Assembly (NCBI RefSeq): GCF_013282725.1
Contig: NZ_CP054043.1
Coordinates: 1,054,001 to 1,118,000, forward strand
Length of the DNA stretch: 64,000 nt
Source of the DNA: Yersinia mollaretii ATCC 43969
Lineage (GTDB): Bacteria; Pseudomonadota; Gammaproteobacteria; Enterobacterales; Enterobacteriaceae
Reading direction: 5' to 3'
Below the pieces are notes generated by a model. The model was given only the letters and a program-made list of their open reading frames with translations. It did not search any database and was not told where the DNA came from. The position numbers were made by a program, and so were the translations under genes. Shown here one piece after another: positions 1-64,000 of this stretch (its first letter is position 1; the number at the start of each line of letters is the position of its first letter).

Positions 1-1463
1 ATTGGGTCAGAGTCGTAGTCGATTAGGTTTTCAATTTTGTTGTGATAAGCAGACAAACGCCAGTCAAGCGGCCCGGTCACCCCTTCTAACCCAGCTTCCC
101 ATTGGCGAGACTCCTCTGGCTTAAGGTTGCTGTTTGACTCAATCGGAGGACTGAAGCGCTGTGCGCCATACTGTTGACCTAATGACGGTGCCAGGAAACC
201 TGTGCCGTAAGATAAGGTTACGCGATAGTCAGGGACGAATTCCCAGCCCGCCGCCGTTTGCCATGTCTCATGCCAACCAAATTGCTCATCTTTGTCTGCA
301 CGGCCAGAGGCTTCTAGCGTCACAGAATCAAATTTCTGCTGCCCGCTGAGATATAAGCCGGTGTTATCCCGCTTATACGAGTCAGAAATCGTGGTGTTGG
401 ATGAGGTCAAACGTTGCTGCTGCCAGTCAATCCCTGCGCTCAGGGTCGCACTTTCGAAGCTATAGGTGTTGCCCCATTGCAGATTACGCTGTTCCATATC
501 ATCCAGCGTGGTCGCCACCCCATAGCGGCCATATTGGCTGCTGTAGTTATAATCTTTATATTTCTGGTAGCTAGCAATTAATTGGGAGGAGTAAGCGCCC
601 GCTGCATAGCGCAGGCCGGTATCATAAGTGTGGTTGTATAACCGCTCTTTATCACCACTGTATTCAGGGAGGTAAGGTGTGCTGCCGACATCGTAATCCG
701 TGCTGTTGGTATATCCGTAACCTCGCACAAATCCGGAGAAGGCTTGGTTGAACTGATGATCCAGCCCTGCCCAGAAATTTTTATTGCGGAAGCCGTCGCG
801 GTCACTGTCTACCGAGTAATTTGATCCCGGTTTGATATTAAAGCCGTTCGTGGTTTGATACCCCCCGGCGACCGTCGCCAATGTATCGCCAAAGCGCTGA
901 CGGACACTGCCATCATATTGCTGATAGCCTTTGGAACCGACACCCGCATTAATCTGTGCCCCCTCTTTATCTGATTGCGTAATCACGTTAATGACGCCGC
1001 CAATCGCACCGGACCCATACACCGCAGAGCGCGGCCCACGAATATATTCAACGCGTTGTACCAAGGAGATCGGTATTTGATTGAAGTCAACGCTGTTGAC
1101 GATACCCGTACGCGCAAGGGGAATCCCATCAACCAACACCAGTACATGCCGGGCTTCGGTGCCACGGATATAGAGAGAAGAGCCTTGTCCTAAACCACCA
1201 AATTGCGAGATATCCACGCCCGGTAATCGGCGCATCACTTCATTGAGGCTTTTGGCCTGCCAGCGATCGATATCATCCCGAGTCACGACGTCAGTGGGGG
1301 CTAACACAGTGGAAACGGGCTGTTTAAAACGGCTGGCCGTCACCACCATTTCGTCATTATTACCGGTGGTGGAGTTGCCCTGCGCCCAGCCAGAAAATGC
1401 CGTCACAGAGAGTGCCGTGAGCAGCGTGTATTTTTTTATTGTGATTGTATTTTTAGTGATCAT
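1..1463 (-). CDS. btuB: Vitamin B12 outer-membrane receptor BtuB (3' end outside the window)
   Basis: TonB-dependent outer-membrane transporter for cobalamin. Reading leftward from an ATG at 1463, the open frame runs off the window edge, so about 487 residues are visible and the last beta strands are missing. The N-terminus is a signal peptide (basic start, hydrophobic core, ending near FSGWAQG), followed by the TonB box DEMVVTA at about residues 35-41. The plug domain follows, with the motifs [22 protein letters not shown] and [14 protein letters not shown], and then barrel strands including the segment [16 protein letters not shown] cobalamin riboswitch lies in the leader and trmA is divergent, as in E. 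coli. Identification is secure; only the C-terminus cannot be checked. Confidence 0.97.
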
Positions 1464-1469
1464 TAGGAA

Positions 1470-1733
1470 AGCATCCAAACTCAAATAGCGGATGCCGCAG
1501 TGCCATGGTCGGTAGTACGCGACGACCACGAATATTGCGACGTAATACCGGCAGGTCTTCGGGCTTGGGATCTCTGAGAACAGAGCGGGCGATGACTTCC
1601 CATCCTTGCGGACAGTGTCTGGTTGAAACCTATCGCCGTAACTTCCCCTTACCGCTGCGCGTCAGCTCCGGATTTACACCGGATTCCCTTTTAACTCTTA
1701 GGTGTTTAAGTACAGCTTGAGGCCGGACCGCAA
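1470..1733 (-). promoter_or_regulatory. Cobalamin (B12) riboswitch in the btuB leader
   Basis: The minus strand carries core blocks of the btuB-type AdoCbl riboswitch: AGGGAATCCGGTG, then GCTGACGCGCAGCGGTAAGG, then the B12-box region ACACTGTCCGCAAGG with GGGAAGTC, then AAGCCCGAAGACCTGCCGG. The blocks match the E. coli btuB leader in order and spacing. The 3' end near 1470-1500 can form the hairpin GCATCC...GGATGC just ahead of the btuB start, as expected for a platform that hides the ribosome binding site. Binding of adenosylcobalamin should switch btuB translation off. Confidence 0.93.
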
Positions 1734-1872
1734 TGTTACGATTAAGTAAAATGGATGTCTAGACTTCCATTACTGTAACAAGGGATAATGACGACAAAAC
1801 TGGACATCAGAACCACTTTCCCTACAATCCGCAGGAATAACCCTCTTTTATTATGCCCAGACGAGAAGAAAC

Positions 1873-2976
1873 ATGACTCCCAACATCCTGCCGACTGACG
1901 GCTATGAAAACCAATTGGCGGAGAAATCTGCCCGTCTTCAGGCCATGATGTTGCCGTTTCAGGCCCCCGCGCCGGAAATATTCCGCTCTCCGGCTGAGCA
2001 CTACCGGATGCGCGCGGAGTTCCGTGTTTGGCACGATGAGGACGATCTGTATCACATCATGTTTGACCAACAGACCAAGCAGCGTATTCGGGTCGAGCAA
2101 TTCCCGGTAGCCAGTCTGTTAATCAATCGCCTAATGAGCGCCCTGATGACCGCCATCCGGGCCGAGCCAATCTTGCGCCGTAAGCTGTTCCAGATTGATT
2201 ATTTATCGACGCTGAGCGGTAAACTGATCGCCTCTTTGCTGTATCACCGCCCATTAGATGAAGAGTGGCAGCAGAAGGCGCGGGAATTACGTGATCAGTT
2301 GCGCGAGCAAGGTTTTGATCTGCAATTGATTGGGCGGGCATCGAAAACCAAAATCATGCTGGATCACGACTACATTGATGAAGTGTTGCCGGTCGCCGGT
2401 CGCGAGATGATTTATCGTCAGGTTGAGAATAGCTTCACCCAACCGAATGCGGCGGTGAATATTCATATGTTGGAGTGGGCGATTGATGTCACCCAACAGG
2501 CGAGTGGGGATTTACTGGAGCTGTATTGCGGTAATGGTAACTTCTCATTGGCACTGGCGCGTAATTTTGATCGCGTGCTGGCAACGGAAATCGCCAAACC
2601 GTCAGTAGCGGCGGCGCAATACAATATTGCCGCGAATAATATCGATAACGTGCAGATCATTCGGATGTCGGCGGAAGAGTTCACTCAGGCCATGCAGGGT
2701 GCTCGTGAGTTTAATCGCCTGAAGGGCATTGATTTGAGCAGCTATAACTGTGAGACGATTTTTGTCGATCCGCCGCGCAGTGGGCTGGATGACGAAACCG
2801 TCAAGCTGGTGCAGGCTTATCCGCGCATCCTTTATATCTCTTGCAACCCAGAGACGCTGTGCGCCAATCTGGAACAGTTGCAGCACACTCATAAAATCAG
2901 CCGATTAGCACTCTTCGATCAGTTCCCGTACACCCATCATATGGAGTGTGGAGTGTGGCTGGAAAAGCGGGAGTGA
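1873..2976 (+). CDS. trmA: tRNA (uracil-54,C5)-methyltransferase TrmA
   Basis: SAM-dependent methylase that makes m5U54 (ribothymidine) in the T-loop of tRNAs; it also acts as a tRNA folding chaperone in E. coli. The 367-residue protein has the family length. SAM-binding motif [16 protein letters not shown] is near residue 215, [10 protein letters not shown] near 297, and the catalytic motif YISCNPETL places the nucleophile at Cys324, with the general base Glu358 in HHMECGVW, the same numbers as in E. coli. The start ATG gives [15 protein letters not shown], which matches the known N-terminus. The gene is divergent from btuB and does not share its riboswitch. Confidence 0.98.
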
Positions 2977-3016
2977 CGGCTCGCTTGAATTACAGATAAC
3001 GACTTGAATTGCAGAT

Positions 3017-3044
3017 AAATAAAAGGGCAACGCTATGTTGCCCT
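3017..3044 (-). terminator. Rho-independent terminator for leftward transcription from yijD
   Basis: AGGGCAA/TTGCCCT stem (3024-3030 with 3038-3044) and a 7-nt loop. Read on the minus strand it is followed by TTTTATTTA, so it fits the end of the yijD transcript. It may also stop trmA from the other side, although the rightward T-tract is poor. Confidence 0.65.
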
Positions 3045-3088
3045 GAAGTTATTGACAGAGTGCCAGCGGCGGAGAGAACAGGCGGATC

Positions 3089-3153
3089 GTAAAGACGCCG
3101 TAAACCCCTCCATGGGGGCTCGAGCCGCGCCCTCCCTGGCGCGGACGCTTTAC
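3089..3153. repeat. Nested inverted repeats, three-way-junction-like structure
   Basis: An outer pair GTAAAG (3089-3094) and CTTTAC (3148-3153) encloses two hairpins: CCCC-TCCAT-GGGG around 3105-3117, and CCGCGCC-CTCCCT-GGCGCGG at 3125-3144. The block lies between yijD and the terminator at 3017-3044 and contains no gene. It may be a dispersed palindromic element or a structured 3' UTR; no function can be assigned from the sequence. Confidence 0.55.
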
Positions 3154-3202
3154 TCTTCCGACTGTCCTCACCGTTCCAGATCGAGTCATCTCCTCTAGAA
3201 AG

Positions 3203-3715
3203 CTACTGTGTCTGTTGGTTATCGCTATTATCCGATTCCAGTTCTTCGTTCGCTTGCGCCGATTTACGCGCTTTCAGCTTGAACAAGATCCAGAACACCA
3301 GCGCCACGCTAAGAATAGAGGGAACAAAGTTCGAACCAATCGCCGGATGCTCAACTCGCACAATCGCGCTGTAGAGCAAAATGCCCAGCAAGAAACAGGC
3401 TGAAGCCAGCACTGGCAAGCCCTGTGGCATGGCAAAATTGAGGTAGCGTTGGTGCAGACAATAAACCGCCAATATTAATGCCAGCAGCGGAAAAATTGAA
3501 AAAGGGACGAACGCGCTAAAGAGTGCGTTAAATGAACCATTTACGGCCAACCCTGTTATCAACGCCAGTAGCAGAGTGCCGATTTCACGGCGAGGCTGTT
3601 TTTCAGCGTGAGACGGTTTTTCAGAGTAAGACTGCTTTTCAGCGTGAGACGGTTTCTCTGGATTCATTGGCGTTTCAGGATCAGCGTGTTTTTCTGGGTT
3701 AGAGTGTTCCATCAT
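3203..3715 (-). CDS. yijD: YijD-like inner-membrane protein (DUF1422) with extended N-terminus
   Basis: Small membrane protein of unknown function that follows fabR in many enterobacteria. The core from about residue 44 ([18 protein letters not shown]) to about 155 matches E. coli YijD: four hydrophobic segments, with the conserved stretches [24 protein letters not shown] and [18 protein letters not shown]. The E. coli protein is about 119 residues and this one 170. The extra length is mainly a hydrophilic N-terminus rich in Pro, Glu, Lys and His that holds two copies of EKPSHAEKQ (residues 20-28 and 32-40), plus a short acidic tail. It lies 10 bp after fabR, so the two are probably co-transcribed. 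Confidence 0.9.
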
Positions 3716-3725
3716 TTTCCTTTCC

Positions 3726-4361
3726 TTATGACGTGCGGGAAACGGCGAGCTTCTCCTGCTCGCGACGATACCAATAATAAGCGCCCTTGGAGATCATCCG
3801 CAGTTGCAAGACCAAGCGTTCTTCTAACTGTCGCCGCTGTTCAATATCCACGTCCAGCACTTCTGCACCGGCACTGAAGACAATTGTGACCATGGCCTCA
3901 GCTTGCGCTTCGGTGAAGCTGCGCGGCATGTGATTTTCCAGCTCAAGGTAATCGGCCAGCTCGGCAATAAAATGCTGAATTTCACGCGCAACCGCTGCAC
4001 GGAAAGCCGCAGAGGTGCCGGAACGCTCCCGCAGCAATAAGCGGAAAGCATTGGGGTTATTGCCGATAAATTCCATAAATGTAGAAACTGACGTGCGGAT
4101 AACACTGCCGCCCTTGGCAATTCGCTGGCGTGCCTGACGCATCAGTTGGCGTAACATCAGGCCGCTTTCATCGACCATCGTCAAGCCAAGCTCGTCAACA
4201 TCACGGAAATGCCGATAAAAAGAAGTCGGCGCAATGCCAGCTTCACGAGAGACCTCCCGCAAACTTAAGCTGGCAAAACTCCGCTCAGCACTTAGCTGAC
4301 TGAACGCCGCTTCGATAAGGGAACGACGAGTCCGCTCTTTTTGTTGTGCTCTGACGCCCAT
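3726..4361 (-). CDS. fabR: HTH-type repressor FabR (unsaturated fatty acid synthesis)
   Basis: TetR-family repressor of fabA and fabB that adjusts the ratio of unsaturated to saturated fatty acids. The N-terminal helix-turn-helix is recognisable in [24 protein letters not shown] (about residues 28-52 of the chosen form). The ligand-binding C-terminal part is nearly identical to E. coli FabR, for example [19 protein letters not shown] and [18 protein letters not shown] chose the ATG at 4361 ([13 protein letters not shown]), which matches the known N-terminus; an in-frame ATG at 4373 would add four residues. Divergent from sthA, as in E. coli, and upstream of yijD. Confidence 0.96.
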
Positions 4362-4578
4362 AATCGTGCCCAAGGGATATCCAAATTCTCAATCTAAGAC
4401 ATATAGTCAGCAATATACCAAACTTTATAGTAACAACCGTTATACAAACGCATCATCCCAAGACGGAATTGCTGCTTTACAGCATCCATCACAATGATTT
4501 ACCCATTGTTGATTGGGTTATACCGGGAATGATGTTAATATCTCGTTGTAATTTTGTATAATAATAGGTCTCTCCTAC

Positions 4579-5979
4579 ATGCAACAGCACTTCCATTTTG
4601 ATGCCATTGTGATTGGCTCGGGTCCTGGCGGTGAAGGTGCCGCTATGGGGTTGGTCAAGCAAGGCGCCCGCGTTGCCGTGATTGAGCGGTACAATAATGT
4701 GGGCGGTGGATGTACCCATTGGGGCACCATCCCGTCCAAAGCATTGCGCCACGCCGTTAGCCGTATTATCGAATTCAACCAAAACCCACTCTACAGCGAC
4801 AATGCCCGAACCATCAGCTCCTCTTTCGCTGATATTTTAAGCCATGCGGATCGCGTGATTAACCAGCAAACCCGTATGCGCCAAGGCTTTTACGATCGCA
4901 ACCACTGCCAGATGTTCTCCGGCGATGCCAGCTTCATTGATGCCAATACAATCAATGTCCGTTATGCCGATGGCACCAACGATACACTGCGCGCCGATAA
5001 TATCGTCATTGCGACCGGTTCACGCCCCTATCGCCCGGCAGGCGTTGATTTCACCCATGAACGTATTTATGACAGTGATACTATTTTGCAGCTCAGCCAT
5101 GAGCCACAACACGTCATTATTTATGGCGCGGGGGTGATTGGCTGTGAATATGCGTCAATCTTCCGTGGCCTGAGTGTCAAAGTGGATTTGATTAATACCC
5201 GTGACCGCTTGCTGGCTTTCCTTGATCAGGAGATGTCAGATGCCCTCTCTTACCACTTCTGGAATAACGGCGTGGTTATCCGCCACAACGAAGAGTTTGA
5301 GCAGATTGAAGGGACGGTTGATGGGGTTATCGTTCATTTGAAATCAGGCAAGAAAGTCAAAGCGGACTGTTTGTTGTACGCCAATGGCCGCACGGGGAAT
5401 ACCAGCGGCTTAGGGCTGGAAAAAATTGGTTTGGAAGCGGATAGCCGTGGCCTGCTGAAGGTCAACAGCATGTACCAGACCGCGCTACCCCATGTGTATG
5501 CCGTCGGCGACGTGATTGGTTATCCGAGTCTGGCCTCTGCGGCCTATGATCAGGGGCGGATTGCCGCACAAGCAATGATCAAAGGTGAAGCCAATGTTCA
5601 CTTGATCGAAGATATCCCGACTGGCATTTATACCATTCCTGAGATCAGTTCTGTCGGTAAAACCGAGCAGGATCTGACCGCAATGAAAGTGCCTTACGAG
5701 GTGGGCCGGGCGCAGTTTAAACACTTGGCGCGCGCACAAATTGTTGGGATGAATACCGGCAGCTTGAAAATCCTATTCCATCGGGAGACCAAACAGATCC
5801 TCGGCATTCACTGCTTTGGTGAACGCGCGGCTGAGATTATCCACATTGGACAGGCCATCATGGAGCAAAAAGGCGAAGGTAATACCATCGAGTATTTCGT
5901 CAATACTACCTTCAACTATCCCACCATGGCTGAAGCCTATCGTGTGGCGGCGCTCAATGGTTTAAACCGCCTGTTTTAG
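4579..5979 (+). CDS. sthA: Soluble pyridine nucleotide transhydrogenase SthA (UdhA)
   Basis: FAD flavoprotein of the cytosol that transfers hydride between NADPH and NAD+, chiefly draining excess NADPH. The 466 residues match the family length. FAD-binding motif [12 protein letters not shown] is at about residues 14-25, the NAD(P) motif [13 protein letters not shown] near 182-194, and the second FAD motif [14 protein letters not shown] near 306. As in other SthA proteins, the first redox-site segment reads [15 protein letters not shown], with Thr where related disulfide reductases have the second Cys. A good -10 hexamer, TATAAT, lies at 4557-4562, 16 bp before the ATG. Its last 18 bp overlap the convergent oxyR. 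Confidence 0.97.
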
Positions 5980-6879
5980 TTCTTCGCTCATGCGTGGTTG
6001 CATGTGCTCACGTATCGCCTCGGCAAGTTGCTCATAGCGGCCACGTAATGGGGAGCCGGGGCGGTAGACCAAAGCAATGGTGCGCTTGGGGACGGGCTTG
6101 TAGCATTCCAGATAGCATACGCCGTCACGCTTTCTTTCATTCGGCACCGCCAATGAAGGCAACAGCGTGATGCCGCTGCCTGCGGCGACCATGTTGCGCA
6201 AGGTCTCTAAACTGGTGGCACGGAAATGCGTGTCCTCTTCAGCGCCCGCTTGGAAGCAAAAACCCATCGCCTGATCGCGCAAACAGTGACCATCTTCCAG
6301 CATCAGCAATTTCTCGCCAGCCAGTTCATGCATCTGCACTCGATCACGATCTGCCCACGGATGATCGGCGTAAATCGCCAGTTGCATGGGTTCGTCAAAC
6401 AGCGGAACTTCAATAAACGCCTCAGTCTCTTTGACCAGTGCCAGAATGGCACAATCCAGCTTGCCACTGTCTAGCTGGGCTAGCAGGTTTTGGGTCTGCG
6501 CTTCATGCAGATACATTTCCAGTTTTGGGAATGCTTGATGCAGCGTAGGAATGATTTGCGGCAACAGATAAGGCCCGACAGTAGGAATCAGCCCGATATG
6601 CAGCGGGCCAGACATGCTTTCGCCCTGTAAACTGGCCATCTCTTTCAGTACTTTGACTTCCCGTAGTACCGTTCTGGCCTGCTCCACCAGCAATAATCCG
6701 GCCTGCGTAAACAGAACCTTACGGCTGGTGCGCTCTAATAGCATCACACCCAACTCATCTTCCAGTTTACGGATTTGGCCGCTTAACGTGGGTTGGCTGA
6801 CATGACAAGAGTCGGCAGCACGCCGGAAATGCCTGAATTCAGCCAGCGCCACCAAGTATTCTAGATCTCGAATATTCAT
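5962..6879 (-). CDS. oxyR: Hydrogen peroxide sensor and regulator OxyR
   Basis: LysR-type regulator that activates peroxide-defence genes after a disulfide forms between two cysteines. The winged HTH is in [22 protein letters not shown] (about residues 18-40, cited in part). The redox motif [13 protein letters not shown] holds Cys199 and Cys208, the same numbers as in E. coli, and the total length of 305 also agrees. The 3' end overlaps the end of sthA by 18 bp. The gene is divergent from a peroxiredoxin-glutaredoxin gene, with repeated ATAG/CTAT half-sites between them, so both promoters are probably OxyR targets. Confidence 0.98.
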
Positions 6880-6892
6880 CGATACTCCGTTT

Positions 6893-6957
6893 TATGATAG
6901 CCATTGACGATAGATAAGATAGCAACCAGTGATTAGAACTATCAAGCGATAAAATGA
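6893..6957. promoter_or_regulatory. Putative OxyR binding region between oxyR and prx-grx
   Basis: Several ATAG/CTAT half-sites occur with helical spacing: TGATAGCC near 6896, GATAG near 6909, GATAG near 6918 and AACTATC near 6938. This resembles the OxyR recognition pattern of four spaced ATAG-type elements. The position in the divergent spacer suggests oxyR autoregulation and activation of the peroxiredoxin gene. The match was judged by eye only. Confidence 0.55.
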
Positions 6958-7026
6958 ATAATGTGTCCCAACGAAGAATGACTTCAAAAAATTTAAATAT
7001 TTCAGTTTCCAATTAAGGAGTTACAC

Positions 7027-7758
7027 ATGTTCGCAAGCCAAGAAGGGAAAAAAGTCCCACAGGTTACTTTCCATACCCGTCAGGGCGACCAGTGGATTGA
7101 TGTCACCACCGACGAGCTATTCAACAACAAAACGGTGATTGTGTTTTCACTGCCGGGTGCGTTTACTCCGACCTGCTCTTCCAGCCATCTGCCACGTTAT
7201 AACGAGCTGGCCAGTGTGTTTAAACAGCACGGTGTTGATAGCATTCTCTGTGTGTCCGTCAATGACACTTTCGTGATGAATGCTTGGAAAGCGGATCAGA
7301 GTGCTGAAAATATTACCTTTATTCCAGACGGCAACGGTGAATTCACCAAAGGCATGAATATGCTGGTTGAGAAGGCGGATCTGGGCTTCGGGCCACGTTC
7401 ATGGCGTTACTCCATGCTAGTACGTAATGGCGTGGTTGAGAAAATGTTTGTGGAACCCAACAAGCCGGGCGACCCGTTTGAAGTCTCTGACGCCGACACC
7501 ATGCTGAAATATCTGGCACCTGATTTTAAAGTACAGGAATCTGTTTCTGTCTTTACCAAACCGGGCTGCCCATTCTGCGCCAAAGCGAAACAAATGCTGC
7601 AAGAGCGCGGCATTCAATATGAAGAGATCGTGCTGGGCAAAGATGCAACCACTGTCAGTCTGCGCGCCGTCACTGGCCGTGGCACTGTACCGCAAGTCTT
7701 TATCGGCGGACGACACATCGGTGGCAGTGATGATTTAGAGAATTACCTGTCTGCCTAA
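7027..7758 (+). CDS. Hybrid peroxiredoxin-glutaredoxin (Prx5-Grx fusion peroxidase)
   Basis: Cytosolic peroxidase that reduces H2O2 and organic peroxides with glutathione, the attached glutaredoxin recycling the peroxiredoxin domain. Residues 1-160 are a Prx5-type domain with the peroxidatic motif [14 protein letters not shown] (Cys50). Residues about 170-243 are a glutaredoxin with the dithiol motif CPFC (Cys181, Cys184) and the glutathione-site segment [10 protein letters not shown]. This is the architecture of the Haemophilus PGdx proteins. A clear AAGGAG lies 8 bp before the ATG. The gene sits directly across from oxyR and ends in a strong terminator, which fits an oxidative-stress role. 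Confidence 0.93.
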
Positions 7759-7795
7759 TAACATCAATAAAAATGAAGATAAAGTGAAGTAATTT

Positions 7796-7821
7796 GGTAG
7801 GCTTCGGCCTACCCTTTTTTT
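7796..7821 (+). terminator. Rho-independent terminator after prx-grx
   Basis: Perfect stem GGTAGGC-TTCG-GCCTACC (7796-7813) with a stable UUCG-type tetraloop, followed by a run of seven T. It separates the peroxiredoxin gene from the downstream reductase gene. Confidence 0.93.
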
Positions 7822-7878
7822 CTATTTATTAAATTTTCTATTTTGCTGTTCTTGCTGTTTTCCCTGTTAGGAGTAGAC

Positions 7879-9327
7879 ATGAAAACCTTAAACGTTGATG
7901 TCGCCGTGATCGGCGGTGGCACGGCTGGACTTGGCGCTTATCGCGCTGCCAAACTATCGACCCCAAGTGTGGTGATGATTGAAGGTGGCGAGTACGGCAC
8001 CACCTGCGCACGCGTCGGTTGCATGCCATCCAAACTGTTGATTGCGGCAGCTGATGCAGTGCATCACATTGAACAAGCCCCCGGATTCGGTATTCATCCG
8101 CAAGGCGAAACCCTGATTAATGGCCGTGAAGTGATGGATCGCGTTAAGCGTGAACGCGACCGTTTTGTCGGCTTCGTACTGGAAGGCGTCGATAACATTC
8201 CGGCGGCAGATAAAATTCAGGGCTATGCTCGCTTTATAGATGACAACACCCTGCAAGTGGATGATCACACGCGCATTGTTGCGCAGCGCATCGTGATCGC
8301 CACCGGCTCCCGTCCCACTTGGCCCGCCGTCTGGAATGAGCTAGGTGAGCGACTGATTGTGAATGATGATGTGTTTGACTGGGATGATTTACCCGAATCT
8401 GTCGCTGTTTTCGGCCCCGGCGTTATCGGGCTGGAGCTGGGTCAAGCACTGCACCGATTGGGAGTTCAGGTAAAAGTGTTCGGTGTGGGCGGGGGTGTTG
8501 GCCCGCTGACGGATAGCATTGTGCGCAATTACGCCGCGAAAACGCTGGGTGAAGAGTTCTATCTTGATCCGGATGTGAAAGTTGAAGTGATGCAGCGGGA
8601 AGGGGATAAAGTCTTTATTCGTTATCTGGATAAAGCCGATAAGCCGCAAGAGATGATGGTGGATTATGTTTTAGCCGCCACGGGTCGGCGTCCTAATGTT
8701 GATAAGCTGGGTTTGGAAAACACCTCGCTGGTGCTTGATGAGCGCGGCGTCCCCCCAGCCGACAAGCTGACGATGCAAACCAGTGTGCCACATATCTTTA
8801 TTGCCGGTGATGCCAGTAACCAATTGCCATTACTGCATGAAGCGAGCGATCAGGCTCGTATTGCTGGAGTGAATGCCGGAGGGTTCCCAGAAGTGGTGCC
8901 CGGCTTACGTCGTAGCCCCATTTCGGTGGTTTTCTCTGATCCACAGATTGCGATGGTAGGCTCTACTTTCCGCGAATTGACGCAAAAATTTAGCGCCTGC
9001 GGCTGTTTTGAAATCGGTGAAGTCTCTTTTGAAAATCAGGGTCGCTCGCGGGTGATGCTGAAAAATAAAGGTATTTTGCGGGTTTATGGCGAGCAAGGCA
9101 CAGGCCGTTTTTTGGGTGCCGAGATGATGGGGCCAAGCGCTGAACATATTGCGCACCTGTTGGCTTGGGCGCATCAACAGCAAATGACCATCGATCAGAT
9201 GCTCGATATGCCATTCTATCATCCGGTCATTGAGGAGGGATTGCGTACCGCGCTGCGTGATTTGCAGTCCAAACTAAAAGTGGGTGCCGACGAAGCCGAA
9301 CGCTGTCTGCGCTGCCCGGGCGAATAA
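7879..9327 (+). CDS. Dihydrolipoamide-dehydrogenase-like FAD disulfide reductase
   Basis: Class I pyridine-nucleotide disulfide oxidoreductase. I chose ATG 7879 (MKTLNVDVAVIGGGTAG) because AGGAG lies 7 bp upstream; an earlier ATG at 7843 would add a hydrophobic stretch that lies over the preceding terminator region. Visible motifs: FAD site VIGGGTAGLGA (about 9-19), redox disulfide CARVGCMPSK (near 43-52), nucleotide-binding FGPGVIGLELG, second FAD motif IFIAGDASNQLPLLHEA, and the C-terminal His-Glu pair in YHPVIEEG. It is not linked to pyruvate or 2-oxoglutarate dehydrogenase genes. The C-terminal tail carries a CLRC motif. Its position after prx-grx suggests a reductase for a thiol cofactor, but the substrate is unknown. 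Confidence 0.9.
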   Translation: MKTLNVDVAVIGGGTAGLGAYRAAKLSTPSVVMIEGGEYGTTCARVGCMPSKLLIAAADAVHHIEQAPGFGIHPQGETLINGREVMDRVKRERDRFVGFVLEGVDNIPAADKIQGYARFIDDNTLQVDDHTRIVAQRIVIATGSRPTWPAVWNELGERLIVNDDVFDWDDLPESVAVFGPGVIGLELGQALHRLGVQVKVFGVGGGVGPLTDSIVRNYAAKTLGEEFYLDPDVKVEVMQREGDKVFIRYLDKADKPQEMMVDYVLAATGRRPNVDKLGLENTSLVLDERGVPPADKLTMQTSVPHIFIAGDASNQLPLLHEASDQARIAGVNAGGFPEVVPGLRRSPISVVFSDPQIAMVGSTFRELTQKFSACGCFEIGEVSFENQGRSRVMLKNKGILRVYGEQGTGRFLGAEMMGPSAEHIAHLLAWAHQQQMTIDQMLDMPFYHPVIEEGLRTALRDLQSKLKVGADEAERCLRCPGE

Positions 9328-9358
9328 TATTACTGCTGATTATGACTCTCTGACTAAG

Positions 9359-9383
9359 CCGGGCTGTTATGCCCGGTTTTTTT
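9359..9383 (+). terminator. Rho-independent terminator after the E3-like reductase
   Basis: Perfect stem CCGGGC-TGTTAT-GCCCGG (9359-9376) followed by seven T. Confidence 0.93.
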
Positions 9384-9538
9384 ATGCCCTTTTTTGCGCA
9401 CGGCCTCCACGCATTTGAGCATCATGCTTGGCAAGCCAGTCGGTAAGGCTCACTGTTTGCCAAGTTCTAACCGCTTAATCGCGAGTTAAAACGTGAATAT
9501 TGATTTGATATCGATAGTGATACTAAAATGGAGGCGTA

Positions 9539-9796
9539 ATGAGAGACATGGAGAGTCGGGTTGCTCGGATAAAAGCTAACCCCGCTGGGGTGAAATTCCG
9601 CGAACGGGTCAAAATCTGTAATTTCTATTTTGGCTTTCCCAGACATTACTCCAGTAGCCATCATGTTTACGGCACACCTTGGCAGGGTGACCCACGGATT
9701 AACATTCAAAAGGATAGCAGTGGGATGGCAAAGTTTTACCAAGTAAAACAGGTGATTGCTGCTTTGGCTAAACTTGAGGAAAGGGATCATGGTTAA
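9539..9796 (+). CDS. hicA: HicA-family mRNA interferase toxin
   Basis: Small toxin of a type II toxin-antitoxin pair; HicA proteins have a double-stranded-RNA-binding-like fold and cleave mRNA during translation. The 85-residue product has the layout of the longer HicA subgroup: a helical start ending in KANPAGVKF, then VKICNFYFG, then the catalytic-His region SSSHHVYGTPWQGDPRINIQ, then KFYQVKQVIAALAKLEE. GGAGG lies 6 bp before the ATG at 9539; the Met at 9548 is a weaker alternative. The toxin gene comes first and overlaps hicB by 8 bp, the usual hicAB order. Confidence 0.82.
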   Translation: MRDMESRVARIKANPAGVKFRERVKICNFYFGFPRHYSSSHHVYGTPWQGDPRINIQKDSSGMAKFYQVKQVIAALAKLEERDHG

Positions 9797-10115
9797 TATC
9801 GAGCATTACACGTACCGCATTACTTGGTCGGCAGAGGATGCTGAGTTCGTTGGTTTATGTGCAGAATTCCCCAGTTTGTCATGGCTGGCAGGGGATCGTA
9901 TCGAGGCACTGACAGGGATTACCACCTTGGTTGCCGATATCCTGCAAGATATGCAAGCCAATGGTATAACGCCACCAGAGCCCTTAGCCGAAAAGCATTA
10001 TAGCGGGAAATTGGTCCTTCGCTTACCCCCTGAACAGCATCGGCGTCTGGCAATTAGTGCCTCAGAAGAAGGGGTGAGTCTAAATCGTTATCTGTGCGCG
10101 CGATTGGCTGTCTGA
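9789..10115 (+). CDS. hicB: HicB-family antitoxin
   Basis: Antitoxin that neutralises the overlapping HicA and represses the pair. Starting at ATG 9789 (MVNIEHYTYRITW) it has 108 residues. The N-terminal half is the HicB-like partial RNase H fold (ITWSAEDAEFVGLCAEFPSLSWLAGD, cited by its key end LSWLAGD). The C-terminal part, KLVLRLPPEQHRRLAI followed by SLNRYLCARLA, is a ribbon-helix-helix DNA-binding segment of the Arc/MetJ type. The longer frame reaching back to 9756 is inside hicA and has no ribosome binding site. Confidence 0.85.
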   Translation: MVNIEHYTYRITWSAEDAEFVGLCAEFPSLSWLAGDRIEALTGITTLVADILQDMQANGITPPEPLAEKHYSGKLVLRLPPEQHRRLAISASEEGVSLNRYLCARLAV

Positions 10116-10122
10116 ATCGGAT

Positions 10123-10163
10123 TTAACGCCACGGGGTGAGCTTTGTCACTCCCGTGGCGTTAA
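10123..10163. terminator. Long palindrome between hicB and hasB, possible bidirectional terminator
   Basis: TTAACGCCACGGG at the left pairs with CCCGTGGCGTTAA at the right, with an inner GTGA/TCAC pair around a short loop. T-tracts are short on both sides, so it may work as a weak terminator for both converging transcripts or as another kind of palindromic site. Confidence 0.6.
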
Positions 10164-10217
10164 ATCACCAACCTCATGAATTGACTTAATTCATAGCAAT
10201 ACTATTCCTAATGACAC

Positions 10218-11045
10218 TCACCGATTTTTATTTTTGAGATCAAAACTAATGGGTAGCGCCAATGTTATCTGCCCATGTGATAGCAACTCGGTAGGGGGTT
10301 TAGGTAGAGGCTGCGCACGTTTGAGCAGTGCCAGAGCTTCGTGATCTAAAATAGCGACCCCGCTGCTATTGATCAGTTGAGCCGAGAGAACATCCCCCTG
10401 TTTATTGACCACAAAACGAATCGTGGCAGTGCCTTGCTGACGCTGTTTTTTGGCGATAGGTGGATAACGTTTATAGCCCATCAGATGCCCTTGTAAGCGG
10501 CTTCTCCAATTCAATTTAATCTGCTGCATATGCAAAGAATCACTGTTGGTCGCGGCGGCAATTTGTTGGTTCTCACCCGACAGTGTGCTGCTGCTGGTTA
10601 CTGCGGAGGGGGCGGGTTTGCTACGATTCACTGGCGTGTCTTCCATGATGGGCTTGCGCGGCTTAATGACCTCTTTTGGTGTTCGTTTGGCTTTAGTCGG
10701 CTCTTTTTTAACTCTCTCTCGCTCTTTTTCAACGATCAGAACTGCATTGGGTTGTTCTGGGGCGGTCAGCAACTCGCTCACTTGCTCTGGCTGACTTTCC
10801 GCTGGTTCAACTTCCGGTTCGCTGACTGCCTGAGTGATACCCACCACCGGGTTTTGTTCTACATTGGGGGTGAACTCTGGCTCGGCTGACAACCCGAGCA
10901 TCACCGCCACCGGATACGGGTAGGGTGGCGTTACCGCGACAGCGGGAGCACTCAACCACCAAAGCAGATATACATGAACACAACTCGCAAATAAGGCACT
11001 TCCCAACCAAAGTAGAATGCGGTTGTTATTCTGTTGTATTTTCAT
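10218..11045 (-). CDS. hasB: TonB paralogue HasB
   Basis: Energy-transducing protein that couples the proton-motive force (with an ExbBD-type motor) to HasR for heme entry. The 275 residues start at ATG 11045. One N-terminal membrane anchor covers about residues 11-35 (LWLGSALFASCVHVYLLWW). A Pro, Glu and Lys rich periplasmic spacer follows (about 60-150), and then a TonB_C domain ending in a pattern that includes YPPIAKKQRQQGTATIRFVV and SSGVAILDHEALALLKRAQP. It is the last gene of the leftward has operon. A housekeeping tonB is expected elsewhere; the has context is what makes this HasB. Confidence 0.9.
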   Translation of the reverse strand: MKIQQNNNRILLWLGSALFASCVHVYLLWWLSAPAVAVTPPYPYPVAVMLGLSAEPEFTPNVEQNPVVGITQAVSEPEVEPAESQPEQVSELLTAPEQPNAVLIVEKERERVKKEPTKAKRTPKEVIKPRKPIMEDTPVNRSKPAPSAVTSSSTLSGENQQIAAATNSDSLHMQQIKLNWRSRLQGHLMGYKRYPPIAKKQRQQGTATIRFVVNKQGDVLSAQLINSSGVAILDHEALALLKRAQPLPKPPTELLSHGQITLALPISFDLKNKNR

Positions 11046-11105
11046 CAATTAAATCACTATATTCCTTTATCTTTAATGAGTTATGAAAATAACTCATCGC
11101 GACAA

Positions 11106-12446
11106 TTACTCTTCGGCAAACGCGACATACAGACGGTCGGTTAGCGGCTTAAACAGATAATTGAGCAATGATCGCTCCCCAGTACGGATAAAAACATCAA
11201 CCGACATACCCGGTCGGATTTTTAGCGGGGTTTGATTTGTATCAATCGCGATAGTTAAAGGGTAATAGGGTTCTAAAGTTTGTGGATGCTGTATGCGATC
11301 AGCCCCAATACGTAATACCGAGCCGTATAATCGTGGGGTAGTACTTTGATTAAAGGCAGAAAAATTAAGGTCGACCGGTAAGCCCACCATGGCTTTATCA
11401 ATTAGCGCCACTGGCAACTGGGCTTCAACTAACAAGGGCTGCCCGCTGGGAACCAGCTCCATCAATGTTTGCCCACTACTCACCACACCTCCGACAGTGT
11501 GTTGTGCCAGTGCAATAATCGAACCGCTGACGGGGGCGATAATGCGGGTATTGTCCAATTCATACTCCGCAACACTCAAACGTTGCGTTAACTCTTGGGT
11601 ACTTTGCTGCGCTTTGGCTAATTGCTCGCGATTCTCACTTTGATACTGTTCGTGCCGTTGTGAAATATGCTGTTCCGTTTCATCAATGAGCTTATAAGCC
11701 TCCGCGATATCGCTGGCGTCCTGCTCAACTCTGGTACGCAGTGAAATGGCCTGACGCTCCATATCCAATAATTGATTTTTGGCAACATGGCCATTTTTTG
11801 CCAACGACTGCACGCCATCCAATTGCTGTTGGAATAGGTCGAGTTGCTGTTGGTTATTATCCCGCAGCACTTGTAATCCACTCTGCCGACTCTGATGGCG
11901 CGTAATTTGTGCAGATAAACGTGCAATTTCACTCAGTTGAGCTTGGCGGCGATGCTGAAAAAGTTGTTGCTGCAAAACAGTGATACGTTCAACCACCTGT
12001 TGCGCGGGATCCTGAAGCAATGCCTCTGGGAAATGAATCTCAGGTAAATCATGTTGCTCGGCGATTAAGCGGGACTCCTGAGCCAGCGCACTGAGGTACT
12101 GATGCTGTAGATTATCCCGATGACTGCGAATCGCAGTATCATCCAGCGTGATGAGTAACTGCCCTTCCGTGACTTCATCCCCCTCGCCGACATGTAATTG
12201 CTGAATTCGTCCGCCTTGTAACGGCTGGATCACTTTACGGTTTTCGGCAACGACAATGTGCCCCATAACCGCAATTCCTTTATCCAAAGGTGCCAGCCCG
12301 GCCCAAAGTAAAAAACCGATGAAGCCTCCAAAGATCAATAATCCACCTAAGCTAAGATAGCTCCCGCTATCGCTTTGTAATGGGGGTAAGTTTTGCTGTC
12401 GGCTGCCCATATCAGTAGTCAGATCACGACCTGTTTCAGGTAACAT
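11106..12446 (-). CDS. hasE: Type I secretion membrane-fusion protein HasE
   Basis: HlyD/PrtE-type adaptor that links the HasD ABC transporter to an outer-membrane TolC-type channel for HasA export. The 446-residue product has one N-terminal membrane segment (about residues 33-52, LGGLLIFGGFIGFLLWAG), a biotinyl-lipoyl-like piece VIQPLQGGRIQQLHVGEGD, a long coiled-coil hairpin rich in Gln and Leu (about 100-280) and a beta-barrel C-terminus with APVSGSIIALAQHTVGG and IRPGMSVDVFIRTGERSLL. GGAG lies 8 bp before ATG 12446. The gene follows hasD by 35 bp. No TolC-type gene is in the window. Confidence 0.94.
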   Translation of the reverse strand: MLPETGRDLTTDMGSRQQNLPPLQSDSGSYLSLGGLLIFGGFIGFLLWAGLAPLDKGIAVMGHIVVAENRKVIQPLQGGRIQQLHVGEGDEVTEGQLLITLDDTAIRSHRDNLQHQYLSALAQESRLIAEQHDLPEIHFPEALLQDPAQQVVERITVLQQQLFQHRRQAQLSEIARLSAQITRHQSRQSGLQVLRDNNQQQLDLFQQQLDGVQSLAKNGHVAKNQLLDMERQAISLRTRVEQDASDIAEAYKLIDETEQHISQRHEQYQSENREQLAKAQQSTQELTQRLSVAEYELDNTRIIAPVSGSIIALAQHTVGGVVSSGQTLMELVPSGQPLLVEAQLPVALIDKAMVGLPVDLNFSAFNQSTTPRLYGSVLRIGADRIQHPQTLEPYYPLTIAIDTNQTPLKIRPGMSVDVFIRTGERSLLNYLFKPLTDRLYVAFAEE

Positions 12447-12481
12447 CGGTTATCTCCCATCCGTGGTATATCTCATTAATG

Positions 12482-14302
12482 TCATGATTTTTGTGATGCC
12501 GTGCGGGCTGATGCGATACCATATGACATGTCGCTACCCCAACTCTTTTTACTATTGAATGCTTTTACATCAGCGTTGACCTTGGACTTGTCCTGCCCCT
12601 TAACGCTTTGTAAAACCGCCTCAGTACGATCAAACAGTTCCATTCGGCCATTATTGAGCAATAGCAAATAGTCACTACCGGATAATAACTCTGGCTTATG
12701 GGTGATCATCACGATGGTGCTGCCCTGCTGTTTGAGTTGGATGATGCTATTCAGTAAGGCTTTTTCACCCTCTTTATCCAGACTGGCATTGGGTTCATCC
12801 AGCACAATAAGTCGTGGTATGCCGTACATGGCCCGCGCCAAAGCAATACGCTGGCGTTGACCGCCGGATAGCCCTTCGCCGCCATCCCCTAGCTGAGTAT
12901 CATAGCCTTGCGGCATATGCAGAATGAGATCGTGCACATCCGCGAACTGCGCTGCTGCGATCACTTTTTTGGTATCAACCGGGCCAAAGCGCGAGATATT
13001 TTCAGCAATCGACCCACGAAATAGCTGGATATCTTGCGGCAGGTAACCAATAAATTCCCCTAAGCGGGTTTTATCCCATTGCGCAAGATTGGCACTGTCT
13101 AAGCGAACTGAGCCGCTAAAGGCGGGTTTACATGCTACCAATAGTTTCGCCAAGGTAGATTTACCACTACCCGACGGCCCCAAAACACCAAGGACATCAC
13201 CGGGTTGCAACTCAAAATTGATGGCCTGTAACACCGGAATATGGGTGCCAGGTTTACAAACGGTTAGCTGTGTCACACTCAATTTCCCCGTTGGGGGAGA
13301 GAGATGCATACCCGTCTGTTCGGGTGGGTGCTGCGCCAATAAGTCAGAGAGTCGTTGATAAGCCAATCGGGCATGACTCCACTGTTTCCAGACCGCAATT
13401 AATTGATCAATTGGGCTTAATACCCGCCCAATTAAGATAGAACCCGCAATCATGACGCCCGCCGTAATTGCGCCATCAATAACCAACAATGCGCCCAGAC
13501 CTAGCATCATTGATTGCAGCGCCTGACGGCTGGATTTAGATAAGGCGGTGACGCGACTACTTTTATCGCTGGCAATATTTTGTTGATAGAGGAAATGTGA
13601 ATGCTGCTTAAGCCAGCGTTCGCGCATGGCTTTTAGCATCCCCATCGCTTCAATGGCATCGGCGTTACGCAAATTCGCATTGGCTTGTTGAGTGGCCTGT
13701 GAGGTGATGTTTGATGCTTCTTTCAGTGGTTTTTTACATACCCAATGATTAAGCCATGCCAGAAAAATAAGCATACAAGCACCTGCCGCAGCCAATGCGC
13801 CTAACCATGGATGGAGCAGAAAAATGACAAACAGATAAAATGGGAACCAAGGTGCATCGAAGAAGGCGAAAAGTGCGTTGCCGGTGGCAAATTGACGCAA
13901 AGCTGTTAGGTCATTCAATGCTTGAGCTGCTGGAGTTTTATGACCCATCAGTTGTGAGGCAAATGCAGCATTAAATACCTGCTGATTAAGTTGCATATCA
14001 ATGCGAGTTCCCAAACGGATAACCACCGCACTTCGAACCCACTCTAAAAGCCCAATAAATACAAATATACCCAGCACCAATATAGTGAGCATCAATAATG
14101 TCATGGTATTCGCTGACGCAAGAACACGGTCATAAACCTGCAACATATAAATAGCAGGGGCAAGCATCAATAAATTTATTACCGCTGTAAATAACCCAAT
14201 ACCCCAAAGGTTTTTTTTGTGATGGGTGAGAACGGAGAGAATAGTCGGTGAAGATGATGAAAAACCGGTATTATTACTTGATTCCATGGCGTCCATTTCC
14301 AT
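12482..14302 (-). CDS. hasD: Type I secretion ABC transporter HasD
   Basis: Inner-membrane ABC exporter of the PrtD/HasD class that recognises the C-terminal signal of HasA. The membrane domain (about residues 30-320) contains INLLMLAPAIYMLQVYDRVL, typical of the family, and there is no C39 peptidase domain. The nucleotide-binding domain has Walker A GPSGSGKSTLAKLL (near 373), Q-loop GYLPQDIQLFRGS, signature LSGGQRQRIALARAM and Walker B RLIVLDEPNASLD. The start is uncertain: ATGs at 14302, 14296 and 14287 are in frame and none has a strong ribosome binding site. Five hasA genes upstream suggest that it exports several substrates. Confidence 0.95.
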   Translation of the reverse strand: MEMDAMESSNNTGFSSSSPTILSVLTHHKKNLWGIGLFTAVINLLMLAPAIYMLQVYDRVLASANTMTLLMLTILVLGIFVFIGLLEWVRSAVVIRLGTRIDMQLNQQVFNAAFASQLMGHKTPAAQALNDLTALRQFATGNALFAFFDAPWFPFYLFVIFLLHPWLGALAAAGACMLIFLAWLNHWVCKKPLKEASNITSQATQQANANLRNADAIEAMGMLKAMRERWLKQHSHFLYQQNIASDKSSRVTALSKSSRQALQSMMLGLGALLVIDGAITAGVMIAGSILIGRVLSPIDQLIAVWKQWSHARLAYQRLSDLLAQHPPEQTGMHLSPPTGKLSVTQLTVCKPGTHIPVLQAINFELQPGDVLGVLGPSGSGKSTLAKLLVACKPAFSGSVRLDSANLAQWDKTRLGEFIGYLPQDIQLFRGSIAENISRFGPVDTKKVIAAAQFADVHDLILHMPQGYDTQLGDGGEGLSGGQRQRIALARAMYGIPRLIVLDEPNASLDKEGEKALLNSIIQLKQQGSTIVMITHKPELLSGSDYLLLLNNGRMELFDRTEAVLQSVKGQDKSKVNADVKAFNSKKSWGSDMSYGIASARTASQKS

Positions 14303-14424
14303 ACAAATACAGAGGCTTTCGTGATTGATTTAACTTTATGCATAATGTCTATTTGATTTATTAGAATGCAATATTTATCAGAGCACACTCATTTTCAGTC
14401 TTAATGAGCTCAGAGGGAGAATAT

Positions 14425-14479
14425 TAATCACCGCCAATAAAAAAATTAATATCCCCAAAAAAACATGGCGGTGATATTT
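14425..14479 (-). promoter_or_regulatory. Hairpin between the last hasA and hasD
   Basis: AATCACCGCCA (14426-14436) pairs with TGGCGGTGATATT (14466-14478) across an A/T-rich loop. In the leftward transcript it lies about 70 nt after hasA5 and 120 nt before hasD. Such a stem can act as a partial terminator or as a 3' stabiliser that keeps hemophore mRNA more abundant than exporter mRNA, a pattern known from has and prt type loci. The role here is inferred. Confidence 0.6.
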
Positions 14480-14549
14480 TGCCCAACTCAATAGCATTTA
14501 ATCTGAAGATCATTTCCTGATGACTATTTTAGGCAACCTATAAGATATT

Positions 14550-15161
14550 TTAGGCGGCTAATAAGATAATAGTGACGTCAGTTCCATCAGCCATACCTAC
14601 AGTGTTAATAATGATTGGCGCATCGGCTAAAACTTCACTCGTCATATCGAACTGACTAGCGATAGCCATATCTTTCAGTGGTGTATTGATATCAATACCT
14701 TTGGCTTGGAGCACGTCCAGCAATGGGGTTGCATTGCCACACATCAACCCATAGATGACCTTGTGTGTCTCACCCTGTTGGTTCTCTGCCATCGTTTTGG
14801 TGGCATCATATTCACCAATAATATCTAGCCCGCTTAATATCAGTTGCCGCTCATCAAGCTGTTGACTATTAACGCCAAAGTCATAGTGATCACCCAGATC
14901 CAAGTTTTCAATTTTACCGTAGAAAATACAGGGCTGGGCAGCGCAACGTATACTCCCTTGGACAACCATTGCCGCCTCAGTTCCATGAGAGCTACCCACG
15001 GTATATTGATTGTGAGAATCACCAACAAAGTCGCCCGTAAAGGTGCCATAATCTTTCCATTCTGCCTGCCTTATATCACCATTTTTCGTCGCCCATGCTT
15101 GAGTATAAGAAGAGAGGGTAGAATCAGCGAACTTACTATTATATTGAATTGTTACTGTCAT
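14550..15161 (-). CDS. HasA-like secreted protein, copy 5, with Cys replacing both heme-loop ligands
   Basis: Fifth HasA paralogue, 203 residues, with no N-terminal signal peptide; the C-terminal end TIILLAA is a type I (HasDE) secretion signal. The fold-defining stretches NSKFADSTLSSYTQ, YTVGSSHGTEAAM and LSGLDIIGEYDATKT are present. In the heme loop, copy 1 reads Y-A-F-A-A-H and this copy reads C-A-A-Q-P-C in the same frame and spacing: Cys73 stands for the iron-binding Tyr and Cys78 for its His partner (segment GSIRCAAQPCIFYGKI). A third Cys lies in GLMCGNATP. Residue 32 is Gln. It may bind heme through thiolate, form a disulfide, bind a metal, or not bind heme. It is the copy nearest hasD. 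Confidence 0.88.
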   Translation of the reverse strand: MTVTIQYNSKFADSTLSSYTQAWATKNGDIRQAEWKDYGTFTGDFVGDSHNQYTVGSSHGTEAAMVVQGSIRCAAQPCIFYGKIENLDLGDHYDFGVNSQQLDERQLILSGLDIIGEYDATKTMAENQQGETHKVIYGLMCGNATPLLDVLQAKGIDINTPLKDMAIASQFDMTSEVLADAPIIINTVGMADGTDVTIILLAA

Positions 15162-15188
15162 AATAAAATCCTCTTCTGTCTTTGCCGT

Positions 15189-15785
15189 TTAGGCCGCTAT
15201 TAACATTGCCGAGTCGAAATCATCAGTCATACCAATTGTGCCAATAATTGGCGCATCAGCTTGAACTTCACTCGGAGAATCAAATAGACTGGCGATAGCC
15301 AGATCTTTCAGTGGCGTATTGATATCAATACCTTTGGTCTGGAGTATTTCCAGCAATGGGGTGGCATTACCGCACATTAAGCCATAAATAATCTTGTGTG
15401 TTTCACCCTGTTCATTCTCTGCCATCGTTTTAGTAGCATCATATTCGCTGGTAATATCAAGCCCACTTAATTTCAGTTGCCGCTCATCAAGCTGCTGACT
15501 AACAATATCAAAATCATAGTGATCACCCAGTTCCAAGTTTTCAATTTTGCCATAATAAACGACAGCAGAACGTATATTACCTTGCACAATCATTGCAGCC
15601 TCAGTTCCATGAGAGCTACCCACTACATATTGGTTCTGAAAATCACTAACAAAATCACCATAAAAAGAGCCAAGATATTTATGTTCTATCTCTCTTATAT
15701 CACCATTTCTCGTCGTCCACATTTGAGTATAAGAAGAGAGGGTAGAATCAGCGAATTCGCTACTATATTGAATAGTGACTGTCAT
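15189..15785 (-). CDS. HasA-like secreted protein, copy 4, with shortened heme loop
   Basis: Fourth HasA paralogue, 198 residues, close relative of copy 5 in its N-terminal (IQYSSEFADSTLSSYTQ) and middle (GDHYDF, QQLDERQLKLSGLDI) parts. The C-terminal signal SAMLIAA is kept. The segment that holds the iron-binding Tyr and His in classical HasA is cut by three residues compared with copy 5 and reads GNIRSAVVYYGKI, so neither ligand is in place; the two Tyr belong to the strand after the loop. Copy 5 has Cys where this has Ser73. It is 27 bp from each neighbour. It is intact and has a ribosome binding site, so it is not an obvious pseudogene. Its ligand is unknown. Confidence 0.87.
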   Translation of the reverse strand: MTVTIQYSSEFADSTLSSYTQMWTTRNGDIREIEHKYLGSFYGDFVSDFQNQYVVGSSHGTEAAMIVQGNIRSAVVYYGKIENLELGDHYDFDIVSQQLDERQLKLSGLDITSEYDATKTMAENEQGETHKIIYGLMCGNATPLLEILQTKGIDINTPLKDLAIASLFDSPSEVQADAPIIGTIGMTDDFDSAMLIAA

Positions 15786-15812
15786 AATAAAATCCTTTTC
15801 TGTTTTTACCGT

Positions 15813-16484
15813 TTAGGCCGCCATTAACATGGCCGAGTCAAAATCATCAGTAATACCAATTGCATCAATGACTGGTGCATCAGTCAGAACTTCACTCGTC
15901 GTATCAAACGGACTAGCAATCGCCATCTCTTTCAGTGGGGTATTGATCTTAATACCTTTGCTCTTGAGTATTTCCAGTAATGGATCAGCATCGCCCCGCA
16001 TCAAACCATCAATGACCTTATGCACCTCACCTTGTTGGTTCTCTGCCGTTGTCTTGTTCGAATCAAACTCACTGGTAATATCCAACCCGCTCAATTTCAG
16101 TCTCGCTACCTCAACCTGTTTAATAAACTCTCCAGGAATTGGCATCAAGCCGTCACCCAATGTCACGCTATCTATTTTTCCTGAGAAAGTCTTATTATGA
16201 CGATAACTCAGTATCGATGACTTTAGATCTCCTTCCACTATCGTCACTGCATCATTTACCGTTACTGCGTCATTTTCAGTAGCACTATCAACTAATATAT
16301 ATTGGTACCCGCTGTAATCACCGCTGTTAACAGTTGCAGTGAAGTCAACATACATTTTAGCTAATACTTGTGGCTGTGTTGTCTCTGTTATATTACCTAT
16401 GTTTACACTACTATTCTTAACACAATTAGCGAGTGTACAATTTTCGTGATCTGAACTGCTATATTTGATCGATATATTGGTCAT
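15813..16484 (-). CDS. HasA-like secreted protein, copy 3, with enlarged loop and divergent N-terminus
   Basis: Third paralogue and the longest, 223 residues. The first 90 residues diverge strongly from copy 1 and include an inserted stretch with repeated NDAVT; two Cys occur near residues 16 and 21. From residue 100 onward it is a normal HasA (FSGKIDSVTLGDGL, LKLSGLDITSEFDSNKT, GLMRGDADPLLEILKSKGI) and it ends in SAMLMAA. The loop reads SSILSYRHNKTF: it is longer than in copy 2, the position of the ligand His is Lys98, and Tyr94 and His96 are nearby but displaced. Heme binding through Tyr94 is possible but cannot be assumed. Confidence 0.86.
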   Translation of the reverse strand: MTNISIKYSSSDHENCTLANCVKNSSVNIGNITETTQPQVLAKMYVDFTATVNSGDYSGYQYILVDSATENDAVTVNDAVTIVEGDLKSSILSYRHNKTFSGKIDSVTLGDGLMPIPGEFIKQVEVARLKLSGLDITSEFDSNKTTAENQQGEVHKVIDGLMRGDADPLLEILKSKGIKINTPLKEMAIASPFDTTSEVLTDAPVIDAIGITDDFDSAMLMAA

Positions 16485-16519
16485 AAAAATATCCTTTTCT
16501 ATCTGACTTTATTAACTCA

Positions 16520-17161
16520 TTAGGCCGCCATTAATATTTCGGCGCTATCAGATGTGCCGACGGTATCAACGACGGGTATATCGGCCATAACTTCGTTAGT
16601 CGCACTAAATTGGCTGGCGATTGCCAGATCTTTCAGTGGCGTATTGATATCAACACCTCTGGCCTGAAGTATTTCTAGTAATGGTTCGGCATTACCCCGA
16701 ATCAAACCATCAATGACTTTATGAACCTCACCCTGGTGGTTCTCTGTTATTGTTTTGCCTGCATCAAATTCACTGGAAATGCCCAACCCGCTCAATTTTA
16801 GTTGCGATTCATCAAGCTGTTTACCCATTCCATCAGGATTAGGGTTCAAGTCTTTACCCAGCATCAAACTCTCTATCTTGCCGTAAAAGGTATACTGAGG
16901 TGTATGGGAGTAGAATAAACTCCCTTCGACAATAATATCAGTGTTACTTTTGCAACTGGTGCCTGCATCAATGCCAATAAAATCGTAACCTACCGCATCG
17001 TCAGAAGAGTCATCACACATGCTGGCTAATGCCTGTGCTTCTTTTGTCTCCGTTGTATCATTACTTATTGTCTCTTTTCTATTCTTTACTTTCAGGGTCT
17101 GACTATAACTCGCGAGGGTAGCACTTCCTAATGGAGCATTAAATTGAATGCTTACGGTCAT
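16520..17161 (-). CDS. HasA-like secreted protein, copy 2, with the loop His changed to Tyr
   Basis: Second paralogue, 213 residues, ending in the secretion signal AEILMAA. The segment GSLFYSHTPQYTFYGKI keeps the Tyr ligand (Tyr84, equivalent to Tyr75 of Serratia HasA), but the His that supports it is replaced by Tyr90; His86 lies two residues after Tyr84. The stretch of residues 22-70 differs from copy 1, is hydrophilic and includes Cys49 and Cys70, and the region around residue 32 has no His. Downstream motifs LSGLGISSEFDAGKT and GLIRGNAEPLLEILQARGV are typical. It begins the cluster of four variant copies after a 203-bp spacer with a hairpin. Confidence 0.87.
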   Translation of the reverse strand: MTVSIQFNAPLGSATLASYSQTLKVKNRKETISNDTTETKEAQALASMCDDSSDDAVGYDFIGIDAGTSCKSNTDIIVEGSLFYSHTPQYTFYGKIESLMLGKDLNPNPDGMGKQLDESQLKLSGLGISSEFDAGKTITENHQGEVHKVIDGLIRGNAEPLLEILQARGVDINTPLKDLAIASQFSATNEVMADIPVVDTVGTSDSAEILMAA

Positions 17162-17264
17162 AAATAATATCCTTTTTAAATAAAAAATATTACTCGTTGC
17201 TGAGTAATACCCCGATATTCATATTTAAAAACAATATAGATAACACAATCACAATTAGGTATTA

Positions 17265-17320
17265 AATAATGTGAGCCACCGCCGTAGCCAATATACCAGA
17301 GTGCGGCGGTGGCGCATTTA
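17265..17320 (-). promoter_or_regulatory. Strong hairpin between hasA1 and hasA2
   Basis: GCCACCGCCG (17275-17284) pairs perfectly with CGGCGGTGGC (17304-17313), with a loop of 19 nt. On the minus strand it lies about 50 nt after the hasA1 stop and has no long T-tract (TTAAATCACC... nearby is AT-rich). Its stem resembles the CACCGCC stem after hasA5. It probably protects the hasR-hasA1 part of the mRNA or partly stops transcription before the variant copies. Confidence 0.65.
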
Positions 17321-17364
17321 CTACCTAGTCAGAAAATCCTTTTCTGTCTGGCTTTCTTAGGCAC

Positions 17365-17967
17365 TTAGGCCGCCATCAATATTTCAACATTGTCAGATGC
17401 ACCAACTGTATCAACGACAGGTGAATCAGCCATGACGTCACTGGTGGTATCAAGCTGGCTGGCGATATCCAGATCTTTAAACTTGGTATCCACATCAATG
17501 CCTTTGGCTTTGAGGATGTCCAACATTGGATCGGCATTGCCTTTCATTAAGCCATGTACCGATTTCTGCATATCAGTATCACGATTTTCGGCCACTGACT
17601 TGGCAGCATCAAATTCACCAGAAATATCCAGACCGTTAAAGGTGACTTGCACATCTGCAAAAGCTTTACCCACACCATTAGAATTAGCAATTAATTCATG
17701 ACCAAACTGCATGCCAGTTATTTGACCATGGAAAGCATGGGCTGCAAAAGCATAGCTTAAAGTCCCTTCAACAATCATCCCCATATCAGTACCGTGAGAA
17801 CTGCCTATGGAATATTGGGTACCATCAAGCATTCCCCCGCCAGCAAACTGACCACGATCTTTGGTTGCCGCTTGATCTATATCACCGAAGTTCTCAGCCC
17901 AGTTATTAAGATAAGAAGTGATGCTGTGATCAGCAAACTCGCTGTTATATTTAATGGTTGTACTCAT
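17365..17967 (-). CDS. hasA: Heme-binding hemophore HasA, copy 1 (canonical)
   Basis: Secreted extracellular hemophore that captures heme and hands it to HasR. The 200 residues lack a signal peptide and end in VEILMAA, the HasDE signal. Both classical loop residues are present in GTLSYAFAAHAFHGQI: Tyr72 (Tyr75 in Serratia) and His77 (His83). Residue 32 is Gln, as in Y. pestis HasA, not the His of Serratia, so heme would be held by Tyr alone on the iron. The other strongly conserved stretches are NNWAENFGDIDQAA and VHGLMKGNADPMLDILKAKG. It follows hasR by about 100 bp and is the copy most like known Yersinia HasA. Confidence 0.95.
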   Translation of the reverse strand: MSTTIKYNSEFADHSITSYLNNWAENFGDIDQAATKDRGQFAGGGMLDGTQYSIGSSHGTDMGMIVEGTLSYAFAAHAFHGQITGMQFGHELIANSNGVGKAFADVQVTFNGLDISGEFDAAKSVAENRDTDMQKSVHGLMKGNADPMLDILKAKGIDVDTKFKDLDIASQLDTTSDVMADSPVVDTVGASDNVEILMAA

Positions 17968-18069
17968 AATAATATCCTTTTAATTAATGATTACCACTCC
18001 GAAATATAGCTTATTGCTAAGCTATTCACTCAATAGGTAAATAATATATTCACCTAAAGACTTTATAAC

Positions 18070-20586
18070 TCAAAATTTATACTCAAAACCACCCTGAATA
18101 GTTCTACCACGATTCGGGGCAAAAGAGAGTGTATCTCCATAGCTGACTAAATATGCACGATTAGTTATATTTTCTATTGAACTTCGTAGCGTTAAACTAT
18201 TAGTCACCTTATAGCTAGTATAGAGATCTAATATTATATACTCGGGCCAATCTGCCACATAAACAACATTGGGCAACCCATATTTATTAAGCACCGACTT
18301 ATCCTGATGTCCTTTGTTATAACGGATAACAGTGCCGAGATCCAGCTTTTGATCAAATATTCTTCCGCCGAAATTAAAGCTACCACGATCGCCGGGCAAA
18401 TAAGCTGATGAGCCAAATGACGCACTTGCCGCATAACATTCAATTCTATTATTCATGTCAGGATCATCAACTGGATAACGCTCTTTTTTATTGATTCGTT
18501 TACCTTTTTGCACTCCACCTAACCAAGCCACTTTTGAACATATATTATTTTCACCAATCATTCTGGTATAATTTATATTTGTATAAAATAACCCAGCATC
18601 ATAACTTAATTGATATTCCAGACCACGAAAATAAGTTTGCAGTAAATTATTTACATAGGTTACATCAGTGAAAGATCCGCCACCCAATTTTGGTCTCGTC
18701 TTGGATAATTGAAGATTGGCATAATTACTCACTCGGGTATCAAAATATGCCACCTTAGCCACAAAGCGATCTTCACTGATAAACAGACCCGTTTGTTGAA
18801 TATTAACACCCAGCTCCCATGCTTTAGAATGCTCCGCTGCCAACAAAGGGTTGGGTAAAACCCACCCATGACCGTGTGCACTGCCCGTCGCCAACGCCTC
18901 CGTCATTGCCGGTGGTCGCCAGGATTTACCATAAGTGCCAAAAAACTCTAGCCACTGTGCGCCGGGCTTAATACCAACCGCCGCCGTGGGTGAAAGTTGC
19001 CGTTCATGGCGATCCACATCCCAAGTCATCATTGATAGAACAGTAGATGAACATCGTGTGTTTGCTCTTTCGGATTGCTCATCTCGTTTGGGGTCACAAG
19101 GGTTCTCAAGGGTATAGGGTTTGCGGAACCCTTTGACATACATCCAGGTATTACCCTGCAAACGAAACTGGTCATAACGCAACCCCCCTTCCAGCCGCAG
19201 CCAATCAGCATAATCGTAATTAAGCTGGGCAAAAGTACTGGTGATTGTCCGCTTACCCGGGGGGGTTAACCCATTCACACTCATGCCCACAGGGGTACGT
19301 TCAATCATATAGTCGTTGGTTGTATTGCCTCTGGAGCGGTCACTAAACCACTCAAGGCCATAGTTGATGCGTAATTGATGTTGGTCGTCGGGGGTAAATA
19401 AACTGCTGTTTTGCAGTTGTAGACCTTGGGTTGTTAAACGGGTTTGAGTCCAGAATGGTTTTCGAAAAATAGTGTTTGCATTATGTGTATCGGTTATATC
19501 ATCAGTATCAACGTAATAGATTTTTGCTGTTAGATCCAGCCAGGCAATGTGCTCCGGCTTTAAGCTATAATCTAGCCCAATATTACGGTTGTTCACTTCA
19601 GTCATACTGCTGCTCAGCCAACCGTATATCGGGGTTGACATATTAAGACCTACCTCGGTAAATATACCCGCATTGGGGCTGTCTACTTGGGTTTGTAGAT
19701 AACTGAATGCCAAGCGCTGATCAGCGGATACATTCCAACCTATTTTTGCCAACTGCGAATGCATTTTAAAATCAGTAAATGAGACTTTTTTCTTTTTCAG
19801 GGCAGTATCAAATATTGTATGGTTATATTTAGATCCAATGCGAATTTCACCAAGTTCTCCCTTATTACCCGGCCAGTAATCTTTCAAATTACGTTCACTG
19901 GTCGCTAATAATATATCACCATACTCATTACCCACCGCCAGCATTGCGCTGCCAATAAACTGGGTGCCATTATCTCCGGTCATGGCGCGTACTTTACCGC
20001 CAATCTCTTTTCCCGGCTCAAGAAAATCGCTGGCATTGATGGTATTAAAGGTGGCAATCCCGCCAATCATACCCGCACCGCCAATACCACTGATCGCGCC
20101 TTTCTCTATTATGACGTTACTCAGAATTTCCGGATCAATATACATTACGCCATTGCGTTGACCGTGGCCGCTTTTCATAAAATTCTGTCGCATCCCGTCA
20201 ATATTCATATTCACGCGGCCAAAATCTTGCATACCACGGATATTGATCGATAACCCTGGCTCTTGCTGGCTAACACTAGAGTAGACTCCCGGCGTTTGCT
20301 CTAATATATCCGCTGCATGGCGCGCGGGTCGGTTATCCATTTGTTCACGGGAGATTTCGCTAACCGAGCGTATTTCATCATAGACCCAGTCGCCCTCATA
20401 AGCATGGCTCGCCTCTTCGACTTTGAGCTTATCCAGCACCATGTCATTTTTATTCGGTGGTGCCACTGCGGTTTCAGCTTTAGCACTCTCTGAATAGCTT
20501 TGCGCCGTCAGAGCTAAAAATATACCGAGGGCGATTTTATTCAGCGCGTTTATTGTTTCTTTTTTATCTCTAACCATACTATCCAT
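18070..20586 (-). CDS. hasR: Hemophore receptor HasR (TonB-dependent heme transporter)
   Basis: Outer-membrane receptor that takes heme from HasA and imports it with TonB/HasB energy. The 838-residue product has a signal peptide (about residues 10-37), the TonB box DKLKVEEAS at 52-60, a plug with RPARHAADILEQTPGVYSS and LSINIRGMQDFGRVNMNIDG, and a 22-strand barrel ending in GGFEYKF with the expected final Phe. The segment SAHGHGWVLPNPLLAAEHSKAWE matches the NPNL region of receptors (its ends are SAHGHG and SKAWE) and gives a His next to it, as in HasR family proteins. The TonB box comes right after the signal peptide, so there is no STN signalling domain. In-frame Met at 20577 is an alternative start. 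Confidence 0.95.
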   Translation of the reverse strand: MDSMVRDKKETINALNKIALGIFLALTAQSYSESAKAETAVAPPNKNDMVLDKLKVEEASHAYEGDWVYDEIRSVSEISREQMDNRPARHAADILEQTPGVYSSVSQQEPGLSINIRGMQDFGRVNMNIDGMRQNFMKSGHGQRNGVMYIDPEILSNVIIEKGAISGIGGAGMIGGIATFNTINASDFLEPGKEIGGKVRAMTGDNGTQFIGSAMLAVGNEYGDILLATSERNLKDYWPGNKGELGEIRIGSKYNHTIFDTALKKKKVSFTDFKMHSQLAKIGWNVSADQRLAFSYLQTQVDSPNAGIFTEVGLNMSTPIYGWLSSSMTEVNNRNIGLDYSLKPEHIAWLDLTAKIYYVDTDDITDTHNANTIFRKPFWTQTRLTTQGLQLQNSSLFTPDDQHQLRINYGLEWFSDRSRGNTTNDYMIERTPVGMSVNGLTPPGKRTITSTFAQLNYDYADWLRLEGGLRYDQFRLQGNTWMYVKGFRKPYTLENPCDPKRDEQSERANTRCSSTVLSMMTWDVDRHERQLSPTAAVGIKPGAQWLEFFGTYGKSWRPPAMTEALATGSAHGHGWVLPNPLLAAEHSKAWELGVNIQQTGLFISEDRFVAKVAYFDTRVSNYANLQLSKTRPKLGGGSFTDVTYVNNLLQTYFRGLEYQLSYDAGLFYTNINYTRMIGENNICSKVAWLGGVQKGKRINKKERYPVDDPDMNNRIECYAASASFGSSAYLPGDRGSFNFGGRIFDQKLDLGTVIRYNKGHQDKSVLNKYGLPNVVYVADWPEYIILDLYTSYKVTNSLTLRSSIENITNRAYLVSYGDTLSFAPNRGRTIQGGFEYKF

Positions 20587-20904
20587 TTATGAGAACCCAT
20601 CCTTATTAATACAAAAAACAATATGTATACTCATTATTGTTACTTCATGACATGCACGATAATTTTGGCAATAGTTACCCACACCGAATAATAGAAATTA
20701 TCGGATAATTAATATGTTGTGACTTTCTATAAAATAGGGAAATAAATTAACCCACACAGAGGGAGGTTAAATTGAAAAAATAAAAACAATTATTTTATTA
20801 GTCGGTAAATTAATATTTCTGATTAACCTCTTCAGTTATTAGAATTGACTTAAATTTCTTTAATTCCTTAATGCTAGTAGAGGTTTTACCACAACGCCAC
20901 CATT
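20587..20904 (-). other. Long hasR leader, no gene
   Basis: About 320 bp of AT-rich sequence between the Fur box and the hasR start. A 16-codon frame (ATG at 20600, minus strand, MGSHKWIVWLEIKKKQ) overlaps the hasR start in another frame, but its AAGG lies directly on the ATG, so translation is doubtful; the same AAGG is 18 nt from the hasR ATG, which is too far. No other gene is visible. Confidence 0.45.
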
Positions 20905-20925
20905 TGATAATGATTATCATAATCA
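20905..20925 (-). promoter_or_regulatory. Fur box upstream of hasR
   Basis: GATAATGATTATCATAATC at 20906-20924 matches the 19-bp Fur consensus at 18 of 19 positions. It should repress the has operon when iron is plentiful. It lies about 320 bp before hasR, so either the leader is long or the site covers an upstream promoter. The argH side is convergent, which leaves hasR as the only sensible target. Confidence 0.88.
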
Positions 20926-21085
20926 TTTGCGGATATAAACTCAATGCCATTCCAGTATAAAACAGTATGTGTCTGAGAATATTGATTTTATAGAAATTTT
21001 AAATAACCGTGGAATAAGGATTGCTGTAACGTGAGTTAATTTTTTCTGAATGAGATGATTAGCGAGGGGAAAATATAATTCAGTT

Positions 21086-21126
21086 TTTATAATGAAAAAT
21101 GGGCCACTTGTTGAAGTGACCCATTA
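21086..21126 (-). terminator. Rho-independent terminator after argH
   Basis: Minus strand AATGGGTCACTT and AAGTGGCCCATT form a stem with one bulge, followed by TTTTTC. It ends the argCBH transcript. Confidence 0.85.
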
Positions 21127-21147
21127 TCGATATGACGGCTTGGCGAA

Positions 21148-22521
21148 CTACAGTAGGCGCGCTTTAGCCTCAGCAATAGCAAAAGCCACTTGCTGTGGTG
21201 AAACCCCACCTTTAGCGACGCGTTTATCCAGACAGGATTGCAGCGCCAAAATCGGATAGACATCATCACCAATGACTGCACTGAATTTCTGCAAGTCACT
21301 GAGCGATAACGCCTCCAGTGCTTTGCCCTGCCGAATAGCCTCAACCACCGCTTCACCCACAATGTGGTGCGCTTCGCGGAACGGCACACCTTTAGCGACC
21401 AAATAGTCAGCCAGCTCTGTGGCATTGGCATAGCCCTGCTCTGCCGCTTCTTTACAACGTAGGCGTTTTACTTGAATGCCATCCAACACCAGTGCGGCCA
21501 TATGCAGGCAGTCTAGCCAAGTGTCGAGCGCATCAAACAGCCCTTCTTTGTCTTCCTGCATGTCTTTGTTATAAGCCAGAGGCAAGCCTTTCAGCGTCAT
21601 CATCATCCCGGTCAATGCGCCTTGTACCCGACCACACTTACCACGGATTAATTCTAATGCATCTGGGTTTTTCTTTTGCGGCATCAGGGAGGAGCCTGAG
21701 GTCACGCGATCAGATAAGTCAACAAACGCCGCTTCGCCACTGTTGAAGAAGATGAGGTCTTCCGCAAAACGAGACAGATGCACCATGCCGATGCTGGCAT
21801 CGGACAGCAGTTCCAGCACATGGTCGCGGTCAGAGACACTGTCGAGACTGTTGCGTGTCGCCGAGGCAAAACCTAGCCAGCTCGCCAGTTGTTCACGGTC
21901 GATAGCATAGGCTGTCCCCGCCAATGCGCCAGAACCCAATGGGCTGACATCAAGGCGTTTTAGGGTATCTTGCAGACGACTTTCATCACGCGCGAGCATT
22001 TCAACATAAGCCAGACACCAGTGCGCAAAAGTCACCGGTTGGGCGCGTTGCAAGTGGGTATAACCCGGCATCACCGCATCCTGATTGGCTTCGGCAGTGA
22101 TCACCAGCGCTTGCTGCAACTGCTGCACAGCGGTTTTTAATTCAGTTATCTGGAATTTGCACCACAATTTTAGGTCCGTCGCCACTTGGTCGTTACGGCT
22201 CCGACCCGTGTGCAGTTTTTTGCCTAAATCGCCCACTTTGCCAATCAGTTTGGTCTCTACCCAACTGTGGATATCTTCCGCATCACTGGTCAAAATGGCC
22301 TGTGGATCGGCCTGTACTTCTTCCAACAAAACAGAGAGTGCCTGCTCAAGTTGCTGCTGCTCGGTAGCCGTTAATACACCCACCGTGACCAGTGCTTTCG
22401 ACCAAGCAACAGAACCTATAATGTCCTGCTCTGCCAGTCGGTAATCAAACCGCAGGGAGTCATTGAATTGCTTAAAACGCTGATCTGCTGCCTGACTAAA
22501 CCGTCCGCCCCACAATGCCAT
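21148..22521 (-). CDS. argH: Argininosuccinate lyase ArgH
   Basis: Last enzyme of arginine synthesis: splits argininosuccinate into arginine and fumarate. The 457 residues match E. coli ArgH in length. Family landmarks are [19 protein letters not shown] at the start, [19 protein letters not shown] near residue 107, [16 protein letters not shown] [16 protein letters not shown] near 155, and the fumarase/lyase signature [15 protein letters not shown] near 280 with the mobile catalytic Ser. It is the last gene of a leftward argC-argB-argH cluster and is followed by a strong terminator. Confidence 0.98.
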
Positions 22522-22584
22522 AATCTTGCTTCCCTAAGTCTAAGTTCTGAATACAAATCGTTTTGATATGGAGATAATAGCCCG

Positions 22585-23361
22585 TTACGCCAGAATCCGC
22601 GTCCCAATCGGCACACCATTAAACAGCGCCGGCAATTGATCTGCATGACGCCAACTGGCGATATCCACTGGGCGACCCAATGAGCGAGCGGCATCCAGCG
22701 CGGCATTCACTTTAACAATCATGCCATCAGTAATAATGCCCTGAGCAATTAATTGCTCGGCTTTCTGGGCGGTCATTTCTGCAATCCGCTGGCCTTTGCC
22801 ATCCAGAATACCGCTCACGTCAGAGAGCAAAATCAGATCGGCCCCCAGTGTCGCCGCCAGTGCGGTTGCAGCCTGATCGGCATTCACATTCATCAATTTG
22901 CCATCTGCGGTAATACCAATTGAGCTGATGATTGGCATGTAATCCGCTGCCAGCAGGGTTTGCACCAAGGCGGGTGAGCCGGGTTGCGCTTTCCCTACAT
23001 GCCCCAGCTCTGCATCCAGTGGTGTCACCGAAACTGTATTGCCATCGCCCAGACAGAGGCCCACAGCATTGATCTGGTGTTTCACCGCCCAAGAGAGCAG
23101 CGTTTTGTTGGCGGTTCCCGCCAGTGCGCCAGTGATAATATCAATCTGGTCAGCCGGAGTGACCCGCAAGCCGTTTTTCTTCACCACTGGCAGCGCGAGT
23201 TTTTTCATCAGCTCATCTACCAGACAGCCACCACCGTGCATAATCACAAGCGGGCGCTCATGCTTCTCACGATAGGTCACCAATGCAGTAAACAGGCGTT
23301 CCAGCGCTTCTTCGCTGTCCAGCAACACGCCACCTAATTTAATGACCAACGGGTTCATCAT
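22585..23361 (-). CDS. argB: Acetylglutamate kinase ArgB
   Basis: Phosphorylates N-acetylglutamate in the second step of arginine synthesis. The start at ATG 23361 ([19 protein letters not shown]) gives 258 residues, the size of E. coli ArgB; a longer frame from 23373 adds only four residues. Motifs: KLGG near 8-11, HGGG at 44-47, NGLRVT, and the nucleotide-site region [16 protein letters not shown]. It lies between argC and argH in the same direction, with 72 and 63 bp spacers, and should share the ARG-box-controlled promoter before argC. Confidence 0.97.
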
Positions 23362-23433
23362 GTTTCGCCTCAATATAATTGGATAAAGTATCAGTTTCTG
23401 CCCATTTTGACTCAGTTATCGCCCTTTGGTGAC

Positions 23434-24438
23434 TCACAATAGGGACTGAGTTTCCGTAAAGCCAAAACGGATATTCATGCATTGTACCGCCTGTGCCGCA
23501 GCACCTTTCAGCAGGTTATCTTCCGTCGCAACAATGATTAAATGCTCGCCCTGCACTGAGAAACCAATGTCACAGAAAGGCAGGCCGACGACCGCTTTAA
23601 GCGCCGGTACGCCTTGCTGATATAACCGCACCAGCGGCTTATCTTGATACGCGTTATGGTACGCCTCGGCGATATCTTCCGCCGTGACACCGGCGTTCAG
23701 GCGGCAAGTGATGGTCGCCAAAATGCCGCGCGCGAAATTGCCCAAGTGCGGGGTGAAAATCACGGGGGTGCCAAGGTGAGCAACAATCTCCGGCTGATGA
23801 CGGTGATTAAACAGGCCATACGGCTGCAAGCTCACTTCGCAAAAACTGTTGCCGATGCTGGCCTTACGCCCCGCCCCGCTAACGCCACTGACGGCGTTAA
23901 TCACAGGCCATTGCGCCTGATTGAGTAAACCGCCCTCGACCAGTGGCTTCAATGCCAATTGTGAAGCGGTTGGATAGCAGCCGGGAACCGCAATCAATTG
24001 GGCCTGCTTAATTTCTTCGGCCTGCCATTCAGCCAGCCCATAAACCGCTTTGTCCAACCAATCAGCGTGCTGGTGTTCAAAACCGTAGTATTGGCTATAA
24101 AAATTAGCGTCCTGAACCCGGAATGCGCCAGAGAGATCAAACACCACGCAGCCCGCCGCTAAAAACTGCGGAGCCAAATCATGGCTGACTTCATGGGCGG
24201 TGGCGAGGAACACCACATCAACGCCTTTTGCCGCCTGCGCCACGTCTACCAAGGGTTGCAGCGGAAGATCAATGATGCTTTTGAGTTGCGGATGCAGGTC
24301 GGACAGTAATTTTCCTGCATCTGTACTTTGCGCTGAAACCGCTAAAGCGGTTATGTTCATATGTGGGTGACGATTGAGGTAAGCCGTAAGTTCCGCTCCG
24401 GCATAGCCGCTGGCACCAACAATTAGCGTATTTAGCAT
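23434..24438 (-). CDS. argC: N-acetyl-gamma-glutamyl-phosphate reductase ArgC
   Basis: NADPH-dependent reductase of the third step of arginine synthesis. The 334 residues start with [17 protein letters not shown] (dinucleotide-binding GASGYAG) and contain the active-site Cys in [16 protein letters not shown] (about residue 154) and the motif GVSGAGR. First gene of argCBH, divergent from argE across a control region with ARG boxes. Confidence 0.98.
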
Positions 24439-24654
24439 GGGTTCAGTTCACCTTACCCTTCTTACTGCGCGTTGCGGCGAGATTGGCTCGCGGGCGACAA
24501 CACTCAGTACTTTGGGTATAACATTTAATGGGTATAAAGACATAAGTAGTCAAAATCGGCATTTGGGTGGTCAGCAAGGTTTCACTGTCCCCCATGTGAT
24601 TGAGCATTGACATTTTCGTAAATTTAAGGGTGTTTTTAGGTTCCCTTACACTTA

Positions 24655-24700
24655 AGCTTAATGTATTTTTATTCATAATTATTGCATGAATATTGATACT
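24655..24700. promoter_or_regulatory. ArgR operator (two ARG boxes) between argC and argE
   Basis: Two adjoining sites resemble the 18-bp ARG box (TGAATNNNNATTCA): ATGTATTTTTATTCATA at 24661-24677 and ATTATTGCATGAATATTGA at about 24678-24696. They lie 30-60 bp before argE and about 220-260 bp before argC, the arrangement of the bipolar arg operator in E. coli. The spacer between here and argC holds no gene. Confidence 0.8.
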
Positions 24701-24723
24701 ATCCTAACCAAAGGCTGTCAACA

Positions 24724-25878
24724 GTGAAGATGAAATTACCTCCATTTATTGAGCTGTATCGGGCGTTAATCGCCACGCCATCGATCAGCGCGACCGATAG
24801 CGCCCTCGATCAAAGCAATGAGGCGTTAATCAACTTGTTAGCCGGATGGTTTGCCGATTTGGGTTTTCGTATTGAAATCCAACCCGTACCCGATACACGC
24901 CACAAATTTAATCTATTAGCCAGCATCGGCGAAGGCAATGGCGGATTACTGCTAGCGGGTCATACCGACACCGTCCCTTACGATGAGGGGCGCTGGACGC
25001 GTGATCCCTTCACGCTGACCGAGCACGACAATAAGTTATATGGTTTGGGCACTGCCGACATGAAAGGCTTTTTTGCTTTTATTCTCGATGCGGTGCGCGA
25101 TATCGACGCCAGCAAGCTGAGTAAACCGCTCTATATTCTGGCGACCGCCGATGAAGAGACGACCATGGCAGGCGCGCGCTACTTTGCCGCCTCTACCCAA
25201 TTGCGCCCTGACTTTGCCATTATTGGCGAGCCAACCTCACTGCAACCGGTGCGGGCGCACAAAGGGCATATCTCCAGCGCGATCCGCATTACTGGCCAGT
25301 CCGGTCATTCCAGTGATCCCGCGCGCGGCGTCAATGCGATTGATTTGATGCATGAATCCATTACCGAGCTAATGAAGCTGCGCACCACACTGCAAACGCG
25401 TTATAACAACCCAGCTTTTGCTATCCCTTATCCGACGATGAATTTCGGTCATATCAGTGGCGGTGATGCAGCAAACCGTATCTGTGCTTGCTGTGAATTA
25501 CATATGGATATACGCCCGTTGCCGGGTCTGACATTAAGTGATCTGGATGAGTTGATGACTGAAGCGCTAGCGCCAGTCAGCCAGCGCTGGCCGGGCCGCC
25601 TGAGCATTGATGAACTGCATCCGCCGATTCCTGGCTATGAATGCCCGACAGATCACCATATGGTGGGGGTTATCGAAAAATTATTGGGTGAGCGCACGGC
25701 GGTGGTGAACTACTGCACCGAAGCGCCATTTATCCAGCAAATTTGCCCAACATTGGTATTGGGGCCAGGCTCAATCAATCAGGCCCACCAGCCGGATGAG
25801 TTTATTGATATGGCCTTTATCGAACCAACCCGCGAGCTGATTGGTCAGTTAGTTGACCATTTCTGCCAACAGAAATAA
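24724..25878 (+). CDS. argE: Acetylornithine deacetylase ArgE
   Basis: Zinc- or cobalt-dependent M20-family hydrolase that frees ornithine from N-acetylornithine. Metal and catalytic motifs: [17 protein letters not shown] (near 76), [12 protein letters not shown] (near 107), the catalytic ADEETTMAG (near 140) and [15 protein letters not shown]. The first codon is GTG at 24724; ATG at 24730 is two codons later ([18 protein letters not shown]) and may be the real start. Length 384 fits E. coli (383). Divergent from argCBH and probably under the same ArgR operator. Confidence 0.97.
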
Positions 25879-26093
25879 CCCTAATGGGGTAGGCGGATCA
25901 ATATTGTCCATAAGCCAGACTGATAACCTGAGTCTGGTAATTAAATTTCAGCAATATCCCTAAAATTGATGTTTTTTTGCTAAAAATAGTGTCAATTGGG
26001 GTATGGAATTGAACGTGGCGAGTGGAATTGTCCATCTCAGCCTTTTGGGTGAAACTAATTTACAAAAAGAAACCATAAAAATTTATACCCAAA

Positions 26094-26136
26094 GCCATTG
26101 GCGTTGCAGGTAGGCGTCAAGGGCGAAGGGGATATG
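26094..26136. repeat. ERIC remnant in the ppc leader
   Basis: TATACCCAAAGCCATTGGCG joins directly to a right-hand ERIC-like end (GGCGTCAAGGGCGAAGGGGATAT in part), as if the middle of an ERIC had been deleted. It ends about 14 bp before the ppc ATG, so it is part of the ppc 5' region. Confidence 0.55.
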
Positions 26137-26149
26137 GGTCAGGGGTCAT

Positions 26150-28786
26150 ATGAACGAACAATATTCCGCAATGCGAAGTAACGTCAGTATGCTCGGCAAA
26201 CTACTCGGGGATACCATCAAGGAAGCGCTCGGCGAACACATTCTTGATCGAGTAGAAACCATCCGTAAATTATCCAAATCTTCGCGTGCTGGTAATGAAG
26301 CGAGCCGTCAGGAGTTGTTGACGACACTGCAAAATCTCTCCAACGACGAGCTGCTGCCGGTGGCCCGTGCTTTTAGCCAATTCCTCAATCTGACGAATAC
26401 GGCGGAGCAATACCACAGCATTTCGCCACACGGTGAAGCGGCAAGTAACCCGGAAGCCCTGGCCCAACTGTTCACCCGCTTAAAAGACAAAAAACTGAGC
26501 GAGCAAGATATGCGTAGCGCGGTTGATGAGTTATCCATCGAACTGGTGCTGACCGCTCACCCAACCGAGATTACCCGCCGCACCCTGATCCATAAACTGG
26601 TGGAAGTGAATACCTGCCTGAGCCAGTTGGATCACAATGATTTAGCCGATTACGAACGCAACAAGATCATGCGTCGTTTGCGGCAGTTGGTTGCACAATC
26701 ATGGCATACCGACGAAATTCGTAAAATTCGCCCCTCCCCAGTGGATGAAGCCAAATGGGGCTTTGCCGTGGTCGAAAACAGCTTATGGGAAGGGGTGCCC
26801 GCGTTCTTGCGCGAGTTTAACGAGCAGTTGCAAAACTCCCTCGACTACCGCTTGCCAGTAGAAGCCGTGCCGATTCGCTTTACGTCATGGATGGGCGGCG
26901 ACCGCGACGGTAACCCGAATGTGACCGCTGAAATCACCCGCCATGTGCTGCTGCTTAGCCGCTGGAAAGCCACCGATCTGTTCCTGCGTGATATTCAAGT
27001 GCTGGTGTCAGAGCTATCGATGTCGGAATGCACGCCGGAACTGCGTGAGCTGGCGGGTGGCGACGAGATACCGGAACCTTATCGCGAGCTGATGAAGCGC
27101 GTCCGTACCCAGTTGACCAACACTCAGGTTTACTTAGAAAAACGCCTGAAAGGCGAGCGTGTCTTGCCACCGACTGATTTGCTGGTTAGCAATGACCAAC
27201 TGTGGGACCCGCTCTACGCCTGCTATCAATCACTGAAAGCCTGCGGCATGGAGATTATTGCCAACGGCCAGTTGTTGGATACCCTGCGCCGGGTTCGCTG
27301 CTTTGGCGTGCCATTGGTGCGTATCGATGTGCGCCAAGAAAGTACTCGCCACACCGATGCCATTGCTGAGCTAACCCGCTATCTGGGCCTCGGCGATTAT
27401 GAGAGCTGGTCTGAAGCGGACAAACAAGCCTTCCTGATCCGCGAATTGAACTCCAAGCGCCCACTGGTCCCACTGAAATGGGAACCGAGCGCTGATACAC
27501 AAGAAGTGCTGGAAACCTGTCGGGTGATCGCCGAAGCGCCGGAAGGCTCTATCGCGGCCTATGTTATCTCGATGGCGAAAGTGCCATCGGATGTACTGGC
27601 GGTGCATTTGCTGCTGAAAGAGGCGGGCTGCCCGTTCACCCTGCCAGTGGCCCCACTGTTCGAAACCCTTGATGACCTGAACAACGCCGATGACGTGATG
27701 ACGCAGTTGCTGAACATCGATTGGTATCGCGGCCTGATTCAAGGCAAGCAGATGGTGATGATTGGCTATTCTGACTCGGCGAAAGATGCCGGTGTGATGG
27801 CGGCTTCTTGGGCGCAATATCGCGCACAGGATTCGTTGATCAAAACCTGCGAGAAAGCAGGGATCACCCTGACGCTGTTCCATGGCCGTGGCGGTTCTAT
27901 TGGTCGTGGTGGCGCACCTGCTCACGCCGCACTGCTCTCTCAGCCTCCAGGTAGCCTGAAAGGTGGCTTACGTGTGACGGAGCAAGGCGAGATGATTCGC
28001 TTTAAGTTTGGTCTGCCGGAAGTCACCATCAGCAGTCTGGCGCTCTATGCTGGCGCGATTCTGGAAGCCAATCTGCTCCCACCACCGGAACCAAAGAAAG
28101 AGTGGGTTGAGGTGATGGATATTCTGTCGAACGCATCCTGCGATATGTATCGCGGCTATGTGCGCGAAAATCCAGAGTTCGTCCCTTACTTCCGCTCCGC
28201 CACCCCAGAGCTGGAATTAGGCAAGCTGCCGTTGGGTTCACGGCCAGCCAAACGTCGCCCAAATGGCGGTGTGGAGAGCTTGCGGGCGATTCCGTGGATC
28301 TTCGCCTGGACACAAAACCGTCTGATGCTACCTGCCTGGTTAGGTGCCGGGGCTGGGTTGCAGAAAGCGATTGATGCTGGCAAGCGCGATGTCCTCGCCA
28401 CCATGTGCCGTGACTGGCCGTTCTTCTCGACCCGTATCGGCATGCTGGAGATGGTGTTCGCCAAAGCCGATTTGTGGCTGGCAGAGTATTATGATCAGCG
28501 TTTAGTGGATAAATCTTTGTGGCCGTTGGGTCAGCAACTGCGTGATCAATTGGCAGCGGACATTAACGTGGTGCTGGCGATTGCCAATGATGATCACTTG
28601 ATGGCTGATTTGCCGTGGATTGCGGAGTCTATCGCGTTACGTAACGTGTACACCGACCCGCTGAACGTCTTGCAAGCAGAGCTGTTGCACCGTTCGCGTC
28701 AGCAAGAGCACCCCGATGCCCGTGTTGAGCAGGCGTTAATGGTGACCATCGCGGGTGTCGCGGCGGGAATGCGCAATACTGGCTAG
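26150..28786 (+). CDS. ppc: Phosphoenolpyruvate carboxylase
   Basis: Cytosolic anaplerotic enzyme that carboxylates PEP to oxaloacetate. The 878 residues (E. coli 883) start [20 protein letters not shown] and end in the conserved RNTG. Active-site motifs: [16 protein letters not shown] near residue 133 (catalytic His), [14 protein letters not shown] near 245, [14 protein letters not shown] near 540 and [14 protein letters not shown] near 577. AGGGG lies 5 bp before the ATG. A rightward gene next to argE, as in E. coli. An ERIC fragment lies in its leader. Confidence 0.98.
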
Positions 28787-28804
28787 CCGTTAGCTCGAGG
28801 GTGA

Positions 28805-28838
28805 GGTCGGTTGGCAGGCAATTTACGTCCAACCGACC
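28805..28838. terminator. Hairpin between ppc and fpr
   Basis: Perfect 10-bp stem GGTCGGTTGG and CCAACCGACC (28805-28814 and 28829-28838). T-tracts are poor on both sides; it separates the converging ppc and fpr genes. Confidence 0.65.
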
Positions 28839-28895
28839 GCCAATGCTTCAATTGTCTATCGGCGCATGCGCTGATTCATTGATATAAAGCGAATC

Positions 28896-29642
28896 CTACC
28901 AGTACTGTTCGCTGGTCATATGCCCCGGTTTACGGCGCAAATGTTTACGCATTTCGCGTTGCTCTTTCAGTAATTGCTGGGTGTCTCGCACCATTTGCGG
29001 GTTACCGCACAGCATCACATGACTGTCCTTCGCATCAATGTTCAACCCCACCGCCGCCTCCAGTGAGCCATTTTCAATCAATGCGGGTACCCTGCCCGTC
29101 AACGAACCGGGAGAGCGCTCGCGACTCACCACCGTCTGGATACGCAACTTGCCGTTATAGCGCTGTTCTAGCTGTTGCATCAATGGCAAGTAGCTGAGAT
29201 CACGGGCAAAACGTGCGGCATGAACTAACACCACATGCTTAAAGCGCTCCAGATCGCGCCCCTCCTGCAAGATAGAGAGATAGGGGCCAATAGCGGTGCC
29301 CGTTGCCAGCATCCATAAGGTATCGCAATCCGGTATCTCTTCCAGCACAAAGAAGCCAGCAGCCTGCTTGGTCACCATCACTTCATCGCCCACCGCCAGT
29401 TGATCTAACCGTGGGCTGAGTTTTCCTTCCGGCACCGTGACCAGATAGAACTCCAGATTGTCGTCACTCGGGGCATTGACGTAAGAGTAGGCCCGCTGCA
29501 CCCGCTCGCCGTTAATATCTAATGCCAGCTTGGCAAATTGACCCGCAGTAAAGGGATCGACGGGTGCACTGACCCGAATACTGAACAGCGCGTCTGTCCA
29601 GTGCTCGACGTGAGTAATCTTGCCACTAACCCATTCAGCCAT
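28896..29642 (-). CDS. fpr: Ferredoxin/flavodoxin-NADP+ reductase Fpr
   Basis: FAD enzyme that moves electrons between NADPH and flavodoxin or ferredoxin; SoxRS-controlled in E. coli. ATG 29642 (MAEWVSGKITHVEHWTDALF) gives 248 residues as in E. coli; the frame reaching back to 29669 adds nine residues without support. Motifs: RAYSYVNAP for FAD binding (near 50), TGTAIGPYLSIL for NADPH binding (near 116), VMLCGNPQMVRDT and the C-terminal Trp in EQYW. It stands apart from glpX here because emrD lies between them. Confidence 0.97.
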   Translation of the reverse strand: MAEWVSGKITHVEHWTDALFSIRVSAPVDPFTAGQFAKLALDINGERVQRAYSYVNAPSDDNLEFYLVTVPEGKLSPRLDQLAVGDEVMVTKQAAGFFVLEEIPDCDTLWMLATGTAIGPYLSILQEGRDLERFKHVVLVHAARFARDLSYLPLMQQLEQRYNGKLRIQTVVSRERSPGSLTGRVPALIENGSLEAAVGLNIDAKDSHVMLCGNPQMVRDTQQLLKEQREMRKHLRRKPGHMTSEQYW

Positions 29643-29958
29643 CGTTATGGTCCCTCCGTCATCTTTCAAATTGCAGGTGTATTAGAAATCGAGCCAAAAG
29701 CGCAGGCGATATCTTAGGGGATCTGGCTGGAAAGTATTATCGATTAAATGTTATGGCGCTGTTTTGCTTAGCAGATTCACGTCGCCACCGTGAATATGGA
29801 CACTTTAGTTTACGTGGGTGGTGGTTTTATCTGCCAGTTGACCATTTGGCAATATGTCGTGCTGTCTCGCTAAAAATTTTAAATTTGTTAGCTTATGCGC
29901 AAATAGTGAGGTGTGTCGCAAAACGGCACGAGTTACAGCTAATTGACACGTTAAGATA
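29643..29958. other. Spacer between fpr and emrD, no gene seen
   Basis: About 316 bp holding both divergent promoters. The only structure I see is a 7-bp inverted repeat ATTCACG/CGTGAAT at 29775-29795. A short open frame (29753-29959) has no ribosome binding site or recognisable protein. Confidence 0.5.
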
Positions 29959-31143
29959 ATGAAAAAAATAGAGAATTTTCACCTGCTGGTGATGTTAATC
30001 CTGTTAGTTGCCGTGGGTCAGATGGCGCAGACAATCTATGTGCCGGTTATCGCGGATATCGCCCGTGATTTATCCGTGCGTACCGGTGTGGTACAGCGCG
30101 TGATGGCGGCCTATTTGTTGACCTATGGCTTCTCACAACTGATTTATGGCCCGCTATCAGACCGGATTGGCCGTCGCCCCGTCATTCTGGCGGGCATGAT
30201 GATTTTTATGTTAGGCGCATTGGGGGCATGGCTGGCAGGTAGCCTGGCCATGCTGGTGGCAGCCAGCGCTTTGCAAGGCATGGGGACGGGAGTTGCGGGT
30301 GTGATGGCGCGAACCATGCCTCGGGATCTCTACTCCGGCTCCACATTACGTTACGCCAACAGCATGTTAAACATGGGGATTCTGGTTAGCCCGCTCATGG
30401 CTCCAGTGATTGGCGGGGTGCTGGCGAGTCTGTTTGGCTGGCGCGCTTGCTACGCATTTCTGCTGTTTTTATGCGGCGGCGTGGCATTTTGTATGTTCCG
30501 CTGGCTGCCGGAAACCCGTCCGCAGCAGACTGAAAAACGGCGAATGCTCGCCAGCTTCCGTCTGTTGTTATCTGACCGCGCCTTTAGCTGCTATCTGGTG
30601 ATGCTGATTGGCGCACTGGCTGGAATTGCGGTCTTTGAGGCCAGTGCTGGCGTGTTAATGGGCGGCGTGCTTGGGCTGAGTGGGGTAACCGTCAGTATTC
30701 TGTTTATCCTGCCAATTCCAGCGGCATTCTTTGGCGCATGGTATGCCGGTCGCGACGGTAAAAGCTTCCACAGTCTGATGTGGCATTCAGTGATCAGTTG
30801 CCTGCTGGCAGGGTTGATGATGTGGATACCGGGCTGGTTTGGCGTGATGAATATCTGGACGCTAGTCATTCCGGCAGCACTATTCTTCTTTGGGGCGGGG
30901 ATGTTATTCCCACTGGCAACCACCGGAGCAATGGAGCCATTCCCTTATCTGGCAGGTGCGGCAGGGGCACTGGTCGGCGGGCTACAGAATGTGGGGTCAG
31001 GATTGGCGACATGGTTGTCCGCTATGCTGCCGCAGACCGGGCAATTTAGTCTGGGGTTGCTGATGTTCGCCATGGCGATATTGATTTTGCTCTGCTGGTG
31101 GCCGTTATCCCATCGGATGCAGCCACAAGAACACCGCGTTTAA
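29959..31143 (+). CDS. emrD: Multidrug efflux MFS transporter EmrD
   Basis: Proton-driven inner-membrane antiporter for hydrophobic drugs and detergents, Bcr/CflA-type major facilitator family. The 394 residues have 12 hydrophobic segments. The family motif A is visible between segments 2 and 3 as YGPLSDRIGRRPVILAG (near residue 63), and YLLTYGFSQLIYGPLSD matches the EmrD N-terminus. It is inserted between fpr and glpX, which are adjacent in E. coli, and ends in a clear terminator. Confidence 0.93.
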   Translation: MKKIENFHLLVMLILLVAVGQMAQTIYVPVIADIARDLSVRTGVVQRVMAAYLLTYGFSQLIYGPLSDRIGRRPVILAGMMIFMLGALGAWLAGSLAMLVAASALQGMGTGVAGVMARTMPRDLYSGSTLRYANSMLNMGILVSPLMAPVIGGVLASLFGWRACYAFLLFLCGGVAFCMFRWLPETRPQQTEKRRMLASFRLLLSDRAFSCYLVMLIGALAGIAVFEASAGVLMGGVLGLSGVTVSILFILPIPAAFFGAWYAGRDGKSFHSLMWHSVISCLLAGLMMWIPGWFGVMNIWTLVIPAALFFFGAGMLFPLATTGAMEPFPYLAGAAGALVGGLQNVGSGLATWLSAMLPQTGQFSLGLLMFAMAILILLCWWPLSHRMQPQEHRV

Positions 31144-31171
31144 GCGAGGCTGAGCATACTAAGACTAAAAT

Positions 31172-31198
31172 GGGTACTGAATGCAGTACCCGTTTTTA
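31172..31198 (+). terminator. Rho-independent terminator after emrD
   Basis: Perfect stem GGGTACTG-AATG-CAGTACCC (31172-31191) followed by G and five T. It also faces the end of the convergent glpX. Confidence 0.9.
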
Positions 31199-31213
31199 TT
31201 GATGCCGACCAAG

Positions 31214-32224
31214 TTACAGTAAGAATTCGTGCAGTGACGGGTCTTTGCGATCCAAGAAATGGGTGGAACGGATGCGGCGAATGGTCCGAGATTTGCCCCG
31301 GATCAGTAGTGTTTCGGTGGTCGCCATGTTCCCTTTGCGGTAAATCCCCTCCAGCAGATCACCTTTGGTAATTCCGGTGGCGGAGAAAATGACATTGTCA
31401 TTGCGCGCCATATCCCCCAATAACAGAACTTTACCTGCTTCGATGCCCATGGATTTACAGCGCGCCAGCTCTTGCTCACCGATTCGACGGTTATCTTCGT
31501 TATCCCCCTTCACTTGATGGCGCGGCAACAAACGGCCTTGCATATCGCCGTCTAATGCACGAATCACCGCAGCCGAAATCACCCCTTCAGGTGCACCGCC
31601 GATGCAGTACATCACATCCACTTCGCTCTCTGGCATACAGGTTAAAATGGATGCCGCGACATCGCCATCTGGAATGGCGAAGACTTTAACGCCCAGTTGC
31701 TGCATTTCAGCAATGATGCCGTCATGACGCGGTTTGGCTAGCGTGATCACGGTTAAATCAACTAACGGTTTATTCAGCTTGCTGGCAACATTACGCAGGT
31801 TTTGCTCGAGCGACAGGTTAAGGTCGATAGCGCCTTTCGCACCGGGGCCAACCACCAGCTTCTCCATATACATATCCGGCGCATGTAAAAATGTGCCTTT
31901 ATCGCCCACCGCCAACACCGCCAACGCATTGGCCTGCCCCATGGCGGTCATGCGGGTGCCTTCAATGGGATCAACCGCAATATCAACAGCATCCCCTTGC
32001 CCCGTACCGACGCGCTCACCGATAAACAGCATCGGTGCTTCATCAATTTCGCCTTCACCGATAACAATCTGCCCATCGATATTGACCTGATTGAGCATAA
32101 TGCGCATAGCCCGTACCGCAGCGCCGTCGGCGGCATTTTTATCGCCCCGACCCAGCCACTTATAACCTGCTAGCGCGGCAGCTTCGGTAACACGGGAGAA
32201 CTCGATGGCTAATTCACGTTTCAT
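31214..32224 (-). CDS. glpX: Fructose-1,6-bisphosphatase class II GlpX
   Basis: Gluconeogenic phosphatase, Li+-sensitive-phosphatase fold, Mn2+-dependent. I placed the start at ATG 32224 (MKRELAIEFSRVTEAAALAG), giving 336 residues as in E. coli; upstream codons in frame reach 32362 but cover the glpK terminator. Metal-site motifs: VIGEGEIDEAPML near residue 54 and DIAVDPIEGTRM near 82. Last gene of the glpFKX cluster, but separated from glpK by a terminator, so it probably also has its own promoter. Confidence 0.97.
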   Translation of the reverse strand: MKRELAIEFSRVTEAAALAGYKWLGRGDKNAADGAAVRAMRIMLNQVNIDGQIVIGEGEIDEAPMLFIGERVGTGQGDAVDIAVDPIEGTRMTAMGQANALAVLAVGDKGTFLHAPDMYMEKLVVGPGAKGAIDLNLSLEQNLRNVASKLNKPLVDLTVITLAKPRHDGIIAEMQQLGVKVFAIPDGDVAASILTCMPESEVDVMYCIGGAPEGVISAAVIRALDGDMQGRLLPRHQVKGDNEDNRRIGEQELARCKSMGIEAGKVLLLGDMARNDNVIFSATGITKGDLLEGIYRKGNMATTETLLIRGKSRTIRRIRSTHFLDRKDPSLHEFLL

Positions 32225-32312
32225 GGTTAGACCTGTTGATTGCGAAATGGAGGAACGATATATGGGCGGGAATTCTAGCACTCTTCGTCCTTGAAGGCGC
32301 AGCGGTGAGCGC

Positions 32313-32348
32313 ATAAAAAAACGCGCTATCGGGGGGCGATAGCGCGTT
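32313..32348 (-). terminator. Rho-independent terminator after glpK
   Basis: Stem AACGCGCTATCG/CGATAGCGCGTT (32320-32331 with 32337-32348). On the minus strand it is followed by seven T. It separates glpK from glpX. Confidence 0.92.
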
Positions 32349-32386
32349 GATGACAAAAACACGTTCAGCGTAAAACAGGTAGGCCG

Positions 32387-34013
<1,627 letters not shown>

Positions 34014-34033
34014 TACAATCTATTATTTATGTT

Positions 34034-34882
34034 TTATGCTTTACGTTCTGTGGCCGTGACCGTGTTTTCGTCTTCATCGGCGGCACACACATCACATGGC
34101 AAGTGGCGGCCAATCAGCGCACGATAACCAAATGCACCGAGCAATGCGCCGACAATTGGCCCGAAGATTGGCACCAAGAAGTAAGGAATATCACGTCCGC
34201 CAGTGAAGGCGATTTCACCCCAGCCAGCCAGATAAGCAAATGCTTTTGGACCAAAGTCACGTGCTGGGTTTAATGCGAAGCCGGTCAATGGCCCCATTGA
34301 TGCACCGATAACGGCGATCAGAATACCAATCAGCAGAGGAGCCAGCGGACCACGTGGAATACCGTTACCATCATCAGTCAGTGCCAAAATCAGGCACATC
34401 AGAATGGCAGTAATTACTGTTTCAACCAAGAAAGCTTGGAAAACAGAGATATGCGGATTTGGATAGGTAGAGAAGATACCCGCCAAATTTAGGCTCTCGG
34501 CACTGCCGCGAACCATTTGATGAGTTTGCTCAAAATCGACGAACAGGTTGTAGTACAGGCCGTACACTAATGCCGCAGCACAAAATGCGCCCGCAACCTG
34601 CGCCACAATGTAAGGGATAACTTTACGGCGATCAAAGCAAGCGAATAACCACAATGCGATGGTGACTGCCGGATTAAGGTGTGCACCTGAGATTGCTGCT
34701 GTTAAGTAGATGGCCATGGCAACACCCAAGCCCCAAATGATACTAATTTCCCATTGCCCGAAACTGGCGCCGGCCAACTTCAACGCAGCAACACAACCCA
34801 CACCAAAAAAGATTAGCAGACCGGTACCGAGGAACTCTGCGATACACTGGCCCTTCAAGGTCGAACTAGCGGTTTGGCTCAT
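34034..34882 (-). CDS. glpF: Glycerol facilitator GlpF
   Basis: Aquaglyceroporin of the inner membrane for passive glycerol entry. The 282 residues show six hydrophobic segments and the two pore half-helices with NPA motifs: GAHLNPAVTIALW (near residue 66) and GFALNPARDFGPK (near 202, with the Arg of the selectivity filter). First gene of glpFKX; its upstream region carries GlpR-like operators. Confidence 0.98.
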   Translation of the reverse strand: MSQTASSTLKGQCIAEFLGTGLLIFFGVGCVAALKLAGASFGQWEISIIWGLGVAMAIYLTAAISGAHLNPAVTIALWLFACFDRRKVIPYIVAQVAGAFCAAALVYGLYYNLFVDFEQTHQMVRGSAESLNLAGIFSTYPNPHISVFQAFLVETVITAILMCLILALTDDGNGIPRGPLAPLLIGILIAVIGASMGPLTGFALNPARDFGPKAFAYLAGWGEIAFTGGRDIPYFLVPIFGPIVGALLGAFGYRALIGRHLPCDVCAADEDENTVTATERKA

Positions 34883-34954
34883 AGTAGATGTCCTACAGAC
34901 AGAGATTTATAGGGTATTTCTTATTTTTGCCCTTCGTACCGCGAAGGGAGTGAT

Positions 34955-35062
34955 GTAAATTTATCGTTAACGAGCACAAACGAGAAATAGCGAAATCAAA
35001 ATGTGTGTAGTGCGTCATAAAAATGAGCGATTTCGCGTTATTCGTGGCTGTTAAGGGACTTT
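34955..35062 (-). promoter_or_regulatory. glpF promoter region with GlpR-like operators
   Basis: On the minus strand the stretch TTTCGCTATTTCTCGTTTGT followed by GCTCGTTAACGATAAATTTA closely parallels the E. coli glpFK control region, where these are GlpR sites. A further TTCGCGTTATTCGTGG (plus strand, near 35030) may be another. No attempt was made to score CRP sites. Confidence 0.7.
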
Positions 35063-35473
35063 AAAAGTGTGATCAGACCAGTGGTTTCTTATCTGCTTGT
35101 TAAGAGAATGTAGAGTTTTACAGTATAGGCCGTCACCGTCTTTCAGTTTTTGCCGATATCTCCTGATACGAAATTGCTACAGAGTGTGGTTTGTGCCGTA
35201 TGGCGCTAGACAGGGGGAGACTGGCTACATACAATCGGTTTATCAAGAGCATCGTTTTTATCAAGCTGCGTTGCCTTTACGAAGGGACGCGTTAGAACAT
35301 AGCGCTTGTTACACTCGTTCGATGGATATATAGCGCGATAAGTATTCACAGCAGTTTCATCTACCGAGGGTTGCTTTAGTCGATAAGGTTATGTCGTGCA
35401 TAGGGTAACTTCGGTGAAGAGTGATGACTGCGACTAAAAGTTGTACGCCTTGCTACCAGAAGGGGACCGAAGA
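35063..35473. other. Spacer between glpF and zapB, no gene seen
   Basis: About 400 bp. An open frame at 35097-35333 has no ribosome binding site and no family resemblance. The zapB promoter must lie at the right end. No repeat is obvious. Confidence 0.5.
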
Positions 35474-35713
35474 ATGTCATTTGAAGTATTTGAGAAATTG
35501 GAAGTTAAAGTTCAGCAGGCGATTGATACCATCACTTTGTTACAGATGGAAATTGAAGAGCTGAAAGAGAAAAATAACACCCTGTCCCAAGAAGTTCAGG
35601 ATGTAGCGGGTGGCCGTGAAGCCTTAGTGCGTGAAAATGAGCAACTAAAGCAAGAGCAACACGTCTGGCAGGATCGTCTGCGGGCACTGTTGGGAAAGAT
35701 GGAAGAAGTCTAA
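35474..35713 (+). CDS. zapB: Cell division factor ZapB
   Basis: Small coiled-coil protein that stimulates Z-ring assembly through ZapA and MatP. The 79 residues starting at ATG 35474 ([20 protein letters not shown]) are almost one continuous coiled coil with Leu/Ile heptads and the typical end [20 protein letters not shown] lies about 8 bp before this ATG; the frame from 35441 would add 11 residues covering this site. Confidence 0.96.
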
Positions 35714-35763
35714 CGACTGACTGGCTTTCATCGACTCTTCCTGCTTGAAGTAGCAGGAATGCA

Positions 35764-35792
35764 AAAGGGCGATATCAATATCGCCCTTTTTT
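35764..35792 (+). terminator. Terminator between zapB and rraA
   Basis: Stem AAGGGCGATAT/ATATCGCCCTT with a very short loop, then a T-run. The symmetrical A and T tracts let it serve both converging genes. Confidence 0.9.
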
Positions 35793-35821
35793 AGGTTTTT
35801 CGCTGAAAGGTACGTGGTATA

Positions 35822-36403
<582 letters not shown>

Positions 36404-36439
36404 TCACGCCAGCCCGCTAGGGTAAAGAGAGCGGTGGGA

Positions 36440-37357
36440 TTAACTCAATACCAAGCCGACGGCAAACAGGATATTGGTCAGCAGCGCGGCTTTTACCATA
36501 TGTTCAAGCATCGGGCGCATGCCCGCCGCCGTTGGGTCGCGCAGGACAAACAGGGCATGTTTAGCCAACAGTGGGACAGCCAAAATAAAGATCCATCCAG
36601 CCCAACTATGCAGATTCAAAAAGCTAAATAGCGCCAGACAGAAGATAGCAGCAGCAATCAGCAGCACATGATAGTAACGCGCAACCACTGGGCCGAGTCG
36701 CACTGCCAGTGTGTTTTTGCCATTTGCTCTGTCATTTTCAATATCACGCAAATTATTAATATTCAAAACAGCGGTAGCCAGTAAACCACAGGCCGTGGCA
36801 GGCAGCATGACAATGCTATCAAAGTGCCCAGCCTGAAGGTAATAAGTCCCGGCGACACTCAGCCAGCCAAAGAATACCAACACGGATATATCGCCCAACC
36901 CCATATAACCATAGGGTTTATTACCCACGGTGTAGGTAATGGCGGCCACAATAGCCATCAGGCCGAGCAGCAGGAAGCCTAAAACGTCACTGGGTTTTTC
37001 ACAGGCGATGGCGATAAGTGAGATACCGGAAACGACCGTCAGGGTCACGGTGATAATCAGCGCAACTTTCATCTGATGGCGAGTAATCATCCCTTTTTGC
37101 ATGCCGCGCAACGGCCCGATACGCTCTTCAGTATCACTGCCCTTAATAGCATCGCCGTAATCATTGGCCAGATTGGAGAGAATTTGCAGCAGGCCAGCCG
37201 TCAATAAGGCGAGTAAAGCGACGGCGGGTTTAAAACTATCGAGCCAGACAGCCAATGCTGAGCCAGTGACGATAGAGGCAAAAGCCAGAGGTAGGGTTCG
37301 TGGCCGTAGGCTTTCCAGCCAAGCCTGAGTTTGGCTGGTGTTAGTTGATAGGCTCAT
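36440..37357 (-). CDS. menA: 1,4-dihydroxy-2-naphthoate octaprenyltransferase MenA
   Basis: UbiA-family membrane prenyltransferase that makes demethylmenaquinone. Eight to nine hydrophobic segments; Mg2+-prenyl-diphosphate motifs NLANDYGDAIKGSD (near residue 58) and NNLRDIENDRANGKNTLA (near 207). I chose ATG 37357 (MSLSTNTSQTQAWLESLRPR), giving 305 residues; in-frame Met codons at 37369 and 37393 would add 4 or 12 residues and cannot be ruled out. Confidence 0.95.
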   Translation of the reverse strand: MSLSTNTSQTQAWLESLRPRTLPLAFASIVTGSALAVWLDSFKPAVALLALLTAGLLQILSNLANDYGDAIKGSDTEERIGPLRGMQKGMITRHQMKVALIITVTLTVVSGISLIAIACEKPSDVLGFLLLGLMAIVAAITYTVGNKPYGYMGLGDISVLVFFGWLSVAGTYYLQAGHFDSIVMLPATACGLLATAVLNINNLRDIENDRANGKNTLAVRLGPVVARYYHVLLIAAAIFCLALFSFLNLHSWAGWIFILAVPLLAKHALFVLRDPTAAGMRPMLEHMVKAALLTNILFAVGLVLS

Positions 37358-37449
37358 TTTTCGCTTCATTTTATAGGGGTCTGGTCCGCCCATATTGGCG
37401 CGTTAAAAAGATTCATGTCTGCCAAGAATAATAGTCAAAAACATGTTGA

Positions 37450-37483
37450 TGAAAACAAGAGTGGGAGGCGATGCCTCCCACTC
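37450..37483 (-). terminator. Terminator after hslU
   Basis: Perfect stem GAGTGGGAGGC-GAT-GCCTCCCACTC (37459-37483); on the minus strand it is followed by TTGTTTTC. Confidence 0.85.
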
Positions 37484-37531
37484 GATATTTATTGGCGGAC
37501 CATTTTATCCAGCATGGGACTATAAAGCGAA

Positions 37532-38863
37532 TTATAGGATAAAACGGCTCAGATCTTCATCTGCAACCAGTTCATCCAAATGCTTACCGACATAGGCCGC
37601 GTCAATGGTGATGGATTGACCATGACTTTCGCTGGCGTCATAGGAGATATCCTCCATCAGGCGCTCCAGCACGGTATGCAAACGACGTGCGCCGATATTT
37701 TCGGTGCGTTCATTCACCTGCCATGCCGCTTCAGCGATTTTGCGGATACCTTCGCGGGTAAACTCAACAGTCACACCTTCGGTCGCCATCAGCGCCTTGT
37801 ACTGCTCGGTTAACGAGGCACTCGGCTCCGTCAGAATACGCTCGAAATCATCCGTAGTCAGCGCCTGCAACTCTACGCGGATAGGTAAGCGACCTTGCAA
37901 TTCCGGAATAAGGTCTGACGGGCTGGAGACCTGAAATGCGCCGGAAGCAATAAACAGAATATGGTCAGTTTTTACCATGCCGTGTTTGGTGGAAACCGTG
38001 CAACCTTCAACCAATGGCAGCAAATCACGCTGCACCCCTTCACGGGAAACATCTGGGCCAGAGGTCTGGCCGCGTTTACAGATTTTATCGATTTCATCGA
38101 TGAACACGATCCCGTGTTGCTCCACCGCATCAATCGCCTGCTGCTTCAGTTCTTCTGGGTTAACCAGCTTCGCGCCCTCTTCCTCAATCAGCAGTTTGAA
38201 TGCATCTTTGATTTTGATTTTGCGCGGTTTTTGTTTCTGACCTGCAATGTTCTGGAACATCGATTGCAACTGGTTGGTCATCTCTTCCATGCCCGGAGGA
38301 GCCATAATTTCAACCCCCATCGGCGAGGCAGCCAGATCGATCTCAATCTCTTTGTCATCTAACTGACCTTCACGCAATTTTTTGCGGAAAGCCTGACGGG
38401 TGGCAGATGGCTCTTGTGTTTCATCCGGCTGACCCCAGTTATTTTTGGCTGGCGGGATGAGCACGTCCAGAATGCGCTCTTCAGCTAACTCTTCCGCCCG
38501 ATAACGCATTTTCTCAATGGATTGATGGCGAACCATTTTAACGGCAGCATCAGTCAGATCGCGGATAATTGAGTCCACTTCTTTACCAACATAGCCAACT
38601 TCGGTGAATTTCGTGGCTTCAACTTTGATGAATGGCGCATTAGCCAGTTTTGCCAAGCGGCGGGCAATTTCAGTTTTACCCACACCGGTTGGGCCGATCA
38701 TCAAAATATTTTTAGGAGTAACTTCGTGGCGCAACTCTTCGTTGAGCTGCATCCGACGCCAGCGATTGCGCAGAGCAATGGCCACTGCACGTTTAGCTTT
38801 ATCTTGGCCGATAATATAGCTATCAAGTTCGCTGACGATTTCGCGTGGGGTCATTTCAGACAT
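37532..38863 (-). CDS. hslU: ATP-dependent protease ATPase subunit HslU (ClpY)
   Basis: AAA+ unfoldase of the HslUV heat-shock protease. The 443 residues have the E. coli length. Motifs: [19 protein letters not shown] near residue 19, Walker [16 protein letters not shown] near 57, Walker [12 protein letters not shown] near 254, sensor region and the C-terminal DLSRFIL that docks into HslV. It follows hslV by 12 bp. Confidence 0.99.
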
Positions 38864-38875
38864 GTTTCTCTATCC

Positions 38876-39406
38876 TTACGCTTTGTACGTTAATTCTTCA
38901 ATGGTTTGGAAGCGGTTGGTATAGATACAAATATCCCCCGCAATGCTCAGTGATTTCTCAACGATATCCCGCGCACCTAACTCGGTATTGTCCAGCAGTG
39001 CACGCGCGGCAGACTGAGCGTAAGGCCCACCGGAGCCGATAGCAATCAGGTCATCTTCAGGCTGAACAACATCGCCATTACCGGTAATGATGAGTGAGGC
39101 GGTTTCATCAGCAACAGCCAGCAGCGCCTCGAGCTTGCGCAGCATGCGGTCTGTGCGCCAATCTTTGGCTAACTCAACTGCCGCTTTCGTCAGATGGCCT
39201 TGGTGCATCTCCAGTTTACGCTCAAACAGTTCAAACAGCGTAAAGGCATCAGCGGTCCCCCCTGCAAAACCAGCAATGACTTGATTGTTATAAAGGCGGC
39301 GAACTTTTTTCGCATTGCCTTTCATGACGGTGTTGCCCAGAGTGACCTGACCATCACCACCGATAACAACATGACCATTACGGCGAACACTTACAATTGT
39401 TGTCAC
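38876..39406 (-). CDS. hslV: ATP-dependent protease subunit HslV (ClpQ), GTG start
   Basis: Peptidase subunit of HslUV with an N-terminal Thr nucleophile exposed after removal of the first residue. Starting at GTG 39406 the product is [20 protein letters not shown], exactly 176 residues as in E. coli; a GAGGG lies about 9 bp upstream. The frame extending to an ATG at 39442 would put 12 residues before the catalytic Thr and is rejected. The motifs [14 protein letters not shown] and [13 protein letters not shown] are conserved. Confidence 0.97.
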
Positions 39407-39436
39407 GAGCGAACCCTCGTTGCAGACTGAATGGAC

Positions 39437-39469
39437 CCCCATGCTGCCTTTCAGAAAAACAGCATGGGG
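39437..39469. terminator. Hairpin between ftsN and hslV
   Basis: Perfect 10-bp stem CCCCATGCTG/CAGCATGGGG (39437-39446 with 39460-39469). In the leftward direction it lies between the ftsN stop and the hslV start. The loop contains an A/T tract, but no T-run follows the stem, so attenuation rather than full termination is likely. Confidence 0.55.
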
Positions 39470-39506
39470 TATATTGAGATTATAAATGGGGGAGGATTAC
39501 TGCTTT

Positions 39507-40379
39507 TCAACCCCCGACAGCGAGGGGAATGCATCCTGATTGACCAGCATCTTTCAAACGCTGCAAGGTTTTATCGGCCGCAGCTTTGGTGCTGTAAGGA
39601 CCGAGCACCACGCGATTCCAGCCACCACCTGCGGTAATGCGGCTTTCAATACCACCAAATGCCAGTTGGGCGCGGATAGATTCAGCCTGATCGACGGCTT
39701 TGAATGAGCCACATTGCACCATCCAACGTTGCGCTTTTTCTTTCTCTTTTTCCGGTTTTGGCGGTGTCACTGCCGGTGCTGCTGGTTGGGTACGCGGTAG
39801 CGTAGAGACCTGCGGCGCTATTTGTGTTTGTGACTGAATTTGCGTTTGTGACTGAATTGGCGTTTGTGCCGGTATCGGCGCAGTTGCCTGACGCGGCGGC
39901 TGCATATTAGCCGGTGGCGGAGTGATAGTCACCGCAGAACGTGGCACCGATATCCCTTGGTTATAAGGCACCTCTGACAGCTGTGTCGGCTGCTGGCGCA
40001 TATCCGCCTGCATCTGCTCAAGCAATTGCCGCTGCTCATTCGTCAGTTGAGTCTTGGAATTCACTTCGCCACCCGCAGAAGGCTCTGTCGGTGTCGGCAC
40101 GCCAATTTGGCGATTTTCCAGCTCTTTAATGTAGCGCCAGCGCTCTTCCGGTTTTGGGGGTAAGCCATTGCCAGTTCGAGGGTCATGGCTGGGCAGTAAC
40201 GGAAGGTCACCCGGTTTGTTATGGGTGATGAAATAGAGGCCACCAACAAATACCACTAATAGCGCGACGGCCAGTGCCACCACGGTTTTAGATATTGCTG
40301 GAGCACTACGTTTTTTCCGGCTGGGGCTTTTGCGCCGCGCTCCTGAGCGCCCTCGGCTTACATAATCTCTTTGTGCCAC
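39507..40379 (-). CDS. ftsN: Cell division protein FtsN
   Basis: Bitopic inner-membrane protein that triggers septal peptidoglycan synthesis. The 290 residues have a basic cytoplasmic tail (MAQRDYVSRGRSGARRKSPS), one membrane segment (about 31-53), a long Pro/Gln-rich periplasmic linker with repeats of the type TQIQSQ near 178-190, and a C-terminal SPOR domain (about 215-290: WMVQCGSFKAVDQAESIRA in part and GWNRVVLGPYSTKAAADKTL) that binds denuded septal glycan. The linker length and repeats differ from E. coli (319 residues), as usual. Confidence 0.95.
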   Translation of the reverse strand: MAQRDYVSRGRSGARRKSPSRKKRSAPAISKTVVALAVALLVVFVGGLYFITHNKPGDLPLLPSHDPRTGNGLPPKPEERWRYIKELENRQIGVPTPTEPSAGGEVNSKTQLTNEQRQLLEQMQADMRQQPTQLSEVPYNQGISVPRSAVTITPPPANMQPPRQATAPIPAQTPIQSQTQIQSQTQIAPQVSTLPRTQPAAPAVTPPKPEKEKEKAQRWMVQCGSFKAVDQAESIRAQLAFGGIESRITAGGGWNRVVLGPYSTKAAADKTLQRLKDAGQSGCIPLAVGG

Positions 40380-40444
40380 TATCGTTTCGCTGCGTCGTAA
40401 TGATGGAATAAGTCCGTCATGTTACTGAACCCCTGAATATTTGC

Positions 40445-41473
40445 CTAGCTTTTAGGCGCAGCAGTACTTTCCCTGACAATTAATTCGGTGTCTAACAAGC
40501 GGGAGCCACTTTGTACTGAATGCCCTTGTAACTGCTCAAGTAATAGTAACATGGCTTGCTGACCAATTTGATAACGAGGTTGCGCCACCGTGGTTAAAGG
40601 CGGATCGCAATATTGCGACAGTTTCAGATCGTCAAACCCCACCAACGAGACATCCTGCGGCACACTCAGCCCCATTCTCTTCGCCTGCCACATAGCGCCT
40701 ATCGCCATGACATCATTGTGACAAAATATTGCCGTGGGTGGATTAGGTAGCGCCATCAGCGTGGCAAAGGTTTCAGCACCCGCTTCGTAGCTGAAATCGC
40801 CCCGCAAAATATAGTCGTTATCAACCGCAATACCATTACGGCGTAGCGCTTGAATATAGCCCTGTAGCCGATAGTGACTCAGCGGCAACGTCTCAGGCCC
40901 CGCCACACAAGCGATACGTTTGTGCCCCAATTCATGCAGATAGTTTACTGCTTCATAGGCCGCGGTCAGGTTATCGATATGGACAGTGGGTAATTCCAGT
41001 TCAGGCGAGAATTCGTTTGCCATCACCATCGGTGGCAAATTGCGCTGCTCCTCTTTGCTAGCATCAAACGGCAGATTAGAGCCTAGCAACAACATGCCGT
41101 CGATCTGCTTGGTAATGATCAGGTTGACGAAGGTGCGCTCTTGCTGAGTTTGTTGTGCGCAGTCGCCAATCAAGATCAGATAATCTTGCTGGGCTGCGGC
41201 ATGCTCAATGCCCTGAATAATGTCAGCAAAAAACGGATCGCTGATATCCGGCACGATAACTAGGATGGTGCGCGATTCATTACGTTTAATGTTTCGAGAC
41301 AAAGCGTGAGGAGAGTAGCCCACAGCCAGAACAGCTTGTTCCACCTTTTGTCGGGTCACTGCTGAAACCTTTTCTGGGTTCATCAATGCGCGTGACACCG
41401 TCGCAGTGGAAACACCTGCCATTCCCGCAACATCTTTCATGGTGGCCACTGTGAATTCTTTCTTCTGTTCCAA
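40445..41473 (-). CDS. cytR: LacI-family repressor CytR
   Basis: Represses nucleoside uptake and catabolism genes together with CRP; released by cytidine. The 342 residues have the LacI-type HTH MKDVAGMAGVSTATVSRALM (about 12-31), the hinge SPHALSRNIKR and a periplasmic-binding-protein-like core with the motifs ILVIVPDISDPFFADIIQGI and VSLVGFDDLKLSQYCDPPLTT (cited by DDLKLSQYCDPP). Neighbour of ftsN and priA, as in E. coli. Confidence 0.97.
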   Translation of the reverse strand: MEQKKEFTVATMKDVAGMAGVSTATVSRALMNPEKVSAVTRQKVEQAVLAVGYSPHALSRNIKRNESRTILVIVPDISDPFFADIIQGIEHAAAQQDYLILIGDCAQQTQQERTFVNLIITKQIDGMLLLGSNLPFDASKEEQRNLPPMVMANEFSPELELPTVHIDNLTAAYEAVNYLHELGHKRIACVAGPETLPLSHYRLQGYIQALRRNGIAVDNDYILRGDFSYEAGAETFATLMALPNPPTAIFCHNDVMAIGAMWQAKRMGLSVPQDVSLVGFDDLKLSQYCDPPLTTVAQPRYQIGQQAMLLLLEQLQGHSVQSGSRLLDTELIVRESTAAPKS

Positions 41474-41804
41474 CGCCTTTCTCCTTGCTCTGGCTCCATG
41501 CCAGCACTGATTGCTTTGAGATATCCCGAGGCCAATGGCTCAGGATATTAACGAGTTGTCACACGTCAACCGGGGTAACCGGTCAGCCGCGCTCATATCC
41601 TTTCATGGCAATGTAGTTTCGGTTAAATAGAGACTTTGCAACATTCTATACAGATAGTGGGGGCAATTTGTTACCTAATTTGCATTAAAAGTGTGACATA
41701 AGTAGGTTTTTTCGAACTGGCTCGCAGAATACCGGGTAAACGATTGCTTTGAGATACCGATCAAACAACCCATCACCCATTTTTACCCCAAATAATATGA
41801 AGAA

Positions 41805-42107
41805 TATACGTTACCCAAAGTCATTGGCGTCACAGCTAGGCGGCAAGTAAGAAAGGAATTACGCAAACTAATTGGCGTCGCAGCAAGGCGGCAAATGAGT
41901 GCATCCCGATGAGCTGGCATCAGTCAGTGATTCGGGTAAGCGAGTACAGCCAACACAGCTGTAGCATCAAAAACGAAAGATATTACCCAAAGTCATTGGC
42001 GTCACAGCTAGGCGGCAAGCGAATGAGTCCCGATGAGCTGACTCAAGTCAGTGATTCGGGTGAGTGAGTGAAGCCAACAACGCTGTGGCGTCAAGGACGC
42101 AGGGTAA
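41805..42107. repeat. Two tandem ERIC elements, with an extra left-end copy, next to the priA stop
   Basis: Unit 1 (about 41805-41982) and unit 2 (about 41981-42107) both hold TTACCCAAAGTCATTGGCGT, TCCCGATGAGCTG, a CAGTGATTCGGGT core like ERIC2, AGCCAACA, and end in a GTCAAGGACG- or ATCAAAAACG-type arm. A third copy of the left end (AATTGGCGTCGCAGCAAGGC) lies inside unit 1 at about 41870. Unit 2 stops at the priA stop codon. Confidence 0.85.
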
Positions 42108-44453
<2,346 letters not shown>

Positions 44454-44556
44454 TTAACAACCGTTGGTTACTTTATCAGCGATTGTTAGTTATCAATCGT
44501 GTGGTGTCTGGCGGAACAGGGCTGGATAGCGACACGGCCTAAATATAGAGGTTTCC

Positions 44557-44775
44557 ATGAAACAAGGTATCCACCCTAAATACGATTTAGTTACTGCTTC
44601 TTGCTCTTGCGGTAACGTTATCAAGATCAACTCTACTGTTGGTCATGACCTGAATCTGGACGTGTGCGGCGAATGCCACCCGTTCTACACTGGCAAGCAG
44701 CGTGATGTTGCGACCGGTGGCCGTGTTGACCGCTTCAACAAGCGTTTCAGCGTGCCAGGTGCAGCTAAGAAGTAA
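44557..44775 (+). CDS. rpmE: 50S ribosomal protein L31 (zinc form)
   Basis: Ribosomal protein bL31 of the large subunit. The 72 residues (E. coli 70) carry the zinc-binding cysteines in ASCSCGNVI (Cys16, Cys18) and [11 protein letters not shown] (Cys37, Cys40), so it is the zinc-containing type repressed in favour of a Cys-less paralogue under zinc limitation in many bacteria. Divergent from priA, followed by a strong terminator. Confidence 0.98.
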
Positions 44776-44792
44776 TGTCTGCCCGTCAGACG

Positions 44793-44819
44793 AAAAAGGC
44801 GCCTTAGGCGCCTTTTTTC
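44793..44819 (+). terminator. Rho-independent terminator after rpmE
   Basis: AAAGGCGCC-TTA-GGCGCCTTTTTT: GC-rich stem with a three-base loop and a T-run of six. Confidence 0.95.
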
Positions 44820-44823
44820 ATTT

Positions 44824-44862
44824 CTACTCCCCGCCCATATTCATTGATGAGCAGGGGAGTAG
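44824..44862 (-). terminator. Hairpin after metJ
   Basis: CTACTCCCC (44824-44832) pairs with GGGGAGTAG (44854-44862) 22 bp after the metJ stop. T-tract on the minus strand is weak. Confidence 0.6.
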
Positions 44863-44884
44863 CTGGAAATATCATCGTTAGGAA

Positions 44885-45202
44885 TCAATATTCCCAAGTA
44901 TCGGGATCAACACCCAATTCACGCATTAAAATCTTCGCGGCTTCCGGGATTTCATCACTGCGCTCTTTACGCAGATCTTCGTCATTCGGCAGCGGCTGTC
45001 CAGTAAATGCATGTAAAAAAGCCTCACACAACAATTCACTGTTGGTGGCGTGGCGCAGGTTATTCACCTGACGGCGGGTCCGCTCATCGGTGAGGATTTT
45101 TAACACCTTCAGCGGAATGGATACCGTGATCTTTTTGACCTGTTCGCTTTTCTTGCCGTGTTCAGCGTAAGGGCTGACATACTCGCCGTTCCACTCAGCC
45201 AT
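44885..45202 (-). CDS. metJ: Methionine repressor MetJ
   Basis: Ribbon-helix-helix repressor that uses S-adenosylmethionine as co-repressor and binds tandem met boxes. The 105 residues match E. coli MetJ through [20 protein letters not shown] (beta-strand residues and helix A) and [20 protein letters not shown], ending in DPDTWEY. Divergent from metBL with met boxes near the metB side, so both directions are probably under its control. Confidence 0.99.
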
Positions 45203-45475
45203 GGGACACCTTAAATTTATCGGAAAAATACTAAATTCTGAAAACGGGCCAATTATGCCCGATCTTCGCTGTTCTCACTAAATAAATGTCGATTTAACTA
45301 GACTAATGTCACTCATTTAATCATTTCCGCCATTTATTAATAGCCGATACCTTTCTCTGCCATCTTTGCGGTGAAACAAAACCTCACCGAAACCTGACTG
45401 ACATCATTAAGATATCTAAAACCTCTATAATTTTAGCGGTTATTATTCCATTGCTCAATCTATACGCAAAGAAGT

Positions 45476-45503
45476 TTAGATGTCCAGATGTATTGACGTC
45501 CGT
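45476..45503 (+). promoter_or_regulatory. MetJ operator before metB
   Basis: Three tandem 8-bp boxes related to AGACGTCT: AGATGTCC (45478-45485), AGATGTAT (45486-45493), TGACGTCC (45494-45501). They lie 60-80 bp before the metB ATG in the metJ-metB spacer of about 360 bp, which otherwise holds only promoters. Confidence 0.88.
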
Positions 45504-45560
45504 AATTTGTGCGTCTACTCTGGCGTAACATTTTCTCGATCCCGGCTGGTGGAAATCCAT

Positions 45561-46721
45561 ATGACGCGTAAACAGGCAACAATAGCAGTCCGTAGCGGGT
45601 TGAATGACGACGAGCAATACGGCTGCGTTGTCCCCCCGATTCACCTCTCCAGTACTTACAATTTTATCGATTTCAATCAGCCACGCGCACATGACTATTC
45701 ACGTCGCGGTAACCCGACGCGTGATGTGGTGCAGCGGGCCTTGGCTGAACTGGAGGGGGGTGCCGGTGCGGTGATGACCAGCAGCGGGATGTCGGCGATT
45801 CATTTGGTTTGCACCACCTTTTTGCAGCCGGGCGATTTGCTGGTCGCGCCGCATGACTGCTATGGCGGCAGCTACCGCCTATTTGATAGCCTGAGCAAAC
45901 GCGGAGCTTACCGAGTGCTGTTTGTTGATCAGGGTGATGAAGTGGCCCTGAGTCGCGCATTGGCTGAAAAACCTAAGCTGGTATTGATTGAAACGCCCAG
46001 TAATCCACTACTGCGGGTGGTGGATATTGCCGCCATCTGCAAAGCGGCCCATGCCGTCGGCGCGCTGACGGTTTGCGACAACACCTTCCTCAGTCCCGCC
46101 TTGCAGCAGCCGCTCTCTTTAGGTGCGGATCTGGTGGTTCACTCCTGCACCAAATATCTGAATGGTCACTCCGATGTGGTAGCTGGCGCGGTGATTGCCA
46201 AAGATCCTGAGCTAGCGGTTGAACTGGCTTGGTGGGCGAATAATATCGGCGTCACTGGTGCGGCCTTTGATAGCTACCTGTTATTACGCGGTTTGCGGAC
46301 ATTGTCGCCGCGTATGGCTCAACAGCAACGTAATGCCGATGAGATTGTTCGTTATTTACAGCAGCAGCCTTTGGTCAAAAAGCTGTATCATCCCTCTCTG
46401 CCACAACATCCCGGCCACGAAATTGCTTGCCGTCAGCAGTCAGGTTTTGGTGCGATGCTCAGTTTTGAGCTTGATGGTGATGAACAGCTATTACGCCGCT
46501 TCCTCTCTGCTCTTGAGCTGTTTACCTTGGCGGAGTCTTTGGGCGGCGTGGAGAGCCTGATCTCCCATGCCGCGACCATGACCCATGCCGGTATGGCGCC
46601 AGAAGCGCGCATTGCCGCAGGGATTACTGACAGCTTGTTGCGGATTTCCGTGGGTATTGAAGACAGCGAAGATTTGATTGCCGATTTGGAAAATGCCTTC
46701 CAGTTGGCGGGAACGAGGTAA
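45561..46721 (+). CDS. metB: Cystathionine gamma-synthase MetB
   Basis: PLP enzyme that joins O-succinylhomoserine and cysteine into cystathionine. ATG 45561 (MTRKQATIAVRSGLNDDEQY) gives 386 residues as in E. coli; the frame that reaches back to 45480 overlaps the met boxes and is rejected. PLP-site Lys is in HSCTKYLNGHSDVVAG (near residue 198); family motifs HDYSRRGNPTRDVVQ and SLGGVESLISHAATMTH. Two bases separate it from metL. Confidence 0.98.
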   Translation: MTRKQATIAVRSGLNDDEQYGCVVPPIHLSSTYNFIDFNQPRAHDYSRRGNPTRDVVQRALAELEGGAGAVMTSSGMSAIHLVCTTFLQPGDLLVAPHDCYGGSYRLFDSLSKRGAYRVLFVDQGDEVALSRALAEKPKLVLIETPSNPLLRVVDIAAICKAAHAVGALTVCDNTFLSPALQQPLSLGADLVVHSCTKYLNGHSDVVAGAVIAKDPELAVELAWWANNIGVTGAAFDSYLLLRGLRTLSPRMAQQQRNADEIVRYLQQQPLVKKLYHPSLPQHPGHEIACRQQSGFGAMLSFELDGDEQLLRRFLSALELFTLAESLGGVESLISHAATMTHAGMAPEARIAAGITDSLLRISVGIEDSEDLIADLENAFQLAGTR

Positions 46722-46723
46722 GC

Positions 46724-49159
46724 ATGAATGCAACAGCGGTAGCAGCGGCGGTCACTGGCCGTCAGCTGCATAAATTTGGTGGTAGTAGCCTTGCGGACGT
46801 GAAGTGTTACCTGCGGGTGGCCAATATTATGGCCAACTACAGTCGCCCCGGCGATCTGATGGTGGTGTCTGCGGCAGGGAGTACCACAAACCAGCTGATT
46901 AGCTGGTTAAAACTCAGTCAAAGTGATCGTCTTTCTGCTCATCAGGTGCAGCAGAGTCTGCGCCGTTATCAGCACGATCTGATCAGCGGTTTATTGTCAC
47001 CCGAAATGGCTGAGCCGCTGATTAGCGAGTTTATCCATGATTTAGAGCGCTTGGCCGGTCTGCTGGATAACAAAGTTGACGATGCCATTTATGCCGAAGT
47101 GGTTGGGCATGGTGAGATTTGGTCCGCCCGCCTGATGGCTGCGGTGCTGAACAAGCTGGATATGAAAGCAAGCTGGCTGGATGCGCGCAGTTTCCTGCGG
47201 GCTGAACGGGCAGCACAACCCCAGATAGACGAAGGCCGCTCTTATCCGCTGTTGCAACAATTAATCGCGCAACACCCACACCAGCGTTTGGTGGTGACTG
47301 GCTTTATCTCGCGCAATAACGCCGGTGAAACCGTACTGTTAGGGCGTAATGGCAGTGACTACTCAGCGACACAAGTGGGTGCGCTGGCGGGGGTCGAGCG
47401 CGTCACCATTTGGAGTGACGTTGCCGGGGTCTACAGTGCTGACCCGCGCAAAGTGAAAGACGCCTGTCTGCTGCCCCTGCTGCGGTTGGATGAAGCCAGT
47501 GAACTGGCCCGTTTGGCAGCTCCAGTGCTGCACACCCGCACATTACAGCCAGTTTCAGGCAGCGATATCGATTTGCAGCTACGCTGTAGCTACCAGCCGG
47601 AGCAAGGTTCCACCCGCATTGAGCGCGTATTGGCCTCTGGCTCGGGGGCCAAAATTGTTACCAGCCATGATGATGTCTGCCTGATCGAATTGCAGATTGC
47701 AGGCCATCATGACTTCTCAATGGCGCAGAAAGAGATCGATTTGCTGCTAAAACGTGCGCAAATCAAGCCGCTGGCGACGGGTATTCACCCCGATCGCAAC
47801 CTGCTGCAACTTTGCTACACCTCCGAAGTGGTGAACAGTGCGCTCCGCGTGCTGGAAGATGCCACCCTGCCGGGGAGATTATCCCTGCGCGAAGGGCTGG
47901 CACTGGTGGCGCTAGTTGGCGCAGGGGTGAGTAAGAACCCTCTGCACAGCCACCGCTTCTACCAACAGTTGAAAGATCAACCGGTTGAGTTTATCTGGCA
48001 AGCGGAAGATGGCATCAGTCTGGTGGCTGTTCTGCGCCTTGGGCCGACCGAGCACCTGATTCAGGGGCTGCATCAGTCACTGTTCCGCGCGGAAAAACGT
48101 ATCGGCTTAGTGCTGTTCGGCAAAGGCAATATCGGCGCTCGCTGGCTGGAGCTATTTGCGCGTGAGCAAAAAAATATTTCAGCCCGCAGTGGCTTTGAGT
48201 TCGTGCTGGCAGGTGTGGTGGATAGCCGTCGCAGCTTGCTGAGCTATGACGGATTAGACGCCAGCCGGACATTGGCATTTTACGATGACGAAGCCAAAGA
48301 GCAGGATGAAGAGTCGCTGTTCTTGTGGATGCGGGCACATCCTTTTGACGATCTGGTGGTGCTGGATGTCACCGCCAGTGAGTCGCTAGCAGAGCAATAT
48401 TTGGATTTCGCTAGCTACGGTTTCCACGTGATCAGTGCGAACAAGCTCGCCGGCGCATCCAGCAGCAATAACTATCGCCAAATTCGCGATGCGTTTGCCA
48501 AAACAGGCCGTCATTGGCTGTATAACGCCACGGTCGGCGCGGGTTTACCGGTTAATCACACGGTACGTGACCTGCGTGACAGCGGTGACAGTATTCTGGC
48601 GATCAGCGGCATTTTCTCCGGGACGCTCTCTTGGCTATTCCTGCAATTTGACGGCACCGTGCCCTTTACCGAGCTGGTCGATCAAGCTTGGCAGCAAGGG
48701 CTGACCGAGCCGGACCCGCGTGTGGATCTCTCCGGTCAGGATGTGATGCGCAAGTTGGTGATTCTGGCCCGTGAAGCGGGCTACGACATCGAACCCAATC
48801 AGGTACGAGTAGAGTCGCTGGTGCCTGCCGGTGCCGATGTTGGCTCAGTCGATCAGTTCTTTGAAAATGGTGAGGCATTGAATCAGCAAATGGTTCAGCG
48901 CTTAGAAGCCGCGAATGAAATGGGTCTGGTGTTACGTTATGTGGCCCGCTTTGATGCCAATGGTAAAGCGCGGGTGGGGGTTGAAGCGGTACGGGCTGAC
49001 CATCCACTGGCCTCCTTGCTGCCGTGCGATAACGTCTTCGCCATTGAGAGCCGATGGTATCGCGATAACCCGCTGGTGATCCGTGGCCCAGGGGCTGGAC
49101 GGGATGTCACTGCGGGGGCGATTCAGTCTGATTTAAACCGCCTGTCGCAATTGCTGTAA
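46724..49159 (+). CDS. metL: Bifunctional aspartokinase II / homoserine dehydrogenase II MetL
   Basis: Catalyses the first and third steps of the aspartate route toward methionine and threonine. The 811 residues (E. coli 810) hold an aspartokinase domain (start HKFGGSSLADVKCY, and RNGSDYSATQVGAL near 211), a central region equivalent to the regulatory part, and a homoserine dehydrogenase domain from about 460 (GLVLFGKGNIGARWLELF, then ANKLAGAS, LYNATVGAGLPV and GIFSGTLSWLF). Same operon as metB. Confidence 0.98.
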   Translation: MNATAVAAAVTGRQLHKFGGSSLADVKCYLRVANIMANYSRPGDLMVVSAAGSTTNQLISWLKLSQSDRLSAHQVQQSLRRYQHDLISGLLSPEMAEPLISEFIHDLERLAGLLDNKVDDAIYAEVVGHGEIWSARLMAAVLNKLDMKASWLDARSFLRAERAAQPQIDEGRSYPLLQQLIAQHPHQRLVVTGFISRNNAGETVLLGRNGSDYSATQVGALAGVERVTIWSDVAGVYSADPRKVKDACLLPLLRLDEASELARLAAPVLHTRTLQPVSGSDIDLQLRCSYQPEQGSTRIERVLASGSGAKIVTSHDDVCLIELQIAGHHDFSMAQKEIDLLLKRAQIKPLATGIHPDRNLLQLCYTSEVVNSALRVLEDATLPGRLSLREGLALVALVGAGVSKNPLHSHRFYQQLKDQPVEFIWQAEDGISLVAVLRLGPTEHLIQGLHQSLFRAEKRIGLVLFGKGNIGARWLELFAREQKNISARSGFEFVLAGVVDSRRSLLSYDGLDASRTLAFYDDEAKEQDEESLFLWMRAHPFDDLVVLDVTASESLAEQYLDFASYGFHVISANKLAGASSSNNYRQIRDAFAKTGRHWLYNATVGAGLPVNHTVRDLRDSGDSILAISGIFSGTLSWLFLQFDGTVPFTELVDQAWQQGLTEPDPRVDLSGQDVMRKLVILAREAGYDIEPNQVRVESLVPAGADVGSVDQFFENGEALNQQMVQRLEAANEMGLVLRYVARFDANGKARVGVEAVRADHPLASLLPCDNVFAIESRWYRDNPLVIRGPGAGRDVTAGAIQSDLNRLSQLL

Positions 49160-49180
49160 TGTGATCTACATCTGAAATAA

Positions 49181-49214
49181 ACAGACGCCCGAGGTGATGA
49201 GTCGGGCGTCTGTT
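49181..49214. terminator. Hairpin terminator between metL and the kinase-like gene
   Basis: Perfect 12-bp stem ACAGACGCCCGA/TCGGGCGTCTGT (49181-49192 with 49202-49213). It probably ends both metBL and the converging 49281-50474 gene. Confidence 0.8.
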
Positions 49215-49280
49215 ACAAAAGGCGACATGGGATACGGTTCTTACTTGCCCGCTCTTGCTGAGATCTATTGGGTATAATGC

Positions 49281-50474
49281 TTATTTGCCAGAAAGCAGTA
49301 ACATATCGGATAAATAGATATCATTATTTAGTACGGCATACTTATCTGGGGCAGAAAATAATAAGCGTACCCTGTCTCTGTGTTGAAATTCGGTATTGTA
49401 GCGAATCCATTCGGAGACGCGATCTCTATTCACATAGCTCAATCTTTGAATTTTTCTGGTCGGGTCAGGCGATATAATCGCTTCTCTTAGTACCTTTGAT
49501 TTAGTGGTTGCAGCGATGATTGTTAGCAAAAATGCATATTCATCAGCTGCTTTTAAGTATTTCGCTACATCTTTATTATTTGAAATTTTATAGTTTTTAT
49601 CATAAATCCCACCCAACAATTTCTCAGTAATATAATTCATCGTACATATAGCTTGTTCACCATGGAGTTTGAACTTCAGATCTTGCTGATCGGTATCTTT
49701 TGATATTCTGTCATCAACATCAATAAAGTTAATCTGTTTACCATCATAAGCTGTGTTTTCTGGCTTAATATCTCTTAGGTAACCATGTCTTCGATGAAGT
49801 GTTTTTAAATCATTGGCTGCATTTTTAAATGCACTATCAGGAATAGCATCCCCGTCATTGATACAATCAAAAACATTTTTCCCGGCATTGCGCGCAATGA
49901 TCAGTTTTGTGCTAACGGCCAGTCCAGTCTTCATGCTACGTATGTCTTTTATATCATTGAAATTATTATCTGACTCAAATCTGTCACTTATATCGACTGG
50001 CTCCAACGCAACAAAACGGTCGTCTTTTCTGGTGACTATTTTAAAACTGCCATTTTCTACGCCAGAAGGTATTTCGCTAGGTTTATAGACGATAGGATAG
50101 TCTTTATTCCTGCTGTGATAATACTCTCTACCATGAATAGATTTATTATTACCCAAATAGGTTGTTTTTATAAATCCTTTATCAGTATAAAGGCCTTCGC
50201 TCTTCATTTTTTCCAGCTTTTCTAAGTGTCCCCTGAAACAATGCTTAATTTTATTTGCTGCAATGACCTCTTTTCTGTTTATGTTATTCTCTTTACTGAA
50301 ATAGTTTTTTGGCGCATTCAATTCAAAATTATTTCTTGCTGAAATTTTAGTTATTTTTTCAGATAAAAGTAACGATTTTTTATAGATATTTCCTTGTACT
50401 CTATTTTTTTGATCGATTGCTGGTGAGGATTTTGTAAAGTTATTATGGAACTGAATACGCTCTCTAACGTTCAT
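49281..50474 (-). CDS. Orphan protein-kinase-like protein, resembles type III effector kinases
   Basis: No named family is recognised with certainty. The 397-residue, AT-rich gene is unlike its neighbours. A kinase-like catalytic core is visible: LHRRHGYLRDIKPENTAYDG (about 225-244) fits the HRDxKxxN loop with Asp235, Lys237 and Asn240, and INFIDVDDR (248-256) fits the DFG region with Asp252 as metal ligand. VYKPS (near 129-133) may hold the ATP-site Lys, and no glycine-rich loop is clear. The first 50 residues are rich in Asn, Ser and Lys, with no signal peptide or membrane segment. Short kinases with a degenerate N-lobe occur among secreted effectors such as OspG and NleH. AAGGGAG lies 8 bp before the ATG. 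It splits metL from metF; acquisition by transfer is inferred. Confidence 0.7.
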   Translation of the reverse strand: MNVRERIQFHNNFTKSSPAIDQKNRVQGNIYKKSLLLSEKITKISARNNFELNAPKNYFSKENNINRKEVIAANKIKHCFRGHLEKLEKMKSEGLYTDKGFIKTTYLGNNKSIHGREYYHSRNKDYPIVYKPSEIPSGVENGSFKIVTRKDDRFVALEPVDISDRFESDNNFNDIKDIRSMKTGLAVSTKLIIARNAGKNVFDCINDGDAIPDSAFKNAANDLKTLHRRHGYLRDIKPENTAYDGKQINFIDVDDRISKDTDQQDLKFKLHGEQAICTMNYITEKLLGGIYDKNYKISNNKDVAKYLKAADEYAFLLTIIAATTKSKVLREAIISPDPTRKIQRLSYVNRDRVSEWIRYNTEFQHRDRVRLLFSAPDKYAVLNNDIYLSDMLLLSGK

Positions 50475-50759
50475 GAGTACTCCCTTTAAATATATCCAAT
50501 AATCCGCAATAGTATTCCAGCATTACATATAGGTAATATTCGTGAATATAATAAAACGAGTATTGAGTGAACAATTAGCAGCAATAAAAGAGAAACCCGA
50601 CCTCAACAGAAGAGTGATGTTAATCATAACGAATTGATAAATAAGCAGCTATGTTAAAGTAACCTGTACATGAATTTTCCGCGTGATGCATGTAAAGATT
50701 AATCATCAGCTAAACTTATTTAAACGTTGACTCTTTAGCCAACTTCCGGCACCTTCTAT

Positions 50760-50787
50760 TTGGCCATCTAAACGTATAGACGCTCAC
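50760..50787 (+). promoter_or_regulatory. MetJ operator before metF
   Basis: Three tandem 8-bp boxes: GGCCATCT (50762-50769), AAACGTAT (50770-50777), AGACGCTC (50778-50785), about 60 bp before the metF ATG. The rest of the spacer back to 50475 is AT-rich and holds no gene; it must include the promoter of the leftward kinase-like gene. Confidence 0.82.
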
Positions 50788-50836
50788 GAAAGGGCGACAA
50801 CAGATAACATAAGTCGTTATAGCGACAATGGAGTGA

Positions 50837-51727
<891 letters not shown>

Positions 51728-51813
51728 GCGACACACGTATTTGGCTAACAAATAACCAGCAAGGAGGGTTTAGCACCTGCCCCCTCCTTCACCTCCCCCA
51801 ACCCCACTCGACC

Positions 51814-52245
51814 CTATACTTTATCTGCCAGAAACTTTACTGGCACGGCGGGCGGGCCAAAACGGTTATCACCGTCACTCCCCAGAAACGCGCCGCAATC
51901 AATAAACATCATGACAATAATCAGCGTGGGAATGAAGCGCCCGACCCCCCATTGCCAAATAGGGGCCAGCATTTGCCAATTACCGGCCATCAACATCCAA
52001 GCCAGCACCACCAAAAATGCCCACCAACCCGCTTTATTGCGATCATGCAAGCGTTTGACCACCACCGCCGCCGTTGGCCACAGTAAAAAAACGACCGCAA
52101 ACGCAGCGGTTTGAATCGGCAACCAATCCTGCCCAGCCAGTGTAAAAATCACCAGCATCGCCATAAGCCACAGGCCGATCCAGATCCAAAAATCCCGCCG
52201 CCCGATGCGGCCTTTAAATGAAAAACACCACTGCTGTATTGTCAT
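51814..52245 (-). CDS. yiiR: DUF805 membrane protein, YiiR-like
   Basis: Small inner-membrane protein of unknown function. ATG 52245 (MTIQQWCFSFKGRIGRRDFW) gives 143 residues with the DUF805 start FKGRIGRRDFW, four hydrophobic segments and the family motif VVVKRLHDRNKAGWW near residue 65. The frame reaching to 52296 is without support. The neighbours yiiQ and tpiA on the other side match the E. coli order tpiA-yiiQ-yiiR, so the symbol rests on synteny as well as the domain. Confidence 0.85.
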   Translation of the reverse strand: MTIQQWCFSFKGRIGRRDFWIWIGLWLMAMLVIFTLAGQDWLPIQTAAFAVVFLLWPTAAVVVKRLHDRNKAGWWAFLVVLAWMLMAGNWQMLAPIWQWGVGRFIPTLIIVMMFIDCGAFLGSDGDNRFGPPAVPVKFLADKV

Positions 52246-52286
52246 CGATGAACTGATCCATTTACTTAAAAATAGTTTATTAGTGC

Positions 52287-52492
52287 ATGTACCCAATAGA
52301 TTTCAAGGTGCAGGAAGGTGGCAAGCGAGAAAATCCCGATGAGCTTACACAAGTAAGTGATTCGGGTGACAAATCTGCCGGGAGCAGATTTGAACGCTGC
52401 TTGCAGCGGCCTCACAGAGGCGAGGCCCATGGACGGGCCGAGTAACAAGTGCTGCCAACACGCCTGCAATTTGAAAGATGACGGGTGTGCGA
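52287..52492. repeat. ERIC element with internal insert
   Basis: Left arm GTACCCAATAGATTTCAAGG, core TCCCGATGAGCTTACACAAG and TAAGTGATTCGGGTGA, then an insert of about 75 bp beginning CAAATCTGCCGGGAGCAGAT (about 52370-52445), then GCTGCCAACACGCCTGCAAT and GATGACGGGTGT. The insert contains AGCAGATTTG and CTGCTTGCAGCGGCCTC palindromic pieces. The same insert is in the copy at 62415-62616. Confidence 0.85.
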
Positions 52493-52600
52493 AGTGTAAC
52501 TCAACCACACAACTAGCCCACAAACTTTGCAGTGAATTTTGACAATCACCCCTGATTACCGTTTTAATCCCCTCACACACTTCTAACGACGGCGTAAGTC

Positions 52601-53206
52601 ATGAGAAAAGAAATTGCCGCAACGCTAACAATATTGCTGCTAATCGCAGCGGTTAGCCGCGCTCATGCCGATCCCGCAGACGACAGTGGTCAGCCAACGG
52701 AAGAGGCACAACCGACTGCACCTTATCTGCTTTCCGGCGCGCCAACCTTTGATTTAACGCTAGTTAAATTCCGTGAAAGTTATAACCGCGCCAACCCGAC
52801 ACTGCCCATCAGTGAGTTTCACGCCATCATCGTCAAGGGCGATGCGCCGCCACTGACCCGAGCAGCCAGTAAAATCAATGAAAATCTCTATGCTTCAACC
52901 GCACTGGAGAAAGGCACCGGTAAGATTAAAACCTTACAAATCACCTATTTGCCGATAAAAGGGAGCGAGGAGAAAACAGCCCGACTGGTGGCCGTCAATT
53001 ACATGGCAGCCCTGATGCGGCAGTTTGAACCGGCGCTCACGCTACAGCAGAGTATTGATAACGTGCAGCAGCTATTGACCAAAGGTAAAGGGTCAACTTT
53101 CTACACTCATCCTGTCGGCGCAATTCGCTATGTTGTGGCAGATAATGGCGAAAAAGGGCTTACCTTCGCTGTTGAACCGATTAAGCTGTCACTATCTGAA
53201 GCATAA
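52601..53206 (+). CDS. yiiQ: YiiQ-like exported protein (DUF1454)
   Basis: Periplasmic protein of unknown function. The 201 residues have a signal peptide (about 1-23, hydrophobic core TLTILLLIAAVSRAHA) and a globular part typical of DUF1454: PYLLSGAPTFDLTLVKFRES, NPTLPISEFHAI, ENLYASTALEKGTGKIKTLQ and MAALMRQFEPALT. It precedes tpiA by 128 bp in the same direction, as in E. coli. No enzyme motif is seen. Confidence 0.92.
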   Translation: MRKEIAATLTILLLIAAVSRAHADPADDSGQPTEEAQPTAPYLLSGAPTFDLTLVKFRESYNRANPTLPISEFHAIIVKGDAPPLTRAASKINENLYASTALEKGTGKIKTLQITYLPIKGSEEKTARLVAVNYMAALMRQFEPALTLQQSIDNVQQLLTKGKGSTFYTHPVGAIRYVVADNGEKGLTFAVEPIKLSLSEA

Positions 53207-53304
53207 TCTCACCGCAATTAATGACGAAAAGCAAAGCCATTGTCACTAATCATCTCTATACTGTTGGACAGGTAAACTGCCTGTCGGGCAGTCATTATTA
53301 TTGA

Positions 53305-54102
<798 letters not shown>

Positions 54103-54177
54103 TTCCGCTTTTACGCTATGGGTTAAGCCGGAGCACAAAACACTCAGTTGGTTTACCCAATTAGGTGGATAAATATA

Positions 54178-54215
54178 ACAAAACGCCCGTAAGCATCCAC
54201 TTACGGGCGTTTTGT
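54178..54215. terminator. Bidirectional terminator between tpiA and sbp
   Basis: Perfect stem AAAACGCCCGTAAG/CTTACGGGCGTTTT with flanking A and T tracts on both sides, so it serves both converging genes. Confidence 0.93.
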
Positions 54216-54240
54216 TAACGACAACCATCAGCACACTATT

Positions 54241-55230
54241 TTAGCGTTTAGTGATCTCATCAAACACACCGCCAGTAGCGAAATGTGTCTGCTGCGTTTT
54301 GGTCCAGCCACCAAAGACGTCATCAATAGTAAACAACTTCAGTTTCGGGAACTCATTGGCAAACTTGGCCGCCACTGCCGGATCACGTGGGCGGTAGTAA
54401 TTCTTGGCCGCAATGGTCTGGCCTTCCGGTGAGTACAGATATTTCAAGTAAGCATCGGCGACTTCTCGGGTGCCGCGCTTATCAACCACTTTATCCACCA
54501 CCGACACCGTCGGCTCTGCCAGAATCGACACACTCGGCGTGATGATATCGAACTTATCTTTACCCACTTCATTCACCGCCAGCAGGGCTTCATTTTCCCA
54601 AGCAATCAACACATCGCCAATGCCACGTTCAACGAAGGTATTGGTGGCACCACGTGCGCCAGAGTCCAACACTTCCACATTCTTATACAGGTTTTTGACA
54701 AACTCTTGCGCCTTAGCCTGATCGTTATTGTTATGCTCTAACGCATAACCCCAAGCGGCCAGATAGTTCCAGCGCGCCCCACCGGAGGTTTTCGGGTTAG
54801 GGGTGATCACTGAGATGCCCGGTTTGACCAGATCTGACCAATCATGAATCTGCTTAGGATTCCCTTTACGGACTAAAAATACGATGGTCGAGGTGTAAGG
54901 TGCAGAGTTGTCTGGCAGGCGCTTGATCCAGTTTTTATCAATGCGACCACGCTCAGCAATAGCATCGACGTCATAAGCCAGTGCCAGTGTCACCACATCG
55001 GCTTCAATACCATTAATTACCGAGGTCGCCTGCTTTCCTGAACCGCCGTGGGATTGGCGTACTGTTACTTTGTCGCCAGTCTGCTGTTCCCAGTGTTTAC
55101 TGAACGCCTGATTATATTCCTGATAAAACTCGCGCGTCGGATCATAAGACACATTCAGTAATTGAATATCTTTCGCCATAGCACCTGATGCCAACAGCAG
55201 TAACGACAAACCCACACCCCATTTACGCAT
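54241..55230 (-). CDS. sbp: Periplasmic sulfate-binding protein Sbp
   Basis: Binds sulfate (and thiosulfate) for the CysTWA ABC importer. The 329 residues carry a signal peptide ([19 protein letters not shown]) and the mature start [20 protein letters not shown], with the sulfate-site motifs [36 protein letters not shown] and [18 protein letters not shown] (each a family hallmark). No transporter genes are next to it, as in E. coli. Confidence 0.98.
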
Positions 55231-55395
55231 TGACCCACTCCCCAGAATAATGGTTATTAACCTAAATAGTTTTAACTTAAGTGATTATTCAACCCAATAG
55301 GTTGGCTTGATAGAGAGCGTGCCAGAAACTATCCATCCAATTAAAGAATAAAAAACTTCTGATTATATCAATACGAAATATACGATCGCTAAAAT

Positions 55396-55422
55396 GCAAA
55401 AAGCCCCCGCAAGCGGAGGCTC
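55396..55422 (-). terminator. Rho-independent terminator after pfkA
   Basis: Minus strand GCCTCCGC-TT-GCGGGGGC followed by TTTTTGC. Confidence 0.9.
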
Positions 55423-55444
55423 TGTTATCGCGCGATAGACTGTT

Positions 55445-56428
55445 TTAGAACAGTTTTTTCGCGGTGTCGTACCAATCTTCTTTAAATTTACTTTTCTTAT
55501 TCTCTGGTGCGATACAAACGGAGATTAATTCATGCACCATTTTCTCATTCTGGATGCCGACGCAGAAGCCGCCTTGGGTGAAATCATGATCCTGCAACAG
55601 CAGGTCAACAGCATAAGAACCCATACGGGAAGCCAGAATGCGATCATAAGCCACCGGAGCACCACCGCGCTGGATATGGCCCAACACCGTGCCACGAGTT
55701 TCACGGCCAGTTTCTTTCTCAATGTATTTAGCCAGAGAATCAATATCATCCAGCTTTTCGGTAATCGCCACGATAGCGTGCTTCTTACCTTTCGCAATGC
55801 CCGCTTTGATTTCAGCAACCAAGTCTTCACGTTTAAATTCCACTTCTGGGATAGCGATAAACTCGCAACCCCCAGCAATGGCCGCAGCCAAGGTCAAATC
55901 GCCGCAATAACGACCCATCACTTCCACGATAGAGATGCGCTGATGTGAAGAAGAGGTATCACGCAGGCGGTCAATCGCTTCGACCACAGTTTCCAGAGCG
56001 GTGAAGAAGCCGATGGTGTAGTCAGTCCCTGCCACATCGTTATCGATGGTGCCCGGTAAACCGACACAGTGAATGCCACCCTCTTTTGTCAGCAAATCAG
56101 CACCGGCATAAGAACCGTCGCCGCCGATAACCACCAAACCATCAATACCACGGTCAGCCATGTTCTTAAGGGCAACTTTACGCACTTCTGGGTCACGGAA
56201 CTCAGGGAAACGGGCAGAACCGAGGAAAGTACCGCCACGGTTAATCATATCTGACACACTATAGCGGTCCAGTTTCCTCATGCGATTTTCATGCAAGCCA
56301 AGGTAGCCATCTTCAATACCGTAAACTTCCAATCCTGCTGACAAAGCAGCACGAACGACCCCACGGATGGCTGCGTTCATACCTGGCGCGTCACCGCCGC
56401 TTGTTAGTACACCGATTTTCTTGACCAT
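55445..56428 (-). CDS. pfkA: 6-phosphofructokinase isozyme I PfkA
   Basis: ATP-dependent, allosteric glycolytic kinase. 327 residues (E. coli 320). Motifs: [18 protein letters not shown] with the ATP glycine loop, [35 protein letters not shown] with catalytic Asp, [10 protein letters not shown] and [20 protein letters not shown]. The C-terminus is slightly longer than in E. coli ([16 protein letters not shown]). AGAGGTAG lies just ahead of the ATG. Neighbour of fieF and sbp, as in E. coli. Confidence 0.98.
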
Positions 56429-56663
56429 GACTACCTCTGAACTTGTAGATGCGATTTTTTAAAATTCGTTGTCTGCTGATTTATGTCTTGCACAGGTGAA
56501 GAGTACAGAAAATCAGCTTTATGAGCTTAATATCGGATATTATAGCAAAAACACCAAGCTGAATTGATTCAAGTCATGCCATTTGGCGGTATTTTCTTCA
56601 TGACCGAACCATAATGTAACCACAGTTTACTTATCGTTAATGAATCAATTATTTATTACGTAA

Positions 56664-57566
56664 TTATAGTTCCCAATGCGCATGGCGCTCTTTTGGCACC
56701 ACGGAGCAGGGATCTTGGTGGATAAGCACATCAGCACCGGGGAAGCGGTGCAGCAGTGCACGTTCAACTTGTTCAGCTAAAATATGCGCCTGCATTAACG
56801 GCAGCATATCTTCCATCTCAAGGTGCAGTTGAATAAAGCGTGTCGGTCCCGACTGACGGGTACGCAAATCATGAGCGCCAACCACCCCCGGCCATGACAT
56901 CACAATGTCGATAATTTCCTGCCGCTCGGCATCAGGCAATGCACGATCCAGCAAGGCTTGCACCGCTTCATAGCCCATACGCAGCGCGCTATAGAGAATA
57001 TAAACGCCGATCCCCAACGCGAACAGCGCATCTGCACGATGAAAACCGTACCAACTGAGTGCCAACGCAATAAGAATAGCACCATTCATCATGACGTCAG
57101 ATTGATAGTGCAACATATCGGCGCGAATGGCCTGACTGTGGGTTTTTCGTACCACCCAACGCTGAAAAGTGACTAATATCAGGGTACTGAAGAGTGCGAT
57201 TAACGTCACCCAGATACCGACACCCAGATCTTGCAATGGCTCCGGTGACGCTAAATGTTGGAAGCCGGTCAGGAACAGGAATAACGCCGAACCTGAAATG
57301 AACATACTTTGCGCCAACGCCGCCAGTGATTCAGCTTTGCCATGACCAAAAGTATGTTCTTCATCAGCGGGTTGTAGTGAATAGCGCACCACAAAAAGGT
57401 TTGTCAGCGAGGCCGCAAGATCCACCAGCGAGTCAACTAACGCGGCCAATAAACTCACTGATCCGGTATGCCACCAAGCAAAAATTTTAATAATCAGTAA
57501 GATTGAGGCCAACACCGTCGCACTGAGCGCAGCAGCTTTAACCAGTCGCGCATATTGCGGATCCAT
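56664..57566 (-). CDS. fieF: Cation diffusion facilitator FieF (YiiP)
   Basis: Inner-membrane proton-coupled exporter of Fe2+, Zn2+ and Cd2+. The 300 residues have six membrane segments and a cytosolic C-terminal domain. Metal site in the membrane: [15 protein letters not shown] (Asp45, Asp49) and [17 protein letters not shown] (His153, Asp157). The C-terminal domain has [20 protein letters not shown] and [12 protein letters not shown]. Between pfkA and cpxP, the standard order. Confidence 0.98.
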
Positions 57567-57651
57567 AACTCATTCCGAATAATATTCAGGGCTTATTAGT
57601 ATATACCTTAAATAAATTGAGTTGGAGCGAGAGAGCAATTGGGGGGCGTGA

Positions 57652-57682
57652 CAAAAAAAAAAGCCCCGCCATCATGGCGGGG
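57652..57682 (-). terminator. Rho-independent terminator after cpxP
   Basis: Stem CCCCGCC-ATGAT-GGCGGGG on the minus strand, followed by about ten T. Confidence 0.95.
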
Positions 57683-57735
57683 AAAGACAGGGATGGTGTC
57701 TATGGCAAGGAAAACAGGGTATTACTTGGTACTAC

Positions 57736-58242
57736 TTACTTCTGGGCAGAAGAGGGTTGTGCTGCTGGCGCCTGCTGCATTTTCTCAATGCGCTGCTGGT
57801 GCTTTTGATTCAGGGCAGCTTTTTGCTCTGGGGTGAGCAAGTTGTACATTTGGTTACGAACTTTGGCCATTTCGACCTGGCGTTCAATCTGGTCTTTGGA
57901 CATCTTCTCGGCTTGCGCTCTTACCGCAGCTTCGTCGAACTTATCGGCGGTAACCAGCTTATGCATGGCTTCACGGTCAGCAACATCAAGGCGAGGTTGG
58001 CCTTGGCGCGACTGGCGCATCAGGTCACGCATTTGCTGACGCTGCTGCTCAGTCAGATTCACACCGTCAAACATGTTATGGTGACCACGACCGTCTTTCT
58101 TGTTCATCATCGCACCGTCACCGTTACCGTGGCACCAGCCATCTGCAGCTTCGGTCTTATCGGCGGCGAAGGCGGCTGAAGAGCCGAGAACTAACATTGA
58201 CGCCATGATTAACGTTGTTAATTTAGTTACTTTACGCATCAT
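57736..58242 (-). CDS. cpxP: Periplasmic adaptor and Cpx inhibitor CpxP
   Basis: Binds misfolded periplasmic proteins and inhibits the CpxA sensor. The 168 residues start with a signal peptide (hydrophobic core [19 protein letters not shown]) and have the two LTxxQ motifs of the CpxP/Spy family: [15 protein letters not shown] (near 63) and [15 protein letters not shown] (near 137). The tail is rich in Gln, Ala and Pro. AGGAG lies ahead of two adjacent ATG codons, so the start may be 58242 or 58239. Divergent from cpxRA across a CpxR box. Confidence 0.95.
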
Positions 58243-58334
58243 TTAACTCCTGGTTTCTATCTGCTAAGCGATTTGCTGCTATGCGATTCATTGAGAAGCA
58301 GTCTATCGGCCCAGCTGCAAACATGCGTCAGCGG

Positions 58335-58375
58335 ATGTAAAACTGGAGTCAGGGCATGTAAAGCTAAGTAAAGTC
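58335..58375. promoter_or_regulatory. CpxR box between cpxP and cpxR
   Basis: GTAAAGCTAAGTAAA at 58358-58372 matches the consensus GTAAA-N5-GTAAA exactly. A further GTAAA half-site lies at 58337-58341. The spacer serves both cpxP and cpxRA, so it explains activation of the inhibitor and autoregulation. Confidence 0.9.
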
Positions 58376-58426
58376 ATGGAATACCGGCAATTGATAACGT
58401 ATTTTGCGTCAAGAGGAGAAATAAAC

Positions 58427-59125
58427 ATGCATAAAATCCTATTAGTTGATGATGACCGTGAATTGACGTCGCTGTTGAAAGAGTTGCTAGAAATGGAAGG
58501 CTTTAATGTTGTTGTTGCCTATGATGGCGAACAGGCATTGAATCTGTTGGACAGTTCTATCGACTTGTTATTGCTTGATATTATGATGCCGCGTAAGAAC
58601 GGTATCGAAACGCTGAAAGAACTGCGTCAACATCACCAGACACCGGTGATTATGCTGACTGCCCGTGGTAGTGAATTGGATCGGGTGCTTGGCCTTGAGT
58701 TAGGCGCGGATGATTATCTGGCAAAACCTTTTAATGACCGCGAGCTGGTGGCCCGTATCCGCGCCATTTTGCGCCGCTCTAACTGGAGCGAACAGCAGCA
58801 AAATGTCGATCAGGGTGCGCCAACACTGGAAGTTGATTGCCTGCAATTGAATCCGGGCCGTCAGGAGGCCAGCTTTGAAGGCCAGTCGCTGGAATTAACC
58901 GGTACCGAATTTACCTTACTCTACCTACTGGCACAGCATCTCGGTCAGGTCGTCTCACGCGAGCATCTGAGTCAAGAAGTGCTGGGTAAACGGTTGACGC
59001 CTTTTGACCGCGCCATTGATATGCACATTTCAAATCTGCGCCGTAAGTTGCCGGATCGTAAAGATGGTCTGCCGTGGTTTAAAACCCTGCGGGGACGTGG
59101 GTATCTGATGGTATCCGAAACATGA
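58427..59125 (+). CDS. cpxR: Envelope-stress response regulator CpxR
   Basis: OmpR-family regulator phosphorylated by CpxA. ATG 58427 (MHKILLVDDDRELTSLLKEL) with AGGAG 9 bp upstream gives 232 residues as in E. coli. Receiver domain: acidic pocket DDD (8-10), phosphorylated Asp51 in DLLLLDIMMPRKNG, switch Thr in MLTARG and Lys in YLAKPF. C-terminal winged helix from about 135: LELTGTEFTLLYLLAQHLGQ and DRAIDMHISNLRRKL. The upstream frame to 58376 has no support. Confidence 0.98.
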   Translation: MHKILLVDDDRELTSLLKELLEMEGFNVVVAYDGEQALNLLDSSIDLLLLDIMMPRKNGIETLKELRQHHQTPVIMLTARGSELDRVLGLELGADDYLAKPFNDRELVARIRAILRRSNWSEQQQNVDQGAPTLEVDCLQLNPGRQEASFEGQSLELTGTEFTLLYLLAQHLGQVVSREHLSQEVLGKRLTPFDRAIDMHISNLRRKLPDRKDGLPWFKTLRGRGYLMVSET

Positions 59126-60498
59126 TTAACAGTTTAACGACGCGAATTTTTGCTATTTTCTGGTTTACCTTAGCACTGGTATTGATGCTTGTGCTGATGG
59201 TGCCCAAGCTGGATTCGCGTCAAATGACCACCTTGCTCGAAAGTGAGGAGCGTCAAGGAACAATGCTGGAGCAGCATATTGAAGCTGAACTGGCCAGCGA
59301 TCCGGCGAATGATCTCATGTGGTGGCGCAGGCTTTATCGCGCCATTGAGAAGTGGGCACCGCCAGGTCAGCATTTGGTGCTGGTAACCACCGAGGGGCGT
59401 GTCATTGGTGCCCAGCGCCACGAAATGCAAATGGTCCGTAATTTTATCGGCCAGTCAGATAACTCAGATCAGCCGAAAAAGAAAAAATATGGCCGCGTCG
59501 AGATGGTCGGCCCCTTCTCTATTCGTGATGGGGAAGATAACTATCAGCTCTACTTGCTGCGCCCTGCCAACAGCCCACAATCTGATTTTATTAATTTGAT
59601 GTTTGACCGCCCGCTGCTGCTCTTGATTGCTACCATGTTGATCAGCTCGCCGTTGCTCTTGTGGCTGGCGTGGAGTTTGGCAAAGCCCGCGCGTAAGCTG
59701 AAAAATGCCGCCGATGATGTCGCACGGGGCAACCTGAAACAGCACCCTGAATTGGAATCCGGCCCGCAAGAATTCTTAGCAACTGGAGCCAGTTTCAATC
59801 AGATGATCAGTGCGCTCGATCGGATGGTCGTCGCCCAACAGCGGCTGATTTCGGATATCTCCCATGAATTACGCACTCCGCTGACCCGTTTGCAACTGGC
59901 GACTGCGCTGATGCGCCGCCGACATGGTGAAGGGAAAGAGTTGGAGCGCATCGAAATGGAAGCACAGCGGCTAGATAGCATGATCAATGATTTGCTGGTG
60001 CTATCTCGCAGTCAGCACAAAAATGAGCTGCATCGTGAACCGATTAAAGCGAATGATTTATGGTCTGAAGTGCTGGAAGATGCTCAATTCGAAGCGGACC
60101 AAATGGGTAAAACGCTGGAGGTAACATCACCTCCGGGGCCATGGACCCTATTTGGCAACCCTGCGGCTCTTGACAGTGCGCTGGAGAATATCGTGCGTAA
60201 TGCGCTGCGTTATTCCCATCACCACATTGCGGTGGCATTCAGCTCGGATAATCATGGTGTCACTATCATTGTTGATGATGATGGCCCAGGCGTCAGCCCG
60301 GATGACCGTGAACAGATATTCCGGCCGTTTTATCGCACTGATGAGGCACGTGATCGCCAATCAGGCGGAACCGGTTTGGGGCTGGCGATTGTTGAAACTG
60401 CCGTTAATCAGCATCGCGGTTGGGTACGAGCAGAGGACAGCCCATTAGGTGGCCTGCGCTTGATACTTTGGCTGCCGCTACATCCTCTGAAAGCCTAA
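59122..60498 (+). CDS. cpxA: Envelope-stress sensor histidine kinase CpxA
   Basis: Inner-membrane kinase/phosphatase for CpxR. The start overlaps the cpxR stop by 4 bp (ATGA). 458 residues: membrane segment near 7-28, periplasmic sensor to about 163, second membrane segment near 164-186, HAMP, phospho-acceptor His in LISDISHELRTPLTRLQLA (near 248), N box ALENIVRNALRYSHH, DDGPGVS and GGTGLGLAIVETAVNQH. Orthologous in length and motifs to E. coli CpxA. Confidence 0.98.
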   Translation: MINSLTTRIFAIFWFTLALVLMLVLMVPKLDSRQMTTLLESEERQGTMLEQHIEAELASDPANDLMWWRRLYRAIEKWAPPGQHLVLVTTEGRVIGAQRHEMQMVRNFIGQSDNSDQPKKKKYGRVEMVGPFSIRDGEDNYQLYLLRPANSPQSDFINLMFDRPLLLLIATMLISSPLLLWLAWSLAKPARKLKNAADDVARGNLKQHPELESGPQEFLATGASFNQMISALDRMVVAQQRLISDISHELRTPLTRLQLATALMRRRHGEGKELERIEMEAQRLDSMINDLLVLSRSQHKNELHREPIKANDLWSEVLEDAQFEADQMGKTLEVTSPPGPWTLFGNPAALDSALENIVRNALRYSHHHIAVAFSSDNHGVTIIVDDDGPGVSPDDREQIFRPFYRTDEARDRQSGGTGLGLAIVETAVNQHRGWVRAEDSPLGGLRLILWLPLHPLKA

Positions 60499-60522
60499 TC
60501 AGTCCGTTGCACTTGAAATAAC

Positions 60523-60556
60523 CTCTCTGCCCGATCATTTTGGATTGGGCAGAGAG
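60523..60556. terminator. Hairpin at the convergent cpxA / ada ends
   Basis: Perfect 10-bp stem CTCTCTGCCC/GGGCAGAGAG (60523-60532 with 60547-60556). It overlaps the last codons of ada. Confidence 0.6.
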
Positions 60557-61632
60557 TTGTCTGTCACCACCACACCCTCTTTTTCCAGTAGCCGCTTCTT
60601 ACGGTCAATACCCCAACGATAGCCGGATAGTGAACCATCCTGCCGAATGACCCTATGGCAAGGAATAGCCACAGCCAACATATTGGCCGCACAAGCGCCC
60701 GCAACCGCGCGCATAGATTTGGGTGAACCGATCTTGGCGGCAATATCAGCGTAACTGGCAGTTTCACCTGTCGGGATCTCCCGAAGCGCCTGCCATACCC
60801 GCTGCTGAAAAGCGGTACCCTGAATATCCAGCGGCAGATCAAGGCCGAATTGGGGTGCCTCAACCAACCCCACCACCTGCGCGAACCACTGTTCGAACTC
60901 GACATCACCACCGATTAACTCCGCCTGCGGAAATTTATCCTGCAACTGCTGCACCAGTGGGCCGGGTGAGTCACCCAACAAAATAGCGCAGATGCCCAGC
61001 TCACTTTTCGCCATCAAAATCGCGCCAAGGGCGCTTTCACCGACGGCGAATCGCAGCGTGACATCGCGTCCGCCATTACGATAACGGGTCGGCGTCATTC
61101 CCAATAGCTGATTTGATTGAGCATAAAACCGCCCATTGGCGTTGTAACCAGCATCAAAAATAGCGTCAGTCACTGAGCCGCCCTCAGCCAGTTGAGTGCG
61201 AACTCGTGCACTTCGCATCGCATTGGCATACGCCTTCGGAGTCAGCCCAGTCATCGCTTTAAACAGCCGATGAAAATGAAAAGCGCTGAGATTCAATTCA
61301 GCCGCCAGTTCATCGAGCTTAAGTGGTGTTTCCGCCTGCTCAATTAAACGACATGCCCGACTGATTTTTTCTGCGTGCTGCTGCGCCAGTGGCAACTGAG
61401 TGGGCTGGCAACGTTTGCACGGCCGATAGCCCGCAAGCTCGGCAGCGTGATTATCGGCAAAGAATTCAATGTGTTCAGCTTTGGCTTGGCGGGATGGGCA
61501 AGAAGGTCGGCAATAGATACCGGTAGTTTTCACCGCATAAACGAACTGACCATCGGCGGCTTTATCGCGAGTCAGAACAGCGGCCCATCTTGGGTCCTGC
61601 GCACTGCCGCTCACTACTTTGGCTGATATCAT
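60535..61632 (-). CDS. ada: Ada: methyl-phosphotriester sensor, regulator and O6-methylguanine methyltransferase
   Basis: Repairs methylated DNA by irreversible transfer to its own cysteines, and when methylated activates alkylation-repair genes. ATG 61632 with GGGGGA upstream gives 365 residues (E. coli 354). Domains: N-terminal zinc domain with Cys41 and Cys45 in TTGIYCRPSCPSR and Cys in GYRPCKRCQP (four zinc ligands); AraC-type HTH (about 90-185, LAAELNLSAFHFHRLFKAMT); methyltransferase with PCHRVIRQDG (acceptor Cys) and YRWGIDRKK. No alkB or alkA is next to it. The frame to 61671 adds 13 residues without support. Confidence 0.94.
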   Translation of the reverse strand: MISAKVVSGSAQDPRWAAVLTRDKAADGQFVYAVKTTGIYCRPSCPSRQAKAEHIEFFADNHAAELAGYRPCKRCQPTQLPLAQQHAEKISRACRLIEQAETPLKLDELAAELNLSAFHFHRLFKAMTGLTPKAYANAMRSARVRTQLAEGGSVTDAIFDAGYNANGRFYAQSNQLLGMTPTRYRNGGRDVTLRFAVGESALGAILMAKSELGICAILLGDSPGPLVQQLQDKFPQAELIGGDVEFEQWFAQVVGLVEAPQFGLDLPLDIQGTAFQQRVWQALREIPTGETASYADIAAKIGSPKSMRAVAGACAANMLAVAIPCHRVIRQDGSLSGYRWGIDRKKRLLEKEGVVVTDNSLPNPK

Positions 61633-61799
61633 GATGAATCCCCCATGAATACTGATTGTGGCGACCAGCATATAAAATAACCGCAGCTCGCACTCTCCGG
61701 TCCTTGCTTTTAAATTTTTGTTTTACAGCACCCGCATCGGCAACCGCTGCACTGAGAGGGGGATTCTGATATCCTGCGCCCCTCATTATTGGGGGACAT

Positions 61800-62303
61800 A
61801 TGCTTAATATCGTTTTATTTGAACCCGAAATCCCGCCCAATACCGGCAATATCATCCGGTTATGTGCGAATACCGGCTGCCAGCTCCATCTGATTAAACC
61901 TTTGGGTTTCACTTGGGATGACAAACGCTTACGCCGTGCGGGTCTTGATTATCATGAGTTTGCCAGCATCAAACATCACCATGATTACCAAGCCTTTTTG
62001 GACAGTGAAAAACTCGATGGTGCGCAATCCGCCGGAGCAACACCTGCCCGCTTATTTGCGTTGACGACCAAAGGGACACCCGCCCACAGCGCCGTCAGTT
62101 ATCAGGCTAATGATTATTTGCTGTTTGGCCCTGAAACCCGTGGTTTACCCGCCACTGTTCTGGATGCGCTACCCGCTCAGCAGAAAATCAGGATTCCAAT
62201 GCAAGCAGATAGCCGTAGCATGAATCTGTCAAATGCCGTATCAGTGGTGGTGTATGAAGCTTGGCGGCAGTTGGGTTATCCCGGCGCGCTACTGAAAGAG
62301 TAG
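61800..62303 (+). CDS. trmL: tRNA (cytidine/uridine-34 2'-O)-methyltransferase TrmL
   Basis: SPOUT-class enzyme that methylates the wobble ribose of the two leucine tRNAs CmAA and cmnm5UmAA in E. coli. The 167 residues (E. coli 157) have [20 protein letters not shown] at the start, the SAM-binding knot with [13 protein letters not shown] and [20 protein letters not shown]. The stop codon TAG is also the first three bases of a 20-bp tandem repeat. Confidence 0.97.
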
Positions 62304-62388
62304 TTGTGTTTGCCCAAATGTAGTTGTGTTTGCCCAAATGTAGCTGTGTTTGCCCAAATATAGCTGTGTTTGCCCAAATATAGCTGTG
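62301..62388. repeat. 20-bp tandem repeat, 4.4 copies, beginning in the trmL stop codon
   Basis: Units TAGTTGTGTTTGCCCAAATG at 62301 and 62321, then TAGCTGTGTTTGCCCAAATA at 62341 and 62361, then a partial TAGCTGTG. Units differ by two substitutions (T/C at position 4, G/A at position 20). Each unit starts with TAG, so copy-number change would not alter TrmL. Confidence 0.97.
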
Positions 62389-62414
62389 ACCAGCTAATAA
62401 CCCAATATAGAAAG

Positions 62415-62616
62415 GTGTACATCCAAAGTCTTGGAGTGGTAGCAAAGCCGCAAACAAACTCATCCCGATGAACTTACAGAAGTAAGCGACTCGGGTGACA
62501 AATCTGCCGGGAGCAGATTTGAACGCTGCTTGCAGCGGCCTCGTAGAGGTGAGGCCCATGGATGGGCCGAGTAACGAGTGCAGCTAACACAGCTACAGCT
62601 TTAAGTCCGAAGGATA
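62415..62616. repeat. ERIC element with internal insert, next to the cysE stop
   Basis: Left part GTACATCCAAAGTCTTGGAG, core TCCCGATGAACTTACAGAAG and TAAGCGACTCGGGTGA, then the same insert as at 52370 (CAAATCTGCCGGGAGCAGAT onward), then GCAGCTAACACAGCTACAGC. It ends 4 bp before the cysE stop codon. Confidence 0.85.
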
Positions 62617-62619
62617 TGA

Positions 62620-63441
62620 TCAGATGCCGTCGCCATACTCAAAACCATGACCCACCCCATTGAAATGCTGATCCATGTCCAGCGAGGGTTTGTCGCTTTC
62701 TGGTTTACCCACGATGCGAGCAGGTACGCCAGCGGCGGTGGTATGGGCGGGGACGGATTGTAACACCACAGATCCAGCACCAATTTTGGCACCACGCCCG
62801 ACCTCAATATTCCCCAGAATTTTCGCACCAGCACCAATCATCACCCCTTCGCGAATCTTCGGATGGCGATCGCCGCTGGTTTTACCGGTACCGCCGAGGG
62901 TAACGGATTGCAGGATGGAAACATCATTCTCAACCACCGCGGTTTCACCAATAACAATACCGGTGGCGTGGTCTAGCATGATGCCACAACCAATGGTCGC
63001 GGCAGGGTGGATATCGACACCAAAAGCGACAGACACTTGATTTTGCAGATAAATTGCCAGCGCTTTACGATCCTGCGCCCACAACCAATGCCCAATACGG
63101 TATGCCTGTAACGCGTGGAAACCTTTGAGATACAGCAGCGGCGTGGAGTATTTATCAACGGCGGGGTCGCGCAAGCGGACAGCCAAAATATCGCGGGCGG
63201 CGGAGACAATCATCTGTTCATCCGCACGATAGGCATCCTCTACCACCTCACGAATGGCAATCGCAGGCATGATTGGATTAGCCAGTTTATTCGCCAGAAT
63301 ATAGCTCAGCGCACTGCCTAAATTCTCATGCTTCAATAATGTCGCGTGAAAAAAACTTGCCAGCATCGGTTCACACTCAGCCAGTGCTCTGGCTTCTGAT
63401 TTAATGCTACTCCAGACCAGCTCTAACTCTTCTGACGACAT
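62620..63441 (-). CDS. cysE: Serine O-acetyltransferase CysE
   Basis: First committed step of cysteine synthesis: acetyl-CoA plus serine to O-acetylserine. 273 residues as in E. coli. N-terminal helical domain (LVWSSIKSEARALAECEPML) and C-terminal left-handed beta helix of hexapeptide repeats (about 140-240: IHPAATIGCGIMLDHATGIV and IREGVMIGAGAKILGNIEVG), with catalytic His in LDHATG. The final GDGI fits the CysK-binding C-terminal Ile. Upstream of it and same strand is gpsA. Confidence 0.98.
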   Translation of the reverse strand: MSSEELELVWSSIKSEARALAECEPMLASFFHATLLKHENLGSALSYILANKLANPIMPAIAIREVVEDAYRADEQMIVSAARDILAVRLRDPAVDKYSTPLLYLKGFHALQAYRIGHWLWAQDRKALAIYLQNQVSVAFGVDIHPAATIGCGIMLDHATGIVIGETAVVENDVSILQSVTLGGTGKTSGDRHPKIREGVMIGAGAKILGNIEVGRGAKIGAGSVVLQSVPAHTTAAGVPARIVGKPESDKPSLDMDQHFNGVGHGFEYGDGI

Positions 63442-63533
63442 TGCATACTCCTGCCCATAAACAGGTCACTTCGGGGAACGGCCGAAGCAACTGATATCCT
63501 AACTCACTGAGGCAACAGCCCCAGTGACGTTGG

Positions 63534-63662
63534 ATATACCCGTCATCTTTCAAGTTACAGGGTTGTTGGCTGCCATCACTCACCCAAGTCATTGAGTTAT
63601 CTCAATTCCCTGGGTTCATTCAGTTGCCGCCTACCTGCAACTTGAAATCTATTGGGTATATA
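63534..63662. repeat. ERIC element between gpsA and cysE
   Basis: Begins ATATACCCGTCATCTTTCAAG and ends ACTTGAAATCTATTGGGTAT, the inverted ERIC ends; inside are ACTCACCCAAGTCATTGAGT and CAGTTGCCGCCTACCTGCAA. It fills most of the gap between gpsA and cysE and is in the opposite orientation to the copy at 62415. Confidence 0.85.
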
Positions 63663-63716
63663 TTGTTATTATTTTATTTCAGCCCCGATTTTATTGCAGG
63701 CAAATAGCCTCATTAG

Positions 63717-64000
63717 CTAAATGCCGCTTTTTTCATCTTTTTTGGTCCGACCCAACAGAGTCAATGCCGCTTCTCGGGCATTTTTGTGGCAATACAACAC
63801 CTGATAAATCTGTTCAGTTATTGGCATCTCGACACCATGACGCTGTGCCAGTGCCAGTGCCAGAACTTCCTTGGTGTTGCGGTAGCCTTCAACCACTTGA
63901 CCAATTTTGTCCTGCGCTTCTTGCACCCCTAACCCCTGACCCAGCATGATGCCAAACCGACGATTACGGGATTGGTTATCAGTGCAGGTTAGCACCAAAT
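63717..64000 (-). CDS. gpsA: Glycerol-3-phosphate dehydrogenase [NAD(P)+] GpsA, C-terminal part
   Basis: Makes sn-glycerol-3-phosphate for phospholipids. Only the last 93-94 codons are in the window; the frame is open through the right edge, so the gene continues outside. The visible part has [16 protein letters not shown], the substrate-site segment of the family, then [15 protein letters not shown] and [13 protein letters not shown], as in E. coli GpsA. cysE follows it, the usual order. Confidence 0.96.

Follow-up and report, generated by a model that had tools for sequence, protein, structure and literature searches.

The Has systems of Yersinia pestis, Y. pseudotuberculosis and Serratia marcescens consist of HasR, HasA, HasD, HasE and HasB, and the locus analyzed here has the same gene set, gene order and protein families. 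Those systems have one hasA, whereas this locus has five, three of which lack both haem-ligand residues. In Y. enterocolitica 8081, a 'hemophore YE0125-YE0126' within a 'heme acquisition system YE0123-YE0126', absent from strain W22703, is described in the available portions of two reports (PMC3079665, PMC2266911); more than one hemophore gene was already listed there, but neither ligands nor head classes are analyzed in these portions, and no function is given. YE0123-YE0126 is probably the same locus as the present array. No functional study of extra HasA paralogues was found in the literature searched, most subscription papers lying outside its coverage.

Judged from sequence, most of the Yersinia species sampled carry one to four HasA look-alikes beside the hemophore gene, with the export tail kept and the haem-gripping residues mostly lost. 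The first gene alone has the appearance of a full hemophore, which is new here, and cells of most species sampled probably export a few different binding proteins via one shared machine.

The window is the whole stretch of DNA analyzed, 64,000 nucleotides of Y. mollaretii ATCC 43969 (NZ_CP054043.1, positions 1,054,001 to 1,118,000). On its minus strand, hasR and hasD are separated by five intact genes of the HasA family (PF06438). The features are as follows, with ligand residues in Y. pestis HasA numbering.

20906..20924, minus strand: Fur-box-like site upstream of hasR, 18/19 matches to the consensus, the window's best site
18070..20586, minus strand: hasR, TonB-dependent haem/hemophore receptor, 838 aa, the genome's only full copy
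17365..17967, minus strand: hasA1, canonical hemophore by sequence, 200 aa, Gln32, Tyr75 and His81, 202.6 bits to PF06438
17324..17364, minus strand: stretch after hasA1 resembling the short inter-hasA spacers, with a ribosome-binding-site core and no gene after it
17275..17313, minus strand: perfect 10-bp inverted repeat with a loop of 19, between hasA1 and hasA2
16520..17161, minus strand: hasA2, HasA-like, 213 aa, Tyr75 present and His81 replaced by Tyr, 134.2 bits to PF06438
15813..16484, minus strand: hasA3, HasA-like, 223 aa, Ser/Lys at the ligand positions, 114.4 bits to PF06438
15189..15785, minus strand: hasA4, HasA-like, 198 aa, shorter ligand loop lacking Tyr75 and His81, 126.2 bits to PF06438
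14550..15161, minus strand: hasA5, HasA-like, 203 aa, Cys at both ligand positions, 141.1 bits to PF06438
12482..14302, minus strand: hasD, type I secretion ABC permease/ATPase
11106..12446, minus strand: hasE, HlyD-family adaptor
10218..11048, minus strand: hasB, TonB-like energiser

A sequence-only reading of this DNA had described five intact HasA-like genes head to tail, each with a ribosome binding site and an Ala-Ala end, and the analysis bore this out: all five are open frames scoring 114-203 bits against a PF06438 cut-off of 26.3 bits, and each has an ATG start, an upstream AGGA-type ribosome-binding site and a C-terminal Ala-Ala. The spacers, read as 27-35 bp for copies 2-5, measured 35 bp (copies 2-3), 27 bp (3-4) and 27 bp (4-5), and the gap between hasA1 and hasA2 was 203 bp. 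hasR, hasD, hasE and hasB are each present once in the orientation of the hasA genes, in line with the single HasD/HasE exporter proposed beside the array. The genome's five PF06438 matches all fall at this locus; HasR as query gave one full copy and seven other, partial matches of 26-36% identity. hasR was interrupted in one related genome. In Pfam at E 0.001, HasA was the sole match of the five window copies, which did not match the NEAT profile; no match to them was found in NCBIfam, and none in Rfam within 10000-21500. Scans for promoter-like (12 vs 22.3) and terminator-like (5 vs 4.8) signals did no better than shuffles, and the terminator-like call inside the inverted repeat was at chance level.

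A HasA-family search over Yersinia showed that hasA arrays are common and variable, with 2-5 copies in 19 of 25 genomes, single copies in the other six (6/25), and differences between species; a Y. pseudotuberculosis-like genome had one hasA. The array is thus no peculiarity of this strain, nor, as far as the genomes and literature searched show, is it identical, published and of known function in all relatives. The Ala-Ala end was found in 52 of the 67 copies across the genus (24/25 first copies, 28/42 extra copies). In two other genera, all 30 HasA-bearing genomes of 55 searched had a single HasA. A contig scan with copy 5 as query recovered one relative, in a Pseudomonas. In a class-wide genome sample HasA was confined to the genome of the window, so this sample is little guide to single copies elsewhere.

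The axial ligand Tyr75 and its partner His81/83 are both present in copy 1, whereas copy 2 has one of the two (Tyr/Tyr) and copies 3, 4 and 5 have neither, so that on sequence grounds copy 1 counts as a hemophore and copies 3-5 as HasA-like. Copy 1 had been called canonical; it is the sole window copy with the full ligand pair and is nearest to the solved HasA of Y. pestis/Y. pseudotuberculosis. In databases, the name 'heme acquisition protein HasA' is given to many such proteins. Across the 25 genomes, in head alignments that are loose, Tyr75 was present in 25/25 first copies vs 4/42 extra copies, the haem-gripping residue thus being absent from 38/42, and Tyr75 together with His81 in 24/25 vs 1/42, one first copy having Tyr in place of His81. 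Copies 3-5 quite likely hold no haem in the HasA manner.

The export tail was retained. Of the conserved positions in the 42 extra copies, 87% (292/336) were kept in the export tail and 25% in the ligand loop; the opposite pattern, with the loop kept more than the tail, was seen in the six hemophores of other genera compared, four of them near-copies. Window copies 2-5 keep 8, 7, 7 and 8 of 8 tail columns, and all five have the HasA N-terminus, C-terminal helices and export tail. The HasA fold was recovered as the predicted fold of hasA3. The heads within one array differ strongly: that of hasA2 is 28% identical to hasA1, while hasA5 and hasA4 are 76% identical. As expected of type I secretion substrates, the copies have a conserved, apparently uncleaved C-terminal region and adjoining hasD and hasE. 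The region that the exporter is expected to read lies within what is conserved, so all five are very likely exported via HasDE and a TolC-type channel, and the idea of different proteins sharing one exporter gains support. Multi-substrate type I exporters such as Serratia LipBCD carry substrates of different families through one exporter. The window is alike in having several substrates per exporter, but its substrates are all paralogues with the same fold, encoded together in a single operon.

We tentatively favor a reading in which hasA1 is the hemophore and copies 3-5, perhaps also copy 2, are HasA-fold proteins exported by HasDE, freed from canonical haem binding and probably serving as accessory binders. 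One Fur-controlled has operon would then yield one true hemophore and lineage-specific HasA-fold paralogues. Copies 3-5 might, more tentatively, be accessory capture proteins such as haemoprotein-capture adaptors, whose differing heads would hold haem sources, e.g. host haemoproteins, for HasA1 to strip. An analogy is offered by NEAT domains lacking the haem tyrosine (Staphylococcus aureus IsdB-N1 and IsdH-N1/N2, Bacillus anthracis IsdX2-N2), of which IsdX2-N2 contacts haemoglobin, according to the available part of PMC4143258. In both cases a haem-binding fold would be reused without its ligand alongside true haem binders, but NEAT has an unrelated fold and secretion route in Gram-positive bacteria and is comparable in how it works, without being related.

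Alternatively, all copies could still be haem-binding hemophores, the extra ones using a shifted Tyr, Cys, His or Met with differing affinity or haem source. Tyr75 is still present in copy 2, both ligand positions are Cys in copy 5, Phe75 is followed two residues later by a Tyr in four database relatives of copies 4/5, and Tyr replaces His81 in one first copy; in NEAT proteins, another residue can restore haem ligation, as the part of PMC4143258 available states. In the extra copies, however, the loop segment has a Tyr somewhere in 11/42 and a Tyr or His in 23/42, leaving 31/42 without Tyr and 19/42 without either, and the conserved columns of loops A1 and A2 are kept at 52/168 and 42/168. We consider this explanation unlikely.

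Somewhat less likely still, the extra copies would bind non-haem ligands or partners with no part in haem supply, such as other tetrapyrroles or surface molecules of host or bacteria. This would suit the lost ligand loop and the heads, which fall into at least 13 classes when grouped at 50% head identity, with the sequence maintained within each class; the operon and its iron-type control region are, however, common to the haem system.

An improbable role is that of decoys or HasR plugs, apo-like proteins that would occupy HasR and so keep out phages, bacteriocins or competitors, or would divert antibodies. Copies 4 and 5, which lack the haem ligands and show strain-level changes in the ligand loop, keep 4/5 columns of the strand that we take to be the first HasR-docking strand, but most extra copies lack it (73/210 positions kept). 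By a pairwise measure, selection on the heads of one class is purifying and not diversifying, which also leaves little support for the suggestion of antigenic faces. The proposal that all copies share one uptake machine is not supported in that form: the missing ligand residues of copies 3-5 and the poorly kept first strand speak against it, although copies 4/5 and the region with the second docking strand (66/84 positions kept in extra copies) are better conserved. Counting against the capture-adaptor view are Tyr75 of copy 2, the relatives with Phe75 and a shifted Tyr, the Tyr or His in loops, and the second-strand region.

Functionless tandem duplicates heading for loss, as the one-to-five copies varying between species and the interrupted hasR of one relative might suggest, are very improbable given the selectively kept tail, 67/67 open frames (remnants too decayed to match would escape this count) and a pairwise dN/dS of 0.14-0.50, a sign of purifying selection, in 15/15 extra-copy pairs tested, from which it follows that the extra copies are not decaying.

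On a bolder reading, the has operon may tentatively be seen as a Yersinia export platform: one hemophore and a changing set of proteins with a common tail and interchangeable, largely non-haem-binding heads, a partner for each head class, and gene conversion matching tails to the local exporter. If the extra copies serve as secreted accessory binders, a Has system with a single hemophore is an incomplete picture for most Yersinia species sampled, and the locus would offer a natural experiment of compact size, in which a scavenger fold acquires new ligands and retains its export signal, making testable both non-haem ligands of the HasA fold and the part of HasA read by the HasD exporter.

The array would have grown by tandem duplication followed by head divergence, with tails partly homogenised by gene conversion. 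The nearest copy by protein identity was in the same genome for 2/67 heads and 4/67 tails, and these counts alone gave no sign of tail conversion. DNA comparisons showed it for a few pairs; within-genome excess likeness was found in the tail (p 2e-6) and slightly in the N-terminus, head and C-helix (p 0.002 to 0.006), and part of the tail excess may be a general effect. Avoidance of two copies of one head class within an array was not significant (1 observed vs 3.5 expected, P 0.10). All extra copies grouped together in the tree with weak support (53), compatible with one or several origins. The stretch at 17324..17364 is possibly the scar of a lost hasA copy.

Five open hasA reading frames, all matching PF06438, were located on the minus strand of the window between hasR and hasD, confirming the intact tandem array in one has operon that the sequence-only reading had described. 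A genome-wide profile search of the 4.60-Mb genome returned only these five PF06438 matches, and the genome carried one full hasR. The closest species-named proteins of copies 3, 4 and 5 were from Y. mollaretii (94, 90 and 77% identity, respectively), and that of copy 2 was labelled Y. enterocolitica (90%), followed by Y. mollaretii (89%); the window thus probably comes from Y. mollaretii or a close relative. A Fur-box-like site upstream of hasR, matching the consensus at 18 of 19 positions, was the top site in the window, and the operon is predicted to be under iron control.

The survey of hasA arrays across Yersinia proposed in that reading was run by searching PF06438 in 25 genomes, the window's own included. 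HasA was present in all 25 (67 genes in total), as a single copy in six and as two to five copies in 19 (two, n = 7; three, n = 5; four, n = 3; five, n = 4). The order hasR, hasA copies, hasD, hasE, hasB was the same at all 25 loci, and argH adjoined 23 of them, the other two sequence stretches stopping short of argH. In one genome (G011, matching Y. hibernica), hasR was split in two pieces by an inserted element that looks IS1-like in translation (positions ~5595–6317 of its locus, L044), and both hasA copies there were open. A family-wide sample yielded HasA in 11 of 295 genomes, four of them Yersinia and the other seven single-copy. Two other genera carried HasA in 11/30 and 19/25 genomes, one copy every time; these samples overlap with three of the seven. 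A class-wide sample of 369 genomes yielded HasA in the window's genome only. A profile built from the 42 extra copies, those other than the first, hasA1-type gene of each genome, matched 135 proteins, in a search that depends on shared short words and could let distant relatives escape; among the best 120, the organism was Yersinia wherever the source stated one.

Haem is bound through Tyr75 in HasA of Y. pestis; in Serratia HasA the ligands are His32 and Tyr75, and His83 lies close by (excerpts of PMC9627568 and PMC6981324). The His81 column (Y. pestis numbering) of the present alignment is that of Serratia His83. First copies had Tyr75 in 25/25 and His81 in 24/25 (Tyr in the remaining one); extra copies had Tyr75 in 4/42, His81 in 6/42 and both in 1/42. 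Positions 75/81 in window copies 1 to 5 were Tyr/His, Tyr/Tyr, Ser/Lys, Ser/gap (gap and Val in a second alignment) and Cys/Cys, and canonical haem binding is predicted to be lost in copies 3–5. Because the heads align poorly, Tyr and His residues anywhere in the loop segment were counted as well: 31 of the 42 extra copies had no Tyr, and 19 had neither residue.

The main rival explanation is that extra copies still bind haem through other residues, an idea supported by NEAT proteins in which another residue rescues ligation (excerpts of PMC4143258). Tyr was absent from column 75 in all nine alignment rows similar to copies 4 and 5, among them copy 4 itself and one identical fragment of it; four had Phe75 with a Tyr two residues further on, so haem ligation may be shifted in these relatives.

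Conservation was scored over fifty reference columns, those with one residue shared by 23 or more of the 25 first copies. Extra copies kept 117/126 at the N-terminus, 112/168 at residues 19–34, 52/168 at the loop A1 end, 73/210 in the presumed first HasR-docking strand, 33/84 at residues 60–72, 42/168 in the ligand loop, 66/84 at residues 85–105 (second docking strand within), 62/210 at residues 106–140, 392/546 across the C-terminal helices and 292/336 in the export tail. Each of six single-copy HasA proteins from other genera, four of them near-copies, kept 4/4 ligand-loop and 4/4 loop A1 columns, but 2–4/8 in the tail and 1/5 at residues 106–140. Orthologues in other genera thus retain the haem site with an altered tail, whereas same-operon paralogues keep the tail and have lost the haem site. 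The simplest reading of this opposite pattern would be that the tail remains under selection by the exporter and that extra-copy heads are no longer selected by haem.

The locus encodes a single hemophore together with several HasA-fold proteins that carry the export tail, most without the haem ligand, a sharper description than the earlier idea of secreted proteins sharing one secretion and uptake machine. That interpretation was partly supported: different proteins with a common export tail were, and a haem-uptake route shared by all was not, copies 3–5 lacking both ligand residues. Extra copies would be exported together with HasA1 via HasDE, and their heads could serve as accessory captors of haem sources, by analogy with NEAT domains lacking the haem tyrosine (excerpts of PMC4143258).

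Pairwise Nei–Gojobori dN/dS for 22 hand-chosen pairs was 0.14–0.50 for extra copies (15 pairs) and 0.10–0.78 for first copies (seven pairs), the 0.78 resting on a dS of 0.03. At 50% single-linkage identity the heads formed 13 classes, of which 11 had at least two members. Class heads were closer than HasA1 heads of the same species pair in 23 of 78 comparisons; in the remaining 55 they were not. Database proteins named Y. enterocolitica by themselves covered six extra-copy classes plus HasA1, with classes assigned from listings and names as labelled. DNA identity of the mosaic pair G023_1/G023_2 (two hasA copies of one genome) was up to 98% in the tail versus 36–58% in the head, and mosaics were also plain in G019_1/G019_2 and G018_2/G018_3. 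Of 79 within-genome between-class pairs, seven had a tail identity above the 99th percentile for 1750 between-genome pairs, and two of these probably represent one event. In the tree, 36 extra copies of other species formed a clade (support 92) outside which the window's four extra copies grouped beside two from related species; all extra copies together had support of 53, and they may accordingly have had one origin or several.

A genome paper (excerpts of PMC3079665) names a hemophore cluster in Y. enterocolitica strain W22703, and the genes of strain 8081 that it gives as absent from W22703 include 'hemophore YE0125-YE0126' and 'heme acquisition system YE0123-YE0126'. YE0123-126 is named a heme-protein acquisition system in excerpts of PMC2266911, and hasA is listed in a table of the Y. 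enterocolitica transcriptome in vivo, in wax-moth larvae (excerpts of PMC9718411). No description of ligand loss in these hemophores was found in the excerpts, and no functional study of hasA paralogues was found in the literature searched.

Two features lay beside hasA1:
17324–17364, directly after hasA1: a stretch of 41 bases that looks like the short spacers between hasA genes and contains a ribosome-binding-site core, but is followed by no gene.
17275–17313, between hasA1 and hasA2: a perfect, GC-rich 10-bp inverted repeat, found once in the window and in 0 of 100 shuffles.

The spacer likeness and the ribosome-binding-site core without a gene suggest that the 41-base stretch could be the scar of a further hasA copy lost after hasA1. 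HasB (window 10218–11048) was more variable than the other compared has-operon proteins outside HasA (mean pairwise identity over 25 genomes, 0.56 versus 0.80 for HasD). The cysteines at both ligand positions of hasA5 (14550–15161) are among three in total, and Cys was absent from 19 of 25 first copies.
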